Source: Vulgatibacter incomptus
Lineage (GTDB): Bacteria > Myxococcota > Myxococcia > Myxococcales > Vulgatibacteraceae
Direction of reading: 5' to 3'
DNA: 64,000 nucleotides
Assembly (NCBI RefSeq): GCF_001263175.1
Contig: NZ_CP012332.1
Span: 3,988,220-4,052,219 of the forward strand
The position numbers and the translations under genes were made by a program. Under the pieces are notes generated by a model that did not search any database, was not told where the DNA came from, and was given only the letters and a program-made list of their open reading frames with translations. This document shows positions 1 to 64,000 of the stretch, piece by piece (the stretch's first letter is position 1; each line of letters starts with the position of its first letter).

Positions 1-51
1 CGCATCGTGCGCGAAGAGGCCCTGGCGGCCTGGCTCGCCAGCCGCCGCTGA
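1..51 (+). CDS. C-terminal end of an upstream gene (partial)
   Basis: An open frame runs from the window edge to a TGA at 49-51 and encodes the last 16 residues of a protein, ending in AWLASRR. The piece is too short to name. It is followed by about 125 bases without a gene before the next start. The call rests only on the open frame and high third-position G+C, so it could be a chance frame. Confidence 0.4.
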   Translation, partial: RIVREEALAAWLASRR

Positions 52-163
52 TCCGGCTGTCCTCGCGGGGTCGGAGGCGAAGCAGACGAAAAGAAGCGCT
101 TCTCACGCTCCGAGCGCCGTCGATCCACAGGCCCCCCCTTTCTCTCCGTGTGGACAAGGGTGG

Positions 164-169
164 TAGAGT
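164..169 (+). promoter_or_regulatory. candidate -10 box (TAGAGT) directly before the GTG at 177
   Basis: TAGAGT ends seven bases before GTG 177, so transcription could begin at or next to the start codon. No convincing -35 box is visible 16-18 bases upstream. The same spacing recurs before several other genes in the window, which is the main reason to list it. Confidence 0.3.
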
Positions 170-176
170 CTGCTCC

Positions 177-1775
177 GTGAGCGACGAGCGAATCTCCGAT
201 CCGAAGCCGAAGCGCCTGCAGCTCCTGGTCTGCACCGACCGCGCGGAGATCGCTGCGCGGGTGCTCCTCGCGTCGGAGCGCGACGGCCTCGACCTGACGA
301 CCGTCGAGCGCGACGGGCTCGCGAACGCCTCGGCCCCCGGCGCCGTCCTGCTCCTGGACATGAGGCTCGGCGGCCCCTTCGGCGCCGGCACGCTCGCGTC
401 GCTGCGCTGCGATCCCCGCTGGGCCGAGGCCCCCGTGATCGCCTTAGTCGGGGATCGCGACGAGGCGGCGATCCGCGACGCGGTCGGAGCCGGAGCGGAC
501 GACTTCATCCGTGAGGAGTTCCTCGATCGGGAGCTGGCCACCCGCGTCCTCGGTCAGCGCAGGGCGTGGGAGCTGCGCGACGAGCTCGCGCAACGGGAAC
601 GCGATCTCGTCGCGCTCGTCGATCTCACGCGCTCCTTCGCCGGCGCCCTCGACACCGGGGCGCTCCTCGAGGACGTGACCCGCCGCCTCGCCCGGGATCT
701 CGACCTCGTCCGCTGCTCCCTCGTCCTCACCGATCCCGAGGGCGCCAACGGCACGGTGCTCGCCACCAGCGACGAGCCCGGCATCGTCCGCAGGCGGCTC
801 GAGCTCGCGCGCTACCCGGAGATCCGCGAAGCGCTGCGCACCCGGCGCGCGGTCGTCCTCGAGGACGCCGGCCGCCACCCCCTCCTGGATCCCGTGAAGG
901 ACGCGATCGCGACGGCGGGCCTCGGGGCCCTGGCCGTGCTGCCGCTGGCCCTCGAGGGCGAGCTCCTCGGCGTGCTCTTCCTCCGCTCGGCGTCGCCCGC
1001 GATCTCCTCCCGCGCGATTGACTTCGCCTCCACCGTGGCGAACGCCACCGCGGTCGCGCTCCGAAACGCCCGTTCGGTGGACGAGATCCGGGTCCGGATC
1101 GATCAGGCCGAGGACAAGCTCCGCGACCTGCGCCAGTTCGAGGAGATCCACGAGCACGTCTCCGAGGGGATCGCGCTCGTCGACGCACGGGACGGCCGCG
1201 TGCTCTCGGTGAACCCGGCTGCGCTCCGGATCGTCGACCTCGAGGCGTATCGGGTCCGTGGCCAGCGCCTCTCGAGCCTCCTTACCGGTATCGACGAGCC
1301 GCGTTGCGCCGAGCTCATCCGGAAGATGGCCCGGGGCGAGGAGGTCCGGGACGTCGGGATGGAGGTGCGGCGCCTCGATGGACACCAGGTGTACCTCGAG
1401 GTGAGCGGCGCGCGGCTGCGCGACGAGGTCGTGCTCTTCTCGGTGCGCGACGTCACCGAGCGCAAGCGGCTCCAGGCGCAGATGAGCGAGCAGCAGGAGG
1501 AGGCCGCCCGCCAGGCGATGATCGTGGAGCTGGCCGGCGCCGCCGCACACGAGCTCAACCAGCCGCTCACCGCGGTGATGGGATACGCGGAGCTCCTCAA
1601 CCGCAAGGTCTCGGAGCTCGATCCCGCGTCCCACCAGGTCGCGATCATCCACCGCGAAGCCGAGCGTATGGCGGAGATCGTCCGCAAGCTCGGGCGGCTC
1701 ATGCGCTACGAGACGGCGCCCTACGTCGGCGACACGCGGATCGTCGACCTCGATCGCGCCTCCCGCGACGAGTGA
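177..1775 (+). CDS. receiver-like/GAF/PAS/HisKA signalling protein lacking a kinase ATPase domain
   Basis: A 532-residue soluble signalling protein. Order of domains: receiver-like fold (about 10-115), GAF (about 141-296), PAS (about 320-431, ending in the usual DVTERKRLQ exit) and HisKA (about 447-508) with the H-box HELNQPL and phospho-acceptor His458. The protein stops about 70 residues after that histidine, so no HATPase_c domain is present. The receiver keeps the acceptor-like Asp61 (LLLDMRL), but the beta-5 Lys is replaced (IREEF instead of the usual xKPF) and the acidic pair is incomplete, so it is probably a poor phospho-acceptor. I chose GTG 177 over GTG 150 because a -10-like box sits seven bases before it. 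It may act as a phosphotransfer or dimerising scaffold for another kinase. The domain calls are firm; the role is inferred. Confidence 0.85.
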   Translation: MSDERISDPKPKRLQLLVCTDRAEIAARVLLASERDGLDLTTVERDGLANASAPGAVLLLDMRLGGPFGAGTLASLRCDPRWAEAPVIALVGDRDEAAIRDAVGAGADDFIREEFLDRELATRVLGQRRAWELRDELAQRERDLVALVDLTRSFAGALDTGALLEDVTRRLARDLDLVRCSLVLTDPEGANGTVLATSDEPGIVRRRLELARYPEIREALRTRRAVVLEDAGRHPLLDPVKDAIATAGLGALAVLPLALEGELLGVLFLRSASPAISSRAIDFASTVANATAVALRNARSVDEIRVRIDQAEDKLRDLRQFEEIHEHVSEGIALVDARDGRVLSVNPAALRIVDLEAYRVRGQRLSSLLTGIDEPRCAELIRKMARGEEVRDVGMEVRRLDGHQVYLEVSGARLRDEVVLFSVRDVTERKRLQAQMSEQQEEAARQAMIVELAGAAAHELNQPLTAVMGYAELLNRKVSELDPASHQVAIIHREAERMAEIVRKLGRLMRYETAPYVGDTRIVDLDRASRDE

Positions 1776-1776
1776 G

Positions 1777-1790
1777 CGCGCGATCGCGCG
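1777..1790. repeat. 14-bp perfect palindrome after the HisKA gene; otherwise empty 1776-2080
   Basis: CGCGCGATCGCGCG begins just after the stop codon and is self-complementary. It could fold as a short hairpin or bind a protein, but no T-run follows, so I do not call it a terminator. The rest of the gap from 1776 to 2266 holds no credible gene; the only other signal I see there is the promoter at 2081-2110. Confidence 0.4.
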
Positions 1791-2080
1791 GCGGCCAGCG
1801 CGTCCGGTCGGAGCTCGATCCGTCTCCCGGGGACGGCGGCTCCGCCCGGCGGCCGCTCGTCCTCGTCGGAGAGCCGACCTCCGCCGCGCCCGTGCGAGCA
1901 CCCGTGAAGCACGATCTGCGGATCCCTACTTGCGCCCGGGGCGCCTACAGGGGACACTTCGCAACCCAAGGATTTCAGGTTGAAGGGCGCCCGGCGGATC
2001 CGGGCAGCCGATTGCCGCGTCGCGGCGCAGATGATCGAATTTGCTGGGAAATCGTGCGTTGGAACCGACCTCTCCGTTGC

Positions 2081-2110
2081 TTGACAGTCCAGGAAAGCCG
2101 GTGCTACGGT
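2081..2110 (+). promoter_or_regulatory. sigma-70-type promoter of the tolQ-tolR-tolR cassette
   Basis: A consensus -35 TTGACA (2081-2086) is followed after 18 bases by TACGGT (2105-2110), with a TGC just before it that resembles an extended -10. Transcription would begin near 2117, leaving a leader of about 150 bases before the ATG at 2267. Confidence 0.6.
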
Positions 2111-2266
2111 CCAGCGCATTTTTGAAGACTCGCTTCGGAAATCGCAGGATCGAGCGCTCGCTCCATCTTGGGATTTTCGAGGTTCCACCAGGATTCCGCC
2201 GCCCGACTCCTGCGCGCGGTGGACCCCTTGCCATAGAGGCCGGGGGGATGTTCGGAGGTCGTACAA

Positions 2267-2989
2267 ATGGGTCTGCTTGGTAGCCTTTTGCCGGTGCTCG
2301 CAGCATCGGATGCTGGGGAGGGGATGTTCGGGACCCTCGCGCGTCGGTGGGAGGAAGGCGGCTTCGGTATGTACCCGATCGCCGCTTGCGGCGTGTTCGT
2401 GGTCGCCATCGCCGTCGATCGCTTCATGGTCCTCTTCGGCAAGGCGTCGATCGACAAGGAGGCCTTCCTCCGCGGCCTCAAGAAGCACATCTACGCTGGC
2501 GACCTCGACAAGGCGATCAGCTTCGTCGCGGGCCAGAAGCGCACCCCGCTGACCGCGGTGGTCAAGGCCGGCCTCATCAACGTGCCGAAGGGCCCGGAAG
2601 AGGTCCAGGCTGCGATGGACGAGGCGATGCTCCGCGAGGCGCCGAAAATCGAGAAGCGCACCGCCTACCTGGCGATGTTCTCGAACGCCGCCATGCTCTT
2701 CGGTCTTCTCGGCACCATCTACGGTCTCATCGAGGTGTTCGGCGGCGTGGGCGCCGCGAACCCTGCCGACAAGGCCGCTCTGCTCTCCGCCGGTATTTCG
2801 CACGTGATGAACTGCACCGGCTTCGGGCTGATCATCGCCATCGGCGCCCTCCTGTCGTTCTCGGTCCTCCAGGGCCGCACGCAGCACATGCTCGATGACA
2901 TCAACGAGACCTCGGTCGGTCTCCTCAACCTCGTTGTGGCCAACAAGGACAAGATGAAGATCCCGGCCAACATCGAGAACCTGGACTGA
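2267..2989 (+). CDS. MotA/TolQ/ExbB-family proton channel subunit
   Basis: A 240-residue inner-membrane protein of the TolQ/ExbB/MotA family, which passes protons across the membrane with TolR/ExbD partners to drive envelope work. Three membrane segments are visible (about 35-57, 135-159, 184-202), with a large cytoplasmic loop between the first two. The family GLLGT motif lies at 146-150 and a second conserved-type Thr at 184, both on the expected proton path. GGAGGT at 2254-2259 places the start at ATG 2267. Two TolR/ExbD genes follow in the same direction. One TolQ with two TolR homologues is the gene order of the Myxococcus gliding motor aglRQS, but the same order occurs in general ExbBD systems, so the specific role stays open. 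Confidence 0.88.
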   Translation: MGLLGSLLPVLAASDAGEGMFGTLARRWEEGGFGMYPIAACGVFVVAIAVDRFMVLFGKASIDKEAFLRGLKKHIYAGDLDKAISFVAGQKRTPLTAVVKAGLINVPKGPEEVQAAMDEAMLREAPKIEKRTAYLAMFSNAAMLFGLLGTIYGLIEVFGGVGAANPADKAALLSAGISHVMNCTGFGLIIAIGALLSFSVLQGRTQHMLDDINETSVGLLNLVVANKDKMKIPANIENLD

Positions 2990-3008
2990 TTCGACCCCGA
3001 TCTCCGAG

Positions 3009-3042
3009 CGTGCGGACCCGAGACTCGTCGAGGGTCCGCACG
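3009..3042 (+). repeat. 11-bp perfect inverted repeat between tolQ and the first tolR
   Basis: The arms at 3009-3019 and 3032-3042 (CGTGCGGACCC and its complement) are perfect and separated by 12 bases. No T-run follows. In an operon this hairpin may adjust expression of the channel gene relative to the two downstream genes by partial termination or by protecting the upstream message. That role is an inference. Confidence 0.55.
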
Positions 3043-3120
3043 TGGAACCGGAGCGTGGAAGAAGCAGTCCAATCAGGAGCCGTGCTCGCGGAGCGGGGCT
3101 CTCGGAAGAAGTGAGGAACC

Positions 3121-3591
3121 ATGGCTGGCGTAAGCGTTGATAGCGGCGGCGGCAGCGGCAAAAAGTCGGTCGACCTCGTCATCCCCCTCGTGCCGATGAT
3201 CGACATGTTGGCGATGATGATCACCTTCCTGATGATGACCGCCGTCTGGACGGAGATCGGCAAGCTGCAGGTCGCGCAGGCGCCGACCGGGCCCTCCGAT
3301 TCCGCGGAACCGCCCAAGCCCACCCTCCAGCTCAACCTCGAGGTTACGGACCGCGGCTATATGCTGAGGGCCGGATCCGACGCGGTCGAGATCCCGAAGA
3401 AGGGCGACGGTGAGTACGACACCGCGAAGCTGGTGGAGAAGCTGAAGGCCATCAAGAAGGACAACCCGGATCAGCGGGCGATCACCGTGGCAGCCGAGGA
3501 CTCCGTCCAGTACCAGCACCTGGTGGTGGTGGTGGACAAGTGCATGGAAGCCGAGCTGCCCGACGTCTCCGTGACCGCGGCCCTGGGCTAG
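3121..3591 (+). CDS. ExbD/TolR-family proton-motor subunit, first copy
   Basis: A 156-residue single-pass protein: short cytoplasmic N-terminus, one membrane helix (about 19-41) carrying Asp28 in VPMIDML, and a periplasmic domain ending in LPDVSVTAALG. In TolR and ExbD the membrane Asp is the proton-accepting residue needed for function. GAGGAA just before the ATG is the ribosome site. It lies 131 bases after the channel gene and 15 bases before a second, distinct family member, so the motor probably contains two different TolR-type subunits. Confidence 0.87.
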   Translation: MAGVSVDSGGGSGKKSVDLVIPLVPMIDMLAMMITFLMMTAVWTEIGKLQVAQAPTGPSDSAEPPKPTLQLNLEVTDRGYMLRAGSDAVEIPKKGDGEYDTAKLVEKLKAIKKDNPDQRAITVAAEDSVQYQHLVVVVDKCMEAELPDVSVTAALG

Positions 3592-3606
3592 GAAGAAGGA
3601 TCGATC

Positions 3607-4197
3607 ATGTCTCGCGCCACTGAGCACGTCATCATCGTCAAGCCCGGGAAGCGACCGGGGAAGCGTCTCAGCAAGTCGAAGGTCTTCGGCTCGAAGTTCT
3701 CGAAGGGCAAGAGGAACACGAACCTCGAGCTCAACCTGACCTCGATGATCGACATCTTCGTGCTGATGGTCGTCTTCCTGATTCAGCAGTTCTCCGCCGA
3801 CGGCGACCTGCTGTTCTTGACCGACAAGATCAGGATGCCGGAGGCCGCCCACTACGAGCAGCTCGATCGCGCCCCGGTGATCCAGGTCTCCCAGGAGGAC
3901 ATCTCGGTCGAGGGTGCCCTCATCGCGCAGGTCTCGGACGTGGAGCGCGAGGAGCTCTGGAACATCCAGCCGCTCGAGGAGAAGCTCCGGGACCAGAAGA
4001 AGGCCTTCGAGGTCCTTCGTCAGGCCGGCGCCTCCGGCGAGTTCAAGGGTGACATCAACATCCAGGCCGACAAGGGCGTGCCCTTCAAGATCATCAAGAA
4101 GGTGATGTACAGCGCCAACCAGGCGGGGTACTTCAACATCAACTTCGCGGTGCTCGCAGGCTCTGCTCCCGCCAAGGCCGAGAACTCCGAGGGCTGA
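3607..4197 (+). CDS. ExbD/TolR-family proton-motor subunit, second copy
   Basis: A 196-residue homologue of the preceding gene. It differs by a Lys/Arg-rich N-terminal tail of about 35 residues (RPGKRLSKSKVFGSK region) before the single membrane helix (about 42-60), which keeps the key Asp49 in SMIDIFVL. The C-terminal periplasmic domain is longer than in the first copy. An AGGAAGAAGG site precedes the ATG. The basic tail could bind a cytoplasmic partner or the membrane surface. With the upstream TolQ and TolR it forms a one-plus-two motor set comparable to AglR-AglQ-AglS or to an ExbB-ExbD1-ExbD2 transporter energiser. Confidence 0.86.
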   Translation: MSRATEHVIIVKPGKRPGKRLSKSKVFGSKFSKGKRNTNLELNLTSMIDIFVLMVVFLIQQFSADGDLLFLTDKIRMPEAAHYEQLDRAPVIQVSQEDISVEGALIAQVSDVEREELWNIQPLEEKLRDQKKAFEVLRQAGASGEFKGDINIQADKGVPFKIIKKVMYSANQAGYFNINFAVLAGSAPAKAENSEG

Positions 4198-4233
4198 TCG
4201 CCGAATCGGGGCCGGCCTTCGGGTCGACGATTG

Positions 4234-4269
4234 GAAGGCCGCTCGTCCGTCATGGACCGAGCGGCCTTC
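4234..4269 (+). terminator. strong hairpin after the tolQ-tolR-tolR cassette
   Basis: Twelve-base arms (4234-4245 and 4258-4269, GAAGGCCGCTCG and its complement) pair perfectly around a loop whose ends can also pair. It lies 36 bases after the stop codon. There is no long T-run, as is usual in this G+C-rich DNA. Confidence 0.6.
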
Positions 4270-4455
4270 GTCGTCCGGCACCGATGAAAATCAACGGATC
4301 CGGTGTCGGCTCGCCCGGGGGGCGGTTTCGGGCGACCGAGGGCCGGGATTTCCGAACGCCGGGGCCTTTTCAGATCCAGGCGCATGTTGTACGAACGGCG
4401 CGTTCGGCGCATGCCGCAGCAGGCGGCGCGACCGGAACCGTCACCGGGGGGCTGC

Positions 4456-5148
4456 GTGGGGGAGCACGATCAGGACGAGCGGCGCGCCGTTCTGGAGGGT
4501 CTCGACGAGCTGCGGATCTTTCCGTTGCCGTCGTCGGTGTTGATCCCCGGAGGCCACCTTCCGCTCCATGTCTTCGAGCCCCGGTATCGGCGCATGATCG
4601 CCGACGCCCTCGCAGGCGATCGCGTCCTGGGCGTGGCCCTGCTTGCGCCGGGCTGGGAGGCTTCGTACCAGGGACGCCCGCCGATCGTCGAATCCCTCGG
4701 CGCAGGCTACATTCAGTCGGCCGAGTGTCTTCCAGACGGTCGGTATAACATCCTCGTACACGGAGTCACACGTGCGCGGGTGATCGAGGAGCTCGAGACG
4801 GGACTCCCCTTCCGCCGCGTGCGCGCGGTCCCCGTCGAGGACGTCTCGATCCCGGGGGAGCGCGAGTCGCTGCTGGCGGCGAGCCGAACCTTGCGTCAGC
4901 TCGTGGTGGACCTCGCGGCGGTGCTTCCGGACAACGCGGCGGCCCCGCTCGCGGCAGCATGCGTGCGCGAGTCGGATCCGGGGAAGCTCGCCGACCTCGT
5001 GGGAGCAGCGGTCCTGGTCGATCACCGTCTCCGACAGGAGTTCCTCGAGGAGACGCGGCCGGTGAGACGCCTCGAGTGGGTCTCGGAGACCGTCGCTCAG
5101 GTGCTCCTGCAGGTCTCCCGCGGCTCGGGCGGCGGATACCTGATGTGA
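4456..5148 (+). CDS. LON-protease substrate-binding-domain protein
   Basis: About 230 residues. The sequence LRIFPLPSSVLIPG followed by LPLHVFEPRYRRMI is typical of the Lon N-terminal (LON/PUA-like) substrate-recognition domain. No ATPase or Ser-Lys protease domain follows, so this is a stand-alone LON-domain protein, a common bacterial family of unclear biochemical role. The start is uncertain: ATG 4384 and ATG 4411 are in frame, but GTG 4456 has a G-rich site (GGGGGG) close upstream and gives the short lead-in that such proteins usually have. It follows the hairpin of the motor cassette and appears to be transcribed alone. Confidence 0.8.
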   Translation: MGEHDQDERRAVLEGLDELRIFPLPSSVLIPGGHLPLHVFEPRYRRMIADALAGDRVLGVALLAPGWEASYQGRPPIVESLGAGYIQSAECLPDGRYNILVHGVTRARVIEELETGLPFRRVRAVPVEDVSIPGERESLLAASRTLRQLVVDLAAVLPDNAAAPLAAACVRESDPGKLADLVGAAVLVDHRLRQEFLEETRPVRRLEWVSETVAQVLLQVSRGSGGGYLM

Positions 5149-5302
5149 GATCGGGCCCGCTTCTGCGGAACCGACTCCTTCATACGCTCTGAGCGCTGCC
5201 TGGACGGCGTTTCCGCTGTCGTGATACGAATTTCACCGCACGACGCCATTGCAGCTGCAGTTCTCTTCCCGTTCACCGCAACAGTAGGAGAGCACCCGCC
5301 CC

Positions 5303-7756
<2,454 letters not shown>

Positions 7757-7807
7757 CGCGGGCGGATACCGGGCGCGGGTTGCGCACGACGAGAGGGTAG
7801 GGCTGCG

Positions 7808-8737
7808 ATGCAGGTCAAGTGCCCCTGGTGCCAGGGAACGTTCGAGAGCGATCGGTACGGCAGGCAGTTCTGCATCCGCTGCGGCGCGGAGCTGGACCTG
7901 CCGGAGCCCGATTCGTCTTCGACCGGCGGATCGCGCGGCCCGCAGCCGGCCGCGCCACGGGACGAGGCCGCCGCTCCCCACGAGGGCCCCTCCGGCGCCC
8001 CGGCCGGCCACCGTGAGGCCCCGGCCGGCGCCGTTGGCTCTCACGCGGGACCGACCGGCGAACGAGAAGCCGGTTCGCACGTCGCCGGCTCCGAAGGTGG
8101 GGAAGGCGGCCCTCCGGGCGGCGACCGAGGGAGAATCACCTCGCCCACGCCCTGGGAGCGGCGCGACGGGATGGGGTTCTTCCCCGCGCTCTTCGAGACG
8201 TGGAAGGACGCGACCTTCCGTCCGGCGGAGTTCTTCGCCAACCTGGCGCCGGCGGGCGTCGGGCCTGCATTCGCCTACGCCATGATCTTCGGCACCATCG
8301 GCACGCTGGCGACCGGCCTCTGGAACCTCCTCTTCGTGCCGAACCACGAATCCTCGCCCGTCCCTCCCGGGCTCCAGATCGTCCTCGGCCCGTTCTTCTT
8401 CGCGATCGCGATCTGGTGCGTCGCGGCCGTCGTTCACCTCTGCTGTCTCATCCTCGGCTGCGGGAAGCGGGGCTTCGAAGCCACCTTCCGCGCGATCGCG
8501 TATTCGCTGGGCCCGTCGATCTTCGCCGTCGTCCCCGGGATCGGCTCCCTGGTCGCCGGCGTCTGGAGCCTTGTCCTCGAGATCGTCGGCATCCAGCACA
8601 TGCAACGCACCACCGGGGCCCGGGCGGTTGCGGTGATCTTCCTTCCGTTGCTCGCCTTCCTGCTCTGCATATGTGCCGTCGGCCTTGCCGCCGGCGCCCT
8701 GGGAATGGCGGGCGCGTTGTTGATGACTCGTGGTTGA
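7808..8737 (+). CDS. zinc-ribbon plus Yip1-type membrane protein
   Basis: A 309-residue protein with three parts. The N-terminus has a zinc ribbon (Cys5, Cys8, Cys22, Cys25). A long Pro/Ala/Gly-rich linker spans about residues 35-115. The C-terminal half is a membrane domain with about five hydrophobic segments beginning FFPALFETWKDA and continuing FRPAEFF, which matches the bacterial Yip1 family. Myxobacterial genomes often encode such zinc-ribbon/Yip1 proteins; their function is not known. It follows the pyrophosphatase by 51 bases and could be co-transcribed with it. Confidence 0.78.
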   Translation: MQVKCPWCQGTFESDRYGRQFCIRCGAELDLPEPDSSSTGGSRGPQPAAPRDEAAAPHEGPSGAPAGHREAPAGAVGSHAGPTGEREAGSHVAGSEGGEGGPPGGDRGRITSPTPWERRDGMGFFPALFETWKDATFRPAEFFANLAPAGVGPAFAYAMIFGTIGTLATGLWNLLFVPNHESSPVPPGLQIVLGPFFFAIAIWCVAAVVHLCCLILGCGKRGFEATFRAIAYSLGPSIFAVVPGIGSLVAGVWSLVLEIVGIQHMQRTTGARAVAVIFLPLLAFLLCICAVGLAAGALGMAGALLMTRG

Positions 8738-8784
8738 GCTCGATTCGACTAAAGCCTTGGCTCCCCGATCGGCGGCGTTTGGCC

Positions 8785-8790
8785 TATGAT
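8785..8790 (+). promoter_or_regulatory. candidate -10 box (TATGAT) before the lipoprotein gene at 8824
   Basis: TATGAT matches the -10 consensus at five of six positions and lies 33 bases before the ATG, leaving room for a GGGGGGAG ribosome site. No good -35 box sits at the usual distance. Confidence 0.35.
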
Positions 8791-8823
8791 TCAACGCCGT
8801 TTTTTGCAGGGGGGAGCAGGGCC

Positions 8824-9348
8824 ATGAACAGAATCGTTTTCACGTCGGGCATGTTGATCGCGCTGGCCGTTTCGGCCGGCTGTCGATCCTCCACTTCGCC
8901 ATCCGAACCGCGGGCCGTCGGAGGATCGGGCGGCAAGGCAGATCGGACCCTCGTCGTCCACTCCAAGGACGGGGAGCTCATGGTCAACAGCCAGGGCGCC
9001 CCGGTGCCGGAGGGCTTCCCGTTCACGGTGATGCCCGGCGCCGTCGTCACGACCAGCTTCAACCGCGGCAAGGCGCCCGACGAGAAGTCGCTGATGGTGC
9101 TCTTCGAGAAGCATGGGCTGCAGGAGCCCGTGATCGAGTACTACACCAAGGAGCTGCGCTCGAAGGGCTTCGACGTGGAGGAGCACTACGAGATCGGGGA
9201 CGACACCTACGCGGTGCTCTCCCTCACCGGCACGCGGGAGGATGGATTCCGGGCCGGCGTGGTGGTGAAGGCGAACCTGCGCGTGCAGGCCACCGGCGTC
9301 ACCGCGCGGATCACCTACAAGGGCCCCAACGCCACCGAGGTCAACTGA
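8824..9348 (+). CDS. lipoprotein of unknown function
   Basis: A 174-residue lipoprotein. The N-terminus (basic, then hydrophobic, then LAVSAGC with Cys20) is a type II signal peptide with lipobox. The mature part contains a compact domain with MVLFEKHGLQEPVIEYY and later GFDVEEHYEIGDD, which reads like a small alpha/beta fold in which residual polypeptide stability or redox state is not evident. I do not recognise the family. The strong GGGGGGAG site 5-10 bases upstream fixes the start. It stands alone between the Yip1 gene and the homogentisate operon. Confidence 0.75.
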   Translation: MNRIVFTSGMLIALAVSAGCRSSTSPSEPRAVGGSGGKADRTLVVHSKDGELMVNSQGAPVPEGFPFTVMPGAVVTTSFNRGKAPDEKSLMVLFEKHGLQEPVIEYYTKELRSKGFDVEEHYEIGDDTYAVLSLTGTREDGFRAGVVVKANLRVQATGVTARITYKGPNATEVN

Positions 9349-9391
9349 CGGCTCGAGCTTCCTTCAGCTTCGTGTGAGCGGGCAGCCAGGC

Positions 9392-9420
9392 TTGACAGGG
9401 GCGGGCCCGGTCGCCGAAAT
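9392..9420 (+). promoter_or_regulatory. candidate promoter of the homogentisate operon
   Basis: TTGACA (9392-9397) is followed 17 bases later by CGAAAT (9415-9420). The -35 is consensus and the -10 is weak. It lies 47 bases before the ATG of the fumarylacetoacetase gene. Confidence 0.4.
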
Positions 9421-9466
9421 GCGACGGGCGGCGCACCTGCCGCAAACCGCTCGCTCCGAGGAGACG

Positions 9467-10441
9467 ATGAAGCTCGCAACCCTTCGTGATGGAAGCCGCG
9501 ACGGCAAGCTGGTCGTCGTTCGCCGGGACGGCCAGGTCCACGCCGACGCGGGGGCGATCGCTCCGAACCTCCAGGCCGCCTTGGACGACTGGGAGCGCGT
9601 GGCCCCCGCCCTGGAGGCCCTCGCCGCGAAGCTGGAGTCCGGCGAGATCGCCGGCAGCCCGCTCGACCCCGCCATGCTGGAGTCGCCGCTGCCCAGGGCC
9701 TACGAGTGGGTCGACGGCTCCGCCTTCCTCAACCACGTGATCCTGGTCCGCAAGGCGCGGGGCGCCGAGCCGCCGGCCACGCTCACCACCGACCCCCTCG
9801 TCTACCAGGGGGGCTCGAGCCGCTTCCTCGCACCCCGCGATCCCATCCCCCTCGCCGACGAGTCCTGGGGCCTCGACTTCGAGTCCGAGGTCGCGGTGGT
9901 CCTCGGTGACGTCCCACAGGGCGTGAAAGCGGAGGACGCCGGTCGTTACGTGCGGCTCCTGCTCCTCGCCAACGACGTCACCCTGCGCAACCTGATCCCC
10001 AACGAGCTCGCCAAGGGCTTCGGCTTCTTCCAGTCCAAGCCCGCCACCGCGTTCTCGCCTTTCGCGATCACGCCCGACGAGCTCGGCGACGCCTGGAAGG
10101 ACGGTCGGGTCCACCTGCCCCTGCATACCAACTACAACGGCGCGCTCGCGGGAGATCCCGACGCCGCCGAGATGCACTTCTCCTTCTTCCAGCTCCTCGA
10201 GCACGTCGCGAAGACCCGCTCCTACACCGCCGGAACGATCCTCGGCAGCGGCACCGTCTCGAACGCCGACCGCGCCCGCGGGATCTCCTGCCTGGCGGAG
10301 CGCCGGATGATCGAGACCATCGAGCAGGGCAAGCCGATCACGCCGTTCATGAAGATCGGCGACACGGTGGAGATCGAGATGCGCGACGCCGAGGGCCGGA
10401 ACCTCTTCGGCACCATCGCGCAGAAGGTGGTGGCGCTGTGA
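9467..10441 (+). CDS. fumarylacetoacetate hydrolase family protein (fumarylacetoacetase)
   Basis: A 324-residue enzyme of the FAH family that cleaves fumarylacetoacetate to fumarate and acetoacetate, the last step of homogentisate breakdown. The C-terminal catalytic domain shows the family pattern of acidic metal ligands: GLDFESEVAVVLGD, then LLLANDVTLRNL, then SGTVSNADRARGISCLAE near the end. GAGGAGACG before ATG 9467 sets the start. The stop overlaps the start of the maleylacetoacetate isomerase gene by four bases (GTGA), so the two are translationally coupled. With hmgA and hppD downstream the pathway from 4-hydroxyphenylpyruvate is complete. Related FAH-fold hydrolases exist, but the context makes the assignment secure. 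Confidence 0.9.
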   Translation: MKLATLRDGSRDGKLVVVRRDGQVHADAGAIAPNLQAALDDWERVAPALEALAAKLESGEIAGSPLDPAMLESPLPRAYEWVDGSAFLNHVILVRKARGAEPPATLTTDPLVYQGGSSRFLAPRDPIPLADESWGLDFESEVAVVLGDVPQGVKAEDAGRYVRLLLLANDVTLRNLIPNELAKGFGFFQSKPATAFSPFAITPDELGDAWKDGRVHLPLHTNYNGALAGDPDAAEMHFSFFQLLEHVAKTRSYTAGTILGSGTVSNADRARGISCLAERRMIETIEQGKPITPFMKIGDTVEIEMRDAEGRNLFGTIAQKVVAL

Positions 10442-11079
10442 AGCTGCACGGGTACTGGCGCAGCAGCGCGAGCTGGCGCGTCCGGATCGCGCTGGCCCAC
10501 AAGGGACTCGCGTACGAGTACGTGCCCGTCCACCTGGTCCGGGGCGGCGGCGAGCAGCACTCCGAGGCCCACCGCGCGAAGAACCCGATGGCCCAGGTGC
10601 CCGTCCTCGAGCTGGACGACGGGACGATGCTCTCGCAGTCCCTCGCCATCATCGAGTGGCTCGAGGAGACCCACCCGACGCCGCCGCTCCTCCCGAAGGA
10701 TCCGGTCGCCCGCGCCAGGGCGAGGCAGCTCGCCGAGATGGTGAACGCGGGCATCCAGCCCCTGCAGAACATCGGCGTGCAGCAGCACCTCGTCTCCCTC
10801 GGCCTGGGCGTGGACGAGAAGGCGTGGACGGTCCATTGGATCCGGCGCGGCCTCGGTGCCCTCGAGGCGGTGGCGAAGAACACGGCCGGCCGCTTCTGCG
10901 TGGGCGACGCGGTCTCGGTCGCAGACGCCTGCCTCGTGCCCCAGCTCTACGGGGCCCGTCGCTTCGCGATCGACGTCGCGGACTACCCGACCCTGGCCCG
11001 GATCGAGGAGGCCTGCGCGGCGCTGCCCGCCTTCGCCGCGGCCCACGCCGATCGCCAGCCCGACGCGGTCCCTGCGTAG
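10438..11079 (+). CDS. maiA: maleylacetoacetate isomerase (zeta-class glutathione transferase)
   Basis: A 213-residue zeta-class glutathione S-transferase that isomerises maleylacetoacetate to fumarylacetoacetate using glutathione. The N-terminal thioredoxin-like domain starts with YWRSSASWRVRIAL, whose Ser-Ser-x-Ser-Trp motif (from residue 9) is the zeta-class active site. NPMAQVPVLE is the cis-Pro glutathione-binding loop and the rest is the helical C-terminal domain. It begins with GTG inside the stop of the preceding gene. The last ten residues (DRQPDAVPA) look like the usual DxQPDAxP tail of this enzyme. Confidence 0.95.
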   Translation: MKLHGYWRSSASWRVRIALAHKGLAYEYVPVHLVRGGGEQHSEAHRAKNPMAQVPVLELDDGTMLSQSLAIIEWLEETHPTPPLLPKDPVARARARQLAEMVNAGIQPLQNIGVQQHLVSLGLGVDEKAWTVHWIRRGLGALEAVAKNTAGRFCVGDAVSVADACLVPQLYGARRFAIDVADYPTLARIEEACAALPAFAAAHADRQPDAVPA

Positions 11080-11127
11080 CCCTGCGAGCGGCCGTCGCTG
11101 GTAGGATGCGTCCAACTTGGAGGAGAC

Positions 11128-12423
11128 ATGACGTCGTACCTGTCGGGATTCGGCAACGAGCACGCAACCGAGGCGGTGGCCGGCGCGCTGCCGGAAGGGC
11201 GCAACTCACCGCAGCGGGTGCCCTACGGCCTCTACGCCGAGCAGCTCTCGGGCACCGCCTTCACCGCGCCCCGCCGCGAGAACCGCCGCTCCTGGCTCTA
11301 TCGCCTCCGCCCCTCGGCGAACCATCCCGCCTTCCGGCTCGCCGAGCAGGGCCTGCTGCACAGCGGCCCCTTCGCGGAAGGCGCCGTGAGCCCCAATCGC
11401 CTTCGCTGGAACCCGCAGCCGTCGCCCTCGAAGCCGACCGACTTCGTCGACGGCCTCGTGACCTTCGCCGGCAACGGCGGCCCCACCGCCGGCACCGGCA
11501 TCTCGATCCACCTCTACGCGGCCAACCGCTCCATGGTGGATTCGGTCTTCTTCAACGCCGACGGCGAGCTCCTCCTGGTGCCGCAGAAGGGCGCGCTCGA
11601 GCTCTTCACCGAGCTCGGCAAGCTCCACCTGCCGCCGGGCGAGATCGCGGTGGTGCCCCGCGGCGTGCGCTTCCGGGTCGAGCTTGCAGAGGGTGACGCT
11701 GCCGGCTACGTCTGCGAGAACCACGGCGCCAGTTTCCGGCTCCCGGAGCTCGGCCCCATCGGCTCCAACGGCCTCGCGAACCCCCGCGACTTCCTCACCC
11801 CCGTGGCGGCGTTCGAGGACGTGGAGCGGCCCACTCGCGTGCGGCAGAAGTTCAACGGCCGGCTCTGGGAGACCACCGTCGACCACTCGCCCCTCGACGT
11901 CGTGGCCTGGCACGGCAACCTGGCGCCGTACAAGTACGACCTCGCCCGCTTCAACACCATCGGCACGGTGAGCTTCGACCATCCGGATCCGTCGATCTTC
12001 ACGGTCCTCACCTCGCCCACCGACACGCCGGGCACCGCCAACTGCGACTTCGTGATCTTCCCGCCGCGGTGGATGGTGGCGGAGGAGACCTTCCGCCCGC
12101 CCTGGTTCCACCGCAACGTGATGAGCGAGTTCATGGGCCTCATCCACGGCATCTACGACGCCAAGGAGGGCGGCGGCTTCGCGCCCGGCGGCGCCTCGCT
12201 GCACAACTGCATGAGCGCCCACGGCCCCGACCGGCACAGCTACGACCAGGCCGTCGAGGCGCGGCTCGCGCCCCACAAGATCGAGAACACCCTCGCGTTC
12301 ATGTTCGAGTCGCGCTCGGTGATCGCTCCGACCGCCTTCGCCATGGAGAGCCCGACCCTCCAGCCCGACTACGACGAGTGCTGGGTCGGGTTCGAGAAGG
12401 CGCGCCTGCCCGGCGCGAAGTGA
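11128..12423 (+). CDS. hmgA: homogentisate 1,2-dioxygenase
   Basis: A 431-residue cupin-fold iron(II) enzyme that opens the homogentisate ring to maleylacetoacetate. The N-terminus ([20 protein letters not shown]) is characteristic of the family. The iron ligands are recognisable: His328 and Glu334 in the [11 protein letters not shown] motif and His365 in SAHGPD. Length matches the bacterial and animal enzymes. GGAGGAGAC immediately before the ATG is the ribosome site. It follows maiA by 48 bases, in the order fah-maiA-hmgA-hppD. Confidence 0.97.
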
Positions 12424-12587
12424 TTCTCGCCAGAGCGGGCGCGTGTCGGCGACCCGTCGTCCGGGAGCGCCGCCTCGTCCCGCACGGGCCTGGGAGGGTC
12501 GCCTCCGCCCGGCATCTGATGTAGAGGGATCGGACCCGTTTTCGCGGCCTGCCTCGGTCCGGCCGCGCTTCTTCGCAGGAGTTGCAA

Positions 12588-13646
12588 ATGGCTGAAAATT
12601 CGCTCGGTACCGACGGCTTCGAGTTCGTCGAGTTCACCTCGCCCGAACCCGAGAAGATGGCGCGCACCTTCGAGCTCCTCGGCTTCACCGCCGTCTCGAA
12701 GCACCCGACCAAGGACGTGGTCCGCTACAAGCAGGGCGAGATCAACCTCCTCCTCAACCGCGAGGAGAAGGGCCAGGCGGCGTCGTTCCGCGCCGAGCAC
12801 GGCGCGTCGGCCTGCGGCATGGCCTTCCGCGTGGAGGACGCCAAGAAGGCGTTCGGCATGGCGATCGAGCGCGGCGCGAAGCCCACCGACTCGGCTCCCG
12901 GCGCCCTCGGGGCCGGCTCCTTCGTCCTGGAGGGGATCGGCGGCTCGCTCCTCTATCTCGTCGACCGCTACGGCGAGAAGGGCAGCCTCTACGACGACTG
13001 GGAGCCGATCCCGGGCGCTGCCGAGGCCGAGGCCAAGAACGGCATGGGCCTCCAGATCCTCGACCACCTCACGCACAACGTGCGCCGCGGCCAGATGCGG
13101 GTGTGGTCGAGCTTCTACAACCGCGTCTTCAACTTCGAGGAGCAGAAGTACTTCGACATCAAGGGCAAGGCCACCGGCCTGTTCTCCCAGGCGATGATCG
13201 CGGCGGACGGCATGATCCGGATCCCGCTCAACGAGAGCCAGGACGAGAAGTCCCAGATTGAGGAGTTCATCCGCCAGTACAACGGCGAGGGCATCCAGCA
13301 CCTGGCCTTCACCACGCCGAACATCTTCGAGACCATCGAGAAGATGAAGGCCAACGGCGTGGTCTTCCAGGACACCATCGAGACCTACTACGAGCTCGTG
13401 GACAAGCGCGTCCCCGGCCACGGTGAGGACCTCGAGCGGATGAGGAAGAACCGCATCCTCATCGACGGCAGCCAGGAAGAGGGCCTGCTCCTGCAGATCT
13501 TCACCGAGAACCTCTTCGGCCCGATCTTCTTCGAGATCATCCAGCGCAAGGGCAACGAGGGCTTCGGCAACGGCAACTTCCAGGCGCTCTTCGAGTCCAT
13601 CGAGCTCGACCAGATCCGCCGCGGCGTGATCAAGGTCGACGCCTGA
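12588..13646 (+). CDS. hppD: 4-hydroxyphenylpyruvate dioxygenase
   Basis: A 352-residue enzyme with two VOC (vicinal oxygen chelate) domains that converts 4-hydroxyphenylpyruvate to homogentisate. The three iron ligands are visible: His160 (DHLTHNV), His238 (IQHLAF) and Glu316 (FFEIIQR). The C-terminal helix ends RRGVIK as in homologues. AGGAG before ATG 12588 sets the start rather than the in-frame TTG two codons earlier. It lies 164 bases after hmgA, a gap containing a weak inverted repeat (12531-12536 with 12556-12561). No tyrosine aminotransferase gene is in the window, so the pathway must be fed from elsewhere. Confidence 0.97.
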   Translation: MAENSLGTDGFEFVEFTSPEPEKMARTFELLGFTAVSKHPTKDVVRYKQGEINLLLNREEKGQAASFRAEHGASACGMAFRVEDAKKAFGMAIERGAKPTDSAPGALGAGSFVLEGIGGSLLYLVDRYGEKGSLYDDWEPIPGAAEAEAKNGMGLQILDHLTHNVRRGQMRVWSSFYNRVFNFEEQKYFDIKGKATGLFSQAMIAADGMIRIPLNESQDEKSQIEEFIRQYNGEGIQHLAFTTPNIFETIEKMKANGVVFQDTIETYYELVDKRVPGHGEDLERMRKNRILIDGSQEEGLLLQIFTENLFGPIFFEIIQRKGNEGFGNGNFQALFESIELDQIRRGVIKVDA

Positions 13647-13666
13647 CCTTCACGTGGATTGTGATT

Positions 13667-13694
13667 CGCCGCCGTTCGTCCTCGAGCGGCGGCG
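13667..13694 (+). terminator. strong hairpin after hppD
   Basis: Twelve-base arms (13667-13678 and 13683-13694, CGCCGCCGTTCG with one G-T wobble) close on a four-base TCCT loop. It begins 21 bases after the stop codon of hppD and separates the homogentisate operon from the Rieske gene. Confidence 0.7.
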
Positions 13695-13722
13695 GATCGC
13701 TGGTGCTTCGTAGAAGAGCAAC

Positions 13723-14094
13723 ATGACCGATTCCCTTCGCCGCGAGCGCGTGTGGCAGACGCCACCGGGCGTGCGGCTCTGCCCCGTCGATTCCATCGAG
13801 GAGCCCGGGGCACGCAACTTCGTCCTCCAGATCGGCGAGGCCCTCTTCCACGGCTTCGTGGTGCGGGAGAATGGCGCCGTCCACGGCTACGTGGACCAGT
13901 GCCCCCACGCCGGATTGCCGCTGGCCCGCGAGCTCGACGGCTACCTCACCGCGAAGAAGGAGCTGATCGCCTGCTCCTGGCATGGCGCGCTCTTCCGCCT
14001 CTCCGACGGCGTCTGCGTCGGCGGCCCTTGCGCCGGCAGCCGGCTCACGCCGTGGCCCGTCCACGTGGAGGACGGCTGGCTGAAGACCGCGTAG
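13723..14094 (+). CDS. Rieske [2Fe-2S] ferredoxin-type protein
   Basis: A 123-residue soluble Rieske protein. The cluster ligands are Cys60 and His62 in CPHAGLPL and Cys84 and His87 in CSWHGALF, with the usual spacing. The short length and the lack of a membrane anchor or catalytic domain suggest a stand-alone electron carrier or regulatory ferredoxin of the kind that serves ring-hydroxylating oxygenases. No oxygenase lies beside it. A TAGAAG box ends six bases before the ATG and no clear ribosome site is seen, so the transcript may lack a leader. Confidence 0.88.
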   Translation: MTDSLRRERVWQTPPGVRLCPVDSIEEPGARNFVLQIGEALFHGFVVRENGAVHGYVDQCPHAGLPLARELDGYLTAKKELIACSWHGALFRLSDGVCVGGPCAGSRLTPWPVHVEDGWLKTA

Positions 14095-14129
14095 GCGCGC
14101 GCACGAAGAGCGCTTCGCACACGCGCTGC

Positions 14130-14158
14130 TTGGCCCTGCCCAATGCGCTGCCTATCGC
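14130..14158 (+). promoter_or_regulatory. promoter whose start point falls on the archease ATG
   Basis: TTGGCC (14130-14135) and TATCGC (14153-14158) are separated by 17 bases. The -10 box ends six bases before ATG 14165, so the message would begin at or very near the start codon. No ribosome site is present, which fits a leaderless mRNA. Confidence 0.45.
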
Positions 14159-14164
14159 TATCGA

Positions 14165-14578
14165 ATGGAGGTCTCGCGCCACTGGCTCGAGGAGCACACG
14201 AGCGAGGTGTGCATCGCCGCCGAGGCGCCCACGCTCGACGGGCTCTTCGTAGAGGCCGCCGCAGCGCTCGCCGAGGTGATGGGGGGCGAGGAGCTCGCCG
14301 CAGAAGGAAGCGAGGAGCACGAGGTGCAGGTCGACGCGAGCGACCGCGAGGCGCTCCTCGTCTCGTGGCTCGACGAGCTGATCTTCCAGGTCGACCACAA
14401 CGGGAAGCTCTATCCGGCTCCGCGGATCCTGGAGCTCACCGATCGCGAGCTGAAGGCCACGCTTCGCGGCGTGGATCCTCTCGAGTGGAGGACGCCGGTG
14501 AAGGCGGCCACCTTCCACGACCTGCACATCGAGGAGACGGACGGCGGCTTTCGAGCGCGTGTCGTGCTGGATGTCTAG
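14165..14578 (+). CDS. archease, RtcB cofactor
   Basis: A 137-residue archease. Archease speeds guanylylation of the RNA ligase RtcB and widens its nucleotide use. Family features include the N-terminal HWLEEHTSEV region, APTLDGLFVEAAAAL and a LLVSWLDELIFQVD segment. The usual HTADV-type motif here reads HTSEV, so a metal-ligand Asp may be replaced by Glu. The gene ends 31 bases before rtcB, as expected for partners. The start codon is taken at ATG 14165, next to a -10-like box. Confidence 0.88.
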   Translation: MEVSRHWLEEHTSEVCIAAEAPTLDGLFVEAAAALAEVMGGEELAAEGSEEHEVQVDASDREALLVSWLDELIFQVDHNGKLYPAPRILELTDRELKATLRGVDPLEWRTPVKAATFHDLHIEETDGGFRARVVLDV

Positions 14579-14609
14579 GTCTGATGGGAAACTCGACCAG
14601 GAGGAGCCC

Positions 14610-16085
14610 ATGGAATCCACCGAGGTCCCGCTCTCGAAGGAGCTCCTCCACGCGCGACCGACGCCTGAGCCCGTGGAGGATTGGATCTACGAGATCGGCA
14701 CGAGCTTCCGGCCCGACATGCGGGTCCCCGTGCGCATCTTCGCCGACGACGTGCTCATCCAGCAGATCCAGCGGGATCGGAGCCTCCGGCAGCTCGTGAA
14801 CGTGTCCACGCTCCCCGGGATCGTCGACGCCGCCCTGGGCATGCCCGACATGCACGAGGGCTACGGCTTCCCCGTTGGCGGCGTGGCGGCCACCCGCCTG
14901 CCCGACGGCGTGATCTCTCCCGGCGGGATCGGCTTCGACATCAACTGCGGCGTCCGCCTCCTCGTCTCCGAGCTCGAGGAGGACGACATCCGTCCGGTCC
15001 TCGAGAAGCTGATCCACGAGGTCTCCCGTAGCGTGCCGGCGGGCTTCGGCCGCTCGAGCCGCAAGCTCTCGCTAAATCGCCGGCAGCTCGATCACCTCCT
15101 GAACGACGGCGTCCCCTATCTGGTCGAGGAGCTCCACCTCGGCGTCTCCGAGGACGTCCACTTCCTCGAGTCGGGTGGCGCCATGCCAGGCGCCAAGTCC
15201 ACCCAGGTCTCGGAGCGCGCGAAGCAGCGCGGCCACGATCAGCTCGGCACCCTGGGCGGCGGCAACCACTTCGTCGAGATCCAGCTCGTCGACCAGGTCT
15301 TCGACGACGACGCCGCGGCGCAGCTCGGACTCTTCCCGGGGAAGATCACCGTGCTCGTTCACACCGGGTCGCGGGGCCTGGGACACCAGGTCTGCACCGA
15401 CTACGTGAAGCGGATGGACGCGGTGATGACGCGGCACGGGATCCACGTCCCCGATCGGCAGCTCGCGTGTGCGCCCTTCTCGTCGCAGGCGGGGCAGGAG
15501 TACTTCGCGGCCATGGGCGCCGCCGCCAACTACGGCTTCGCGAACCGGCAGGTGATCGCCCACCACATGCGGCGGATCTTCGAGGAGTTCCTAGGCGAAT
15601 CGCGCGGCGCGCTGAGGCTCATCTACGACGTCGCCCACAACACCGCCAAGGTGGAGCGCTACGGCGACGACGAGCTCGTCGTGCATCGCAAGGGCGCCAC
15701 CCGCGCCTTCGGCCCCTCGAGCCGCGAGATCCCTCCCGCCTACCAGGGGCTGGGGCAGCCCGTCTTCATCCCCGGCAGCATGGGCACCGCCTCGTACGTG
15801 CTCCTCGGGACCGACGAGGCCCGCGACATCTCGCTGGCCAGTTGCTGCCACGGCGCGGGCCGCGCCATGAGCCGGACCCAGAGCAAGCACGAGGTACGGG
15901 GCGCGGATCTGCGCCACGAGCTCGAGGACGAGGGCATCGCCATCGAGTGCACGTCCAACGTGGAGCTCGCCGAGGAGGCGCCCACCGCCTACAAGGACGT
16001 CGACCGGGTGGTCGACGTGGTCCACGAGGCCGGCATGGCCCGCAAGGTCGCGCGGCTCCGCCCCATCGCCGTGCTCAAGGGCTGA
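14610..16085 (+). CDS. rtcB: RNA-splicing/repair ligase RtcB
   Basis: A 491-residue GTP-dependent RNA ligase that joins 2',3'-cyclic-phosphate (or 3'-phosphate) ends to 5'-OH ends through a covalent histidine-GMP. The active-site residues are all there: Cys113 in DINCGVRLL, His220 in GGGNHFVEI, His343 in VAHNTAKVE and the guanylylated His414 in CCHGAGRAMSR. Length agrees with the bacterial form. GAGGAG before ATG 14610 sets the start. It pairs with archease upstream. No rtcA or rtcR (sigma-54 activator) lies beside it, unlike the E. coli arrangement. The stop is only 13 bases from the stop of the convergent gene. Confidence 0.97.
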   Translation: MESTEVPLSKELLHARPTPEPVEDWIYEIGTSFRPDMRVPVRIFADDVLIQQIQRDRSLRQLVNVSTLPGIVDAALGMPDMHEGYGFPVGGVAATRLPDGVISPGGIGFDINCGVRLLVSELEEDDIRPVLEKLIHEVSRSVPAGFGRSSRKLSLNRRQLDHLLNDGVPYLVEELHLGVSEDVHFLESGGAMPGAKSTQVSERAKQRGHDQLGTLGGGNHFVEIQLVDQVFDDDAAAQLGLFPGKITVLVHTGSRGLGHQVCTDYVKRMDAVMTRHGIHVPDRQLACAPFSSQAGQEYFAAMGAAANYGFANRQVIAHHMRRIFEEFLGESRGALRLIYDVAHNTAKVERYGDDELVVHRKGATRAFGPSSREIPPAYQGLGQPVFIPGSMGTASYVLLGTDEARDISLASCCHGAGRAMSRTQSKHEVRGADLRHELEDEGIAIECTSNVELAEEAPTAYKDVDRVVDVVHEAGMARKVARLRPIAVLKG

Positions 16086-16098
16086 TCGCGCCAGCTCT

Positions 16099-19000
16099 TT
16101 AGCGGGCGCCCAGGGCCTCCAGGCGCTTCACGGCGAGGCCATGGAGGTCGTTGGTCTTGCTGCGGGCCGGCTTCACGCTGCGGTAGAGCTCGATCGCAGC
16201 CTCGCGGAAGCCCAGCGCCTCGGCGATGCGTGCCCGCACGTAGACGTTGGACCAGCTCGTCGCGGTCGGATCCAGCGACTCCTGCCTTGCGAGGATGCGG
16301 AGCGCGCGGTCGACCTCGCCCTTCTCGGCGAGGAGCACGGCCAGCGTGTCCAGCGCGCTCGCCTTGTCCGCCTTCGGGCCGATCGCGACCTCCGCCCTCC
16401 GGATGTCCTCGTCCTGCACCCCCAGGAAAACGCCGGTCCACGCGGCGTCGTTCAGCGGATTGGTGCCGACACCGGCGTCGGCCATCCGCAGGGCGATGTC
16501 GCGGGCCGCGCGCCAGTCACCGCGAAGATCCGCTGCCCAGGAGAGGGCCCGGAACGCCTCCTTGGAGACCGGATCCCGCTCGAGGAGCTCGCGGGCGAGG
16601 GCCTCCAGGGCGTCGGGCCGCTCGGCCTTGCCCAGGATGAAGACGCGGGTGGAGGCGGCCTCGCCCGGCTCGTCCATGAGCCCCAGCTCCTCGAGCCGCG
16701 CCACGACGCCGAGGGCGTCGTCGAAGCGCTTCGATGTGACGAGAACGTTCAGATAGTCGTAGCCGACGAAGATGTCGTCGTCCCTGCGAGAGGGGAGGTT
16801 TCCGTACGCGCGGGCCAGCACGGGGAGCATGCGCTCCAGCTCGCCGTCGGAATCGCCATGGGCGAGGGCGATCCCCAGCGCGAGGTCGTCGTCGGAGCCC
16901 TTCATCAGCCGCCGGATCGTGGGCTCCCGGCGCTTCAACTTCGAGTCCAGCACGACGCAGAGATCCAGCCAGGCGCGCGCCTTCGCGGAATCCTTGGCCT
17001 CGAGGGCCTTCCACGCCTCCGCCACACGCGCCGTCGGGCTCTGGATCGGGTGGTAGCGGAGCCCGGACCGTCCCCGCTCGCAGAGATCGAAGCCGCTCCC
17101 GGAGAACTCGGTGTCGATGGCGACCAGGACGCCGATCCCCGGGATCTCCCTCGTCTCCTTCACGCGGGCGATGGTCCGGGCCAGGTCGACGAAGGCCTCG
17201 GCGGAATCCAGGTACTGCGTGATCACCGGCCGGAGCGACACCTCGAGCGCGCGGCTCGAAGCCTCGCTCAGGCCGATCTCGTCCGCCGTGACCCGGGCGT
17301 TGGCGCCGAGCGAGAGGGCCATGGCCTCGGCCACCAGCTCGACCGGATCGTCCCTGCGGAGCGGACTCGTCTCCCGCCGCTCCAGGCGATTGAGCCACTT
17401 CTTCATCGTCTCGAAGCGGGGATCTCCCACGCGCGAGGCGAGGCTGCGGGCGAGCGGGTACTCGCGGGCCGTGAAGAGTAGATAGGTCGCCCCCGCGAGG
17501 AGCGGCTCCCGAACGCCGGCGTTCTGGCGATCGACCCAGGCGAGCGCTGCCGCGGCCCCGTCCCTTCGGGCCTTGGCAGCCACTGCCTCCGCCCAGTTCT
17601 TCTTCGACTTCTCGGCTTCGGCGATCAGCTCGTCGTCGAGCCCCCGCTTCCAGAGCAGGTTGAAGTAGAGCTCGTCATCCCTGTCGTCGACCTCCTTCCG
17701 GAAGCTCCGCAGCTCCTCGAGGGCGCGGTCGACGTCCGCGCCGGCCCCGCCGATCGAGCCGCGACCGTCCCGCGAGAGGAGGTCGATCAGCGTCCCGCGG
17801 GTCCAGCTCTCGGGATCGAGCTTGCGGGCGCGGGTGAGGGCCTCGACGGCTCCCTTTCGATCCATGCCCTCCGTGAGGCGCTTGCCCCACTTGTCGTGAG
17901 ACAGGATCCATCCCTCCGCGCGGAGCACGTTGGCCGCGCCCGGCGCCGCTTCGGCGGCGGCCTTCGCGAGCCTGTGTGCCTCGGCGCCCAGGGACGCCGC
18001 GAGGGCAGTGCGGGCCAGGAGGGCCTGGAGCCAGGCGCTCTTCGGCTCCTTGCGGATCAGCTCGCGCAGCTCGGCCGCGGCCGTCGCGACCTTGCCCTCC
18101 TCGAGGAGCTGCAGGATCCGGTTGTCGAAGACCGCCGAGTCGGGGGCGGAGAGGAGCTCGTTCAGCGAGCTCCGGACCGCTGGCAGATTTTCGGCGCGCA
18201 CCTCCGGCACGTCGATGCGCAGCCACAGCCGGGCCTCGGCGCCGTCGTCGGTCGGCTCGACGGCGTAGCTCCAATGGATCCCAGCGGCCTCGCCCGTTCG
18301 GGAGACGCTCCCGCCCTGCAGGCGGAAGATCGGATGCACCCGCACGCGGGTGACCATCTCCAGCTCAGCCGGCGCCCCCAGGAAGACGTCGGCGTCCGGT
18401 CCCTCGTCGTCGTCGTCCTCGTTGACGAGCTGGGAGGGGAGCAGGCCGAGGAACTCGGAGAAGCCCAGGGAGGCCACCGCATTGGAGTCCGCGGCCTCGG
18501 CCTTGCTCGAGCGCCGGATCTCGATCACCTCCTCGAAGGGCGCGCGGGCGCTCAGGGGATCCGAGTAACGGAGGTCGAAGTCGCTGGTCGAGTGGATCTG
18601 CGCCACGTCCGCCGCCATCGCGCGCTTGACCTGATCCTCCGTCTGCCAGATCGCCCGGTAGCGCCTGCCGGACAGCGCCGTTCCAGCCAGGGTCCGCGTC
18701 TTGCGGATCGTCCCCAGGCCGGACTCGGGGAGCGTCACCTCGGTGCGGATCACCGCCCGGTTCGCCTCCGCGGGAGGCAGCGGCGTCCGGATCGGGGCGG
18801 TGGTCTTCGAATCCACCACGAGCGCCAGCCTGCCCACCGAGAGATCGTCGAGCACGCCAGGCGGCATCCCCCGCATCGTGGGATCCATCCAGAGCGGCTC
18901 CTTCCCGGGCAGCACGACGATGGCGTGATCGAAGCGCTGGAGGCCCGGCAGCTCGGCAGGGCCTTCCGCCAGGGAGCCGGTGTTCACCAGGGCGATCCGC

Positions 19001-20055
19001 GCCTCCAGGCCGGCGGCATCCAGGAGCGCCACCAGGAAGGCCGCCAGATCCTTGCAGTCGCCGTATCCGCGCTCGAGCGTCTGTGAGGGGGTGTGGGGCA
19101 CCACGCCCGCGTTGCCGAAGTCGAGGCCGGTGTAGCGCAGGTTGTGGTGCATCCAGTCGAGGGCCGCCGCCGCGACGTCCCTGGGCGCCTTCGACGCGGG
19201 CTTCAGGCCGGCGGCGATGCTCTGAAGGGGCGCAGGATCCAGCGCGGGCCCGACCAGCTCCCGATAGCCGCGCGCCACGTCCTGCCACGAGCGGGCGGTG
19301 GAGACGAAGATCGCCGGGTAGCGGCGCGACCAAGGCGGGAGGTGGTTCGCGAACGAGGCCGAGGGGGCCGAGGAGCGCGTCCAGGTCAGCCGGATTCGAC
19401 CACCTTCGAGCTCTTCGGTCGCGTGCTCGGACGGAGTGGCGAAGGCCTGCACTTTGAGTGGCAGGCCGACTGGATGCTCGACGACGGCCGAAGCCTCGTC
19501 GGACGTGAGCATCGAGGCCATCGGGAGCGCAAACGAGTTCCCGAAGCTCACGGTGGGGCGGTTCCTCGAGAGGGTCCAGCTCCGCTGCACGATGCTGCCG
19601 GGGACGATCGCCGGCAGCGGCGCCACCACGCGCAGGCGATCGCTGAAGTTGTCGGCGCTCGACGACGTCGCCGGACCCTTGGCGATGGTGGCGGGGTCGA
19701 GCTCCTTCACCGTTCCGTCCGGCAGCGTCACCTTCGCCTCGAGGACGGGTACCTCGTCCTGGGCCGGATCGAACTCCGCCGAGAGCTGGCCGAAGTAGCC
19801 GGGGACCGACGCCGAGAGCACGACGTAGCGCTCCTCGAAGGTGGTGCGGTACGTGCCGTCCGCCTCCAGCCGGAGCACGGTGCGCATCCGATAGAAGCCG
19901 ACCGGCGCCGGCGCGTCGGGGCGGCTCTCGTCGGGGATGCGGGAGGCGACGGGCGACTCCGCGATCGGGGTAGGGCTCCCAGGCGACGGGGTCGACGTGG
20001 TGGCACATCCGAACAGCAGCGCGGCGGCCAGGACCACATGTGCGTAGGTCTTCAA
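16099..20055 (-). CDS. giant lipoprotein with DUF3857, transglutaminase-like and TPR domains
   Basis: A 1318-residue exported protein. It starts at TTG 20055 behind GAGG and has a lipobox ending in LLFGC (Cys17). A DUF3857 domain covers about residues 60-290, followed by a transglutaminase-like domain with an apparently complete triad: Cys334 (YGDCKDLA), His377 (FDHAIVV) and Asp391 (WMDPTM). The remaining 700 or so residues are helical and TPR-like. DUF3857-transglutaminase proteins are widespread in Bacteroidetes and myxobacteria but without settled function; the triad suggests a protease, amidase or cross-linking role at the cell surface. It is transcribed alone, towards rtcB. Confidence 0.88.
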   Translation of the reverse strand: MKTYAHVVLAAALLFGCATTSTPSPGSPTPIAESPVASRIPDESRPDAPAPVGFYRMRTVLRLEADGTYRTTFEERYVVLSASVPGYFGQLSAEFDPAQDEVPVLEAKVTLPDGTVKELDPATIAKGPATSSSADNFSDRLRVVAPLPAIVPGSIVQRSWTLSRNRPTVSFGNSFALPMASMLTSDEASAVVEHPVGLPLKVQAFATPSEHATEELEGGRIRLTWTRSSAPSASFANHLPPWSRRYPAIFVSTARSWQDVARGYRELVGPALDPAPLQSIAAGLKPASKAPRDVAAAALDWMHHNLRYTGLDFGNAGVVPHTPSQTLERGYGDCKDLAAFLVALLDAAGLEARIALVNTGSLAEGPAELPGLQRFDHAIVVLPGKEPLWMDPTMRGMPPGVLDDLSVGRLALVVDSKTTAPIRTPLPPAEANRAVIRTEVTLPESGLGTIRKTRTLAGTALSGRRYRAIWQTEDQVKRAMAADVAQIHSTSDFDLRYSDPLSARAPFEEVIEIRRSSKAEAADSNAVASLGFSEFLGLLPSQLVNEDDDDEGPDADVFLGAPAELEMVTRVRVHPIFRLQGGSVSRTGEAAGIHWSYAVEPTDDGAEARLWLRIDVPEVRAENLPAVRSSLNELLSAPDSAVFDNRILQLLEEGKVATAAAELRELIRKEPKSAWLQALLARTALAASLGAEAHRLAKAAAEAAPGAANVLRAEGWILSHDKWGKRLTEGMDRKGAVEALTRARKLDPESWTRGTLIDLLSRDGRGSIGGAGADVDRALEELRSFRKEVDDRDDELYFNLLWKRGLDDELIAEAEKSKKNWAEAVAAKARRDGAAAALAWVDRQNAGVREPLLAGATYLLFTAREYPLARSLASRVGDPRFETMKKWLNRLERRETSPLRRDDPVELVAEAMALSLGANARVTADEIGLSEASSRALEVSLRPVITQYLDSAEAFVDLARTIARVKETREIPGIGVLVAIDTEFSGSGFDLCERGRSGLRYHPIQSPTARVAEAWKALEAKDSAKARAWLDLCVVLDSKLKRREPTIRRLMKGSDDDLALGIALAHGDSDGELERMLPVLARAYGNLPSRRDDDIFVGYDYLNVLVTSKRFDDALGVVARLEELGLMDEPGEAASTRVFILGKAERPDALEALARELLERDPVSKEAFRALSWAADLRGDWRAARDIALRMADAGVGTNPLNDAAWTGVFLGVQDEDIRRAEVAIGPKADKASALDTLAVLLAEKGEVDRALRILARQESLDPTATSWSNVYVRARIAEALGFREAAIELYRSVKPARSKTNDLHGLAVKRLEALGAR

Positions 20056-20086
20056 GGACGATCCTCGGCGTGTCTGGGAGGGTGGG

Positions 20087-20116
20087 AGCCTAACGCCCGG
20101 GCGAGCGGGCCAGCAA
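20087..20116 (-). promoter_or_regulatory. candidate promoter of the DUF3857 lipoprotein gene
   Basis: On the minus strand TTGCTG (20116-20111) is followed after 18 bases by TAGGCT (20092-20087). Transcription would begin near 20080, about 25 bases before TTG 20055 and upstream of its GAGG site. Confidence 0.4.
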
Positions 20117-20189
20117 GGAAGCGTCGCTGCAAAAGCGTCGTCGTGGTGACGGGTTCGACCGTCCTCGAGGATCCGCCGTGGCGCCTTGC

Positions 20190-20254
20190 TCACACGTTTT
20201 GGAGGATCGCCAGCGGCAGCCGGCCTGACGGCCCGCTCAGACGTTCTGGAGGAT
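20190..20254 (-). repeat. duplicated 18-bp gene end (ILQNV-stop)
   Basis: The last 18 bases of the oxidoreductase gene (20237-20254), encoding ILQNV and a stop, recur at 20190-20207 with two mismatches. The copies are 47 bases apart in the same orientation. The second copy lies in a different frame from the gene and would also read ILQNV-stop. Confidence 0.6.
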
Positions 20255-20938
20255 CCGGTCCGGAGGCATACCCGCCTGGAGGAGCGCCTCGGTGACGCCC
20301 TCGATCATCCCCTGCAGGCCGCAGAGCATCGCGACCGCGTCTTCCACCGGCGGCAGCGCCTCGCGGAAGCGCTGCTGAACGTAGCCCGCGTAGGCCTCCT
20401 CCGAAGCCGCCGGGCGGGAGACCGCGCGGTGGACGCGGATCCCCGCCGACTCCCACGCCCTGAGCTCGGCCTCGTAGGGGAACTCGCCGCCTGAGCGCAC
20501 GCCGAAGAAGAGGTCCACCCGGCCGAAGGCGTCCCGGAGGCGGGCGACCTCCTGGAGCACGGCGCGGATCGGCGCGAAGCCCGAGCCGGTGGCGAAGAGG
20601 AGCAGGCTCTTGCCCCTGCAGGCGGCGACGGGAAATCCCCTCCCCATCGCGGCGGAGGTCTCCACGATCGCGCCGACGCCGAGCTCGGCAAGCTCGTCCG
20701 GGAGGCCCTGGCCGCGCTTGATCAGGAGCTCGATCGACCGTCCGTCCGGCGCGTTGGCGATCGCGAAGAAGCCGCCGCTGCTCTCGCCGGGGAGGCGGAC
20801 CTCCACGAACTGGCCGGCCTCCTCGTGGCTCCCGGCCACGTCGGCGTCGACCTCGAGGCGGAGCGAGCGCATCAGCGGCGTCTCGTCTCGGGAGGCCGAC
20901 ACGCGGGCCGGATGGAAGGTGAACCTCGAGCCGTACAC
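20237..20938 (-). CDS. FAD/NAD(P)-binding oxidoreductase (ferredoxin-reductase-like)
   Basis: About 233 residues from GTG 20938; an in-frame ATG at 20974 would add 12 Pro/Arg-rich residues. The fold is that of the ferredoxin-NADP reductase superfamily: an N-terminal FAD barrel with a substrate-pocket segment followed by an NAD domain with TGSGFAPIRAVL and a C-terminal MLCGLQGMIEG. The FAD signature is unusual: the position of the conserved RxYS/T reads GFFAIANA, lacking the Arg and Tyr that hold the flavin. It could still bind FAD weakly, or have lost it. No ferredoxin or electron-acceptor gene is adjacent. The gene ends with a duplicated tail. Confidence 0.8.
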   Translation of the reverse strand: MYGSRFTFHPARVSASRDETPLMRSLRLEVDADVAGSHEEAGQFVEVRLPGESSGGFFAIANAPDGRSIELLIKRGQGLPDELAELGVGAIVETSAAMGRGFPVAACRGKSLLLFATGSGFAPIRAVLQEVARLRDAFGRVDLFFGVRSGGEFPYEAELRAWESAGIRVHRAVSRPAASEEAYAGYVQQRFREALPPVEDAVAMLCGLQGMIEGVTEALLQAGMPPDRILQNV

Positions 20939-21025
20939 CCGCGGCAACCTAACGGGCGAAGGCCTCGGGCTCAAGGCGAATGGGGGCTCCGGCTCGCGAC
21001 GAAGCGCGAGCCGGAGACGCCAGGG

Positions 21026-22225
21026 TCAGTGGTCGTACGGTCCCTTGCCCTCGCGGACGTCGGCGCAGGGGATCCCCAGGTCCGGCGCGCAGTTCCTGCC
21101 GATCCAGCAGTAGCCTCTGCTGCCGTCGTTGATGCACCTCACGTCGTTACAGCCGTCGATGCAGCGGCGACCGGAGATCTCGCACGTTCCGTCCGGCCTG
21201 CAGGTGTCCTTGACGCACTCGTCGTCGACGACGCAGCCGCAGTAGCCCCGAACCCCGGACTCGCTCACCGGGCAGGTCGCGGCACACTTCCCGTTCACGC
21301 ACCGGGAGCCCCCGGGGCAGTCGACGTCCACCGTAGCCGGTGTACAGGACGGCGCCGCGGGGTGCGGCTTGCATGCGTCCACGCTGGTGCAGGACTGGCC
21401 GGTCACCACCCGGACGTCCCGGCAGGAGAAGCCGTTGGGGCACGACTGGCCGTCGACACAGTCGACCCCGCAGAACTGCCCGCTGGCGGTCATCGTGTCC
21501 TCGAGGCAGTAGTTCCCGTTGGACGTGGATCCGTTGGGGTTCTTGCAGCGCGGCGCACCCCCCGGCGCGAGCTCGCACGGCTCGCAGAACGGCCCCCGGT
21601 CGTCCTTCACGCACTGCTTGAGCATCTCGCCCGCCACCGGCTTGCAGACCTCGCCCCACTTGCAGAAGGAGTCGTCGGCGCAGGTCTTCGAGGTGCAGAC
21701 GCCCGGCTTGCAGCCGGCGCGGCCCGCCTCCGTCGTCGCGTCACACACGCAGGGGACGGGGTTCTGCGCGTCGTCCATGCAGAGGCAGACGTCGCCGAAC
21801 GTCGCGCAGTCGCCGTGGGTGCGGCAGCCGGGCACGCAGGTCTTGCTCGTCTGGTCGCAGATCTGACCCAGCTTGCAGTTGGTGTCCACCTCGCAGCCGG
21901 AGAGGCGGCAGATGTGGTTGGCCGTGTCGCACCACGTGTTCCCGTCGCAGTCCTCGTTCCAGTCACAACCGCGGTTGGGGTGGCACCTGCCGTCGCCGCC
22001 CGGGCGGACCTCGCAGTGCTCCTTCTCCATGCAGGCGCCGTCGCCCGTGCAGACGCAGTCGCCCACCTGCTTGTCGCAGGCCCAGTTGGAATTGCCGTGG
22101 CGGTCCTGGCAATCCGTGTCGCTCGCGCAGAGCGCGCGGAACTTCGTCCGATCCGAGCACGACGTCGATGCGAGCGCACAGAGGAGCGATGCGGCGAGGA
22201 AGAGGATTACGGATGGGACGCGCAA
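21026..22225 (-). CDS. Cys-rich secreted lipoprotein
   Basis: About 399 residues, starting at TTG 22225 behind GGAG (an in-frame GTG lies at 22237). The lipobox ends LASTSC. The mature protein contains many short Cys-patterned modules of the kind seen repeatedly in myxobacterial lipoproteins (for example CASDTDCQD, CEVDTNCKLGQICD, CVVDDECVKDTC), which likely form disulfide-bonded knots on the cell surface. No catalytic motif is visible. It is the last of five lipoprotein genes in a row; the TIG-domain gene ends 39 bases upstream. Its function is unknown. Confidence 0.8.
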   Translation of the reverse strand: MRVPSVILFLAASLLCALASTSCSDRTKFRALCASDTDCQDRHGNSNWACDKQVGDCVCTGDGACMEKEHCEVRPGGDGRCHPNRGCDWNEDCDGNTWCDTANHICRLSGCEVDTNCKLGQICDQTSKTCVPGCRTHGDCATFGDVCLCMDDAQNPVPCVCDATTEAGRAGCKPGVCTSKTCADDSFCKWGEVCKPVAGEMLKQCVKDDRGPFCEPCELAPGGAPRCKNPNGSTSNGNYCLEDTMTASGQFCGVDCVDGQSCPNGFSCRDVRVVTGQSCTSVDACKPHPAAPSCTPATVDVDCPGGSRCVNGKCAATCPVSESGVRGYCGCVVDDECVKDTCRPDGTCEISGRRCIDGCNDVRCINDGSRGYCWIGRNCAPDLGIPCADVREGKGPYDH

Positions 22226-22276
22226 GACGTGCTCCACGGGCTGGGTGCGGCGTGTGGGGTCAGGAGCGGCGGACGC

Positions 22277-25200
22277 TCAAAGGAAGAAGGATCCGACGGC
22301 GAGGGAGAAGCTCGTGTAGTTCTGGACCCAAGTATCCGAATAGCCCCACTGGTCGAAGGTGAAGCGCGGCTCCCGTCCGGAGATGAGCTGCATGTCGAGC
22401 TCCGTCCCCCTCGGGAACATGGTCCGCAGCTCGTCCAGCACCGAGGCCGGGAGCTGGACCTGGCGCTCCGTTCCCGGGAGCACGATGTGCCATACCGAGA
22501 TACCGGCGGAGATCTCCAGGTAGGCGATCTCCGGATCCGGACCCGGCTCGTAGGTCCACTCGATCACGCTACCACCCCCGGACGTGATCGGGCCGTCGCC
22601 TCGCTGGGCGACGCTAGGCAGACCCATCAGGGGGCCCACGGTGAGGCCCGCGGTCAGGTCGCCCGGCTGGCGCCGGAAGGCCACGGTAAGCGGTCTAGAC
22701 CTCCTCGGGTTGGGGTCGGCGTCGGTCCCGCCGAAGACCTCGAAGAGGAAGCTGTCACCGGTGAGCCAGGGCAGCTTCGTGAGCGTCGTCGAGCCGTTTC
22801 CGCTGGAGTCCCGCGTGTTCCCGACAGGGACCACGCCCTCCGGCCCCAGGTCGACGAACGCCCAGAGGTTGGAGGTGCCGGACCACGATCCGATTCGCGG
22901 AGGGTTCTCGATCGTCACCGGCACGGACATGTCGAGTCGCATGTCGAGGACGATGTCGGCCTGCACCGTCTTCCCCGAGCGGACTTCGACCCCGCGGGCG
23001 ACGCCAAGGAGGAGCCGCTCGAACGAGCCGTCCGCATCCTGGATCCCGTACTCTGCGTAGAAGGCCATGCGACCAGGGTTGCCGAACATGTAGGAGAACT
23101 CCCCGCCCTCCACATTGATCGTCTTTCCGGTGGCTTTATAGTTGTCGTCGTCCACCCAGGGCGGGGCGAAGTAGACGCTGCTCGGAGCGTAGTGGACGAA
23201 CGCCATCTCGCGCTCGCTCGGCTTCAGCTTCCGATTCGGCGGCAGCTTGAAACCGAAAACCCTGCCGCGGACGGTCCCGGGCGGTGGACCCTCACTGGGG
23301 CCGCCGGGGCCGCCGCCCCCGCCCAGTGGCTGGAGCAGGACGGTGAGGTTCTCCGACTGCTGCTTCACCACCGTGGCCATCTCGTAACCCGGCATCGAGA
23401 CGGTGACCTGCTGCGCCTTCACCAGGAGGGACGACGAGATCGTGACCTGGCCGCGCTCGTCCGTGATGCCCTGCAGCGATCCGTCGTCGCTGCCGAGGAG
23501 CACGCGGGCGCCTTCGAGCGGCATGCCGAAGTTCTCGCGGCTTCCGTCGAGGGCGGTGACGTTGAGGTTGCCGTTGATCGGCCCCCCGGAGGAGCCACCC
23601 GTGGTGCTGGTGGGGTCGAAGTAGGTGAACGCCCCCGAGATCAGCGCCGAGGCGCCATCGCTGCGGCTCGCCTGGACGTCGACCACTCCGGTGCTCCCCT
23701 TCGGCGTCGTCGCTACGGCGGTGAAGGGATCGATCACCTGCACGGAGGGGGACGCCGTGTCTCCGAAGGAGGTCGCCATCCCCGGGCGGAAGCCGCTGCC
23801 CCGCAGGGTGACCCGGGTCCCGCCGGCGCGGGCGCCCATGGAGGGGTCCACCAAGGCGAGGGAGAAGGGGCCGTCGTAGCGGAAGCCGCCGACGAGGATC
23901 CCCTCTACGCCGTCGTCGTCCGCTGCCACGACCCGCACCGGCACCGAGCCGTCGGTTCCCCGCGGGGTGGTCGCCGTGATCTGCGATCCGCTCACCCGGA
24001 CCACGTTCGTGGCCTCGAGGGCCCCGACGAAGACGCGCACCCGATCGGGGAAGCCCGCTCCGAGCACGGTGATCGCGGTGCCGCCGGCGGTCGGGCCGTC
24101 GGAGGGCGAGACCGAAGTCACGCCGATCGGCGTCAGGTAGCGATAGGCGGACGCGAGCGTGTCGTTGCCGGTGGCGACGCGCACCTCCACGTCCACGAGC
24201 CCCGCGGCGGATACGCCGGGCGAGGTAGCGGTAACGAAGTTGCCGCCGTCGGCAGCGGCCGGGACCGCGAGAACGCCGCCGAAGCGCACGGCGAGCTGGC
24301 CGCTGTCCAGGCCGGTCCCCACCAGCGTCACGGTCGTGCCGCCGGAGACGGCGCCGCGGTCCGGCGAGATCGCGTAGAGGTGCACCGTCGTGTCAGCCGG
24401 ATCGAAGTAGGCGTAGGTGGCGCGCGCCGTGGAGGCGTGGGTGCGCACCGAGATCTCCACGGCCCCTGCCGCCGCAGCGGGGGGGACGGTCGCCGACAGA
24501 CTCCCGGCCGGCCCGAGGGTCGTCGCGGCGGGCGTGTCGCCGAAGTACACGCGTGAGCTCGCGGTGAAGCCTGCCCCGCTGAGCATCACGCGGTTCCCGC
24601 CTGCGAGCGGGCCGCCAGGCGGATCGACCCGGTCGATCCGGAGCCGGGCGACGTAGGTGAACGCCTTGCGCAGCCAGGCCTGTCCGTCCTCGGAGAAGAC
24701 GCGCACGTCGACCGGGCCCTCGGCGTCCCCGGGCGGGAGGATCGCCGAGAGCGAGCCGTCGTCGAGGGAGGTGACGTCGAGAGCCGCGCGGCCTCCGAAG
24801 AGGATCGTCATGTCCGCCCGCAGCCCCGAGCCTCGCAGGATCACGGCGCTGCCGCCTGTAGTCGGGCCTTCCGCGGGCTCGACCGCGCGCAGATCGACCG
24901 GCTCGAGGTAGCGGTAGCAAGAGACGCAGCTCGCCTCGCCGTTGACGTTCTGGAGCGAGACGTCCACGTCACCGAGGGTCCCTGGGGGCGCCGCGACGTA
25001 GATGGTGGTGTCGTTGACGACGCGCGCGCCGATCGCGGGGTTCGTGCCGAAGAACACGGTGGTCGGCCCGCCCGGAGAGTCCTCCTTCGGGAGGAAGCCC
25101 GCGCCTCGGAGGATCAGCGTCTCGCCCCCGCCCATCGAGCCTCGCGGCGGCCGCACCGCATCCAGCCGGACGCCGCCCGGCTCGATGCCGCCACCGCCGC

Positions 25201-25399
25201 CGGTTCCGCCGGTGCCCGGGTCCCCGCCGCCGTCTCCGCCGGTCTCCGTGTCGCCGCCGTCGCCGGCGCGCCCGTGGGGCTTGCCGGAGCCAGAGGAGCC
25301 GCCGGTGCCGCCCGACTTCGGCGGTTCGACGCCGCATCCGACCGCAACGAGCCCCGCCAGCGCGATGGACAGCGCCGCAATCCGCGAGAGCTTGCCCAT
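22277..25399 (-). CDS. lipoprotein with six IPT/TIG repeats and a carboxypeptidase-like domain
   Basis: A 1040-residue secreted lipoprotein (lipobox LVAVGC, Cys22) behind GGAGGCGGATC. A Gly/Thr/Ser-rich linker covers about residues 28-75. Six IPT/TIG immunoglobulin-like repeats follow, each with a P-x-x-G-x-x-x-G-G-x-x-V-x-L-x-G-x-G-F/L signature. Then comes a region like the carboxypeptidase regulatory domain (beta-sandwich, LNVTALDG and ITDERGQVTI), and a C-terminal 350-residue beta-rich part I cannot place. TIG domains act in adhesion and binding in other proteins. It starts 10 bases after the Cys-rich/PPC gene. Confidence 0.85.
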   Translation of the reverse strand: MGKLSRIAALSIALAGLVAVGCGVEPPKSGGTGGSSGSGKPHGRAGDGGDTETGGDGGGDPGTGGTGGGGGIEPGGVRLDAVRPPRGSMGGGETLILRGAGFLPKEDSPGGPTTVFFGTNPAIGARVVNDTTIYVAAPPGTLGDVDVSLQNVNGEASCVSCYRYLEPVDLRAVEPAEGPTTGGSAVILRGSGLRADMTILFGGRAALDVTSLDDGSLSAILPPGDAEGPVDVRVFSEDGQAWLRKAFTYVARLRIDRVDPPGGPLAGGNRVMLSGAGFTASSRVYFGDTPAATTLGPAGSLSATVPPAAAAGAVEISVRTHASTARATYAYFDPADTTVHLYAISPDRGAVSGGTTVTLVGTGLDSGQLAVRFGGVLAVPAAADGGNFVTATSPGVSAAGLVDVEVRVATGNDTLASAYRYLTPIGVTSVSPSDGPTAGGTAITVLGAGFPDRVRVFVGALEATNVVRVSGSQITATTPRGTDGSVPVRVVAADDDGVEGILVGGFRYDGPFSLALVDPSMGARAGGTRVTLRGSGFRPGMATSFGDTASPSVQVIDPFTAVATTPKGSTGVVDVQASRSDGASALISGAFTYFDPTSTTGGSSGGPINGNLNVTALDGSRENFGMPLEGARVLLGSDDGSLQGITDERGQVTISSSLLVKAQQVTVSMPGYEMATVVKQQSENLTVLLQPLGGGGGPGGPSEGPPPGTVRGRVFGFKLPPNRKLKPSEREMAFVHYAPSSVYFAPPWVDDDNYKATGKTINVEGGEFSYMFGNPGRMAFYAEYGIQDADGSFERLLLGVARGVEVRSGKTVQADIVLDMRLDMSVPVTIENPPRIGSWSGTSNLWAFVDLGPEGVVPVGNTRDSSGNGSTTLTKLPWLTGDSFLFEVFGGTDADPNPRRSRPLTVAFRRQPGDLTAGLTVGPLMGLPSVAQRGDGPITSGGGSVIEWTYEPGPDPEIAYLEISAGISVWHIVLPGTERQVQLPASVLDELRTMFPRGTELDMQLISGREPRFTFDQWGYSDTWVQNYTSFSLAVGSFFL

Positions 25400-25409
25400 G
25401 ATCCGCCTC

Positions 25410-26885
25410 CTATTCGAGCGCGACCTTCAGGTCGTACGCGTTCATCACTCTTGCATCGGTTGAATGTACCAGCACGTAGGCCCGCCCCGCAGAGACCCGG
25501 GACGACCGCACCCGCTTCTCGCCCTGGATCCCCTGATCGGCGGCGAGCAGCGTATGCCCGTCGCTGTCCATGAGGAAGAGATCGAGCAGGCCCTTCAGGG
25601 GGTCGTGAACGAGGCTCGCCGCGGCCGTCCGGCCGGCGGGGACCTCCATCACGAACCAGTCCGGAACGCCCGGGCACGCCCGCAGGTTGAGGTAGTCCCC
25701 CGGGGTCAGGGCACCGGCGTGCGAGGGCGAGTCGTTGCCCTTGAACCCGTCATCGTCGCAGGGCACGCCCTTGGCGACCAGGATGCTCAAGGCGTAGCGA
25801 GCCTGGATGTCGTCGGTCCGGACCCGCAGGAAGTAGGTGCCGTCCACGCCGACGGTCGCGTCCAGCAGGAAGGGGTCCTCCGTGAGGATGTTCCCCTGCC
25901 CGTCGCGGAGCTGGACCTTGAAGCCGTTGGCCGCCAGGATGTCGGTCTCCACCCGAATGTTGATCCGGTCGCCGCGCAGGAGCTGGAGCCGGTACCACTT
26001 CTCCTCGCCCGCGCAGACGACGAGGTTTCCTCGCTCCCCGGCGCCGATCACCTTGGCCTCGGCCTGGCTCCCGTTGGGCGAGTCCTGATCGGCCTGGCAG
26101 GAGCGCAGGGTGCAGGCCCGGCGCCGCATGTCGCAGTACTCGTCGGGCAGGCAGTTGGAGTCCTGGATGCAGGGCGGGGGCGCCGTGGTGCAGGATTTCG
26201 TGCTGCGGTTGCACACGAGGCCGGCGGAGCAGTCGCGGTCGGTGAAGCAGGTCTGCGCGCCGGCGCACCGGCCCGCCGCCACGTTGCAGCTGAGGCCCAG
26301 CTTGCAGTCCTCGTCCGCGATGCACTCCACGCAGCGGCCGAAGTAGCAGTACTCGCGGGCGGCGCAGATGTCCTCCTCCGTGATCAGGGTGCACCGCCGC
26401 TCGCACGCGCCGGTGCCCACGTTGCAGATCTCGTCCTGCAGGCACTCTTCGTCGTGGTAGCAGCCGAGATCCTCTTCGCAGACGTTCAGCGGCCGGTTGC
26501 AGCGCATCCCCTCCGGACACTGGCCCTTCCCGCCGCAGTCGACGACCTGCTCGGGCGGCATGCAGCGGCCTTGCGCGCAGGCCAGGCCCAGGTTGCAGTC
26601 GGAGTGGGCGGTGCACTCGTCGCCCCAGCCCTCTCGGAACTCGCAGGTGAAGGAGCTGGCGTTGCAGCGCTCGGCGCGCCCGCAGTCCCCGTCGCCCTTG
26701 CAGCCGGTGCAGGTGCCGTCGATGCAGACGAGCCCACCCGAGCAATCCTCGTTCTTCTGGCAGCCGACGCCGCCACCGGCGCCCCCCGGATCGCCGCCAC
26801 CGCCATCGCCGCCGGATGAGCAGGCGATCGGGAGAGCGGCGGCCACCGCCATGCAGAGTCCGAAGACGAGGGAAGGAAGCTTCAT
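25410..26885 (-). CDS. Cys-rich lipoprotein with two PPC domains
   Basis: A 491-residue lipoprotein (lipobox LPIAC, Cys22). The first half has repeated Cys knots (CQKNEDCSGGLVCID, CFTDRDCSAGLVCN, CIQDSNCLPDEYC), similar to the Dickkopf-like patterns in myxobacterial surface proteins. The second half contains two beta-sandwich modules of the pre-peptidase C-terminal (PPC) type, marked by WYRLQLLRGDRINIRVE and later by WFVMEVPAGRTAAASL. PPC domains usually accompany secreted proteases or bind polymers, but no catalytic domain is present. Its start overlaps the upstream gene's stop by ATGA. Confidence 0.83.
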   Translation of the reverse strand: MKLPSLVFGLCMAVAAALPIACSSGGDGGGGDPGGAGGGVGCQKNEDCSGGLVCIDGTCTGCKGDGDCGRAERCNASSFTCEFREGWGDECTAHSDCNLGLACAQGRCMPPEQVVDCGGKGQCPEGMRCNRPLNVCEEDLGCYHDEECLQDEICNVGTGACERRCTLITEEDICAAREYCYFGRCVECIADEDCKLGLSCNVAAGRCAGAQTCFTDRDCSAGLVCNRSTKSCTTAPPPCIQDSNCLPDEYCDMRRRACTLRSCQADQDSPNGSQAEAKVIGAGERGNLVVCAGEEKWYRLQLLRGDRINIRVETDILAANGFKVQLRDGQGNILTEDPFLLDATVGVDGTYFLRVRTDDIQARYALSILVAKGVPCDDDGFKGNDSPSHAGALTPGDYLNLRACPGVPDWFVMEVPAGRTAAASLVHDPLKGLLDLFLMDSDGHTLLAADQGIQGEKRVRSSRVSAGRAYVLVHSTDARVMNAYDLKVALE

Positions 26886-28390
26886 GGCGTGACCTTCACG
26901 GTGTCGATCGGCGTGAGCACCGCCGCCGGCCAGTCGATGCTGAGGACGTCCCAGAGCTGCTTGGGCGTGTCCAGGGTGCGGGTGAGCTCCGCCTCGAGGA
27001 TACCGTAGACGAAGACCCGCACCGTGGCCCGGGTCGTCGAATCCTTCGCGCCGTTGGTCTTGGCGTACTCGATCTTCACGTCGTACCGGCCGCCTGCGGG
27101 CTTGGGGAAGACGATGCGCTCGGGACCGAACCCCTTCAGCGACTCCTGGGTCATGACGGGATTGGCGATCTCGTTCCAGTCCGGCGTCTTGTTGGCCCAG
27201 AAGCAGTCGAGGTCCGAGTAGAGCTGGCCGCCGTCCTTGACGAGGTGCAGGTCGAGGTCGGTCACCGGGTGATCCCAGACGAGCTCGACCACGAGATCGA
27301 TGTCCGACTTCACCACGATCTTCTTGCGGGCGCAGGGGGCGAGGGGATCACCGCCAGGCCGGAGGCACTCGAGTCCGAGGGAGTCCTTCACGGCGAGGCC
27401 GACTTCGTAGGTGCCCGGCGAGTCGACCACTAGCGAGGCGATCGGGTCCTCTCGATTCGCAAGCTGGAACGTGGCGCCGAGGGGCCATTCGAGGACCTCC
27501 CAGGCGAAGTCGCTCAGCGGTTCGTTCCCGTCCGGATCGTAGGAGTGGGAGCCGTCGAGGCCGATCGGCGCCTCCGCCACGTGGATCCCGGGAGCCACCT
27601 CGATCACCGCGACCGGAGCCCGGTTCACCTTCGCCGAGAGCGGCACGAGGACGGTCCGGCGGTCGGGGTCGGTGGTGGCGAGCTTCACCGTCCCGTGGAG
27701 CTCCGTGGGCTCCCCCATGGGCGTGCAGCCGATCCGGATCTCCACCGCTCCTCCCGGCAGACCGTCGGCGGGAGGCGGAAGGCGCGCCGGCCTCGTCGAG
27801 CCCAGGAAGGCGAAGGCCTCGGGGCTGTCCACGAGCTCGATCGAGTCGATCACCAGGGGGCCGGTTCCCACCGAGCGGATCGTCAGGGTGCGTACCTCCC
27901 GCATTCCTTCGCCGACCACGCCGAAGTCGATCTCCTCGGGCTCCACCACGACCCGGCCAACCGTCGAGCCGGTGCCCTGGAGGCGGACCGCGACGTCCGG
28001 TTTCTGCTTGTCGTCGTGGTGGAGGACGAAGGTCCCCTCGAAGTCCTCCTCGGCGTTCGGGCGGAAGGAGACGGGGATCTCGACGGATCCGCCGGAGGCG
28101 ATCCGGAGCCCGTCGATCTCCATCGAGGTCGAGAAGACCCCCTCGGGGCCTTCGATCGAGGCCGACTGGAGCGTAAGGGGTGCGCGGCCGTCGTTCTGCA
28201 CGAGGATGTTGAGCACCCGCGTGTCGAGGACCGTCACCGGGCCGAAGTCGAGGAGCATGCTCCCGTCGTCGGCGACGTGGGTGGCGGTGACGCGGATCGA
28301 CGGGCGGGTCGCGCCGAGCGTCTCCTTGCCGCAGGCGGCCAGAGCTGCCACGGCGAGGAGAAGGAGGGAGAACCGGATCGCGCGCTTCAT
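26882..28390 (-). CDS. lipoprotein with two choice-of-anchor/ASPM-like domains, a PKD-like domain and a C-terminal DLDLHL module
   Basis: A 502-residue lipoprotein; the lipobox reads VAALAAC (Cys20). Two Ig-like modules of the ASPM/SPD-2/Hydin or choice-of-anchor-D type cover roughly residues 45-250 (LDFGPVTVLDTRVLNI and IDFGVVGEGMREVRTL). A PKD-like domain follows (GSHSYDPDGNEPLSDFAWEV). The C-terminus has the VTDLDLHLVKDGG segment typical of secreted YfaP/DUF2135-like modules, which probably bind metal or sugar. It overlaps both neighbours by four bases and so belongs to the lipoprotein operon. Confidence 0.82.
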   Translation of the reverse strand: MKRAIRFSLLLLAVAALAACGKETLGATRPSIRVTATHVADDGSMLLDFGPVTVLDTRVLNILVQNDGRAPLTLQSASIEGPEGVFSTSMEIDGLRIASGGSVEIPVSFRPNAEEDFEGTFVLHHDDKQKPDVAVRLQGTGSTVGRVVVEPEEIDFGVVGEGMREVRTLTIRSVGTGPLVIDSIELVDSPEAFAFLGSTRPARLPPPADGLPGGAVEIRIGCTPMGEPTELHGTVKLATTDPDRRTVLVPLSAKVNRAPVAVIEVAPGIHVAEAPIGLDGSHSYDPDGNEPLSDFAWEVLEWPLGATFQLANREDPIASLVVDSPGTYEVGLAVKDSLGLECLRPGGDPLAPCARKKIVVKSDIDLVVELVWDHPVTDLDLHLVKDGGQLYSDLDCFWANKTPDWNEIANPVMTQESLKGFGPERIVFPKPAGGRYDVKIEYAKTNGAKDSTTRATVRVFVYGILEAELTRTLDTPKQLWDVLSIDWPAAVLTPIDTVKVTP

Positions 28391-29484
28391 CGATCCCTCG
28401 CGTAGTAGCGGACCACGACCTGGCTGCCGGGGCCCGGGATGGCCGCACCCGAGAAGACCAGGCTGTTCTCTCGGGCGTCGAAGATCACGCCGTCCTTCTC
28501 GTCGGCGTAGGGCGTGCAGATCACCGCCGGCTTCTTCTCGGAGGCGTTGCAGCGTCGATCCACGTTTGCGCAGTCTGCCAGGTGGGGATCGTCGTCCGAC
28601 ATCCTGCACGGATAGTGCACGCCCACGTAGTTGAGATCCTCGAGGTCGACGGTGCCGCTGCCGTCCATGTCCTTGGGCGGCAGCGAGAGCTGGAAGCGCT
28701 TGCGCAGGCCGAGGCCGGTGAACGCGAGCTCCTGCAGGGTGCTCGACCAGTCCTTGTTGCAGATGTCTCCCTGGACGCCGCCCGTGACCTTCGCGAGCTC
28801 CAGGTAGCGCGCGCCCGTGTCCATCGAGCAGCCCCTGGGCTTCGGTCCCGCGATCGCCGATGCGAGCACCGTCCCCTCGTTGCCGACGCCCTTGACCGAG
28901 CCGAACTGGCGCTGGAAGTAGCGCACCTCGCCGGCGGAGTAGTCGTCGTCGTCCGAGACGAAGATCAGGTACAGGAACGCGCCCGGCCGAAGGAACAACG
29001 GGTTGCCGCGCTCGTCCTTCTGCTTGCCCGCGGTGACCAGGGCGGCCTCCGCTGCGACGAGACCCTCCGATCGGGCGGAGCCTCCGGTGCCGAGCTTGTC
29101 GATGCTCGACTGGAACGCCCGCAGCGGATCGTAGCCGGCATTCGGCTGGACGATCTTGGGCGAGCCGTGGAGCGCGCCCCGCTCGTTGAAGATGTCCGTG
29201 GACGCCAGGGCGAGCCGGTAATCCACCTGGCCCTCGAGGTCGGGGCGGAACGCGGGATCGAGGACGTCGAGGAAGCGGGCGAAGTTCTTCAACAGCGCTT
29301 CTTGGTGCGGACGCATCGAGGCCGAGTTGTCGACGACGAAGAGGATGTCGATCGCCGAAGCCTTTTTCTGGTCGAAGACGTCCTCTTTCTCGGGGGCCTT
29401 GGGCACGTCGATGAGAACGTCGCGCCCGCAGGCGGAGGCCAGCGCGACCACGAGGACGAGAAGGCTGATTCGCGTAGGGGACAT
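28387..29484 (-). CDS. vWA-domain lipoprotein, first gene of the lipoprotein operon
   Basis: A 365-residue lipoprotein (lipobox LASAC, Cys19). A von Willebrand factor A domain occupies most of the protein, with the metal-ion-dependent adhesion site DxSxS at Asp52-Ser56 (DNSAS) and a later FVSDDDD segment that may complete it. vWA domains usually mediate protein-protein binding through Mg2+. ATG 29484 follows GAGG; the alternative upstream ATG lacks the signal peptide. The clear promoter at 29520-29548 lies before it. Four more lipoprotein genes follow in the same direction. Confidence 0.87.
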   Translation of the reverse strand: MSPTRISLLVLVVALASACGRDVLIDVPKAPEKEDVFDQKKASAIDILFVVDNSASMRPHQEALLKNFARFLDVLDPAFRPDLEGQVDYRLALASTDIFNERGALHGSPKIVQPNAGYDPLRAFQSSIDKLGTGGSARSEGLVAAEAALVTAGKQKDERGNPLFLRPGAFLYLIFVSDDDDYSAGEVRYFQRQFGSVKGVGNEGTVLASAIAGPKPRGCSMDTGARYLELAKVTGGVQGDICNKDWSSTLQELAFTGLGLRKRFQLSLPPKDMDGSGTVDLEDLNYVGVHYPCRMSDDDPHLADCANVDRRCNASEKKPAVICTPYADEKDGVIFDARENSLVFSGAAIPGPGSQVVVRYYARDR

Positions 29485-29519
29485 GAGGCCTCGCCCGTTC
29501 GGGCCATGGAGGATTGTCC

Positions 29520-29548
29520 ATCCTAGAAATCGACCCGTCATAAATCAA
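29520..29548 (-). promoter_or_regulatory. promoter of the five-gene lipoprotein operon
   Basis: On the minus strand TTGATT (29548-29543) and TAGGAT (29525-29520) are separated by 17 bases. The expected start near 29513 gives a leader of about 29 bases before ATG 29484. Confidence 0.6.
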
Positions 29549-29586
29549 TGTCCGCTCCGGACTTGGATGATCACTCCTGCCTATTT

Positions 29587-29604
29587 TCCGGGCACGAATG
29601 CCCG
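29587..29604 (+). repeat. short inverted repeat in the glnA/lipoprotein divergent region
   Basis: Arms of seven bases (CCGGGCA, 29587-29593, and TGCCCGG, 29598-29604) enclose CGAA. It lies about 70 bases upstream of the sigma-54 element of glnA and about 40 bases upstream of the lipoprotein -35. It could be an operator for either promoter. An enhancer site for a sigma-54 activator would usually be palindromic and about this distance, but this is only a suggestion. Confidence 0.4.
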
Positions 29605-29675
29605 GGAATCGTGCAGTAGCCCCGGCCGGGAGCGGCAAAATCTGCCGCGGAGGCCCGTCGGGCCGCTCTTGTGCG

Positions 29676-29692
29676 TTGGCAGGGGCCTTGCT
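29676..29692 (+). promoter_or_regulatory. sigma-54 (RpoN) -24/-12 promoter of glnA
   Basis: TTGGCA, six bases, then TTGCT gives the invariant GG (29678-29679) and GC (29690-29691) with the exact 10-base interval required by sigma-54, and matches nearly all other consensus positions. The start would be near 29703, giving a leader of about 37 bases before ATG 29740. The activator (for example an NtrC homologue) is not in the window. Confidence 0.82.
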
Positions 29693-29739
29693 CCTGGGGA
29701 AGGCGGGCCCGGCGGTCGGGCCCCATGGGGAGCAAAGAG

Positions 29740-31164
29740 ATGGCAGCGCTGATTGCAAAAGATGTCATCGCCCTCGCCCGCGAGGCGAAGGTCACGATGA
29801 TCGACCTGAAGTTCATGGACTTCGTCGGGATCTGGCAGCACTTCTCGATCCCGGTGTCCGAGCTCTCCGAAGAAATCTTCGAGGAGGGCCTGGGCTTCGA
29901 CGGCTCCTCCATCCGCGGCTGGGCGGCGATTCACGCCTCCGACATGCTGGTGATCCCCGACGTGACCACGGCGGTGCTCGATCCCTTCATGAAGCACCCG
30001 ACCCTTTCGCTGATCTGCAACATCTTCGACCCGATCACGAAGGAGGCCTACAGCCGCGATCCCCGCAACATCGCGATGAAGGCCGAGCGCTATCTGCAGG
30101 GGACGGGCATCGCCGACACCGCGTACTTCGGCCCCGAGCCCGAGTTCTTCATCTTCGACGAGATCCGCTACGACCACGGCCCGAACCACGCCTTCTACAA
30201 GCTCGACTCGGTGGAAGGGCAGTGGAACACCGGCCGCGACGAGCCCGGCGGGAACCTGGGTTACAAGCCCCGCTACAAGGAGGGCTACTTCCCGGTGGCG
30301 CCCACCGACTCCCAGCAGGACATCCGCACCGAGATGTGCCTGGTGATGGAGCAGGTCGGGATCCGCGTGGAGCGGCAGCACCACGAGGTGGCGACCGCGG
30401 GCCAGGCGGAGATCGACATCCGCTTCAACAGCCTGGTCAAGAGCGCCGACCAGCTCCAGTGGTTCAAGTACATCGTGAAGAACGTCAGCCACCGGCACGG
30501 GAAGACGGCGACGTTCATGCCCAAGCCCCTCGTCGGCGACAACGGCAGCGGCATGCACACGCACATGTCGCTGTGGAAGCAGGGCAAGCCCCTCTTCGCC
30601 GGCGACGGCTACGCGGGGATGTCGGAGCTCGCCCTCTGGTACATCGGCGGGATCCTGAAGCACGGTCCGGCGCTGGCGGCGTTCTGCAACCCGACCACCA
30701 ACTCCTACAAGCGCCTCGTTCCCGGCTTCGAGGCGCCGATCAACCTGGCCTACTCCGCGCGCAACCGCTCGGCGGCGGTGCGGATCCCGATGTACTCGCC
30801 CTCGCCGAAGTCGAAGCGGATGGAGTTCCGCTCCCCGGATCCGGCGGCGAACGGCTACCTCGCCTTCGCGGCGATGCTCATGGCCGGACTCGACGGGATC
30901 GAGAACCGGATCGATCCGGGCGAGGCCCTCGACAAGGACATCTACGGCCTCTCCCCCGAGGAGCTCCGCGACATCCCGAAGATGCCGGGCTCTCTCGACG
31001 AGGCCCTCGAGGCCCTCCGCCGCGATCACGAGTTCCTGCTCAAGGGCGACGTGTTCACCGAGGACGTGATCCGGATCTGGATCGACAGCAAGATGGACAA
31101 GGAAGTCACGCCCAGCCGGATGCGGCCTTCTCCGATGGAGTTCGCGCTCTACTTCGACATCTGA
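29740..31164 (+). CDS. glnA: glutamine synthetase type I
   Basis: A 474-residue GSI enzyme that makes glutamine from glutamate, ammonia and ATP. Family motifs are clear: [11 protein letters not shown], the [10 protein letters not shown] metal-binding site, [10 protein letters not shown] and NRSAAVRIP. Length matches the dodecameric GSI-beta enzymes. Tyr402 in DIYGLSPEE matches the adenylylation site NLYDLPPEE of enteric GlnA, so the enzyme is likely controlled by GlnE as well as by transcription. ATG 29740 is chosen because GGAG precedes it at good distance; ATG 29725 lacks a site. The gene sits behind a sigma-54 promoter. Confidence 0.98.
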
Positions 31165-31189
31165 AGAAGAGCGCGCCGAGGAGCGGAGG

Positions 31190-31210
31190 CGGGGCTCTCC
31201 GAGGGCCCCG
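31190..31210 (+). terminator. candidate hairpin after glnA
   Basis: CGGGGC (31190-31195) pairs with GCCCCG (31205-31210) over a nine-base loop, extendable with a wobble pair. It begins 25 bases after the glnA stop; no T-run follows. Confidence 0.4.
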
Positions 31211-31275
31211 TCCTGCTCCCGGCAAATGAGCGGGGCGGCCTCCCCGAGCCGTTGCCCGCGTGATACATCTCGAGG

Positions 31276-34200
31276 ATGCGCCCAACACGCTTCCTCGAAT
31301 CCGTGGCTGCGGTCTTCCTCCTCCTCCTGTCCGCCGGTTGCGGTGACGGCGGCTCGAAGGACCCGAACGATTCTTGCCGCGGCGTCGTCTGCAAGGCAGG
31401 CCAGGACTGCCGGGCCGGCGTCTGCGTCGATCGCGAGGATCCCGGCCACGAGGGCTGCCAGTCGAACAACGACTGCCAGTTCGATCCGAGGGGGAAGCTG
31501 TGCGAGCGCGACACCGGCCGATGCGTGGCCTGTCTCGACGACAACCACTGTCCCGCCGGAAGGACCTGCGAGGTCGGCCTCTGCGTGGGGACGGTCTGCA
31601 CCACCGACACGGACTGTGAAGCGCCCACGCCGCGCTGCAGCGCCGATGGTGCGGCATGTGTCGCTTGCCTCGGCGCCGGCGACTGCGGCGAGGGCGAGCG
31701 TTGCGACGCCGGCGCCTGTGTGCCGGACCGCGTCGTTTGTGAAGGCGACGAGGACTGTCGGGACCCGGCGCATCCCTTCTGTGCGTCGAACGGCGACTGC
31801 GTCGCCTGCCGCCTCGGGGACGATTGCCCCGCGGGCCAGAACTGCGTCGACGGCTCGTGCGAGCCTCCCGCGGGCTGCACCTCCGATCGCGACTGCGAGT
31901 CGAGCCCGAACGGCCCCCTCTGCGATCGTGCCACCGGCGCGTGTGTGGTCTGCCTCGACGACTCGAGCTGCGGCCTTGGCGAGCGCTGTGTGGGCCACGC
32001 GGCTTGCGAGCCCATGAGCTGCGACGGACCCGCCGCGTGCCCGCCCGGCGCGATCTGCGAGGCGGACGGCTGCCATGCCATCGGCCCCTGTGCCTCGGAC
32101 GCCGACTGCGCCGCCGACCCGCGGGTGCCCCACTGTGGCCCGGGCTCGGCCTGCGTGGAGTGCGTCGGGGCGAGCGACTGCGGCTCCGGGCGGAGCTGCG
32201 TCGCGGGTGCTTGCCGCATCGACTCTCCGTGCTCCTCGGACGCCCAGTGCAAGGGCGGCTTCGCGTGCGTCGACGGAGCGTGCCTCTCGTGCCGCACCGA
32301 CGACCAGTGCGCGCGCGGCGTCTGCGCCGCCGGGACCTGCGCGGATCTCCCGACCTGCTCGACCGACTCCGACTGCGCGAAGGGCGTCTGCGCGGGCGGC
32401 GCCTGCCGCGAGTGCGGCAGCGATCTCGACTGCAGGGCAGGTCTCTGGTGCGAGGCCGGCGCGTGCACGGAGCTGCCGGGTTGCGACTCCGACGCCGCGT
32501 GCACGATGGGCCGGATCTGCGCGGGCGGCGCCTGCGAGCCCACCGCTTGTGCGGGCGACGCCGCCGGTCCGTCCGCGGCGCGGGCCGTCGGCCTGGGCGC
32601 GCCCGTCGCCAGGACCGTCTGTGCGAACGGCGAGGACTGGCTGGCCTTCTCCGCGGGAGCGGGCTCGCCCCTCGACGTCTCGGTCCTCTCCGCTCCGCCC
32701 GGTCTCGACTTCTCGCTGGTGTGGTTCGAGCCGGGCCCGGAGCGGGTGCGCCGCGAGCAGCGGGCGATCGACCAGCGCCTGATGATCAAGGCCCTGCCGA
32801 CGGCGGCGGCGCGCCGCTACTTCCTCCGGGTCACCGGCGATGTCGGGGGCGACTACGTCGTGCTGCCCAAGGCGGCCTTCACCGCCTGCACCGACCCGCT
32901 CTCTCCCAGCGACAGCGTCGCCAATGCGCGCAACCTGCCGGCGAACACCTGGTTCGACGGGCTGACCGCGTGTAGCGGCCGCTTCTACTCGGTCGATGTG
33001 CCCGCCAACCACGCGCTCTCGGCCTACGCCTTCCTCGCCGACGGCGACGCGCAGGTCGCGCTCTTCAACGCGGATGGCTCCAGCCTGTCCGGGGTGCGCA
33101 CCTCTACCGTCAGCTACCTCGGGGGCGGGCGGCTCGCGGAGTGGGACGGGTCCCCTGCCGCGACCCGCGTGATCGTGCGGGTCACTCCGCGGACGCCGCA
33201 GCCCTCCAGCGTTCGCCTCTACTTCGCGACCTCGGAGAGGCTCGCGTGCGGGAATTCGCCGCTCCTCCTCGATGGCCGGGCGGATCGGGCGCGCGCCGAC
33301 GGGACCAACCTCGCCGAGCGGCTCGGCGCCCGCAACCTTTGCGGCGACCCGGGCCGCGAGCGGTCGTTCGCCCTGCGCTTCGACGACGACGCCCGCCTCG
33401 TCGCCCGGGTGGGGGCTCCCTTCGGCGCCGTCCTCTCGCTCCGCGACGCCGCCTGCTCCGGCACGATGTCCTGCATCGCCGCCGTCCAGGGCGTCGGCGT
33501 GCTGGATCTGCCCAGGGTGGCGCGAGGCGACTACGTGCTCACGGTCGGCGGCGCTGGCGACCAGGCTGGACCCTTCGATCTGGCCCTGAGGCGGGTGCCC
33601 GTGATCGATCCGCCCGCCAACGATCGCTGCGGCGACGGCGCGGCGCTCACCCTCGGGCCGGCGACCGTCACCGTCCAGGGCTCCACCGAGGGGGCTTCGC
33701 CGTCCGGCGGCGCGCTCTGCGATCCTCTCTCGCCCGACGTGTTCTACTCGTTCACCGTCGACCGGCCGTCCCGCCTCGTCGCCGAGGTCCGGGGCAGCGC
33801 CCCGTTGAGCCTCTCCCTCGTGGACGCGGGCTGCGCGCCCGAGTCGCCGTGCCCGGCCCCCGGCACCACCCAGCGCCTCGATCGGCAGGTGAGCGCGGGG
33901 ACGCATCAGCTCCGCGTCGCTTCCACCACCGGCGTCGCGGCGACCTTCACGCTGCGCGCCACGCTGCCGGCCGTGGTCGCGAACGATCGCTGCGATGACG
34001 CGACCTCGCTCGCGATCCCGCAGACGGTGACCGGCGACACCACGTGGGCCACCAACACCCTCTCGTTCCCGCTCGCCCAGAGCTGCACGGGCTACTACAC
34101 CGACGGAAACGACGTCTTCTACTCCGTGAACCTCACGGCAGGGCGGACCTTCACCGCGACTCTCACGCCAAGTGCGGGATACGACCCGGCACTCTACGTG

Positions 34201-34359
34201 GTCGGCTCCTGCGCCGCGCCGCAGTGCCTGGCGGGCGTCGACGTTCCCGGCGCCGGCGTCCCAGAGACGCTGCGCTTCACTCCCACCGCCACCGGCACCT
34301 ACCACCTGGTTGTAAGCGGCGCGGCCGGCGGCGGCCCCTTCACCCTCCACGTGGAGTAG
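31276..34359 (+). CDS. large Cys-rich lipoprotein with C-terminal beta-sandwich domains
   Basis: A 1027-residue lipoprotein (lipobox LLLSAGC, Cys22). Residues 30-430 contain at least ten Cys-knot modules with recurring C-x(4-6)-D-C and C-x(2-3)-C spacing, such as CVACLDDNHCPAGRTC. The remaining 600 residues are beta-rich and carry repeated PPC-like motifs: YFLRVTGDVGGDYVV, then the paired FYSVDVPA and FYSVNLTAGRTFTATL segments. The architecture resembles the Cys-rich/PPC gene of the divergent operon, scaled up. It follows glnA by about 110 bases and may have its own promoter. Function unknown; surface binding is the likeliest role. Confidence 0.82.
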   Translation: MRPTRFLESVAAVFLLLLSAGCGDGGSKDPNDSCRGVVCKAGQDCRAGVCVDREDPGHEGCQSNNDCQFDPRGKLCERDTGRCVACLDDNHCPAGRTCEVGLCVGTVCTTDTDCEAPTPRCSADGAACVACLGAGDCGEGERCDAGACVPDRVVCEGDEDCRDPAHPFCASNGDCVACRLGDDCPAGQNCVDGSCEPPAGCTSDRDCESSPNGPLCDRATGACVVCLDDSSCGLGERCVGHAACEPMSCDGPAACPPGAICEADGCHAIGPCASDADCAADPRVPHCGPGSACVECVGASDCGSGRSCVAGACRIDSPCSSDAQCKGGFACVDGACLSCRTDDQCARGVCAAGTCADLPTCSTDSDCAKGVCAGGACRECGSDLDCRAGLWCEAGACTELPGCDSDAACTMGRICAGGACEPTACAGDAAGPSAARAVGLGAPVARTVCANGEDWLAFSAGAGSPLDVSVLSAPPGLDFSLVWFEPGPERVRREQRAIDQRLMIKALPTAAARRYFLRVTGDVGGDYVVLPKAAFTACTDPLSPSDSVANARNLPANTWFDGLTACSGRFYSVDVPANHALSAYAFLADGDAQVALFNADGSSLSGVRTSTVSYLGGGRLAEWDGSPAATRVIVRVTPRTPQPSSVRLYFATSERLACGNSPLLLDGRADRARADGTNLAERLGARNLCGDPGRERSFALRFDDDARLVARVGAPFGAVLSLRDAACSGTMSCIAAVQGVGVLDLPRVARGDYVLTVGGAGDQAGPFDLALRRVPVIDPPANDRCGDGAALTLGPATVTVQGSTEGASPSGGALCDPLSPDVFYSFTVDRPSRLVAEVRGSAPLSLSLVDAGCAPESPCPAPGTTQRLDRQVSAGTHQLRVASTTGVAATFTLRATLPAVVANDRCDDATSLAIPQTVTGDTTWATNTLSFPLAQSCTGYYTDGNDVFYSVNLTAGRTFTATLTPSAGYDPALYVVGSCAAPQCLAGVDVPGAGVPETLRFTPTATGTYHLVVSGAAGGGPFTLHVE

Positions 34360-34378
34360 GTTCCAGGCGCGGAAGAGG

Positions 34379-34404
34379 GAGCGAGGGTTTACGAGCCCTC
34401 GCTC
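34379..34404. terminator. hairpin shared by the Cys-rich lipoprotein and fic
   Basis: GAGCGAGGG (34379-34387) pairs perfectly with CCCTCGCTC (34396-34404). It starts 20 bases after the lipoprotein stop and overlaps the end of fic, so it could stop transcription in either direction. Confidence 0.6.
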
Positions 34405-35923
34405 TCCATGATCCCCGGGTGGAGCGTACGCTCTTGCCGGATCGCCTCCTGAACGGAGCGCTCGAGCCTCCGAATCTCGTCGTCGTCGAGCTCGGAGAAC
34501 GTGGATCGCTTCGTGTTGGAGAGACGACCGCCGTTCTGCATGCAGAGGCGAACGAAGAGGGTAGCCCTTCGATCCGGCATGTCGACGATCTCGCGAACGC
34601 CGGCGAGGGCCCGGTCGAAGACCGCGACGTAACCCAGCTCCTCGGCGAGGTCGTGCCGAACCGTGTCGACTACGCGGTCGTACAGGTACTCGGCGAGCGC
34701 GGTGGCGTCAAAATACCGATAGAGGTGGGCGGTCTCGTTCTCGACCACCAGCTCGGTCTCGTCGTCGAAGTGCCAGTCGATGAACTCGAAGAGCGGCTTC
34801 GAGAAGCTCTCGAGCGCTTCGTCGTAGAGATGCCGGCTCCGAACGATCGACGCGGAGACGGGAAAGACGATGCCGGGCGGGCTGAATCCGCGGCGAGCGA
34901 GGACGCTGTGGATGAGGAATCGGTGAAGGCGCCCGTTTCCGTCTTCGAAGGGATGGATGAACACGAAGGCGAAGGCGATCGCCGCCGCCGCGATAACCGG
35001 GTCGACATCGGACCCGATCAGCCGCTGCGCCATCGCCATCCAGGCGGTAATGAGCTGCGGGACATCCCCGGGCCTGGGGCAGATGAAGTGGAGCTTTTCG
35101 CGGTAACCGCTGATCGTCTCTCCCACGAAGTTCTGGTGGTCCCGCCAGTCCAGGGATGCATACCGGGACTCCACGATCTGGCGCTGCAGGTCGACGAACG
35201 AGGCCTTGTCGCCAAGGTCGAAATTGGGAGCGTCACGGAGAGAGGCGACGAATCGCTCCGCACGGTTCGGGCTCGGGCTCTCCCCCTCGATCGCGAACGA
35301 GGACCGGGTCTCTTTTGTGTATAAATAGCTTACTGCGCGTGACAGGGTCGTCTGGTCGAAGCCCGCGACGAGGCGTTTGGCCTCCTCGTCCGTCCGGGCC
35401 GCCGCATGCTCGGCGAGCCGAGCGGTCCGCCGAACGGACACGCACATCCCGGCACCACCGAGCAGGTTGTCGATCACCCGATGGCGGGGGGAGTTGCGCC
35501 TCTCGGCCACGAATTCGAGGTCGGGATTCAGCGCGGGAACGTAACTCCCCGCCGAAACGTCATCGAGCTCCAACCTCGTCCCGGTGAGGGTTTCGTATAG
35601 GAACCACGCTCTCCGGCTGTAGGCTCCAGTCGGCTCGCTCCGGACCCACGCCTCGATCTCCGCGGGATCGATCTTGCGAAAGGCTGCCGCCAGCACGCGA
35701 AGGTCGAGAGGCTCGTAGCGGAGCGCGAATCGGAGGTCGTCGGCATTGGATCCGTCGGTTTGGTAGCTCCGCGGATACCACTCGACCGTCCGCCCGTCCG
35801 GGAAGACCTCGGTTCGGCGCGTGCCCGCGATCGAGTAGCTCTCGACGGCCGGGGGGGAACCCGAAGCTCGAGGCGGCGGAGGAGCGCCGCCTGTCCCATC
35901 GGGACGTTAGTGAGCTTGTCCAA
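34389..35923 (-). CDS. Fic-domain AMP-transferase, frameshifted at a G7 tract near its 5' end
   Basis: The downstream frame (from an internal GTG at 35696) gives 435 residues with the Fic motif HPFEDGNGRLHR (near 34920-34956) and, about 100 residues earlier, an SxxAIEG inhibitory motif (SSFAIEGE), i.e. a class II Fic protein controlled by its own N-terminal helix. Such enzymes transfer AMP to target hydroxyls. The likely start is TTG 35923, with GAGGTGG at good spacing. Its frame encodes a Fic-like beginning (TNVPMGQAALLRRLELRVPP) but shifts at seven Gs (35851-35857). One more G would continue with PAVESYSIAGTRRTEV into the Fic frame. The gene is either broken, phase-variable or misread. Confidence 0.8.
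35851..35857 (-). repeat. G7 homopolymer that breaks the fic frame
   Basis: Seven consecutive G (C on the coding strand). Eight would keep the gene in frame. Such runs change length easily by slipped-strand copying. Confidence 0.75.
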
Positions 35924-35935
35924 GTGCCACCTCGG

Positions 35936-36307
35936 TGCAGAATCGATGACTCACGATCAGAAACGATGAGAATAACCTGATCTGGAGAAAATTCGATGAG
36001 ATCTAAGGCGGGTCGATCGGCCGGCCCCTCGATAGGGGGGCGAGCCTACTTGGGACGGAGCTGCGAAAGAGATTAGCCGGTCTTTCTCGGGACGGAATCG
36101 ATGACTGGGATGGAAAAATGAAGATGGAAGCGGCTCCAGGAACTGAATCGATGACCGGAGTGGAGGCGCGATGACGAAGGCGCCCTTCGGTGCGGAATCG
36201 ATGACCGGGGTGGGAAATCGATGACGAACGCGGCCTTTGGTGCGGAATCGATGACCGGGGTGGGAAATCGATGACGAACGCGGCCTTTGGTACGGAATCG
36301 ATGACCG
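35936..36307. repeat. array of ~50-bp tandem repeats carrying AATCGATGAC decamers
   Basis: Units begin near 35936, 35986, 36041, 36091, 36141, 36191 and 36241, with a partial unit at 36291; a five-base G insertion separates the second and third. Each unit has two AATCGATGAC-type decamers, 20 and then 30 bases apart. Exact decamers lie at 35941, 36096, 36146, 36196, 36216, 36246, 36266 and 36296; decayed ones occur at the predicted places (35961, 35991, 36166). Units 36191 and 36241 are identical; copies fade towards fic. The array fills the gap between fic and livF, contains no gene, and has a core ATCGAT palindrome. Confidence 0.88.
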
Positions 36308-36320
36308 AGCGATCGATCGT

Positions 36321-37046
36321 TCAGCCGCCGAGGTAGGCGCGGCGGACGTCGGGGGAGGCGAGGAGGTCGCTGCCTCCGCCCTCCATGACGATGCGGCCGG
36401 TCTCGAGGACGTAGGCGCGGTTGGCGAGCTGCAGGGCCTTGGCGGCGTTCTGCTCGACCAGCAGCATCGCCACGCCGTCCGCGTTCACGCCGCGGAGGAT
36501 GTCGAAGATCTGCTCCACGATCCGGGGGGCGAGGCCGAGGGAGGGCTCGTCGAGGAGGAGGAGCCCGGGGCGGCTCATCAGGGCCCGGGCGATGGCGAGC
36601 ATCTGCTGCTCGCCGCCGGAGAGGGTGCCGGCGACCTGTGCGCGCCGCTCCCGCAGGCGGGGGAAGAGCGCGAAGGAGCGCTCGAGGTCCGCCTCGATGC
36701 CCGACGGATCGCGACGCAGGAACGCGCCCATCCGGAGGTTCTCGGTGACCGTGAGGTTGAGGAAGATCCCCCGTCCCTCGGGCGCGTGGGCGAGGCCCTT
36801 CGGCACGAGCTCGTGGGCCTTCCGGCCGGTGACCTCCTCGCTGCGGAGCCTGATGCTCCCGGACGACGGCGCGATCATGCCGGAGATGGCGCGGAGCGTG
36901 GTGCTCTTGCCCGCGCCGTTAGCGCCGATGAGAGCGACGATCTCCCCGGGGCGGACCTCGAGCGAGACGCCGTGGAGTGCCCGGATCGCGCCGTATGAAA
37001 CGTGCAGCCCGTCGACTCGGAGCAGGGCAGCGTCAAGGTGGCTCAT
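36321..37046 (-). CDS. livF: branched-chain amino-acid ABC transporter ATPase LivF
   Basis: A 241-residue ATPase of the HAAT family, shorter than LivG as usual for LivF. Walker A (GANGAGKST), the signature (LSGGEQQMLAIARAL) and Walker B (LLLLDEPSLGL) are intact. It uses ATP to drive uptake with LivG, LivH, LivM and LivK. Its start overlaps the livG stop by ATGA. The tandem repeats begin 14 bases beyond its stop. Confidence 0.96.
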   Translation of the reverse strand: MSHLDAALLRVDGLHVSYGAIRALHGVSLEVRPGEIVALIGANGAGKSTTLRAISGMIAPSSGSIRLRSEEVTGRKAHELVPKGLAHAPEGRGIFLNLTVTENLRMGAFLRRDPSGIEADLERSFALFPRLRERRAQVAGTLSGGEQQMLAIARALMSRPGLLLLDEPSLGLAPRIVEQIFDILRGVNADGVAMLLVEQNAAKALQLANRAYVLETGRIVMEGGGSDLLASPDVRRAYLGG

Positions 37047-37852
37047 GGGCGTGCCTCCTGGAGCGGCCCGTGGGCGTCGCCGTCCTGCGTGCCCAGATAG
37101 GCCTCGATCACCCGCGGGTCGCGGCGCACGGCCTCGGGCGAACCGTGGGCGATCTGCACGCCGTGGTCGAGGACGCAGAGGCGCTCACACACGCCCATCA
37201 CCAGCCTCATGTCGTGCTCGATGACCACGATCGCCACGCCGAGCTCGTCGCGGATCCTTCGGATCAGCGCCATGAGCTCGACCTTCTCGCTGGCGTTCAT
37301 GCCGGCGGCAGGCTCGTCGAGGAGCAGGCAGCGTGGCCCCGTCGCGAGGGCCCGCGCGATCTCCAGGCGCCGCTGCTCGCCGTAGGGGAGGTTGCGCGCG
37401 AGCTCGTGCCGCTTGTGCAGCAGCCCCATCCGCTCGAGGCTCTCCTCGGCGCGGGCGAGGATCTCGGCCTCCTCCCGCGCGCTCCGGACCCCGGCGACGA
37501 CGCTGCCGAGCCATGAGATCCGCGAGCGGTGGTGGCAGGCGATCCGCACGTTGTCGAGGACGCTGAGCTCCTTGAAGAGGCGGATGTTCTGGAAGGTGCG
37601 GGCGAGGCCCCTGGACGCGATCCGATGGGGGCGGAGGCCGCTCACCACCTCGCCGCCCAGCGCGACCTCGCCGCTGGTGGGGCGGTACACGCCGGTGAGG
37701 ACGTTGAAGGCCGTGGTCTTGCCGGCGCCGTTGGGACCGATCAGGCCCACGAGCTCGCCGGGCGCCACCGCGAGCTCGAAGTCGCAGAGGGCCTTCAAGC
37801 CGCCGAAGGTGATCGAGACCTTCCGTGCGTGGAGGATCGGCGCGCCGCTCAT
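37043..37852 (-). CDS. livG: branched-chain amino-acid ABC transporter ATPase LivG
   Basis: A 269-residue ATPase with Walker A (GPNGAGKTT), a signature reading LPYGEQRRLEIARAL and Walker B (CLLLDEPAAGM). The GMN sequence after the Walker B is common in LivG. ATG 37852 overlaps the livM stop by ATGA, which indicates coupling. Partner of LivF in the ATP-hydrolysing pair. Confidence 0.96.
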   Translation of the reverse strand: MSGAPILHARKVSITFGGLKALCDFELAVAPGELVGLIGPNGAGKTTAFNVLTGVYRPTSGEVALGGEVVSGLRPHRIASRGLARTFQNIRLFKELSVLDNVRIACHHRSRISWLGSVVAGVRSAREEAEILARAEESLERMGLLHKRHELARNLPYGEQRRLEIARALATGPRCLLLDEPAAGMNASEKVELMALIRRIRDELGVAIVVIEHDMRLVMGVCERLCVLDHGVQIAHGSPEAVRRDPRVIEAYLGTQDGDAHGPLQEARP

Positions 37853-38910
37853 GTGGCCTCCGGCGGCGCTCGGCGCCGAGCCCGGCGCTCCCAGAGCTCC
37901 CGGCTCCCCAGGAGGCCCCGCGGACGCAACAGCATCAGGAGCACGAGCATGGCCGAGTAGATCACCATGCGGAAGTCGAGGCCGGTGTAGTCCTGGAGCG
38001 GGCGCAGCGCCTCGGGGAGGATCGTGAGGAGGACCGCGGCGATCACAGCGCCGGAGATCGATCCGAGCCCGCCGAGGACCACCATCGCCACCACCTCGAT
38101 CGATTTGAGGAAGGTGAAGTCCCTGGGCGAGAGGAGCTGGAGGTAGTGGCCGAGGAGCGAGCCCGCCACGCCGGCGAAAAACGACGAGACGACGAAGGCC
38201 CGCACCTTGTAACCGGTGGTGTCGACGCCCATCGCTTCCGCGGCGACCTCGTCCTCGCGCACGGCGAGGAGTGCTCGCCCGTGGGTGGAGGCGCGCAGCC
38301 GCTTCGACCACAGGACCACCACGAAGATCCAGAGGAGGATCCAGAAGAGCGTGGCGGAAGGCGGGATGCCGAGGAGGCCGGTGGAGCCGCCGACCACCTG
38401 CATGTTCTCGATCAGCACCCGGATGATCTCCCCGAACCCCAGGGTGACGATCGCGAGGTAGTCGCCGCGCAGCCGCAGGGAGGGCAGGCCCACCAGGAGG
38501 CCGGCGAGCCCCGCCGCCGCGCCGCCAGCAAGTGTGGCGACGAAGAAGAGCAGGCCATCCGAGAGCGCCGCCGGCAGGAAGGCGAGCTGCCAGCGGCTGC
38601 CGACCGCCAGGGTGATCGAGGCGGCGACGTAGCCACCGACCGCCATGAAGCCGGCGTGGCCCAGCGAGAACTGACCGGTGAAGCCGTTGACGATGTTGAG
38701 GCTGACGGCGAGCACCACGTTGATGCCCGCGAGGCCGGCCACGTACACCAGGTACGAGTCGTTGGTGCCGGGGAGGAGCCACGCGAGGAGGGCGATGGCC
38801 GGCACCCCCACCAGCGCGGGGAGGGCGCTCCGCATCCGGATCGCCAGGGCGTCGTTTCCCGGCGGGAGCTCGGCGGTGGCGGAGCCGTCCGGAATTCCGT
38901 GGGCCTCCAT
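37849..38910 (-). CDS. livM: branched-chain amino-acid ABC transporter permease LivM
   Basis: A 353-residue inner-membrane permease with about nine to ten hydrophobic segments and the family signature LALRLRGDYLAIVTLGFGE-like block (SLRLRGDYLAIVTLGF). It pairs with LivH to form the channel. The livH gene ends two bases upstream and livG starts within its stop, so it is part of one operon. Confidence 0.95.
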   Translation of the reverse strand: MEAHGIPDGSATAELPPGNDALAIRMRSALPALVGVPAIALLAWLLPGTNDSYLVYVAGLAGINVVLAVSLNIVNGFTGQFSLGHAGFMAVGGYVAASITLAVGSRWQLAFLPAALSDGLLFFVATLAGGAAAGLAGLLVGLPSLRLRGDYLAIVTLGFGEIIRVLIENMQVVGGSTGLLGIPPSATLFWILLWIFVVVLWSKRLRASTHGRALLAVREDEVAAEAMGVDTTGYKVRAFVVSSFFAGVAGSLLGHYLQLLSPRDFTFLKSIEVVAMVVLGGLGSISGAVIAAVLLTILPEALRPLQDYTGLDFRMVIYSAMLVLLMLLRPRGLLGSRELWERRARRRAPPEAT

Positions 38911-38912
38911 TT

Positions 38913-39815
38913 TCAGACCTTCTCCGTCGCGACCCGGCCGAAGAGGCCGGAGGGCTTCACGAGGAGCACGAAGATCAGGATCCCGAAGGCCACGGCGTCG
39001 CGGTAGCTCGAGGTGCCGTAGCCGACCACCAGCGCCTCGATGAGGCCGATGAGGATCCCGCCGGCCATGGCGCCCTTGAGGTTGCCGATGCCGCCCAGCA
39101 CGGCGGCGACGAAGGCCTTGAGGCCGAGCATCACGCCCATCATTGGCTCGATCCGCGGGTAGCTCATGCCCACCAGGATCCCGGCGGCGGCGGCGAGGGC
39201 CGAGCCGAGGACGAAGGTGAAGGCGATCACGCGGTCGGGGTTGATCCCCATCAGCGAGGCGACGCGGGAGTCGAAGGAGACGGCGCGCATGGCGGTGCCG
39301 AGCCTGGAGTGGAAGATCAGCCGGTGCAGGGCCGCCATCAAGGCGAGGGCGGAGACGAAGCTCACCGCCTGCAGCCGGGTGATCGACACGCCGCCGAGCT
39401 CCACGAGAGGGCCGTTGGGGAGCAGGGTGGGGAAGAACTGCGGCGAGGGCCCCATGAACCAGGGCAGCTGGCCCACCGCCTGGATCAGCATCGAGACGCC
39501 GATGGCGGTGATCAGCGCGTTGAGGCGGGGCTTGTCGCGCAGGGGGCGATAGGCGAGCCGCTCGATCGCGAGGCCCACGCCGGCGCAGAACGCCATCGAG
39601 AGCACGAGGATCGCGAGGAAGCGGGGCTCCTCGCGGAAGGCCGGGAGCCAGCGCGCCGAGTAGAAGCCGCCGAAGGCGCCGAGCATGAAGACCTCGGCGT
39701 GGGCGAAGTTGATGAGCTGCAGCACGCCGTAGACCATGGTGTAGCCCAGGGCGATCAGCGCGTAGACCGAGCCGAGCGACAGCCCGTTCACCAGGTGCTG
39801 GAGTAGCTCGCTCAT
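38913..39815 (-). CDS. livH: branched-chain amino-acid ABC transporter permease LivH
   Basis: A 300-residue permease. The beginning LLQHLVNGLSLGSVYALIAL and the conserved GYTMVYGVLQLINFAHAEVF segment are typical of LivH. Several membrane helices follow. It lies 49 bases after livK and two before livM. Confidence 0.95.
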   Translation of the reverse strand: MSELLQHLVNGLSLGSVYALIALGYTMVYGVLQLINFAHAEVFMLGAFGGFYSARWLPAFREEPRFLAILVLSMAFCAGVGLAIERLAYRPLRDKPRLNALITAIGVSMLIQAVGQLPWFMGPSPQFFPTLLPNGPLVELGGVSITRLQAVSFVSALALMAALHRLIFHSRLGTAMRAVSFDSRVASLMGINPDRVIAFTFVLGSALAAAAGILVGMSYPRIEPMMGVMLGLKAFVAAVLGGIGNLKGAMAGGILIGLIEALVVGYGTSSYRDAVAFGILIFVLLVKPSGLFGRVATEKV

Positions 39816-39864
39816 CGGGGCGGGAGGCTCCGCACGGACGGACCGGTCGCGACGATGCGTCCGC

Positions 39865-41052
39865 TCACGGCGTCACGGTCCCCGCGTAGACCCACTTCTG
39901 GCCCTTGATCGCCACGATCACGGCCGGCTTCATCGCGTTCCGTTCGGAGTCGATCGTGATCGTGCCGGTGATGCCCGGAAAGTCCTTGGTCGCCGCGAGG
40001 GCGTCGCGGAGGGCAGCACCCTCGGTGCTGCTCGCGCGCCGCGCCGCGTCCGCCGCGAGGTAGATCGCTTCGTAGGCCAGGGCGCTCATGGCGTCGGAGA
40101 CCATGCCGAACTTGGCCTGGTAGGTCTTGAGGAACTTCTGGATCCGCGGGTCGGGGTTGTCCAGGGAGTAGTGGTTCGAGAAGTACGAGCCGTCGAGGGC
40201 GTCGCCGGCGATCTCCGTGAGCTTGCCCGAGTCCCAGCCGTCGCCGCCGAGGAGCGGCACCGTGATGCCGAGCTCTCGCGCCTGCCGGGCGATGAGGCCC
40301 ACGTCGGTGTAGTAGCCGGGGACGTAGATCGCCTCCGGGTTCGTCGCACGGATCGCCGTGAGCTGGGCCTTGAAGTCGATGTCGCCCGCCGAGAAGCTCT
40401 GGTCCACGAGGATCTGGCCACCCGACTTCTCGAAGGCCTCGACGAAGAAGTTCGCGAGGCCCACCGAGTAGTCGTTGCGCACGTCGCGGAGCACCGCGAC
40501 CTTGCTCGCCTTCAGCGTGTCGCGGGCGAAGCGGGCCATCACCGCGCCCTGGAAGGGATCGATGAAGCAGGTGCGGAAGACGTAGTCCTTGTCCTCGGTC
40601 ACCTTCGGGTTGGTGGACGCGTGGGTGAGCATCGGCACCTTCTTGCCCTGAGCGATCGGCGCCATCGCCAGCGAGCGCGCCGACGCCACCTCGCCGAAGA
40701 GGAGGTGGACCTTGTCCTGGACGATGAGGCGGGTGGCGGCCGCCGCGGCCTCGGTGGGCTTGCCCTGATCGTCGTAGGTGATGACGCGGATCTTCTTCCC
40801 GTTGATCCCGCCCGCCTCGTTGATCTCCTGCACCGCGAGGAGGACCCCGTTGTGGGTCGACGTCCCGAAGGTCGCCTCCTGGCCGGTGAGGCTGCTCACC
40901 TCGCCGATGAGGAACTCGCCCGACGGCGAGGATCCCGACGCCTTCGCCGCGCCCTCCGGTGTTCCCTGTTCCTTGGCTTTACATCCAGTAAGCAGCGCGA
41001 ACACGGAAGCCGCGAGCACGGCAACGCGAATGAGAGGCCGGGAACCCTGCAT
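39865..41052 (-). CDS. livK: branched-chain amino-acid ABC transporter substrate-binding lipoprotein LivK
   Basis: A 395-residue periplasmic substrate-binding protein (type I fold, ligand-binding receptor family). A lipobox ends LLTGC (Cys24), so the protein is membrane-anchored here. It starts at ATG 41052 behind GGAGGAGC. It is the first gene of the operon; a -35-like TTGACG lies about 60 bases upstream on the minus strand. The specific substrate among branched-chain or other amides cannot be read from the sequence. Confidence 0.95.
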   Translation of the reverse strand: MQGSRPLIRVAVLAASVFALLTGCKAKEQGTPEGAAKASGSSPSGEFLIGEVSSLTGQEATFGTSTHNGVLLAVQEINEAGGINGKKIRVITYDDQGKPTEAAAAATRLIVQDKVHLLFGEVASARSLAMAPIAQGKKVPMLTHASTNPKVTEDKDYVFRTCFIDPFQGAVMARFARDTLKASKVAVLRDVRNDYSVGLANFFVEAFEKSGGQILVDQSFSAGDIDFKAQLTAIRATNPEAIYVPGYYTDVGLIARQARELGITVPLLGGDGWDSGKLTEIAGDALDGSYFSNHYSLDNPDPRIQKFLKTYQAKFGMVSDAMSALAYEAIYLAADAARRASSTEGAALRDALAATKDFPGITGTITIDSERNAMKPAVIVAIKGQKWVYAGTVTP

Positions 41053-41154
41053 GAGGTGCTCCTCCAGACGGGATGCGATATTGAACAACGCCGGATTCGC
41101 GTGCGTCAACAGCCGGCGTTCACGGCGTGACGATTCGGACGAGGCCATGTGCGG

Positions 41155-41183
41155 TTGACACCCGTGCGCCCTGCGGGCTACGC
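41155..41183 (+). promoter_or_regulatory. promoter directly before the receiver-PATAN gene
   Basis: Consensus TTGACA (41155-41160) and CTACGC (41178-41183) are 17 bases apart. The expected start falls within a few bases of ATG 41194 and no ribosome site is seen, so the message is probably leaderless. Confidence 0.5.
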
Positions 41184-41193
41184 CTTCCCCGAC

Positions 41194-42489
41194 ATGGCAC
41201 CGTTGCTGCTCATCGTGGACGACAATCGGGAGCTTGCGGATCTCCTCGCGCAGATCTTCGAGGAAGCCGGCTACCGCACCAAGACCTGCTACCGCGGCAA
41301 GGCCGCGCTGGACGCGATCGCCGCCGAGACGCCGGCGGTCGCCGTGGTGGACATCCTCCTCCCCGACCTCGTCGGGCACGAGGTGGCGAAGGTCCTCGCC
41401 GCCAAGAAGGTCCCCTTCCTCTTCGTGACCGGCGTCTTCAAGGGCGCCAAGCACTCTCTCGAAGGCCGATCGCGCCACGGCGCTTCGGGCTGGTTCGAGA
41501 AGCCCTTCGAGGCCTCGAAGCTCCTCGAGGCGGTCCGCGAGATCGTCCCTGCGCCCAAGGCGCGGCCGCGGCAGCCCGAGTTCGAGGTCGAGCTCGACAT
41601 CGACGTGGACGAGCGCGAATACACTCCGATCGCGGCGCTGGAGCTGACCGGGCGAATCTCCGTCAGCGGGCCCTCGGTGAAGGCCGTTCTCACGGGAGAG
41701 GACGTCCAGCTCCGCGCTCCCCCGGCGCCGCCGCCGCTGCTCCGTGCGCCGCCCCTCCTCCGCCGCGAGGAGGTGAGCCCCGACGGCCGGAGCCGCACGG
41801 GCGACCTCGCCGACAACCTTCCCCAGCTCTTCACCGCGTTCTGGCAGCTCCAGGAGACGGGAGAGCTCGGCCTGCAGCGTGGGAAGGTGAAGAAGGTCAT
41901 CTACTTCGAGAAGGGGCAGCCGGTCTTCGCCCTCTCGAACCTCGCGGCCGATCGCTTCGGCACCTTCCTCATGCGGGTGGGCAAGATCGACGAGGCCCAG
42001 CTCACGCGCGCCACCACCGAGGCCGCCGCCCGGAAGAGGCGCACCGGCGACATCCTGATCGAGATGGGCCTGCTGCAGGACGCCGAGCGGATGTACTACG
42101 TCGCACAGCAGGTGAAGTCGATCCTCTACTCGGTCTTCGCGTGGCGGGAGGGGAGCTACACCATGAGCTTCCAGGCCAAGGCCCGGCACGAGCCGATCCG
42201 CCTCGGGATCCACCCGGCCCAGCTCATCTCCCGCGGGATCAAGAAGCTCTACACGCCCGAACGATTGCAGCGCCTCCTGGCCCTCGAGGAACGTCTCGTC
42301 GAGGCGAAGGATCCCGCCTACCGGCGCGAGGACCTCGAGCTCGACCCCTGGGAGGCGAACCTCCTCTCGCGGATCGACGGCCATCGCACGGTGGCGGAGC
42401 TCGTGGCCCGCGCAGAGAAGCCGTCCGAGATGGCCATCTCCACCCTGGTCACGCTCCTCTCCCTCAAGGTCGTCGAGAAGCGAGGTTAG
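41194..42489 (+). CDS. response regulator with PATAN (DUF4388) effector domain
   Basis: A 431-residue protein. The receiver domain is complete: acidic pair (VDDNRE), phospho-acceptor Asp53 (VVDILLPD), a Thr at FVTG and a Lys in FEKPF. An acidic linker (about 130-160) leads to a DUF4388/PATAN domain (about 215-410; GRSRTGDLADNLPQLFTAFWQLQETGEL and KVIYFEKGQPVFA). PATAN proteins in myxobacteria and cyanobacteria link signalling to other pathways, for example by binding partners, rather than DNA. No kinase gene is next to it. The stop overlaps that of the convergent hexosaminidase by four bases. Confidence 0.87.
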   Translation: MAPLLLIVDDNRELADLLAQIFEEAGYRTKTCYRGKAALDAIAAETPAVAVVDILLPDLVGHEVAKVLAAKKVPFLFVTGVFKGAKHSLEGRSRHGASGWFEKPFEASKLLEAVREIVPAPKARPRQPEFEVELDIDVDEREYTPIAALELTGRISVSGPSVKAVLTGEDVQLRAPPAPPPLLRAPPLLRREEVSPDGRSRTGDLADNLPQLFTAFWQLQETGELGLQRGKVKKVIYFEKGQPVFALSNLAADRFGTFLMRVGKIDEAQLTRATTEAAARKRRTGDILIEMGLLQDAERMYYVAQQVKSILYSVFAWREGSYTMSFQAKARHEPIRLGIHPAQLISRGIKKLYTPERLQRLLALEERLVEAKDPAYRREDLELDPWEANLLSRIDGHRTVAELVARAEKPSEMAISTLVTLLSLKVVEKRG

Positions 42490-43601
42490 GCAGATCGCTC
42501 GGTAGGATCGCGGCCGGGAGTCAGGGGGGCCGCTCCCGCCAGCGCCTCGACCCGGCGCACCAGCTCGCGGTGGGCGTCGCAGCCCAGGAGCTCGAGGGAC
42601 GGCCGCGGATCCTTCGGCCTCGCGAAGCGCGCGACGAGGGTGTCCACCCGGCGCCCGGCCTGTTCCAGGCGATCGCGCGAAACGTCGCCGCGCTCCACCG
42701 CCGCGATCAGCGCGTCGATCGCCCGGTGCTGGAGCGCCGGCTTGTGGCAGACGAGGAAGAGGTCCACGCCGGCATTCACGCCGCGAACCACCGCATCCTC
42801 GATCCCGAAGTGATCGGCGATCGCCTTCATCTCCAGATCGTCCGAGATCACCACGCCGTCGAAGCCGAGGCGGTCGCGGAGGATCCCGTCGAGGGAGGGC
42901 CGGCTCATCGTGGCGGGGAAGGCCGGATCCAGGGCCTCGAAGATCACGTGGGCGGTCATGATCGAGGCGACGCCGGCGCGGATGGCGGCGGCGAAGGGCT
43001 GGAGCTCCACCGCCTCCAGGCGAGGGAGGGCGTGGGGCAGCCGGGGGAGCTCCAGGTGGCTGTCCTGCGCCGTGTCGCCGTGGCCGGGGAAGTGCTTGCC
43101 GCAGGCCGCGACACCAGCGCCCTGGAGGCCGTCGATCATCGCCGCGCCGAGCCGCGCCACCGCCGCGGGATCCCGGGAGAACGACCGATCGCCGATCACC
43201 GGGTTGTCCGGGTTCGTGTCGACGTCGAGCACGGGCGCGAAGTCGAGGTCGATCCCCAGCACCCGGAGCTCGGCTCCCATGGCGGCGCCGAGCGCACGCG
43301 CCATCCCTTCGGCGCCAGCGTCGCCCACCACGCGCATGGCCGGGATCGGCGTGAACGGCTCGCGAAGCCGCATCACCCGCCCGCCCTCCTGATCCATCGA
43401 GGTCAGGAAGGGCCTGCCCGCGCGGGCCTGGAGCTCGGCGGTCAGCGCCGCGACCTGGGCGGGCGACTCCACGTTGCGCTTGAAGAGGATCGCGCCGGCG
43501 ACGCCCCGGCGCTGGAGCTCGGTGAGCTCCGCCGGCACGCCCTCCAGGCCCTGGAATCCCACGCAGAACAGCTTCGCCGCCGCCTTCTCGAGCTCGCTCA
43601 T
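42486..43601 (-). CDS. nagZ: glycoside hydrolase family 3 beta-N-acetylhexosaminidase (NagZ-like)
   Basis: A 371-residue GH3 enzyme that removes N-acetylglucosamine from peptidoglycan fragments in cell-wall recycling. The KHFPGHGD motif (Lys169-His170) and the catalytic nucleophile Asp254 in VISDDLEM are both present, and the C-terminal second GH3 domain is absent, as in NagZ. Length matches the single-domain NagZ enzymes. A TAGGCT box ends seven bases before ATG 43601. Recycled-muropeptide enzymes such as AmpD or AmpG are not in the window. Confidence 0.93.
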   Translation of the reverse strand: MSELEKAAAKLFCVGFQGLEGVPAELTELQRRGVAGAILFKRNVESPAQVAALTAELQARAGRPFLTSMDQEGGRVMRLREPFTPIPAMRVVGDAGAEGMARALGAAMGAELRVLGIDLDFAPVLDVDTNPDNPVIGDRSFSRDPAAVARLGAAMIDGLQGAGVAACGKHFPGHGDTAQDSHLELPRLPHALPRLEAVELQPFAAAIRAGVASIMTAHVIFEALDPAFPATMSRPSLDGILRDRLGFDGVVISDDLEMKAIADHFGIEDAVVRGVNAGVDLFLVCHKPALQHRAIDALIAAVERGDVSRDRLEQAGRRVDTLVARFARPKDPRPSLELLGCDAHRELVRRVEALAGAAPLTPGRDPTERSA

Positions 43602-43608
43602 GCGGGGC

Positions 43609-43614
43609 AGCCTA
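43609..43614 (-). promoter_or_regulatory. candidate -10 box (TAGGCT) before nagZ
   Basis: TAGGCT ends seven bases before ATG 43601 on the minus strand, the same spacing as at other starts in this window. No -35 box is apparent, so this is tentative. Confidence 0.3.
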
Positions 43615-43657
43615 CCGCCTTCGCCGAACCAGCGTCGATCGATCCTGGGCTGTCCGA

Positions 43658-45079
43658 TTAGAGGTAGAGCAAGTCCGCCAGCGGGATGGAGAAGAAGAAG
43701 CGGGTGCCCCCGCCGGGCCGCGGCGACACGCCGATCTTCCCGCCGTGGAGCTCGACCAGGAGCTTCGCGATGAAGAGGCCCAGGCCCAGGCCGTCGCCCG
43801 TCGACTTCCGTCCCCGGTAGAGCCGGTCGAAGACCAGGAGCTCCTCGTCGGGGCCGATCCCTTCGCCCCGATCGTCCACCTCCACCACGGCGTAGCCCTT
43901 CTCGGCCCGGGCCACGATCCGAACGGGCTGGTCGGTGGACGAGTAACGGAGCGCGTTGGAGACCAGGTTCCCCAGCACCTGCTCGATGCGCAGGGGATCG
44001 TGCTCGACATCGAGCGGCCCGTGGAGATCCAGCTCGATGAGCCGCCCGCCCGCGAGCTCGCGACGCTTGCGCTCGACGTAGTCCCGGATCGGCGCGCAGA
44101 GATCGCGGCGCTCGAGCCGAAGCTCGATCCGGCCGGTCTCGAGGCGCTCGGTGTCGAGCATGTCGTTGATCAGCCGGTGCATGCGCTGCAGCGCATCGAG
44201 GGCGCTCTCGATCATCACGCCGGCCTTCGGATCGTCGAGGCCGCGCCGGGCGGCGAGCTGGAGGTAGGTCTTCGCCGCGGTCAGGGGCGTCTTCAGCTCG
44301 TGCCCCGCCACGTTGATGAACTCGTCCTTCGCGCGCTCGGCCTTGCGCAGATCCGTGACGTCGAAGGCGGTGAGGAGCATGGCCGCCACGCCGTTCTGGG
44401 TGCGGACCGGGCCGCCGAGGATCACGCAGTCGCGCCGCTCGCCCAGGAGCCGATCGCGAACGCTCCCGCGGAGCTCGATCGACTCGCCGGCGAGGCCGCG
44501 CTCGATGCAGATCCCGGACGAGTCGATCCGCCGGCCGTGATCGTCCTCGATCTCCACGGCGTCGGCGATCGCCTGCATGTCCATGCCGAGGGCGAGGCCC
44601 AGGCGGGTGCGGGCGCGGTTGTTGATCCGCACCGCCTCGCCGCCCTCCGAGAGGAGGAGCACCGGGAAGGGGATCTGCTCGAGCATCTGATCCGCGAGGG
44701 AGCCGAGCTCCATCGCGCGGACCTCCGAGGTCGAGTCGTAGGCGTGGACGACCACGAAGCGGTCCATCGGCGTGGCGACGCCGGTGAGCCAGCGGTCCCC
44801 CGGCGATGAGCGGTTGTGGAGCTGAGAGAAGGGCTGCGGGCGTCCCGAGGCCCGGGCGCGCTGCAGGTAGGGAATGAGCTCCCTGCAGGCGAGGAAATCG
44901 CCCAAGGACCCACCTTCCACGGCAGCGAAGGTCTGGCGAAGGCAGGAGAGGAAGCGCGCGTTCATCCAGCGGACGCGGAGCTCCTCGCCCTCCAGGACGG
45001 CGGCGTAGTTGGGCGAGGCCGCGAAGAGCGAGATGACCGTCGAAAGGGTCGCAGGAGCGGGCACGGGGGAGGCGTACAT
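43658..45079 (-). CDS. soluble PAS-domain histidine kinase
   Basis: A 473-residue kinase. Two PAS-like regions occupy the first half. The HisKA box is GHELKTPL with His260, and a complete HATPase_c domain follows: N-box NLVSNALRYS, G1 DDRGEGI and G2 GLGLGLFI. No membrane segment is present, so it senses a cytoplasmic cue. ATG 45079 is preceded by AAGGAA at good distance; the next upstream ATG lacks it. No response-regulator gene is adjacent, so it is an orphan. It ends 56 bases before nagZ. Confidence 0.92.
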   Translation of the reverse strand: MYASPVPAPATLSTVISLFAASPNYAAVLEGEELRVRWMNARFLSCLRQTFAAVEGGSLGDFLACRELIPYLQRARASGRPQPFSQLHNRSSPGDRWLTGVATPMDRFVVVHAYDSTSEVRAMELGSLADQMLEQIPFPVLLLSEGGEAVRINNRARTRLGLALGMDMQAIADAVEIEDDHGRRIDSSGICIERGLAGESIELRGSVRDRLLGERRDCVILGGPVRTQNGVAAMLLTAFDVTDLRKAERAKDEFINVAGHELKTPLTAAKTYLQLAARRGLDDPKAGVMIESALDALQRMHRLINDMLDTERLETGRIELRLERRDLCAPIRDYVERKRRELAGGRLIELDLHGPLDVEHDPLRIEQVLGNLVSNALRYSSTDQPVRIVARAEKGYAVVEVDDRGEGIGPDEELLVFDRLYRGRKSTGDGLGLGLFIAKLLVELHGGKIGVSPRPGGGTRFFFSIPLADLLYL

Positions 45080-45239
45080 GTGCGTTCCTTGGGGCGTGTG
45101 CCTCGCCCGGAGACTCACACGGTCCCGGTCGTCGACGTCGTTCCACCGAAGCGCGCAGACTTTGCACCGGACGGCAACCGATCACAAACGGCACTTGAGA
45201 CACGGCGGTCAGCCAGTGTTCGGCCGCAGACGATTGCAG

Positions 45240-47318
45240 TTACGACCTTCGGATCAGCCAGCCTTCCGCGGCGAACGCGACCACGGCCAAGGCCGCGAGA
45301 AGACTCCAGAATGGCGTCTCCTGCCGGCGCCGGGACCGGGGCGACTCCTCCACCTGGAGACGATCGCCGCCGAACCAGGCCTCCAGCTCCCGTGGCTCGA
45401 GACGTCTCATGTCGGACGCTATCGGATCGGGATGCGCGGCGAAGGCGAGCTCCTGTGCCTCGGAGCCGTCGGCCCGGAGGACGCGGTAGAGACCCGGGCG
45501 GTCGATGCCCGTGGCCTGCCCGCCCTCGATCGGCCGCTCCTTGCCGTCGGGCCCTCGCGCCGAGGCGAGCTGCACGCCCTCCGGCGCGACCAGCGGCTGC
45601 GCTTCGCCGACCCGGAGCGCCCGGGGCCGGTGCTCCTCCAGGGTCCTGGAGAGGTAGGCCGCCGTCTGTTGGATCGTGGGCAGGAAGCTCGTCTGGATCG
45701 CCCAGTCGCTCCAGTCGCGATCCACCGTGGAGGTGAAGAGGAGGATCCGCCCCTTGCCGCGCATCCCCTCCACGAGGGCCGGAGCGCCGTCGTCGAACGA
45801 AGCGAGGATCCCCTCCGCCGGGCCGGGCTGGAGGAGGAAGTAGCGGGAGGTACGGGCGCCGAGGAAGGCCTCCTGCGCCGCTCCCGAGAAGATCCGCAGG
45901 ATCGGGTGGGAGGTGTCGAGGCCGGCGAAGCTCGCGGGCCGGCCCTCCTTCCCGGGCTGCGCGGCGGTCTTCACCAGGTGGAGCTGCCGCGGCAGCACGT
46001 CCGCGAGCACGGCGTTGTAGGCGTCGGCGTCCACGTTGTCGCCGACCGAGACGAAGAGGCCGCCGCCGCTCTCCACGAAGTCCGCGATGCGCCGGGCGAT
46101 CGCAGGATCCGGCGCGCGCACGTTCAGGAGCAGCAGGAGGTCGAAGCCGTCGAGGTCGCGGGCCGGGAGGCTCTCCGCGTCCACGGTGGTCACCTGCAGG
46201 GGCGAGGCGCCGCCGGTCCGAAGCGCGGCCTCCACGAAGAAGGCTTCGTCGCGGTAGCGCACCGGGGATGGATCGCCGTCCACCACCAGCGCTCGCAGGT
46301 CCCGGGGGATCGGCAGCGAGAAGGCCCTCTCGTCGTCGGCAGCGAGGGCGTCGCCCCCGATCCGCAAGGCGCCGGTGACCGCCCCGGCCTGGGGGAAGCG
46401 GTAGACCAGCTTCTTGGTCGCGGCGCCGCCAGCGGGGATCTCCAGGAAGCCCTTGGCCACGACCTCGTCCCCGACCACGAGCTCCACGGCGAGATCGGAG
46501 GCCGGTTCGCTGGCGAAGTTGCGGACCGTGACCGCGAAGGCCCGGCCGCGGGGGCCGATCTCCGGCGCCGCCGCGATCGCGAGGTCGACGATGGCGCGGT
46601 TCGGCAGCTCCCGGCCCCTGGCGGCGTCCTCGATCACCACGTCCGGACGGACCTCCCCCGCCTCGGTGGGCACGGAGGGCGAGGGGCCGTCGAGCCTCCA
46701 CAAGGCGGCGGCGAGGTTGGTGGCCACGTGGATCCGCTTGCCGGCGAGGGGAGAGTCCCCGAGCGCACGGGCGGCGGCGTGGACACACGCCGTGAGGTCG
46801 GCCGGGAGGAAGGTCGGCCGCGCCTCGTCCAGCGCGCGACGGGCTGCGGCACGGTCGAAGCTGGGGGACGCCGCTTGAGCCGCGCCGCCGTCGCAGACGA
46901 GCACGGTCACCGGCTCCTCCGCCGAGAGGCTCGAGAGCACGTCGCGGAGGTCGTCGCGGGCCTTGTCGAAGAGGGTGGAGCGCCCGTCGCGCCAGCCCAT
47001 CGACATCGAGGCGTCGAGGACCAGGGCCGTCGCCGCGGGGCCCTTCGCCGCAGCGGCGGCGAGCTCTCCGTCGCGGGCGAGCTGCGGGCGCGCGAGGGCC
47101 AGGGGAAGGAAGAGCAGCAGCAGGGTCCGGGCAGCGAGCAGCAGGAGCCGGCGGAGCCGCAGGCGCCTGGCGCTGCGCTCGCGGGAGCGGCGCACCAGCT
47201 CGATCGCCGGAAACGGATGGGGCCGCGGCCTGCGCCGCTGGAGCAGGTGGATCGCGACCGGGATCGCGGCGGCCAGGGCGCCCCATGCCAGGGCCGGATT
47301 GGCGAAGGTGATCCCCAC
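45240..47318 (-). CDS. BatA-domain/vWA-like membrane protein
   Basis: A 692-residue inner-membrane protein. The N-terminus has a double-helix BatA segment (ITFANPALAWGALAAAIPVAIHLL and a second helix around residues 60-78). A vWA-like domain follows, with VLDASMSM in place of the usual MIDAS, then an extended periplasmic part with repeats and a C-terminal helix. In Bat and MoxR systems such proteins act with a DUF58 protein and MoxR ATPase in envelope protein assembly or stress survival. It begins one base after the DUF58 gene. Confidence 0.87.
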   Translation of the reverse strand: MGITFANPALAWGALAAAIPVAIHLLQRRRPRPHPFPAIELVRRSRERSARRLRLRRLLLLAARTLLLLFLPLALARPQLARDGELAAAAAKGPAATALVLDASMSMGWRDGRSTLFDKARDDLRDVLSSLSAEEPVTVLVCDGGAAQAASPSFDRAAARRALDEARPTFLPADLTACVHAAARALGDSPLAGKRIHVATNLAAALWRLDGPSPSVPTEAGEVRPDVVIEDAARGRELPNRAIVDLAIAAAPEIGPRGRAFAVTVRNFASEPASDLAVELVVGDEVVAKGFLEIPAGGAATKKLVYRFPQAGAVTGALRIGGDALAADDERAFSLPIPRDLRALVVDGDPSPVRYRDEAFFVEAALRTGGASPLQVTTVDAESLPARDLDGFDLLLLLNVRAPDPAIARRIADFVESGGGLFVSVGDNVDADAYNAVLADVLPRQLHLVKTAAQPGKEGRPASFAGLDTSHPILRIFSGAAQEAFLGARTSRYFLLQPGPAEGILASFDDGAPALVEGMRGKGRILLFTSTVDRDWSDWAIQTSFLPTIQQTAAYLSRTLEEHRPRALRVGEAQPLVAPEGVQLASARGPDGKERPIEGGQATGIDRPGLYRVLRADGSEAQELAFAAHPDPIASDMRRLEPRELEAWFGGDRLQVEESPRSRRRQETPFWSLLAALAVVAFAAEGWLIRRS

Positions 47319-47319
47319 G

Positions 47320-48204
<885 letters not shown>

Positions 48205-48205
48205 G

Positions 48206-49213
<1,008 letters not shown>

Positions 49214-49232
49214 GAGGTTCCTACTCGTGGTG

Positions 49233-50903
49233 TCAGTCGTCCGTGCGGGCGCCGAGGAGGCCCATCGCGCGGGCCGTCCTCGTGGAGAGATCTTCGTCCT
49301 GGAGCTCCTTCGCCACCAGGTGCAGCCGCGCCTGCGCCTCGGGGTCGAAGGGGTTGACGGAGATCGCCGCTTCGAGGAACGCGCGCGCCTCCGCGTTCTT
49401 CCCGTCCTGCATCGAGGCCCGCGCGAGGTTGAGGTTGGTGAGGGGATCGGTCGGGTAGAGCCTGCGCGAGGCCTGGAGCACCCGCGTCGCCTTCTCGTTC
49501 TCCTTCAGCTCCAGGAGCGCGATCGCGTACTTGTTCGAGAGGCTGGGGAACTGCGCGCCCACCCGCGCCACCGCCTCCTCGTACTTGGCGGCGGCGGCCG
49601 CCGTCTTGCCGCGGGCGCGGAGCAGCTCGCCCAGGTGCGCCGCCCGGCGCGCCGGCGCGTCCTTGATCTGCCGAAACTCAGAGAGGTCCGTGAGGTCGCG
49701 GAAGCCCCCCTTCTCCGCGGCCTCCTTCGGGCTGGGCTCGTCCGGAGCGTCGTCCTTGAACTTCAGGTGGAGGCTCTCCATCGACGCCGCCTCCTTCGGA
49801 TACGTGCGCCCGTCGAGCCAGGTCTTCCACGTGCTCTCGAAGCGGGGGAACGATCCGCCGAAGAGCTTGCCCACGGCGTCGCGATCGCTCGCGCCATCCC
49901 GCAGGGCCCCGAGGATCGAGGCGATGTTCTTTTGATCCTTTCCGTAGACGAACTCCATCGCCGAGAAGACCTCGGCGAAGGCGAGGGCCGCGTCTTCCGC
50001 CGTAGGCAGGAGCGCGATCGAGGGGTGCATCTTCTCGAAGGGGATCAGCTTCTTCGCCTTCACCGCGTCGCGGAGCAGCGCCTGCGAGGGGAGCTGGAGC
50101 GCCTGCCCGGGCTCGCCCCGCCAGGCGGTCTCGAGGAACTTGGCGATCCCCTCGTGGAGCCAGATCGGCGTGCGGTTCGCGGTCTTGCGGGTGACGATCA
50201 GGTGCACGAGCTCGTGGGAGAGGGTGTCGCGCCAGTCGTAGCCGCGGGCGAGGGCCTTCGGGCTCGTGATCATCAGCTTGTCGAACTTGCAGATCGCGAT
50301 GGTACCGGTGGTCTTGATCGCCTCCAGGGAGAGGGTCGAGACCTGGGCGAGCTCGTTCGCGTCGGCCACCACCTCCACGCGGATCTTCGCGCCCTCGGGC
50401 CTGTAATCGACGATCTCACCGATGGCGGCGTACGCCTGCTCGAGGGTCTGGAGCGCCCAGGGCACGAGGATCTCGTCCTTGCCCGCCGGGTAGCGGAAGA
50501 CGAAGTGCTCGCTCTCGGCCTCGATGTAGGCGTGGGTGATCCGCCCCGTGTCCCGCGCCACCTGGAGGAAGCTCCCGGGGCCGTCGGAGGCGCCCGCCTC
50601 CTCCAGGAGCCGCACTGCGCCGTCGTAGTCGCCCTGGTGGAGGAGCACGCGGCCGAGGAGGTGCGCGATCTTCGGCTCCGCGGGGTGCGCGCGGCGGAGC
50701 TCGTCGGCGAGGGCCCGGGCCGTCGGGAGATCCCAGGCCGCCAGCGCGTTCTCCGCCGAGACGAGGGCGCCCTGTGCCCACGCGGGGAGCGCGAGGGCGA
50801 TCGCCACGATCGCGAATGCAGCCCGCAGCGCAGCGCGCGCGATCGTCGTCCGCCGCGCCTCGCGAGGCGCACCAAAAGCCGTACTCGCGAGAACCCGACT
50901 CAC
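49233..50903 (-). CDS. gluzincin-type secreted peptidase with TPR-like repeats
   Basis: A 556-residue exported protein. The signal peptide ends around ALPAWAQG (no lipobox). A TPR-like region comes first, then a peptidase_MA-like domain with HELVH (His230, Glu231, His234) followed by HEGIAKFLE, whose Glu is the likely third zinc ligand; TPR-like repeats return at the C-terminus. It starts with GTG overlapping the DUF4175 stop by GTGA. A metallopeptidase inside a MoxR-Bat operon is unusual and could process envelope proteins handled by the system. Confidence 0.87.
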   Translation of the reverse strand: MSRVLASTAFGAPREARRTTIARAALRAAFAIVAIALALPAWAQGALVSAENALAAWDLPTARALADELRRAHPAEPKIAHLLGRVLLHQGDYDGAVRLLEEAGASDGPGSFLQVARDTGRITHAYIEAESEHFVFRYPAGKDEILVPWALQTLEQAYAAIGEIVDYRPEGAKIRVEVVADANELAQVSTLSLEAIKTTGTIAICKFDKLMITSPKALARGYDWRDTLSHELVHLIVTRKTANRTPIWLHEGIAKFLETAWRGEPGQALQLPSQALLRDAVKAKKLIPFEKMHPSIALLPTAEDAALAFAEVFSAMEFVYGKDQKNIASILGALRDGASDRDAVGKLFGGSFPRFESTWKTWLDGRTYPKEAASMESLHLKFKDDAPDEPSPKEAAEKGGFRDLTDLSEFRQIKDAPARRAAHLGELLRARGKTAAAAAKYEEAVARVGAQFPSLSNKYAIALLELKENEKATRVLQASRRLYPTDPLTNLNLARASMQDGKNAEARAFLEAAISVNPFDPEAQARLHLVAKELQDEDLSTRTARAMGLLGARTDD

Positions 50904-53900
50904 TTCACGATCTCCTGGTAGTAGTCGCGCACCGGATCCTGGAAGCCCTCCGGCGCATCCTTCTTCATTGCGTCCAGGATGTCCTTCCGGAACTCCTCCG
51001 GCGCCTTGTATTGGTCGGCGTTCGGGATCGCGACCTTCTCCTTGCCGTCGAACTGCCCGCGCCCGCCGCTCTTCCCGCCGTTGCCGGAGGCGAAGGGCAC
51101 CGGAACGCCCGAGCCCCCGCCACCGGACTTCGAGGCGTTCTCCTTGGCCTGCTCCATCCCCGCCTTGAGCGCCTGGAGGTGCTCGCGCGCGCTTCGCTCC
51201 GACGCCAGCGCGCCGCCCGGATCGTGTCCCCGAAGCTTCGACTCCGCCTCGGCCATCGAGCGGCCGGCGCCCGACATCCGCTGCCGCGCCTCGTCGTCGA
51301 AGATCGGCGCCTGCTGCCCGATCTTCTGCGCCTGCCCCTGGAGCTGCTCCATCCGCTGGCCGAGCTCCGACTGCCGCTGGGCCAGCCGCCGGGCCCGCTC
51401 CTGCTGCTCGCCGCTCATCCGCTGCGAGGGGCTCGACACGAGCTGGTCCAGCTTCTCCTTCACCTCGCGCACCAGCGGCGTCGCCTGGCTCGCGTGGCCG
51501 TGCAGCTTGCCGAAGGCCTCCGCCTCCGAGGCCGCGAAGCGGTCGCGCATCGCCATCGCCAGCTCCTGCTCGAGCGACTGGGCATGGGCGAGGGCGCTGG
51601 CCGCGCTCTCCTGGGCCGCGTCGAAGTCCTTCGCCGCCAGGGCGTTCTGCAGATCCTCCAGCCGCTCGGTGGCGCCGCCCAGGTCGTCCACCATCCGGTA
51701 GGGCATCCGCGCCGCGGGGATCTTCGCCAGGTGCGCCCGCGCCTGCTCGATCTTCGCGCGCAGCTCGCCCAGCAGATCGCCGCCCTGCTGCCCGAGCTTC
51801 TGCCGCAGCGCATCGGCCTGCTCGCGCTTCAGGTTCTGCGTGGCCTTGGCGAGCTCGTCCTGATCGCGCTCCAGCTCGTTGAGATCCTTCTCGAACTTCT
51901 CCATGTCGTCGGCGAGCTGCTGCATTGCCGGGTCGTTCTCCACCTGCCCCTTGGTGGCGTCGTTGAGAGCGCGCGACATCTCGTCCAGGCGCTGGCCGAG
52001 CTTCTGGAGCTCCGACAGCGCCTCGTCCGTCTTGCCCTCCGCCATCAGCCGCTCGACCTCGTCGAGCTGGCTCATCATATCGCGCTCCTTCGAGAGCGCC
52101 TGCATCGCCTCGGCGTTCAGGTGCTCGTCCTGGATCCCCTTGCCCAGGCGCGACATGCGCTTCATCAGCTCCGCCATCCGGCCCTTGAGCCGCGAGAGCT
52201 CCTGGCGGATCGCCTCCTTCGCCTCGTCGCCGGGAGCGCCGCGGTACTGCTCGAGGAGGTTCGCGAGCTCCCGCCTTCCGGAGGCGAGCTCCTGCGAGAG
52301 CTCCTCGAGCTCCACCAGCCGCTGCCGGTCGAGGAGCGCCTCCAGGTAGAGGACGCCCTGTTCGAGCTCGCGCTGCTCGTCGCCCTCGGCGGCGTCGAGG
52401 CGCGGAAGGAGCGCGTCTCTGGCGCGGGGCGTGCTCTGCCGCGCCCGTCCGCGAAGCTCCCTCGTGGCGAGGCCCTTCGTCGCGAGCGTATTTCCAAGGT
52501 TCCGCACAGCGGCGAGGAGCTCCTGCGGCGCGAGCTCGTCCTCCGAGAGCGCCTTCGCCACGTCCTGCAGCGTCGACGTCACCTCGCGCACGCCGTCGTC
52601 CGCCGGCTGGCCGGCCTCCACCCGGGCCTCCGGCGCGACCTTCCGCGGCCCCTCGCGCGGCGTGATCCGATCGCCGAGCACGAGGATCATCTTCTCCCAG
52701 GCCTCCTCCACCTTCGCGATCAGCTCGCGCCGGTGCTCCGCCTCCGAGAAGATCTCGATCCGCTGCGTGCGGCTCTGGCCCCACTTGGGCCCGCTCACCG
52801 CGTCGTTGTCCTTCGCCCGCAGGTAGTAGGTGATCGCGTCTCCGGGGCGAACACCCAGGGTCGACATCTCCCACACATGGCTGCCGCCCGCCCGCGGCTT
52901 GGGCTCGGACCAGGATCCCACCGGGATCCGCTGCTCCTCGCCGCCGGCCACCTGGTAGACGAGCTCCACCGCGGCGACCCCGAAGTCGTCCTCGGCCTCG
53001 AAGCGCAGCTCCACCGAGTCACGCTCCGTCACCACGAGCTGCGCCACCGGCGCGTCGATCGAGATCGTCGGGATCCCGTCCTCCACCACGGTGATCGGGA
53101 TCGCCGGGCCCGTGGCGAGGGTCCTGCCGCGCTCGTCCTCGAAGCGGAAGGCGTAGCTCCCGGACCCCTGCACCGCGAGGCGGCCGGAGAGCTGCCGGCC
53201 TCCCTCGACGTCGAGCGCGGTGGCGGCGCCGCCCGTCTCCAGCCACGCCTTCGCCACCTGGCGGTCCGCGCGGGTCTCGAGGTGCACCTCCGTGCCGCGA
53301 AGCGCCGTGATCTCGCCGTTCGTGCCCTGGACCGTCTTCGGCGGCAGGCCCGTGTAGCGCGGGTAGACGTAGGTGAGGGCGATGTCGCCGGTGATCGGCG
53401 AGACCTTCGGCGCGGGCGTGCCCTGGGTACCGGGGCCGAGGACCAGGGCGCGAAGGCCCGTCGACATCTGGGGCGACGCGACCAGCGCCAAGAGGAAGAA
53501 GAGCGCTCCGCCGCCGGCAGCGACACTGGCCGGTCGGAGTGAACGGAGCGGGAAGGCGGCGTTGGGCCCCACAAGGATCGTGCGGCGCGCTGCGTCGTCG
53601 ATGTGCGCCCGGGCGAGGGTCTCCGAGAACGGGAGCCGGTCGCGCTCCGGCCGATTGCGCTCCTGCCGATTGCTGCCCGGCCGATTGCTGCCCGAAAGCG
53701 CCGCCGCGAGCTCGACCGCGGTGGTGAGGCCGGCGGCCCTGGGATCCCGATCCTCCAGCTCCCGGGCCAGCGCCGCGTCCGACCTGCCGCCGGCCCGCCG
53801 GCTGGCCACGATCGCCGCCGCGGCCACCACCGCGACCAGCGCGAAGCCCGCCACGCCCCGCACCGGGTCGCCCAAGCCGAAGCCCAGGGCGAGGGAGGCC

Positions 53901-54097
53901 AGGGCCACCACCGCCAGCGCCGCCAGGCCCCCGACGAGAGCGACCTCACCGCCGCGGACCAGCCAGGCGCGGCGCCTGAGCCGCGAGATCACGAGCGCGA
54001 GCGAGGCGGTCGAGACCGCCGGGTCCATCGCCTCTGGGTGAGGCTCCTGCGAGTGAGGCTCTCTCGGAGCATCGGACGGAAGGATCGGGTCGGTCAT
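50900..54097 (-). CDS. DUF4175 membrane protein, first gene of the MoxR/Bat operon
   Basis: A 1065-residue protein of the DUF4175 type. Two or three membrane helices lie near the N-terminus (about 35-120), a third hydrophobic stretch near 205-225, then a periplasmic beta-rich part. The second half is long, helical and highly charged, with much Gln/Glu/Lys, likely coiled coil. DUF4175 genes often neighbour MoxR/DUF58/vWA genes in Bacteroidetes and deltaproteobacteria. ATG 54097 is chosen as the first start inside a signal-like context; ATG 54181 is upstream. It contains a 15-bp repeat tract at 53633-53692. Confidence 0.8.
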   Translation of the reverse strand: MTDPILPSDAPREPHSQEPHPEAMDPAVSTASLALVISRLRRRAWLVRGGEVALVGGLAALAVVALASLALGFGLGDPVRGVAGFALVAVVAAAAIVASRRAGGRSDAALARELEDRDPRAAGLTTAVELAAALSGSNRPGSNRQERNRPERDRLPFSETLARAHIDDAARRTILVGPNAAFPLRSLRPASVAAGGGALFFLLALVASPQMSTGLRALVLGPGTQGTPAPKVSPITGDIALTYVYPRYTGLPPKTVQGTNGEITALRGTEVHLETRADRQVAKAWLETGGAATALDVEGGRQLSGRLAVQGSGSYAFRFEDERGRTLATGPAIPITVVEDGIPTISIDAPVAQLVVTERDSVELRFEAEDDFGVAAVELVYQVAGGEEQRIPVGSWSEPKPRAGGSHVWEMSTLGVRPGDAITYYLRAKDNDAVSGPKWGQSRTQRIEIFSEAEHRRELIAKVEEAWEKMILVLGDRITPREGPRKVAPEARVEAGQPADDGVREVTSTLQDVAKALSEDELAPQELLAAVRNLGNTLATKGLATRELRGRARQSTPRARDALLPRLDAAEGDEQRELEQGVLYLEALLDRQRLVELEELSQELASGRRELANLLEQYRGAPGDEAKEAIRQELSRLKGRMAELMKRMSRLGKGIQDEHLNAEAMQALSKERDMMSQLDEVERLMAEGKTDEALSELQKLGQRLDEMSRALNDATKGQVENDPAMQQLADDMEKFEKDLNELERDQDELAKATQNLKREQADALRQKLGQQGGDLLGELRAKIEQARAHLAKIPAARMPYRMVDDLGGATERLEDLQNALAAKDFDAAQESAASALAHAQSLEQELAMAMRDRFAASEAEAFGKLHGHASQATPLVREVKEKLDQLVSSPSQRMSGEQQERARRLAQRQSELGQRMEQLQGQAQKIGQQAPIFDDEARQRMSGAGRSMAEAESKLRGHDPGGALASERSAREHLQALKAGMEQAKENASKSGGGGSGVPVPFASGNGGKSGGRGQFDGKEKVAIPNADQYKAPEEFRKDILDAMKKDAPEGFQDPVRDYYQEIVK
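53633..53692 (-). repeat. four 15-bp coding repeats in DUF4175
   Basis: Four tandem 15-base units encode GSNRP, GSNRQ, ERNRP and ERDRL. They sit in a linker that follows the membrane helices, so length variation here would not disturb folded domains. Confidence 0.7.
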
Positions 54098-54560
54098 CGG
54101 GCGGGTGGACAGATTCGGGGAATGGTGCTCGGCGGCCGCTGGGCAACCGGGACCGGCCGCGGGCCATTCCCCCGCTCCCATGCCTCGGCTACGGCAGCGA
54201 TCGTATCATCGAACACCTCGGAACTCCTGGACTTTCACGACGCCGGCTCCTTGCCGCGCCGCGCCGGGCCGTGCTAGCGTCGAACCGCTTTCCCCGGGGA
54301 ATGAGCCGATCCCCCGAGGAGGGGCGTCCGGTGAATTTTCGGGGCGGACCCGCGTCCAACCCGATGTGACTGGTGCCGAGCTCATCTCCGCCGTGGCGAA
54401 CCACCCGAGGGCTGCAAGAGGTCAGCTCCCTCGTGGTCTCGCGATCGGCGGCCTGGGTCCGGCCCGGTCGTTCGAGAGTCCGCGGACGCCCCATGCGCCT
54501 CGTTTTCCTCGTCACGCGACGGGACCGTTCGAATCCCGTCACCTAGCGGAGCCGAAAAGG
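54098..54560. other. 463-bp divergent gap between DUF4175 and the sigma factor
   Basis: No gene is supported here. A hairpin (GACGGGA at 54518-54524 and TCCCGTC at 54534-54540) lies 20 bases before the sigma-factor start. It contains GTTCGAATCCCG, which resembles a tRNA T-arm, but the stem and acceptor do not fit, so it is not a tRNA. I see no convincing promoter for either neighbour. Confidence 0.5.
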
Positions 54561-55172
54561 TTGGAACTCGACGACCTGGCATTGGTGCGCCGCTACCAGG
54601 AGGGCGATCAACGTGCATTCAAGCTGCTGGTCGAGAAGTACCAGCGCAAGGTGTACGCCGTGGCGAACGCCATGGTGAAGGATCGCGAGGAAGCCCTCGA
54701 CATCTCGCAGGAGGCCTTCGTCAAGGTCCACCGCAACCTCGCCCACTTCAAGGGCGAGTCCTCCTTCTATACGTGGCTCTACCGGATCACCCGGAACCTC
54801 GCGATCGACAAGCTCCGGGCCAAGCGCAACGAGGCGGTGGCGTTCGACGACGCGCTCGGCACCGAGGATCGCGCGGAGCCCGGCTTCATCGCGAGCGCGC
54901 TCGGGTCGAACCCCCAGAAGACCGCGCTGCGGCGGGAGCTGGCCGAGAAGCTGAACCACGCGCTCTCGCAGCTCCCGGAGAAGCACCGTGAGATCCTCGT
55001 CCTGCGGGAGGTCGAGGGCATGAGCTACGAGGATCTCGCCGAGACCCTCGAGATCCCGAAGGGCACGGTGATGAGCCGTCTCTTCCACGCCCGCTCGAAG
55101 ATGCAGAAACTCCTCGAGGACTACCTCGGGGAAGACCGAATGGCGCTCGCCTCCGGCGAGGACGAAGGGTAG
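54561..55172 (+). CDS. ECF-type RNA polymerase sigma factor
   Basis: A 203-residue sigma-70-family factor of the ECF class. Region 2 (EGDQRAFKLLVEKYQRKV and DISQEAFVKVHRNL) and region 4 (SYEDLAETLEIPKGTVMSRLFHAR) are both complete; the linker has the acidic loop DDALGTEDRAEPG. No ATG is available before region 2. TTG 54561 is preceded by GGAG and opens just before region 2. The next gene encodes a membrane anti-sigma-like protein three bases later, so this is a membrane-sensing pair. Confidence 0.92.
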   Translation: MELDDLALVRRYQEGDQRAFKLLVEKYQRKVYAVANAMVKDREEALDISQEAFVKVHRNLAHFKGESSFYTWLYRITRNLAIDKLRAKRNEAVAFDDALGTEDRAEPGFIASALGSNPQKTALRRELAEKLNHALSQLPEKHREILVLREVEGMSYEDLAETLEIPKGTVMSRLFHARSKMQKLLEDYLGEDRMALASGEDEG

Positions 55173-55174
55173 CG

Positions 55175-55696
55175 ATGATGGAGCCACGAGATGATCTGGA
55201 GCTGCTCCTCTCGGCCTACGCCGACGGAGAGCTCTCGCCCCAGGATGCCGAGCGGATCGAGGCGCTCCTCGCCTCGGACGACGATCTCGGCGACCGGCTC
55301 GCCGACCACCGCGCCCTCTCTGCGGCGCTGCGGGGGATCGGGGAGGACGCCGCCGACGAGGTGGACTTCAGCGGCTTCGCCGACGCGGTGATGGCGCAGA
55401 TCCCGCCGTACGTGCCGCCGCTCTCCGTCCGCCTCCGCCGCCTGGTCGCGCCCCTCCTCGACCAGGGCCGGTGGCGCTTCGCCCTCGGCGCTTGCGGAGC
55501 CGCCGCAGCGGCGCTGGCGATCACGCCGTTCGTCCTCGACCGCGATGCCGGCGTCGCGATCCCGCCCGGGCTGCTCTTCGCCGGCGACCCCTCCGCGGTC
55601 AACGTGATCTCCCTCGACGCACAGGGCGATCACGAGACCATGCTCTTCAAGACGTCCGGGGGGACCACCATCATCTTCGTGCAGGAAAGCCGATGA
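55175..55696 (+). CDS. anti-sigma factor, zinc-independent type
   Basis: A 173-residue single-pass protein. The N-terminal 85 residues contain LLLSAYADGELSPQDAERIEALLASD, typical of anti-sigma factor domains, but no HxxxCxxC zinc motif is present; the only Cys is near the helix. The membrane segment is about residues 102-121 and the C-terminus is periplasmic. It follows the sigma factor by two bases and overlaps the next gene by ATGA. It should hold the sigma factor at the membrane until an envelope signal is received. Confidence 0.85.
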   Translation: MMEPRDDLELLLSAYADGELSPQDAERIEALLASDDDLGDRLADHRALSAALRGIGEDAADEVDFSGFADAVMAQIPPYVPPLSVRLRRLVAPLLDQGRWRFALGACGAAAAALAITPFVLDRDAGVAIPPGLLFAGDPSAVNVISLDAQGDHETMLFKTSGGTTIIFVQESR

Positions 55697-56139
55697 CCCC
55701 TCTTCGCTCGCTCCTTGCCGCAGGCTTGCTCCTCTGCGCCTTCGCGCCGGCCAAGGTCCTCGCCGCACCTGCCGCGACGGTAGCGGTGGACGTGGTCCTC
55801 GCCAGCAAGCAGCCCGGTGACACCGACCCGCGGCTCGCGAAGTTCCGCACGCAGTTCGCCGACTTCGCCTACAAATCCTTCAAGCTCGTCGGCAGCCGGC
55901 TGATCACGGTGGAGGAGAAGCAGTCCACCCAGGTCGACCTCGCCGGCGACCACAAGCTCAGCGTCACCTTCACCAAGTTCGAGGCGAACGGCCGCGCCAA
56001 GCTCAAGCTGGCGGTGCCCGGCGTGATGGACACCACCATCTCCCTCGCCCGGGACGGCTCGGTGGTCGTGGGCGGCCCGGCGCTCAAGAGCGGCGACGGG
56101 GTGCTCTTCGTGCCGGTGACGCTGGTCGAGGTGAAGTAG
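55693..56139 (+). CDS. small secreted protein downstream of the anti-sigma factor
   Basis: A 148-residue exported protein. The first 25 residues form a signal peptide ending near KVLAA (no lipobox). The mature part is a beta-rich domain of about 120 residues with a SFKLVGSRLITVEE segment. I do not recognise the family. Its coupling to the sigma/anti-sigma genes suggests a sensor, a ligand or an output of the regulon. Confidence 0.78.
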   Translation: MTPLRSLLAAGLLLCAFAPAKVLAAPAATVAVDVVLASKQPGDTDPRLAKFRTQFADFAYKSFKLVGSRLITVEEKQSTQVDLAGDHKLSVTFTKFEANGRAKLKLAVPGVMDTTISLARDGSVVVGGPALKSGDGVLFVPVTLVEVK

Positions 56140-56146
56140 GGGACAG

Positions 56147-56167
56147 AGCCCGGCTTCAGGTCGGGCT
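56147..56167. terminator. hairpin between convergent genes
   Basis: AGCCCG (56147-56152) pairs with CGGGCT (56162-56167) around a nine-base loop, seven bases after the secreted-protein stop and before the end of the convergent DUF3052-like gene. Confidence 0.45.
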
Positions 56168-56202
56168 GGCCGAGGTGAGCGCGAGATCGCCGCGCCAGGC
56201 CG

Positions 56203-56715
56203 TCACTTGCGTCGAGACGCCGCCCGCTCCTCGGGCTTGCGCTTCCGCTTCTTCTCCTCCACGAGATCGAGATCGGCGTCCGGCCCGCCTTCCGCGCGGA
56301 GGCTGCCGCGCTTGCGCACGAATCGGTAGGCCACGAGCATCGTGCCGAACGAGAGCAGCTTGTTGTCGGTGAGCCCCAGCGGCACGAAGATCGCCTGGAG
56401 GTCCGCGAGCTCAGCCCGATCCTCCGGCGGAGGCAGCCCGTCCACAGTCGCGTTCCGGCGCGGCACCGCCACCCAAAGCGACGAGACGTCCGCGAGGTTG
56501 TGGGCGAAGGCCGCGAGCGCCGGCACGTCTGCCTTCGAGAGCGCGTAGATGATCGTCAGCGCCGCGTTCGGCACGGGAGCGCGGGCCGAGACGACGCGGC
56601 AGCCCGCGAGGCGCAGAGGGGCGGCCAGGAGAAAGATCTCCGGAGCCAGCGCCACCTTGCAGCCCGGGGCCACGCCGAGCTTGGGGACGAGCTCGCTCGG
56701 ATCGCGATCGATCAT
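56203..56715 (-). CDS. DUF3052-like protein
   Basis: A 170-residue soluble protein. LGVAPGCKVALA near the start and LWVAVPRRNATVDG later, with a C-terminal GLTDNKLLSFG, fit the DUF3052 pattern: a Rossmann-like fold of unknown function. The last 40 residues are a Lys/Arg/Glu-rich tail (EEKKRKRKPEERAA). A strong AGGGAGGTG site precedes ATG 56715, nine bases after the upstream lipoprotein stop, so the two are one transcript. Confidence 0.72.
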   Translation of the reverse strand: MIDRDPSELVPKLGVAPGCKVALAPEIFLLAAPLRLAGCRVVSARAPVPNAALTIIYALSKADVPALAAFAHNLADVSSLWVAVPRRNATVDGLPPPEDRAELADLQAIFVPLGLTDNKLLSFGTMLVAYRFVRKRGSLRAEGGPDADLDLVEEKKRKRKPEERAASRRK

Positions 56716-56724
56716 CGCACCTCC

Positions 56725-57165
56725 CTACTTGGGGCGGACGCCGTGGAGAAGACTGAAGAAGAGCTCCGCCACCTCCGGCGGCGCGGTCGTGCCGAACTGC
56801 TCGAGGGTCCAGGCTGCGCCCCTGGTGGCGCGGATCTCGACCTTGTGATGGGTGCAGCCGTGCGATTTTGCACAGGCGGGATCGCCGTAGCGCTCCCCGG
56901 CGAAGGCCCGGGCCTTCTCGGTGGCCTCCACCAGGGCGGTCATCGCGATCGGCCCCAGGGTGAAGGCGCGGGGGCCCGTTCCGGTGTCGAGGGTGCCCGT
57001 CCCGTCGTAGCGAAGCGTCGCGCGCGCCGGCGGGATCCCCTCGTCGCCGGGGCCCGGCTCGAAGGTCCACGCGATCTCGGCGAGGCCTTCGCCGGGGGGA
57101 GCGGACGTGTGCTTGCAGCCCGCCAGGGCCGCCGTCAGCCCCAACGCGACGAGGACGATGCGCAT
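56725..57165 (-). CDS. small lipoprotein of unknown function
   Basis: A 146-residue lipoprotein with lipobox AALAGC (Cys17). It contains a mid-region LDTGTGPRAFTLGPIAM and a Cys pair in GDPACAKSHGCTHHK, which could be a disulfide or a metal site. No family is recognised. No ribosome site precedes the ATG. A TACAAT box ends seven bases before it, so the message is probably leaderless. Confidence 0.75.
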   Translation of the reverse strand: MRIVLVALGLTAALAGCKHTSAPPGEGLAEIAWTFEPGPGDEGIPPARATLRYDGTGTLDTGTGPRAFTLGPIAMTALVEATEKARAFAGERYGDPACAKSHGCTHHKVEIRATRGAAWTLEQFGTTAPPEVAELFFSLLHGVRPK

Positions 57166-57172
57166 CGGAGGG

Positions 57173-57180
57173 ATTGTAGC
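57173..57180 (-). promoter_or_regulatory. -10 box (GCTACAAT) before the lipoprotein ATG at 57165
   Basis: TACAAT preceded by GC lies seven bases before the start codon on the minus strand and matches the -10 consensus at five of six positions. No -35 match is obvious. No SD-like sequence is present between it and the ATG. Confidence 0.4.
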
Positions 57181-57335
57181 GTGGGCCTCCCCGCCGCGCC
57201 CCAAAAAGCCCCTTGGCCGGCCTGGGTCTGCGTGGCGGGCGACGTTCGGCGGCTCCAGGCTGGATCTTTCGCGTGGCGGCGACGCCCGGCGGGGTGGGGC
57301 GCGGCCGAGCGGGTCGTTTGCGTCCCGTCGCGCGT

Positions 57336-59927
57336 TCAGTTGCCCGAAGCGGCGCGCTCGAGGCGCTCGGCCTCGATGGCCTCCTTGGCGGCCCGATCGC
57401 GGTCGGCCTGGCGGGAGAGGCGCTCGCGGGCGGTGCGGGCTGCCGGCGTGTCGCCGAGGCGGTCGAGCTCGCTCTTCGCCTCCGACGTCCGGTCCAGCTT
57501 CAGCAGCACGTCGGCCAGGGCGATCCGCAGGCCCTCCCGATCGGGGGCCAGGCGAGTCGCGAGCCGGAGCTCGTCGCGGGCCTTCAGGAAGGCGCGCTGC
57601 TCTCGGAACGCACGAGCCCGCAGCTCGTGGTAGGCGACGCGGGTCGTGACCGGGACGGTGACGCTCAAGCCGCTCAGCGCCTCCAGGGCCTCGGCGGGCC
57701 GCTTCTCTGCGAGCTCGAGCTGGGCCAGGCCGAACACCAGGGAGGTCGAGCCCCTCAGGCGCTCGAGGCCCTCGGCGTAGCGCGCGCGGGCCTCGTCCTT
57801 GCGCCCCAGGGCCGCGAGCGCGCGGGCCTCGTTTGCCCAAGCGGCGTCGGATTCCGGGTTCAGCCCGCGCATCCGAAGCGCGTGGGCCAGCGCCTCCTCG
57901 TGGCGGCCGGCGGTGGTCTCGAACCAGTAGAGCGCCTGTAGGAGGCCCTCGTCCTCGGGCGAGAGCTCCAGCGCGCGGGACGCCACCGCGATCGCGTCAT
58001 CGCTGCGCTGCAGCTTCGCGAGGGCGTGCGCCGCCTGCCGCGCCGGCTCTGCCTCCGAGGGCGCGGCCTCGAGGATCGCCTCCGAGTCGGGGTAGATCTC
58101 CACTACCCGCGTCATGGTCTGCGTCCCCAGCCGCGCCGCCGTCCGGTACTCGAGGAGCGCCTGGCCGTTGCGGCCGAGCCGCGCGAGGGCCTCTCCCGCG
58201 AGGAGGTGACCCCTTGGACCGTGGGGCTGCACGGTGAGGAGGAGGTTGATCCACGGGAGCGCCCGCTTCGGCCCTTCGGCCTCCGAGAGCAGGCGCGTCG
58301 CCATCAGATCGAGCGGGAGGTGATCCGCGGGCCGCTTCTCCAGCGCCGCGTGCACCAGGGGCTCGAGCTCGGCGGAGTCCTTGGCGCCCTCCGCCTTCGC
58401 CACCAGTCGGTCGCCGTCCTCGTCCAGGCCGGGCCAGGCGGCAGCGGCGCCAAGCGTGAATATGATTGCTACGGATAGTGCGAGCACCAGCCCCGGCCGC
58501 GGGATGCGCGAGCCGAAAGCGGCGCGTGCGCCGACCGGGTGGCCGGCGTAGGGCGTGACCTCCAGCTCGTCGTCCACGGCCCGTGCGGCAGAGGTCTCCT
58601 CCGAGCGCCGGCTGCGGCCCTTCCTCGCGGCAGCGAGGAGCGCGATCATCGCCAGGCCGCAGGCGTGCTGGAGGCTGAAGTCTACCAGGCTCTGCAGCCC
58701 CAGGGCGAAGCAGCCCGCCGCGGCGCCCGCCTCCGCCCACGACTTCCGGCCGCGGACCGCGAGGCCCAGCCAGGCCACGCCGATCACGACGAGCAGGAGC
58801 CCGCCCACGACGAATCCGAGCTCCGCCAGCGCCTGCACCGGCTCGTTCTCCACGTGGGTGAACCACATCCCGGGGAAGGGCTTCTCCTGGTAGAGCCGGC
58901 CCGCCGTCTCGAAGGCGCCCTTGCCGATCCCCGCGAGCCCGCCCGCCTTCGCCGCGCGCCAGCCGGAGGAGAGGGCCTCGAGCTTCGCCTCGTCGTTCTC
59001 GGGATCCAGGGCGAGGATCGTCGCGATTCGCGTCAGGATCCGCGGAAACTCCAGGTAGATCCAGACCGCCACGCCGCCGGCCAGCGCGCTCGCCGCGCCC
59101 AGGGTGAGCCAGCTCCGCCAGCCCTCCGACTCGCGTCGGCGCCCCGAGCCGAAGGCGAGCGCCGGCACGAGCACCACTCCCGCCACGAGGCCCACGAAGC
59201 CGCCGCGGGACGCCGAGAGCACCGTGCCCGCGGCGCACGCCACGAACGACGCCGCCCAGGCGATCCGCATCCACCGGCGCTCCGTCGCCGCCGCGAGCCC
59301 CAGCGCGATCAGCCCGCCCAGGTTCAGGAAGCCCGCGAGGTGGTTCCGGTTCCCGAAGGTGGAGCGGATCGGGTTCGCCGCCTGGAACTCGTAGAGGCCG
59401 AAGAGGCTGCGCTTCTCGCCGGCGAAGAAGTGGCCCAGGCCCACCGCCGCCACCACGCCCGCCGTGATCGCCACGTAGAGGAGGAGGCGCTGCCGGGCGC
59501 CGCGGGCCGTCGCCGCGCGATGCTGGAAGACCATCGCGATCGCCGCCCACCCCAGCCACTTGGCCAGCTCCGCCGCTGTGGCCGGCCGGTCCAGGGTGAT
59601 CGGCCGCCAGCTGCCGGAGCCGTCGAAGAGGGTGAGCTCCGCCACCCGCGCCGTCTCCGGCGCGATCAGCCGCAGCGCTCCCGGCGGGAGCGGCACGAGC
59701 TGGAGCGCGATCGCCGCGCAGACGCCCAGGAGTGCCAGCGGCAGCCAGCCCACCCTGGGGAAGCGTCCGTCCCGGCCCACGACCAGCACGCCGAGGGCGA
59801 TCACGCCGACGCCCGAGACCGCCAGCATCGCGGGCAGGTGCACCATCCCAAGCGCCAGGGGCGCCGAGATCAGCGCCGCCGCGGCCAGCGCTTCTGCAAC
59901 CCCGTTGGGGCTCCAATGAACTCTCAT
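57336..59927 (-). CDS. O-antigen ligase/polymerase-family protein with TPR domain
   Basis: An 863-residue integral membrane protein. The first 460 residues contain about ten hydrophobic segments and an O-antigen-ligase (Wzy_C/RfaL-like) core with STFGNRNHLAGFLNLGG, the typical FGNRNHLA motif of this family. A long periplasmic loop separates later helices. The last 350 residues are TPR-like. Many bacteria use this fusion in surface polysaccharide assembly, attaching or polymerising sugar chains. It is transcribed away from the DUF4114 surface protein and lies near a Wzc-like kinase, which supports a polysaccharide role. Confidence 0.85.
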   Translation of the reverse strand: MRVHWSPNGVAEALAAAALISAPLALGMVHLPAMLAVSGVGVIALGVLVVGRDGRFPRVGWLPLALLGVCAAIALQLVPLPPGALRLIAPETARVAELTLFDGSGSWRPITLDRPATAAELAKWLGWAAIAMVFQHRAATARGARQRLLLYVAITAGVVAAVGLGHFFAGEKRSLFGLYEFQAANPIRSTFGNRNHLAGFLNLGGLIALGLAAATERRWMRIAWAASFVACAAGTVLSASRGGFVGLVAGVVLVPALAFGSGRRRESEGWRSWLTLGAASALAGGVAVWIYLEFPRILTRIATILALDPENDEAKLEALSSGWRAAKAGGLAGIGKGAFETAGRLYQEKPFPGMWFTHVENEPVQALAELGFVVGGLLLVVIGVAWLGLAVRGRKSWAEAGAAAGCFALGLQSLVDFSLQHACGLAMIALLAAARKGRSRRSEETSAARAVDDELEVTPYAGHPVGARAAFGSRIPRPGLVLALSVAIIFTLGAAAAWPGLDEDGDRLVAKAEGAKDSAELEPLVHAALEKRPADHLPLDLMATRLLSEAEGPKRALPWINLLLTVQPHGPRGHLLAGEALARLGRNGQALLEYRTAARLGTQTMTRVVEIYPDSEAILEAAPSEAEPARQAAHALAKLQRSDDAIAVASRALELSPEDEGLLQALYWFETTAGRHEEALAHALRMRGLNPESDAAWANEARALAALGRKDEARARYAEGLERLRGSTSLVFGLAQLELAEKRPAEALEALSGLSVTVPVTTRVAYHELRARAFREQRAFLKARDELRLATRLAPDREGLRIALADVLLKLDRTSEAKSELDRLGDTPAARTARERLSRQADRDRAAKEAIEAERLERAASGN

Positions 59928-59941
59928 CTCAGGGACCGATT

Positions 59942-59970
59942 TTGGACCCGGATGGGTCGCATGATAAAGT
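59942..59970 (+). promoter_or_regulatory. promoter directly before the DUF4114 surface-protein gene
   Basis: TTGGAC (59942-59947) and TAAAGT (59965-59970) are 17 bases apart, and the -10 ends seven bases before ATG 59978, so transcription likely begins at the ATG. This is the clearest leaderless arrangement in the window. Confidence 0.6.
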
Positions 59971-59977
59971 CCAAAAG

Positions 59978-61597
59978 ATGAAATCGACCACGCTGCGCTC
60001 CGTCCTCATCGGGCTCGCCTTGTCCGCGGCCGCCCACGCCTCGGCTCTCACTCAGCCCGGGGAGACCGCTCCGATCCCCGACGGCTTCAACCTCCTCGAC
60101 TTCCTCGTGGGGGAGGGGGAGCCCTTCGCCGGGGCCAGCAAGGCCGAGAAGCTCCTCGATCTTCAGAGCCGGGTGGCGACCACCCCGCAGCGCTTCAACC
60201 CCAACTGCAGCCTCACCTTCAAGGTGATCGGGAGGGGTGCCGGCCAGCACAACAGCTTCGGCTGGTACAACATCACCGGCAGCCGGCCGGAGCCGGGCGA
60301 TCTACACGAGTTCCTCTCCTGTGACGACGGCGTCGGCACCCTGAAGACCCTCGACATCGCCGCCGATCCCGCCTACCGCGGCGGCGAGATCGGCTTCTTC
60401 ATGGCCACCACCCAGAAGCGCAACGCCGACGGCACGCCGGGCAGCGGCCTCATGACCGGCAACTGCGTGAAGTTCGACCCCACCGGGCCGCGCGACTCCA
60501 CCCTGGGCTTCCTCTACTTCTCCGAGCCCCAGTGGAACGACGACAACAAGGGGGCCAACAGCTTCATCCACCTCCTCATCCTCGATAGCGGCGTCTACGA
60601 CCAGGCCTTCTACTTCGGGTGGGAGGACCTCCACTCCGGCGGCGACAACGACTTCGAGGACATCCTCACCCGCGTCGAGGGCATCACCTGCTCCGGCGGC
60701 GGCGCCGACTGCGACACCGGCCTGCCCGGCGTCTGCGGCGCCGGCACCATGCAGTGCCGCAACGGCAGGCTCGCCTGCGCCCCCCAGGTGAAGGCCAAGG
60801 CCGTCGAGCTCTGCAACGGCCTCGACGACGACTGCGACGGCGTCATCGACAACGACGCCATCTGCCCCGACGGGCAGATCTGCCACCGCGGCGCCTGCGT
60901 CGCCAAGTGCTTCCCCGGCGAGTTCGGCTGCTTCGGCGGCACCGTCTGCGACGACGGCGTCTGCGTCGAGCCCGCGTGCGCCGGCGTCAGGTGCACCGAT
61001 GGAGCCATCTGCGTGGACGGGGAGTGCAAGGCCCCCTGCGACGGCGTCACCTGCCCGATGGGCCACGTGTGCAGGGTCGGCGCCTGCGTCGATCCCTGCC
61101 AGGGCGTCGAGTGCGACGCGGGGCAGGTCTGCGACGCCGGCGTGTGCAAGGACGCCTGCGGCTGCGCACCGTGCCCGGATGGGACCGTGTGCGCCGCCGA
61201 CGGCCGCTGCGCGGCGGTCGACTGCGCTGGCGTCGAGTGCGCCTCCGGCTTCGTCTGCCGCGGCGGCGAGTGCATCGACGCTTGCGCCGGCGCGGTGTGC
61301 CCCGGCGGCGAGGCCTGCGTGGCCGGTGCGTGCGTGCCCATGTCCGGCACCGGCGGATCTGGCGGATCGACCGGCACGGGCGGCTCCGGGCAGGGCGGCA
61401 CCGGCGGCAGCTCCGGCTCCGGTGCCGGCGGTAGCGGCGGCGGTGGCCCGGGGGCGGGCGGTTCCGGGAGCGCCGCCGACGGCGCCAAGGACTCCAGCAG
61501 CTGTGGCTGCTCCGCCGGCGAGAGCGGTGCTGGCCTTGGCCTCCTGGCGCTGGCGCTCCTCAGGCGCCGGCCTGCTGTGGCCCGCGTGCGCCGGTAA
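59978..61597 (+). CDS. DUF4114/MopE-type/Cys-rich surface protein with MYXO-CTERM anchor
   Basis: A 539-residue exported protein. A signal peptide (about 20 residues) precedes a DUF4114 domain ending in YFGWEDLHSGGDNDFEDIL. A MopE-type CNGLDDDCDG metal-binding repeat follows, then about ten EGF-like Cys modules, a Gly/Ser-rich stalk and a C-terminal SSCGCSAGESGAGLGLLALA segment with LLRRR, matching MYXO-CTERM, which directs cleavage and surface attachment. It is divergent from the O-antigen ligase and convergent with the kinase, so it may be a cell-surface or matrix protein of a polysaccharide locus. Confidence 0.9.
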   Translation: MKSTTLRSVLIGLALSAAAHASALTQPGETAPIPDGFNLLDFLVGEGEPFAGASKAEKLLDLQSRVATTPQRFNPNCSLTFKVIGRGAGQHNSFGWYNITGSRPEPGDLHEFLSCDDGVGTLKTLDIAADPAYRGGEIGFFMATTQKRNADGTPGSGLMTGNCVKFDPTGPRDSTLGFLYFSEPQWNDDNKGANSFIHLLILDSGVYDQAFYFGWEDLHSGGDNDFEDILTRVEGITCSGGGADCDTGLPGVCGAGTMQCRNGRLACAPQVKAKAVELCNGLDDDCDGVIDNDAICPDGQICHRGACVAKCFPGEFGCFGGTVCDDGVCVEPACAGVRCTDGAICVDGECKAPCDGVTCPMGHVCRVGACVDPCQGVECDAGQVCDAGVCKDACGCAPCPDGTVCAADGRCAAVDCAGVECASGFVCRGGECIDACAGAVCPGGEACVAGACVPMSGTGGSGGSTGTGGSGQGGTGGSSGSGAGGSGGGGPGAGGSGSAADGAKDSSSCGCSAGESGAGLGLLALALLRRRPAVARVRR

Positions 61598-61634
61598 CGG
61601 ACCGTTGGGTCGACAGTGTCTCGCGGCCCCGGTC

Positions 61635-61661
61635 GGCCGATCGCCGCGTGGGCGATCGGCC
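61635..61661. terminator. strong bidirectional hairpin between the surface protein and wzc
   Basis: The 11-base arms GGCCGATCGCC (61635-61645) and GGCGATCGGCC (61651-61661) pair perfectly over a five-base loop. It lies between two converging genes. Confidence 0.75.
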
Positions 61662-61672
61662 CGGGCCGGGGA

Positions 61673-63880
61673 TCAGGCCGCGGACGAGCTGTCGCCGTAG
61701 TACCCGTAGCGCTTGTAGCTGTAGTAGCCGTACTCCTGGCTGCCCAGGTCCACGTCGTTCAGGACCGCGCCCAGGAGCGGGGCGTTCACGTCGCGCAGGG
61801 AGCGGAGCATCCGCGCGGCCAGGTCCTTCGTCGTCTTCTTGTAGCGGGCGACGAAGATCACCCCGTCCACCTGCGACGAGAGCACCGCCGCGTCCGCCGC
61901 CGCGATGAGGGGCGGCGAGTCGAGGATGATCCGGTCGAAGCGCGTTCCGAGCTCCTCCAGGAGCTCCTTGAAGCGCGCCGTGTGCAGCATCTCCGCCGGG
62001 TTCGGCGGCACAGGCCCGCAGGGCAGCAGCGAGAGTCCCGCGACCTCGGTGCTCTTCAGGGCGTCCTCCAGCCGCGCCTCGCCCACCAGCAGCGTCGAGA
62101 GGCCGCGCTCGTTCGACACGCCCACCGCGCGGTGCAGGCGCGGGCGGCGCATGTCCGTGTCGATCAGCAGGACCTTTGCGCCGTTCTGCGCCATCGCCAC
62201 CGAGAGGTTCAGCGCCACCGACGACTTGCCCTCCTGCGGGCTCGTCGACGTCACCATGATCCGGCGCTGCTCCCTGTCCGGCGACATGAAGAGCACGTTC
62301 GTGCGCACCGAGCGGATCGCCTCCGCCTGCGCCGACTTCGGGTTGCGCGCCACGAACATGTCCCGCGCCGGGTCGTCCGTGCGGTCGTCGGCCTTCGCCC
62401 CCGCAGGCGCCAGCGTCGGCAGCATCCCGAGGAAGGGCACCTGAAGCACCTGCTCGATCTCGTCCTCGCTCTTCAGCGTGTTGTCGAGCATCTCCGCGAG
62501 GTACGCCGCGCCTACGCCGCCGAAGAGGCCCAGGAGCAGCGAGAGCGCCAGCACCAGCGCCGGCCTCGGCTTCACCGGCTTCAGCGGCGCCACCGCGGCG
62601 TCCAGGAGGCGGACGTTGTTCGCCTTCATCATCACCGCGAGGTCCGCGTCCTTCAGGCGGGAGAGCACCAGGTTGTAGAGGCGCTCGTTGTTCGACTGGT
62701 CGCGCTCCAGCTTGCGCTGATCGATCTCCCTCTTGTTCACCTCGAAGGCCTCGGCCTTCAGGCCCTCGATCAGCTGCTCCAGCGACGCCTGCGTGCCCAG
62801 GAGCTCGCGGTGCTCCGAGCGCAGCGACGCCACCGTCGTGCCCATCTCGTCCACGATCCGGGCCTGCAGCTTCGAGAGCTTCTCCTGCGACGCCAGGCGG
62901 GCAGGGTGCTTCTCCAGGTAGCGCTCCTCGATCGCCGTCGCCTCGCCCTCGAGCTTCGCGTACTCGTTCCGGAGGTTCGAGAGCATCTGGTTCGCCGCCA
63001 CCATCCGCAGCTTGCGCGCCCAGAGCGGATCCGAGGGGCTCTCCTTCTTCGCCCGATCCGCCTCCGCGATCGCCGACTCCAGCTCCGCCCGCCGCGACAT
63101 CACCTGCGTCAGCGACTCCGACAGGGTGTTCAGGCGCTTCGAGAGGATGCTCTGGCGGTCCTCCAGCGAGGTGGAGAGGATGTCGTTCTCCTTGCGGAAG
63201 TCGTAGAGCTTCAGCTCGGAGGCCTCCAGCTTCGACTTCAGGTCCGCCATCTGGTCCGCCAACCAGGCGGAAGCAGCGCGGGTGCCCTCCATCCGGCGGT
63301 CCAGATTGCTCTCGACGTAGGCCTCCACCACCGCGTTCGCGAGCTCCGCCGCGCGGGCGGGATCGCGGTCGTCCACAGTGATCTGCGTGAGCTGGGAGTT
63401 CTTCACCGGCTCGATCCGCAGGGCGTCCGAGAGCACTTCAACCGGGACGATTTTCTCCAGCGCCTGCGCGCGCTTGTCGGGATCCTCGATGTTCGCCACG
63501 CCGAGGAAGTCGAGGTCGCGGTCCAGACCCTTCTTGTCCACGACGCGCTGCAGCACCTCGCGCGAGGCGAGGACCTTGTACTGGGTCTCCAGGAAGTCCT
63601 TGTTCGACCAGTAGTCCGTGCCGGCGAAGTCCACCTGCTCGGTCTTGTCGCCCAGCAGGCGGGACGAGGACGACTCGATGATGATCGAGCTCTGCGCTCG
63701 GTAGACCTTCGGCGAAACGAGGAGGAAGCCGGCGCCGGCGAGGAGCGCCGCCAGCGTCACGCCCCCGATGAGCCAGGCGCGCTTGCGGAGGATCTTCAGG
63801 TGCTCGCGAAGATCGATCTCCAGCTCCGCCCCCGCCTCCTGGGCTGGGGCGGACCACTTCTGCTCGGCTCCTGGGTTCAT
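61673..63880 (-). CDS. polysaccharide-copolymerase tyrosine autokinase (Wzc/ExoP-like)
   Basis: A 735-residue inner-membrane BY-kinase. Two membrane helices flank a long periplasmic coiled-coil-rich domain (Wzz and GNVR-like, about 60-470). The C-terminal kinase domain has Walker A (TSPQEGKSS, Lys552), A' (LLIDTDMRRPR) and B (RIILDSPP) motifs. The end has a Tyr cluster (YGYYSYKRYGYYG) that is autophosphorylated in such kinases to control export. It likely controls length and export of the polysaccharide of this locus. The cognate phosphatase (Wzb-like) is not in the window. Confidence 0.95.
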   Translation of the reverse strand: MNPGAEQKWSAPAQEAGAELEIDLREHLKILRKRAWLIGGVTLAALLAGAGFLLVSPKVYRAQSSIIIESSSSRLLGDKTEQVDFAGTDYWSNKDFLETQYKVLASREVLQRVVDKKGLDRDLDFLGVANIEDPDKRAQALEKIVPVEVLSDALRIEPVKNSQLTQITVDDRDPARAAELANAVVEAYVESNLDRRMEGTRAASAWLADQMADLKSKLEASELKLYDFRKENDILSTSLEDRQSILSKRLNTLSESLTQVMSRRAELESAIAEADRAKKESPSDPLWARKLRMVAANQMLSNLRNEYAKLEGEATAIEERYLEKHPARLASQEKLSKLQARIVDEMGTTVASLRSEHRELLGTQASLEQLIEGLKAEAFEVNKREIDQRKLERDQSNNERLYNLVLSRLKDADLAVMMKANNVRLLDAAVAPLKPVKPRPALVLALSLLLGLFGGVGAAYLAEMLDNTLKSEDEIEQVLQVPFLGMLPTLAPAGAKADDRTDDPARDMFVARNPKSAQAEAIRSVRTNVLFMSPDREQRRIMVTSTSPQEGKSSVALNLSVAMAQNGAKVLLIDTDMRRPRLHRAVGVSNERGLSTLLVGEARLEDALKSTEVAGLSLLPCGPVPPNPAEMLHTARFKELLEELGTRFDRIILDSPPLIAAADAAVLSSQVDGVIFVARYKKTTKDLAARMLRSLRDVNAPLLGAVLNDVDLGSQEYGYYSYKRYGYYGDSSSAA

Positions 63881-63928
63881 CGCGCGCTTCCTTCCCCGCC
63901 CCCGGGCGCGGGATAGTCCAAAATCGCG

Positions 63929-63957
63929 CTTTTACCTGGGAGGGGGTAGCGGCGCAA
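63929..63957 (-). promoter_or_regulatory. candidate promoter of wzc
   Basis: On the minus strand TTGCGC (63957-63952) and TAAAAG (63934-63929) are 17 bases apart. The start near 63922 would leave a leader of about 42 bases with a GGGGAAGGAAG site before ATG 63880. The rest of the window to 64000 shows no gene. Confidence 0.4.
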
Positions 63958-64000
63958 CCGGTGGTGTCGTCGACGGCGGAAGGGCTACCGCCTTGTTCGG

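Follow-up and report, generated by a model that had tools for sequence, protein, structure and literature searches.

The gap between livF and fic in Vulgatibacter incomptus is filled by an array of short sites that belongs to a conserved ladder upstream of fic genes of the PDC-S24 family. The ladder keeps spacings of 20, 30 and 50 bp across phyla, and within the array the sites are kept over the spacers. The most probable interpretation, to which we assign a probability of about 60 %, is a family-specific operator array that is bound by Fic itself to control its own expression. An operator array is the best explanation because the sites point in the same direction, are confined to the region upstream of one gene family and cross phyla while the neighbouring genes change. 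Since the neighbours of fic vary between loci, with none constant among those sampled, only fic can carry a specific binder.

Structure of the array in the livF-fic gap

The window, a stretch of 64,000 nucleotides of the single-contig genome, was annotated as summarized in Table 1. The gap contains eight exact copies of the decamer AATCGATGAC, all on the forward strand, which confirms the count of the earlier note. Its description of about seven units of 50 bp, however, has to be replaced by an uneven arrangement. Going from livF to fic, a half unit is followed by two near-identical units (49/50 bases), two decaying units, a step of 105 bp without clear sites and a proximal triad. A period of 50 was assigned to positions 36145-36307 by TRF. 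The observation that copies at the livF end are identical and those at the fic end have drifted holds almost to the base, and the livF-side units are recent copies. The arrangement of a CRISPR array, with unique spacers between constant repeats, was not found, as the intact units share their spacers as well as their decamers, which had also been recognized before.

Table 1. Positions of fic, livF and the sites between them in the window; single numbers under Remarks are start positions of decamers unless stated otherwise
Feature	Position	Strand	Remarks
fic, PDC-S24 candidate phage-defence gene	34389..35923	-	likely start TTG 35923
Whole site array	35936..36307	- (sense relative to fic)	spans the entire livF-fic gap
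Site 1, exact decamer	35941..35950	-	17 bp upstream of the likely fic TTG start; final site of the proximal triad
Site 2, AAACGATGAG, 8/10	35961..35970	-	proximal triad; site 1 at 20 bp
Site 3, ATTCGATGAG, 8/10	35991..36000	-	proximal triad; site 2 at 30 bp
Decaying 50-bp unit	36096..36145	-	exact decamer 36096; second site 36116 lost (6/10)
Decaying 50-bp unit	36146..36195	-	exact decamer 36146; second site 36166 GCGCGATGAC lost (7/10)
Intact 50-bp unit	36196..36245	-	decamers 36196 and 36216
Intact 50-bp unit	36246..36295	-	decamers 36246 and 36266; 1 base differs from the 36196 unit
Half unit, last exact decamer	36296..36305	-	livF stop codon about 15 bp away
livF	36321..37046	-	neighbour upstream of fic on the same strand; array boundary

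The proximal triad shows which parts of the array were retained. Its three decamers keep 26 of 30 bases, whereas the spacers match at 8 of 30 (Fisher p 4.8e-6), and site 3 overlaps the strongest match of the family motif in the gap (35984). As the decamers were kept while the spacers were randomised, the array cannot be regarded as a neutral minisatellite. Growth by slippage in this gap would account for the near-identity of the livF-side units and the decay towards fic, and a Myxococcota relative described below also has its own recent 50-bp copies. Nevertheless, the old copies keep decamers and not spacers, and the same grid occurs with other sequences in relatives across phyla. A mobile minisatellite, which had been proposed as one possible role, is therefore already contradicted as the main explanation, and we attach next to no probability to it.

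Two further geometric claims apply in a restricted form. The palindromic core ATCGAT is present locally, but the motif of the family is asymmetric and all sites face fic. Likewise, the sites were thought to face nearly the same side of the helix. At 10.5 bp per turn, each step of 50 bp rotates the sites by about 86 degrees around the helix, and this arrangement is therefore limited to neighbouring sites.

The decamer is rare in the genome. The 4.35-Mb sequence contains 10 exact copies, all on one strand, of which 8 are in the array and the remaining 2 are solitary and located in other sequence. A pair of decamers spaced by 20 bp is found nowhere else in this genome. Because the decamers are almost confined to the livF-fic gap, the array is not a dispersed repeat family of the Vulgatibacter incomptus genome. 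The exact pair is also absent from the other 194 Myxococcota genomes searched. Among 84,980 species genomes, one match was found, in Streptomyces, where 20 bp are duplicated at a start codon. Neither a search for the exact pair in viral contigs nor a similarity search of the array in plasmids and phages returned matches, since the motif varies between species and only the grid is common. Relaxed TCGATGAC pairs in relatives turned out to be isolated and dispersed and were rejected as arrays.

The fic gene and the PDC-S24 family

The listed open reading frame of fic (34389-35696, start GTG 35696) covers positions 71-492 of the 497 positions of the PADLOC profile PDC-S24 with an E-value of 2.4e-161, and it scores 536 bits with this profile compared to 73 bits with the SoFic profile. 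The N-terminal part of about 70 residues that is present in relatives lies upstream of this frame, partly in another one. The N-termini of homologues match frame -3 at 35902-35831 and then, starting at about 35852, frame -2. The break in the frame is thus close to the seven consecutive G at 35851-35857. Intact relatives exist, and the break may be a sequencing error, a phase-variable tract or decay. Judging from the sequence, the start is likely the TTG at 35923 behind GAGGTGG, in which case the array occupies the entire gap. With the N-terminus located upstream, the match to the PADLOC profile is full-length, and the gene is a member of PDC-S24, the phage defence candidate PDLC04966 of PADLOC and a Fic-domain single-gene system. 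Its anti-phage role is thus that of a candidate. It is fair to say that no named family matches the array, as had been stated, but the gene behind it does have a name.

The Pfam Fic domain was detected with an E-value of 1e-15. The protein carries both signatures of a class II Fic AMPylase, HPFx[DE]GNGR as HPFEDGNGR and the N-terminal inhibitory motif [ST]xxxE[GN] as SFAIEG. The residues H248, D252-R256, S133 and E137 are invariant or nearly so in the alignment of relatives.

Relatives of this fic gene were found in 23 of 195 Myxococcota genomes at an E-value of 1e-40 or better, with the own genome counted, and also in 259 plasmid records and in viral contigs, which together make up the sampling outside the Myxococcota. 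All 25 aligned relatives and four distant ones are PDC-S24. The gene contexts differ. On a Deinococcus psychrotolerans plasmid (L071, 387-5239), fic is flanked by the type I restriction genes hsdS and hsdR. On a Bosea plasmid (L073), it is near a DNA cytosine methyltransferase gene. Upstream of the latter fic gene, site-like repeats occur in both orientations and may also serve the other direction. Another relative, with one in-frame stop within the match, lies beside a CRISPR-like array with a 36-nt repeat and spacers of about 35 nt (L030:119-1081). In the window itself, a 1027-aa Cys-rich protein of secreted type with many repeated Cys segments is encoded downstream of fic on the opposite strand (31276-34359).

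Conservation and geometry of the ladder

Repeated short motifs are present in nearly all upstream regions of the other fic relatives. Repeated sites of about 11 bp are found directly upstream of fic on the sense strand in Myxococcota, Alpha- and Gammaproteobacteria, Deinococcota and viral contigs, and most ladder-bearing loci share the motif AAnCGWTTTY. Blind motif finding in 34 relatives without the own locus returned this motif (LL 377). When the own locus was included, blind expectation-maximisation yielded LL gains of 375-428, compared to at most 153 in shuffles; several of the Myxococcota loci are close relatives and not independent. The motif trained on the outside loci ranks positions on the sense strand of the gap at 3, 28, 32, 34, 40, 41, 50, 51, 65, 80 and 83 among the roughly 128,000 positions of the window, with 0 as the top rank. 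The density of sites is 14.0 per kb on the sense strand and 3.6 on the antisense strand in the 250 bp upstream of fic, whose annotated starts vary between loci, and falls to 1.0-1.3 within genes and at more distant upstream positions. Diverged sites escape the motif caller, and at its threshold only four sites of the own array were called.

The spacing played no part in training the motif model. Over 40 loci, 77 of 105 successive spacings are 20, 30 or 50 bp (+-1), and 33 loci have a pair on this grid. Shuffled sequences gave a mean of 3 grid spacings and a mean of 2.8 loci with a grid pair (maximum 6). Self-similarity, which requires no motif, was calculated for 37 upstream regions, leaving out the own array and one relative with tandem copies (L026), and showed lags of 50, 30 and 20 at z 11.0, 9.7 and 9.2, with all others below 3. 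In eight fresh plasmid loci the top three lags are 20, 50 and 30, and likewise in the four most distant of them. Upstream of 57 other Fic genes, nothing was found at lags of 20, 30 or 50. Only 12 of 83 spacings in 72 regions of other Fic genes are on the grid, versus 56 of 75 for PDC-S24 (Fisher p 6e-15). The own locus follows the same rule, with the family motif on the sense strand upstream of fic spaced by 20, 30 and 50 bp.

Individual loci illustrate this geometry. Two viral contigs that were outside the training set have spacings of 30-20-20-31-30-20-30 (L081) and 30-20-29-20 (L082). Two very distant relatives (L083 and L084, about 33 % identical) have the same grid with a different motif around GTAAGAAAAAGTG, and in the second the sites lie at -153, -133, -103, -73, -53 and -23. 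The relative L026, a Myxococcota locus with 47 % identity, also has a tandem array of 50-bp period before its fic gene, but the repeated sequence is another one. A recent expansion of identical 50-bp site pairs is visible there (L026:880-1114). An initial assignment of its sites as inverted repeats was dropped, as they are same-sense sites with a near-palindromic core. In four loci (L066, L071, L077 and L082), the last site of the ladder begins at -11 from the start codon, which leaves no room for a usual ribosome-binding site, and a leaderless fic transcript is possible. A protein bound to this site would block the start of transcription or translation.

Operator model and alternative explanations

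In the proposed model, the short direct-repeat sites facing fic, which extend away from the start codon at fixed steps of 20 and 30 bp, would form the operator region. The Fic protein would bind them as an oligomer via parts outside its catalytic core and would control, most likely repress, its own promoter. Such repression may hold down the level of a toxic defence protein of the AMPylase type until the complex is disturbed by infection. Further sites would have been added at the livF end when pairs of sites were recently duplicated in tandem as 50-bp units. The earlier note had suggested several roles, of which cooperative protein binding for fic is supported by the conservation of the 20/30 grid upstream of this Fic family across phyla. 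The combination of the same grid with a different motif in L083 and L084 would be expected of a protein and a site that evolve jointly. A Mantel test for such coevolution gave an r of 0.013 (p 0.42) for pairs below 65 % identity, and a correlation was seen only through close relatives. A scan for sigma-70-type promoters recognised none. The interrupted frame of the own fic gene is a point against the model.

The identity of the binder is the less certain part. No DNA-binding domain was proved in Fic, for which profiles from Pfam and PDB match the Fic core alone, and a model of the full protein matched Fic proteins only. The AlphaFold model of the N-terminal part is confident mainly for four helices (residues 62-116 of the relative on the viral contig L081). 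Its single weak fold match, without a sequence match, is the DNA-binding antitoxin Rv2827c (1zel, E 0.14), which makes a parallel to Rv2827c and AbiEi for the Fic N-terminus a lead. The ladder could instead be bound by a host factor, such as a nucleoid protein or a global regulator. In addition to the lack of a proved domain, this would fit sites that are AT-rich relative to their genomes and contain T-tracts in many cases. Yet the grid is identical in Myxococcota, Alpha- and Gammaproteobacteria, Deinococcota and viral contigs despite differing motifs, it is absent before other Fic genes, where a general factor could equally act, and the decamer is almost confined to the livF-fic gap in its own genome. 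We therefore consider a host factor unlikely, though it is the closest competitor of the operator model. The suggestion of an iteron-like or nucleoid-associated site is unsupported, because the ladder travels with a single gene family. T-rich cores on a near-helical grid could also bend the DNA upstream of the promoter as phased T/A-tracts, so that a specific protein would be unnecessary. In single-letter analyses, T alone does peak at 20, 30 and 50. However, G and C letters alone peak at 20, 50 and 30 as well, and T-tract curvature is therefore not the full explanation. Moreover, the own sites (ATCGATTCC and ATCGATTTCC) contain just 2-3 T, and CG is common in the motif, which makes bending by itself very improbable.

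Another possibility is that the repeats function at the RNA level. Type III toxin-antitoxin systems such as ToxIN combine an RNase toxin with an antitoxin that is a structured RNA made of the repeats. The array resembles them in its tandem repeats, all in sense orientation, directly upstream of a toxin-like defence gene, and a leader or small RNA could accordingly bind and restrain Fic. This is weakened by 12 leaders without excess structure (mean z -0.29), by the absence of an Rfam match for the array and of terminator-like hairpins, by the +-1 precision of the 20/30/50 spacing, which resembles the phasing of a DNA helix, and by the last site abutting the start codon at -11 in several loci. 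In addition, the toxin has a Fic fold and is not an RNase of the ToxN, CptN or TenpN type. An RNA-based mechanism thus appears quite unlikely, and binding by the Fic protein is retained as the preferred reading.

Comparison with known systems

Autoregulated defence genes with ordered operators are known, among them the type IV toxin-antitoxin system AbiE. The antitoxins AbiEi and Rv2827c repress their own promoters by cooperative binding to several ordered repeats (PMC7319586). The likeness consists of a defence-linked gene with ordered promoter repeats that are bound by its own protein, which in PDC-S24 is a prediction. AbiEi sites, however, consist of 23-bp inverted repeats with 3 or 13 bp between them and are bound by a separate antitoxin (PMC7319586), whereas the sites of the PDC-S24 ladder are short, directly repeated and set at 20/30-bp steps, without a conserved second gene. 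A separate DUF1814 nucleotidyltransferase gene, as in AbiE, was not found among the annotated neighbours of the relatives. In Phd-Doc, operator sites also control a Fic-fold toxin, but these are palindromic and bound by the separate antitoxin Phd (PMC13034048), in contrast to the direct repeats of the ladder. SoFic is a single-gene Fic defence, an abortive-infection AMPylase, whose control is attributed to a small downstream antitoxin (PMC12249575). It shares with PDC-S24 the class II organisation with a cis inhibitory motif, but it belongs to another family by profile score, and no promoter ladder is described for it (PMC12249575).

In a more far-reaching version of the operator model, a single gene would make up the whole system, with the toxin repressing itself while bound to DNA. 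On the ladder, Fic oligomers would be both silencing and catalytically restrained, so that the ladder acts as the antitoxin, and a phage attack on host DNA or transcription would release the toxin. This extension is speculative and we regard it as unlikely in its complete form. How single-gene Fic defence proteins are silenced and released is a question raised in PMC12249575.

No paper naming PDC-S24 or describing repeats upstream of Fic genes was found in the open-licence papers searched, and the PADLOC entry describes the protein only. The ladder is present upstream of most members examined. Both its layout of direct repeats at 20/30-bp steps and its association with a Fic family of single-gene type appear to be new. 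An uncharacterised candidate defence family thereby gains a conserved control element whose exact geometry recurs in several phyla, on plasmids and in viral contigs. From the ladder, the PDC-S24 protein is predicted to bind DNA in a defined oligomeric arrangement, and the ladder can serve as a marker for finding members of the family and their start codons.
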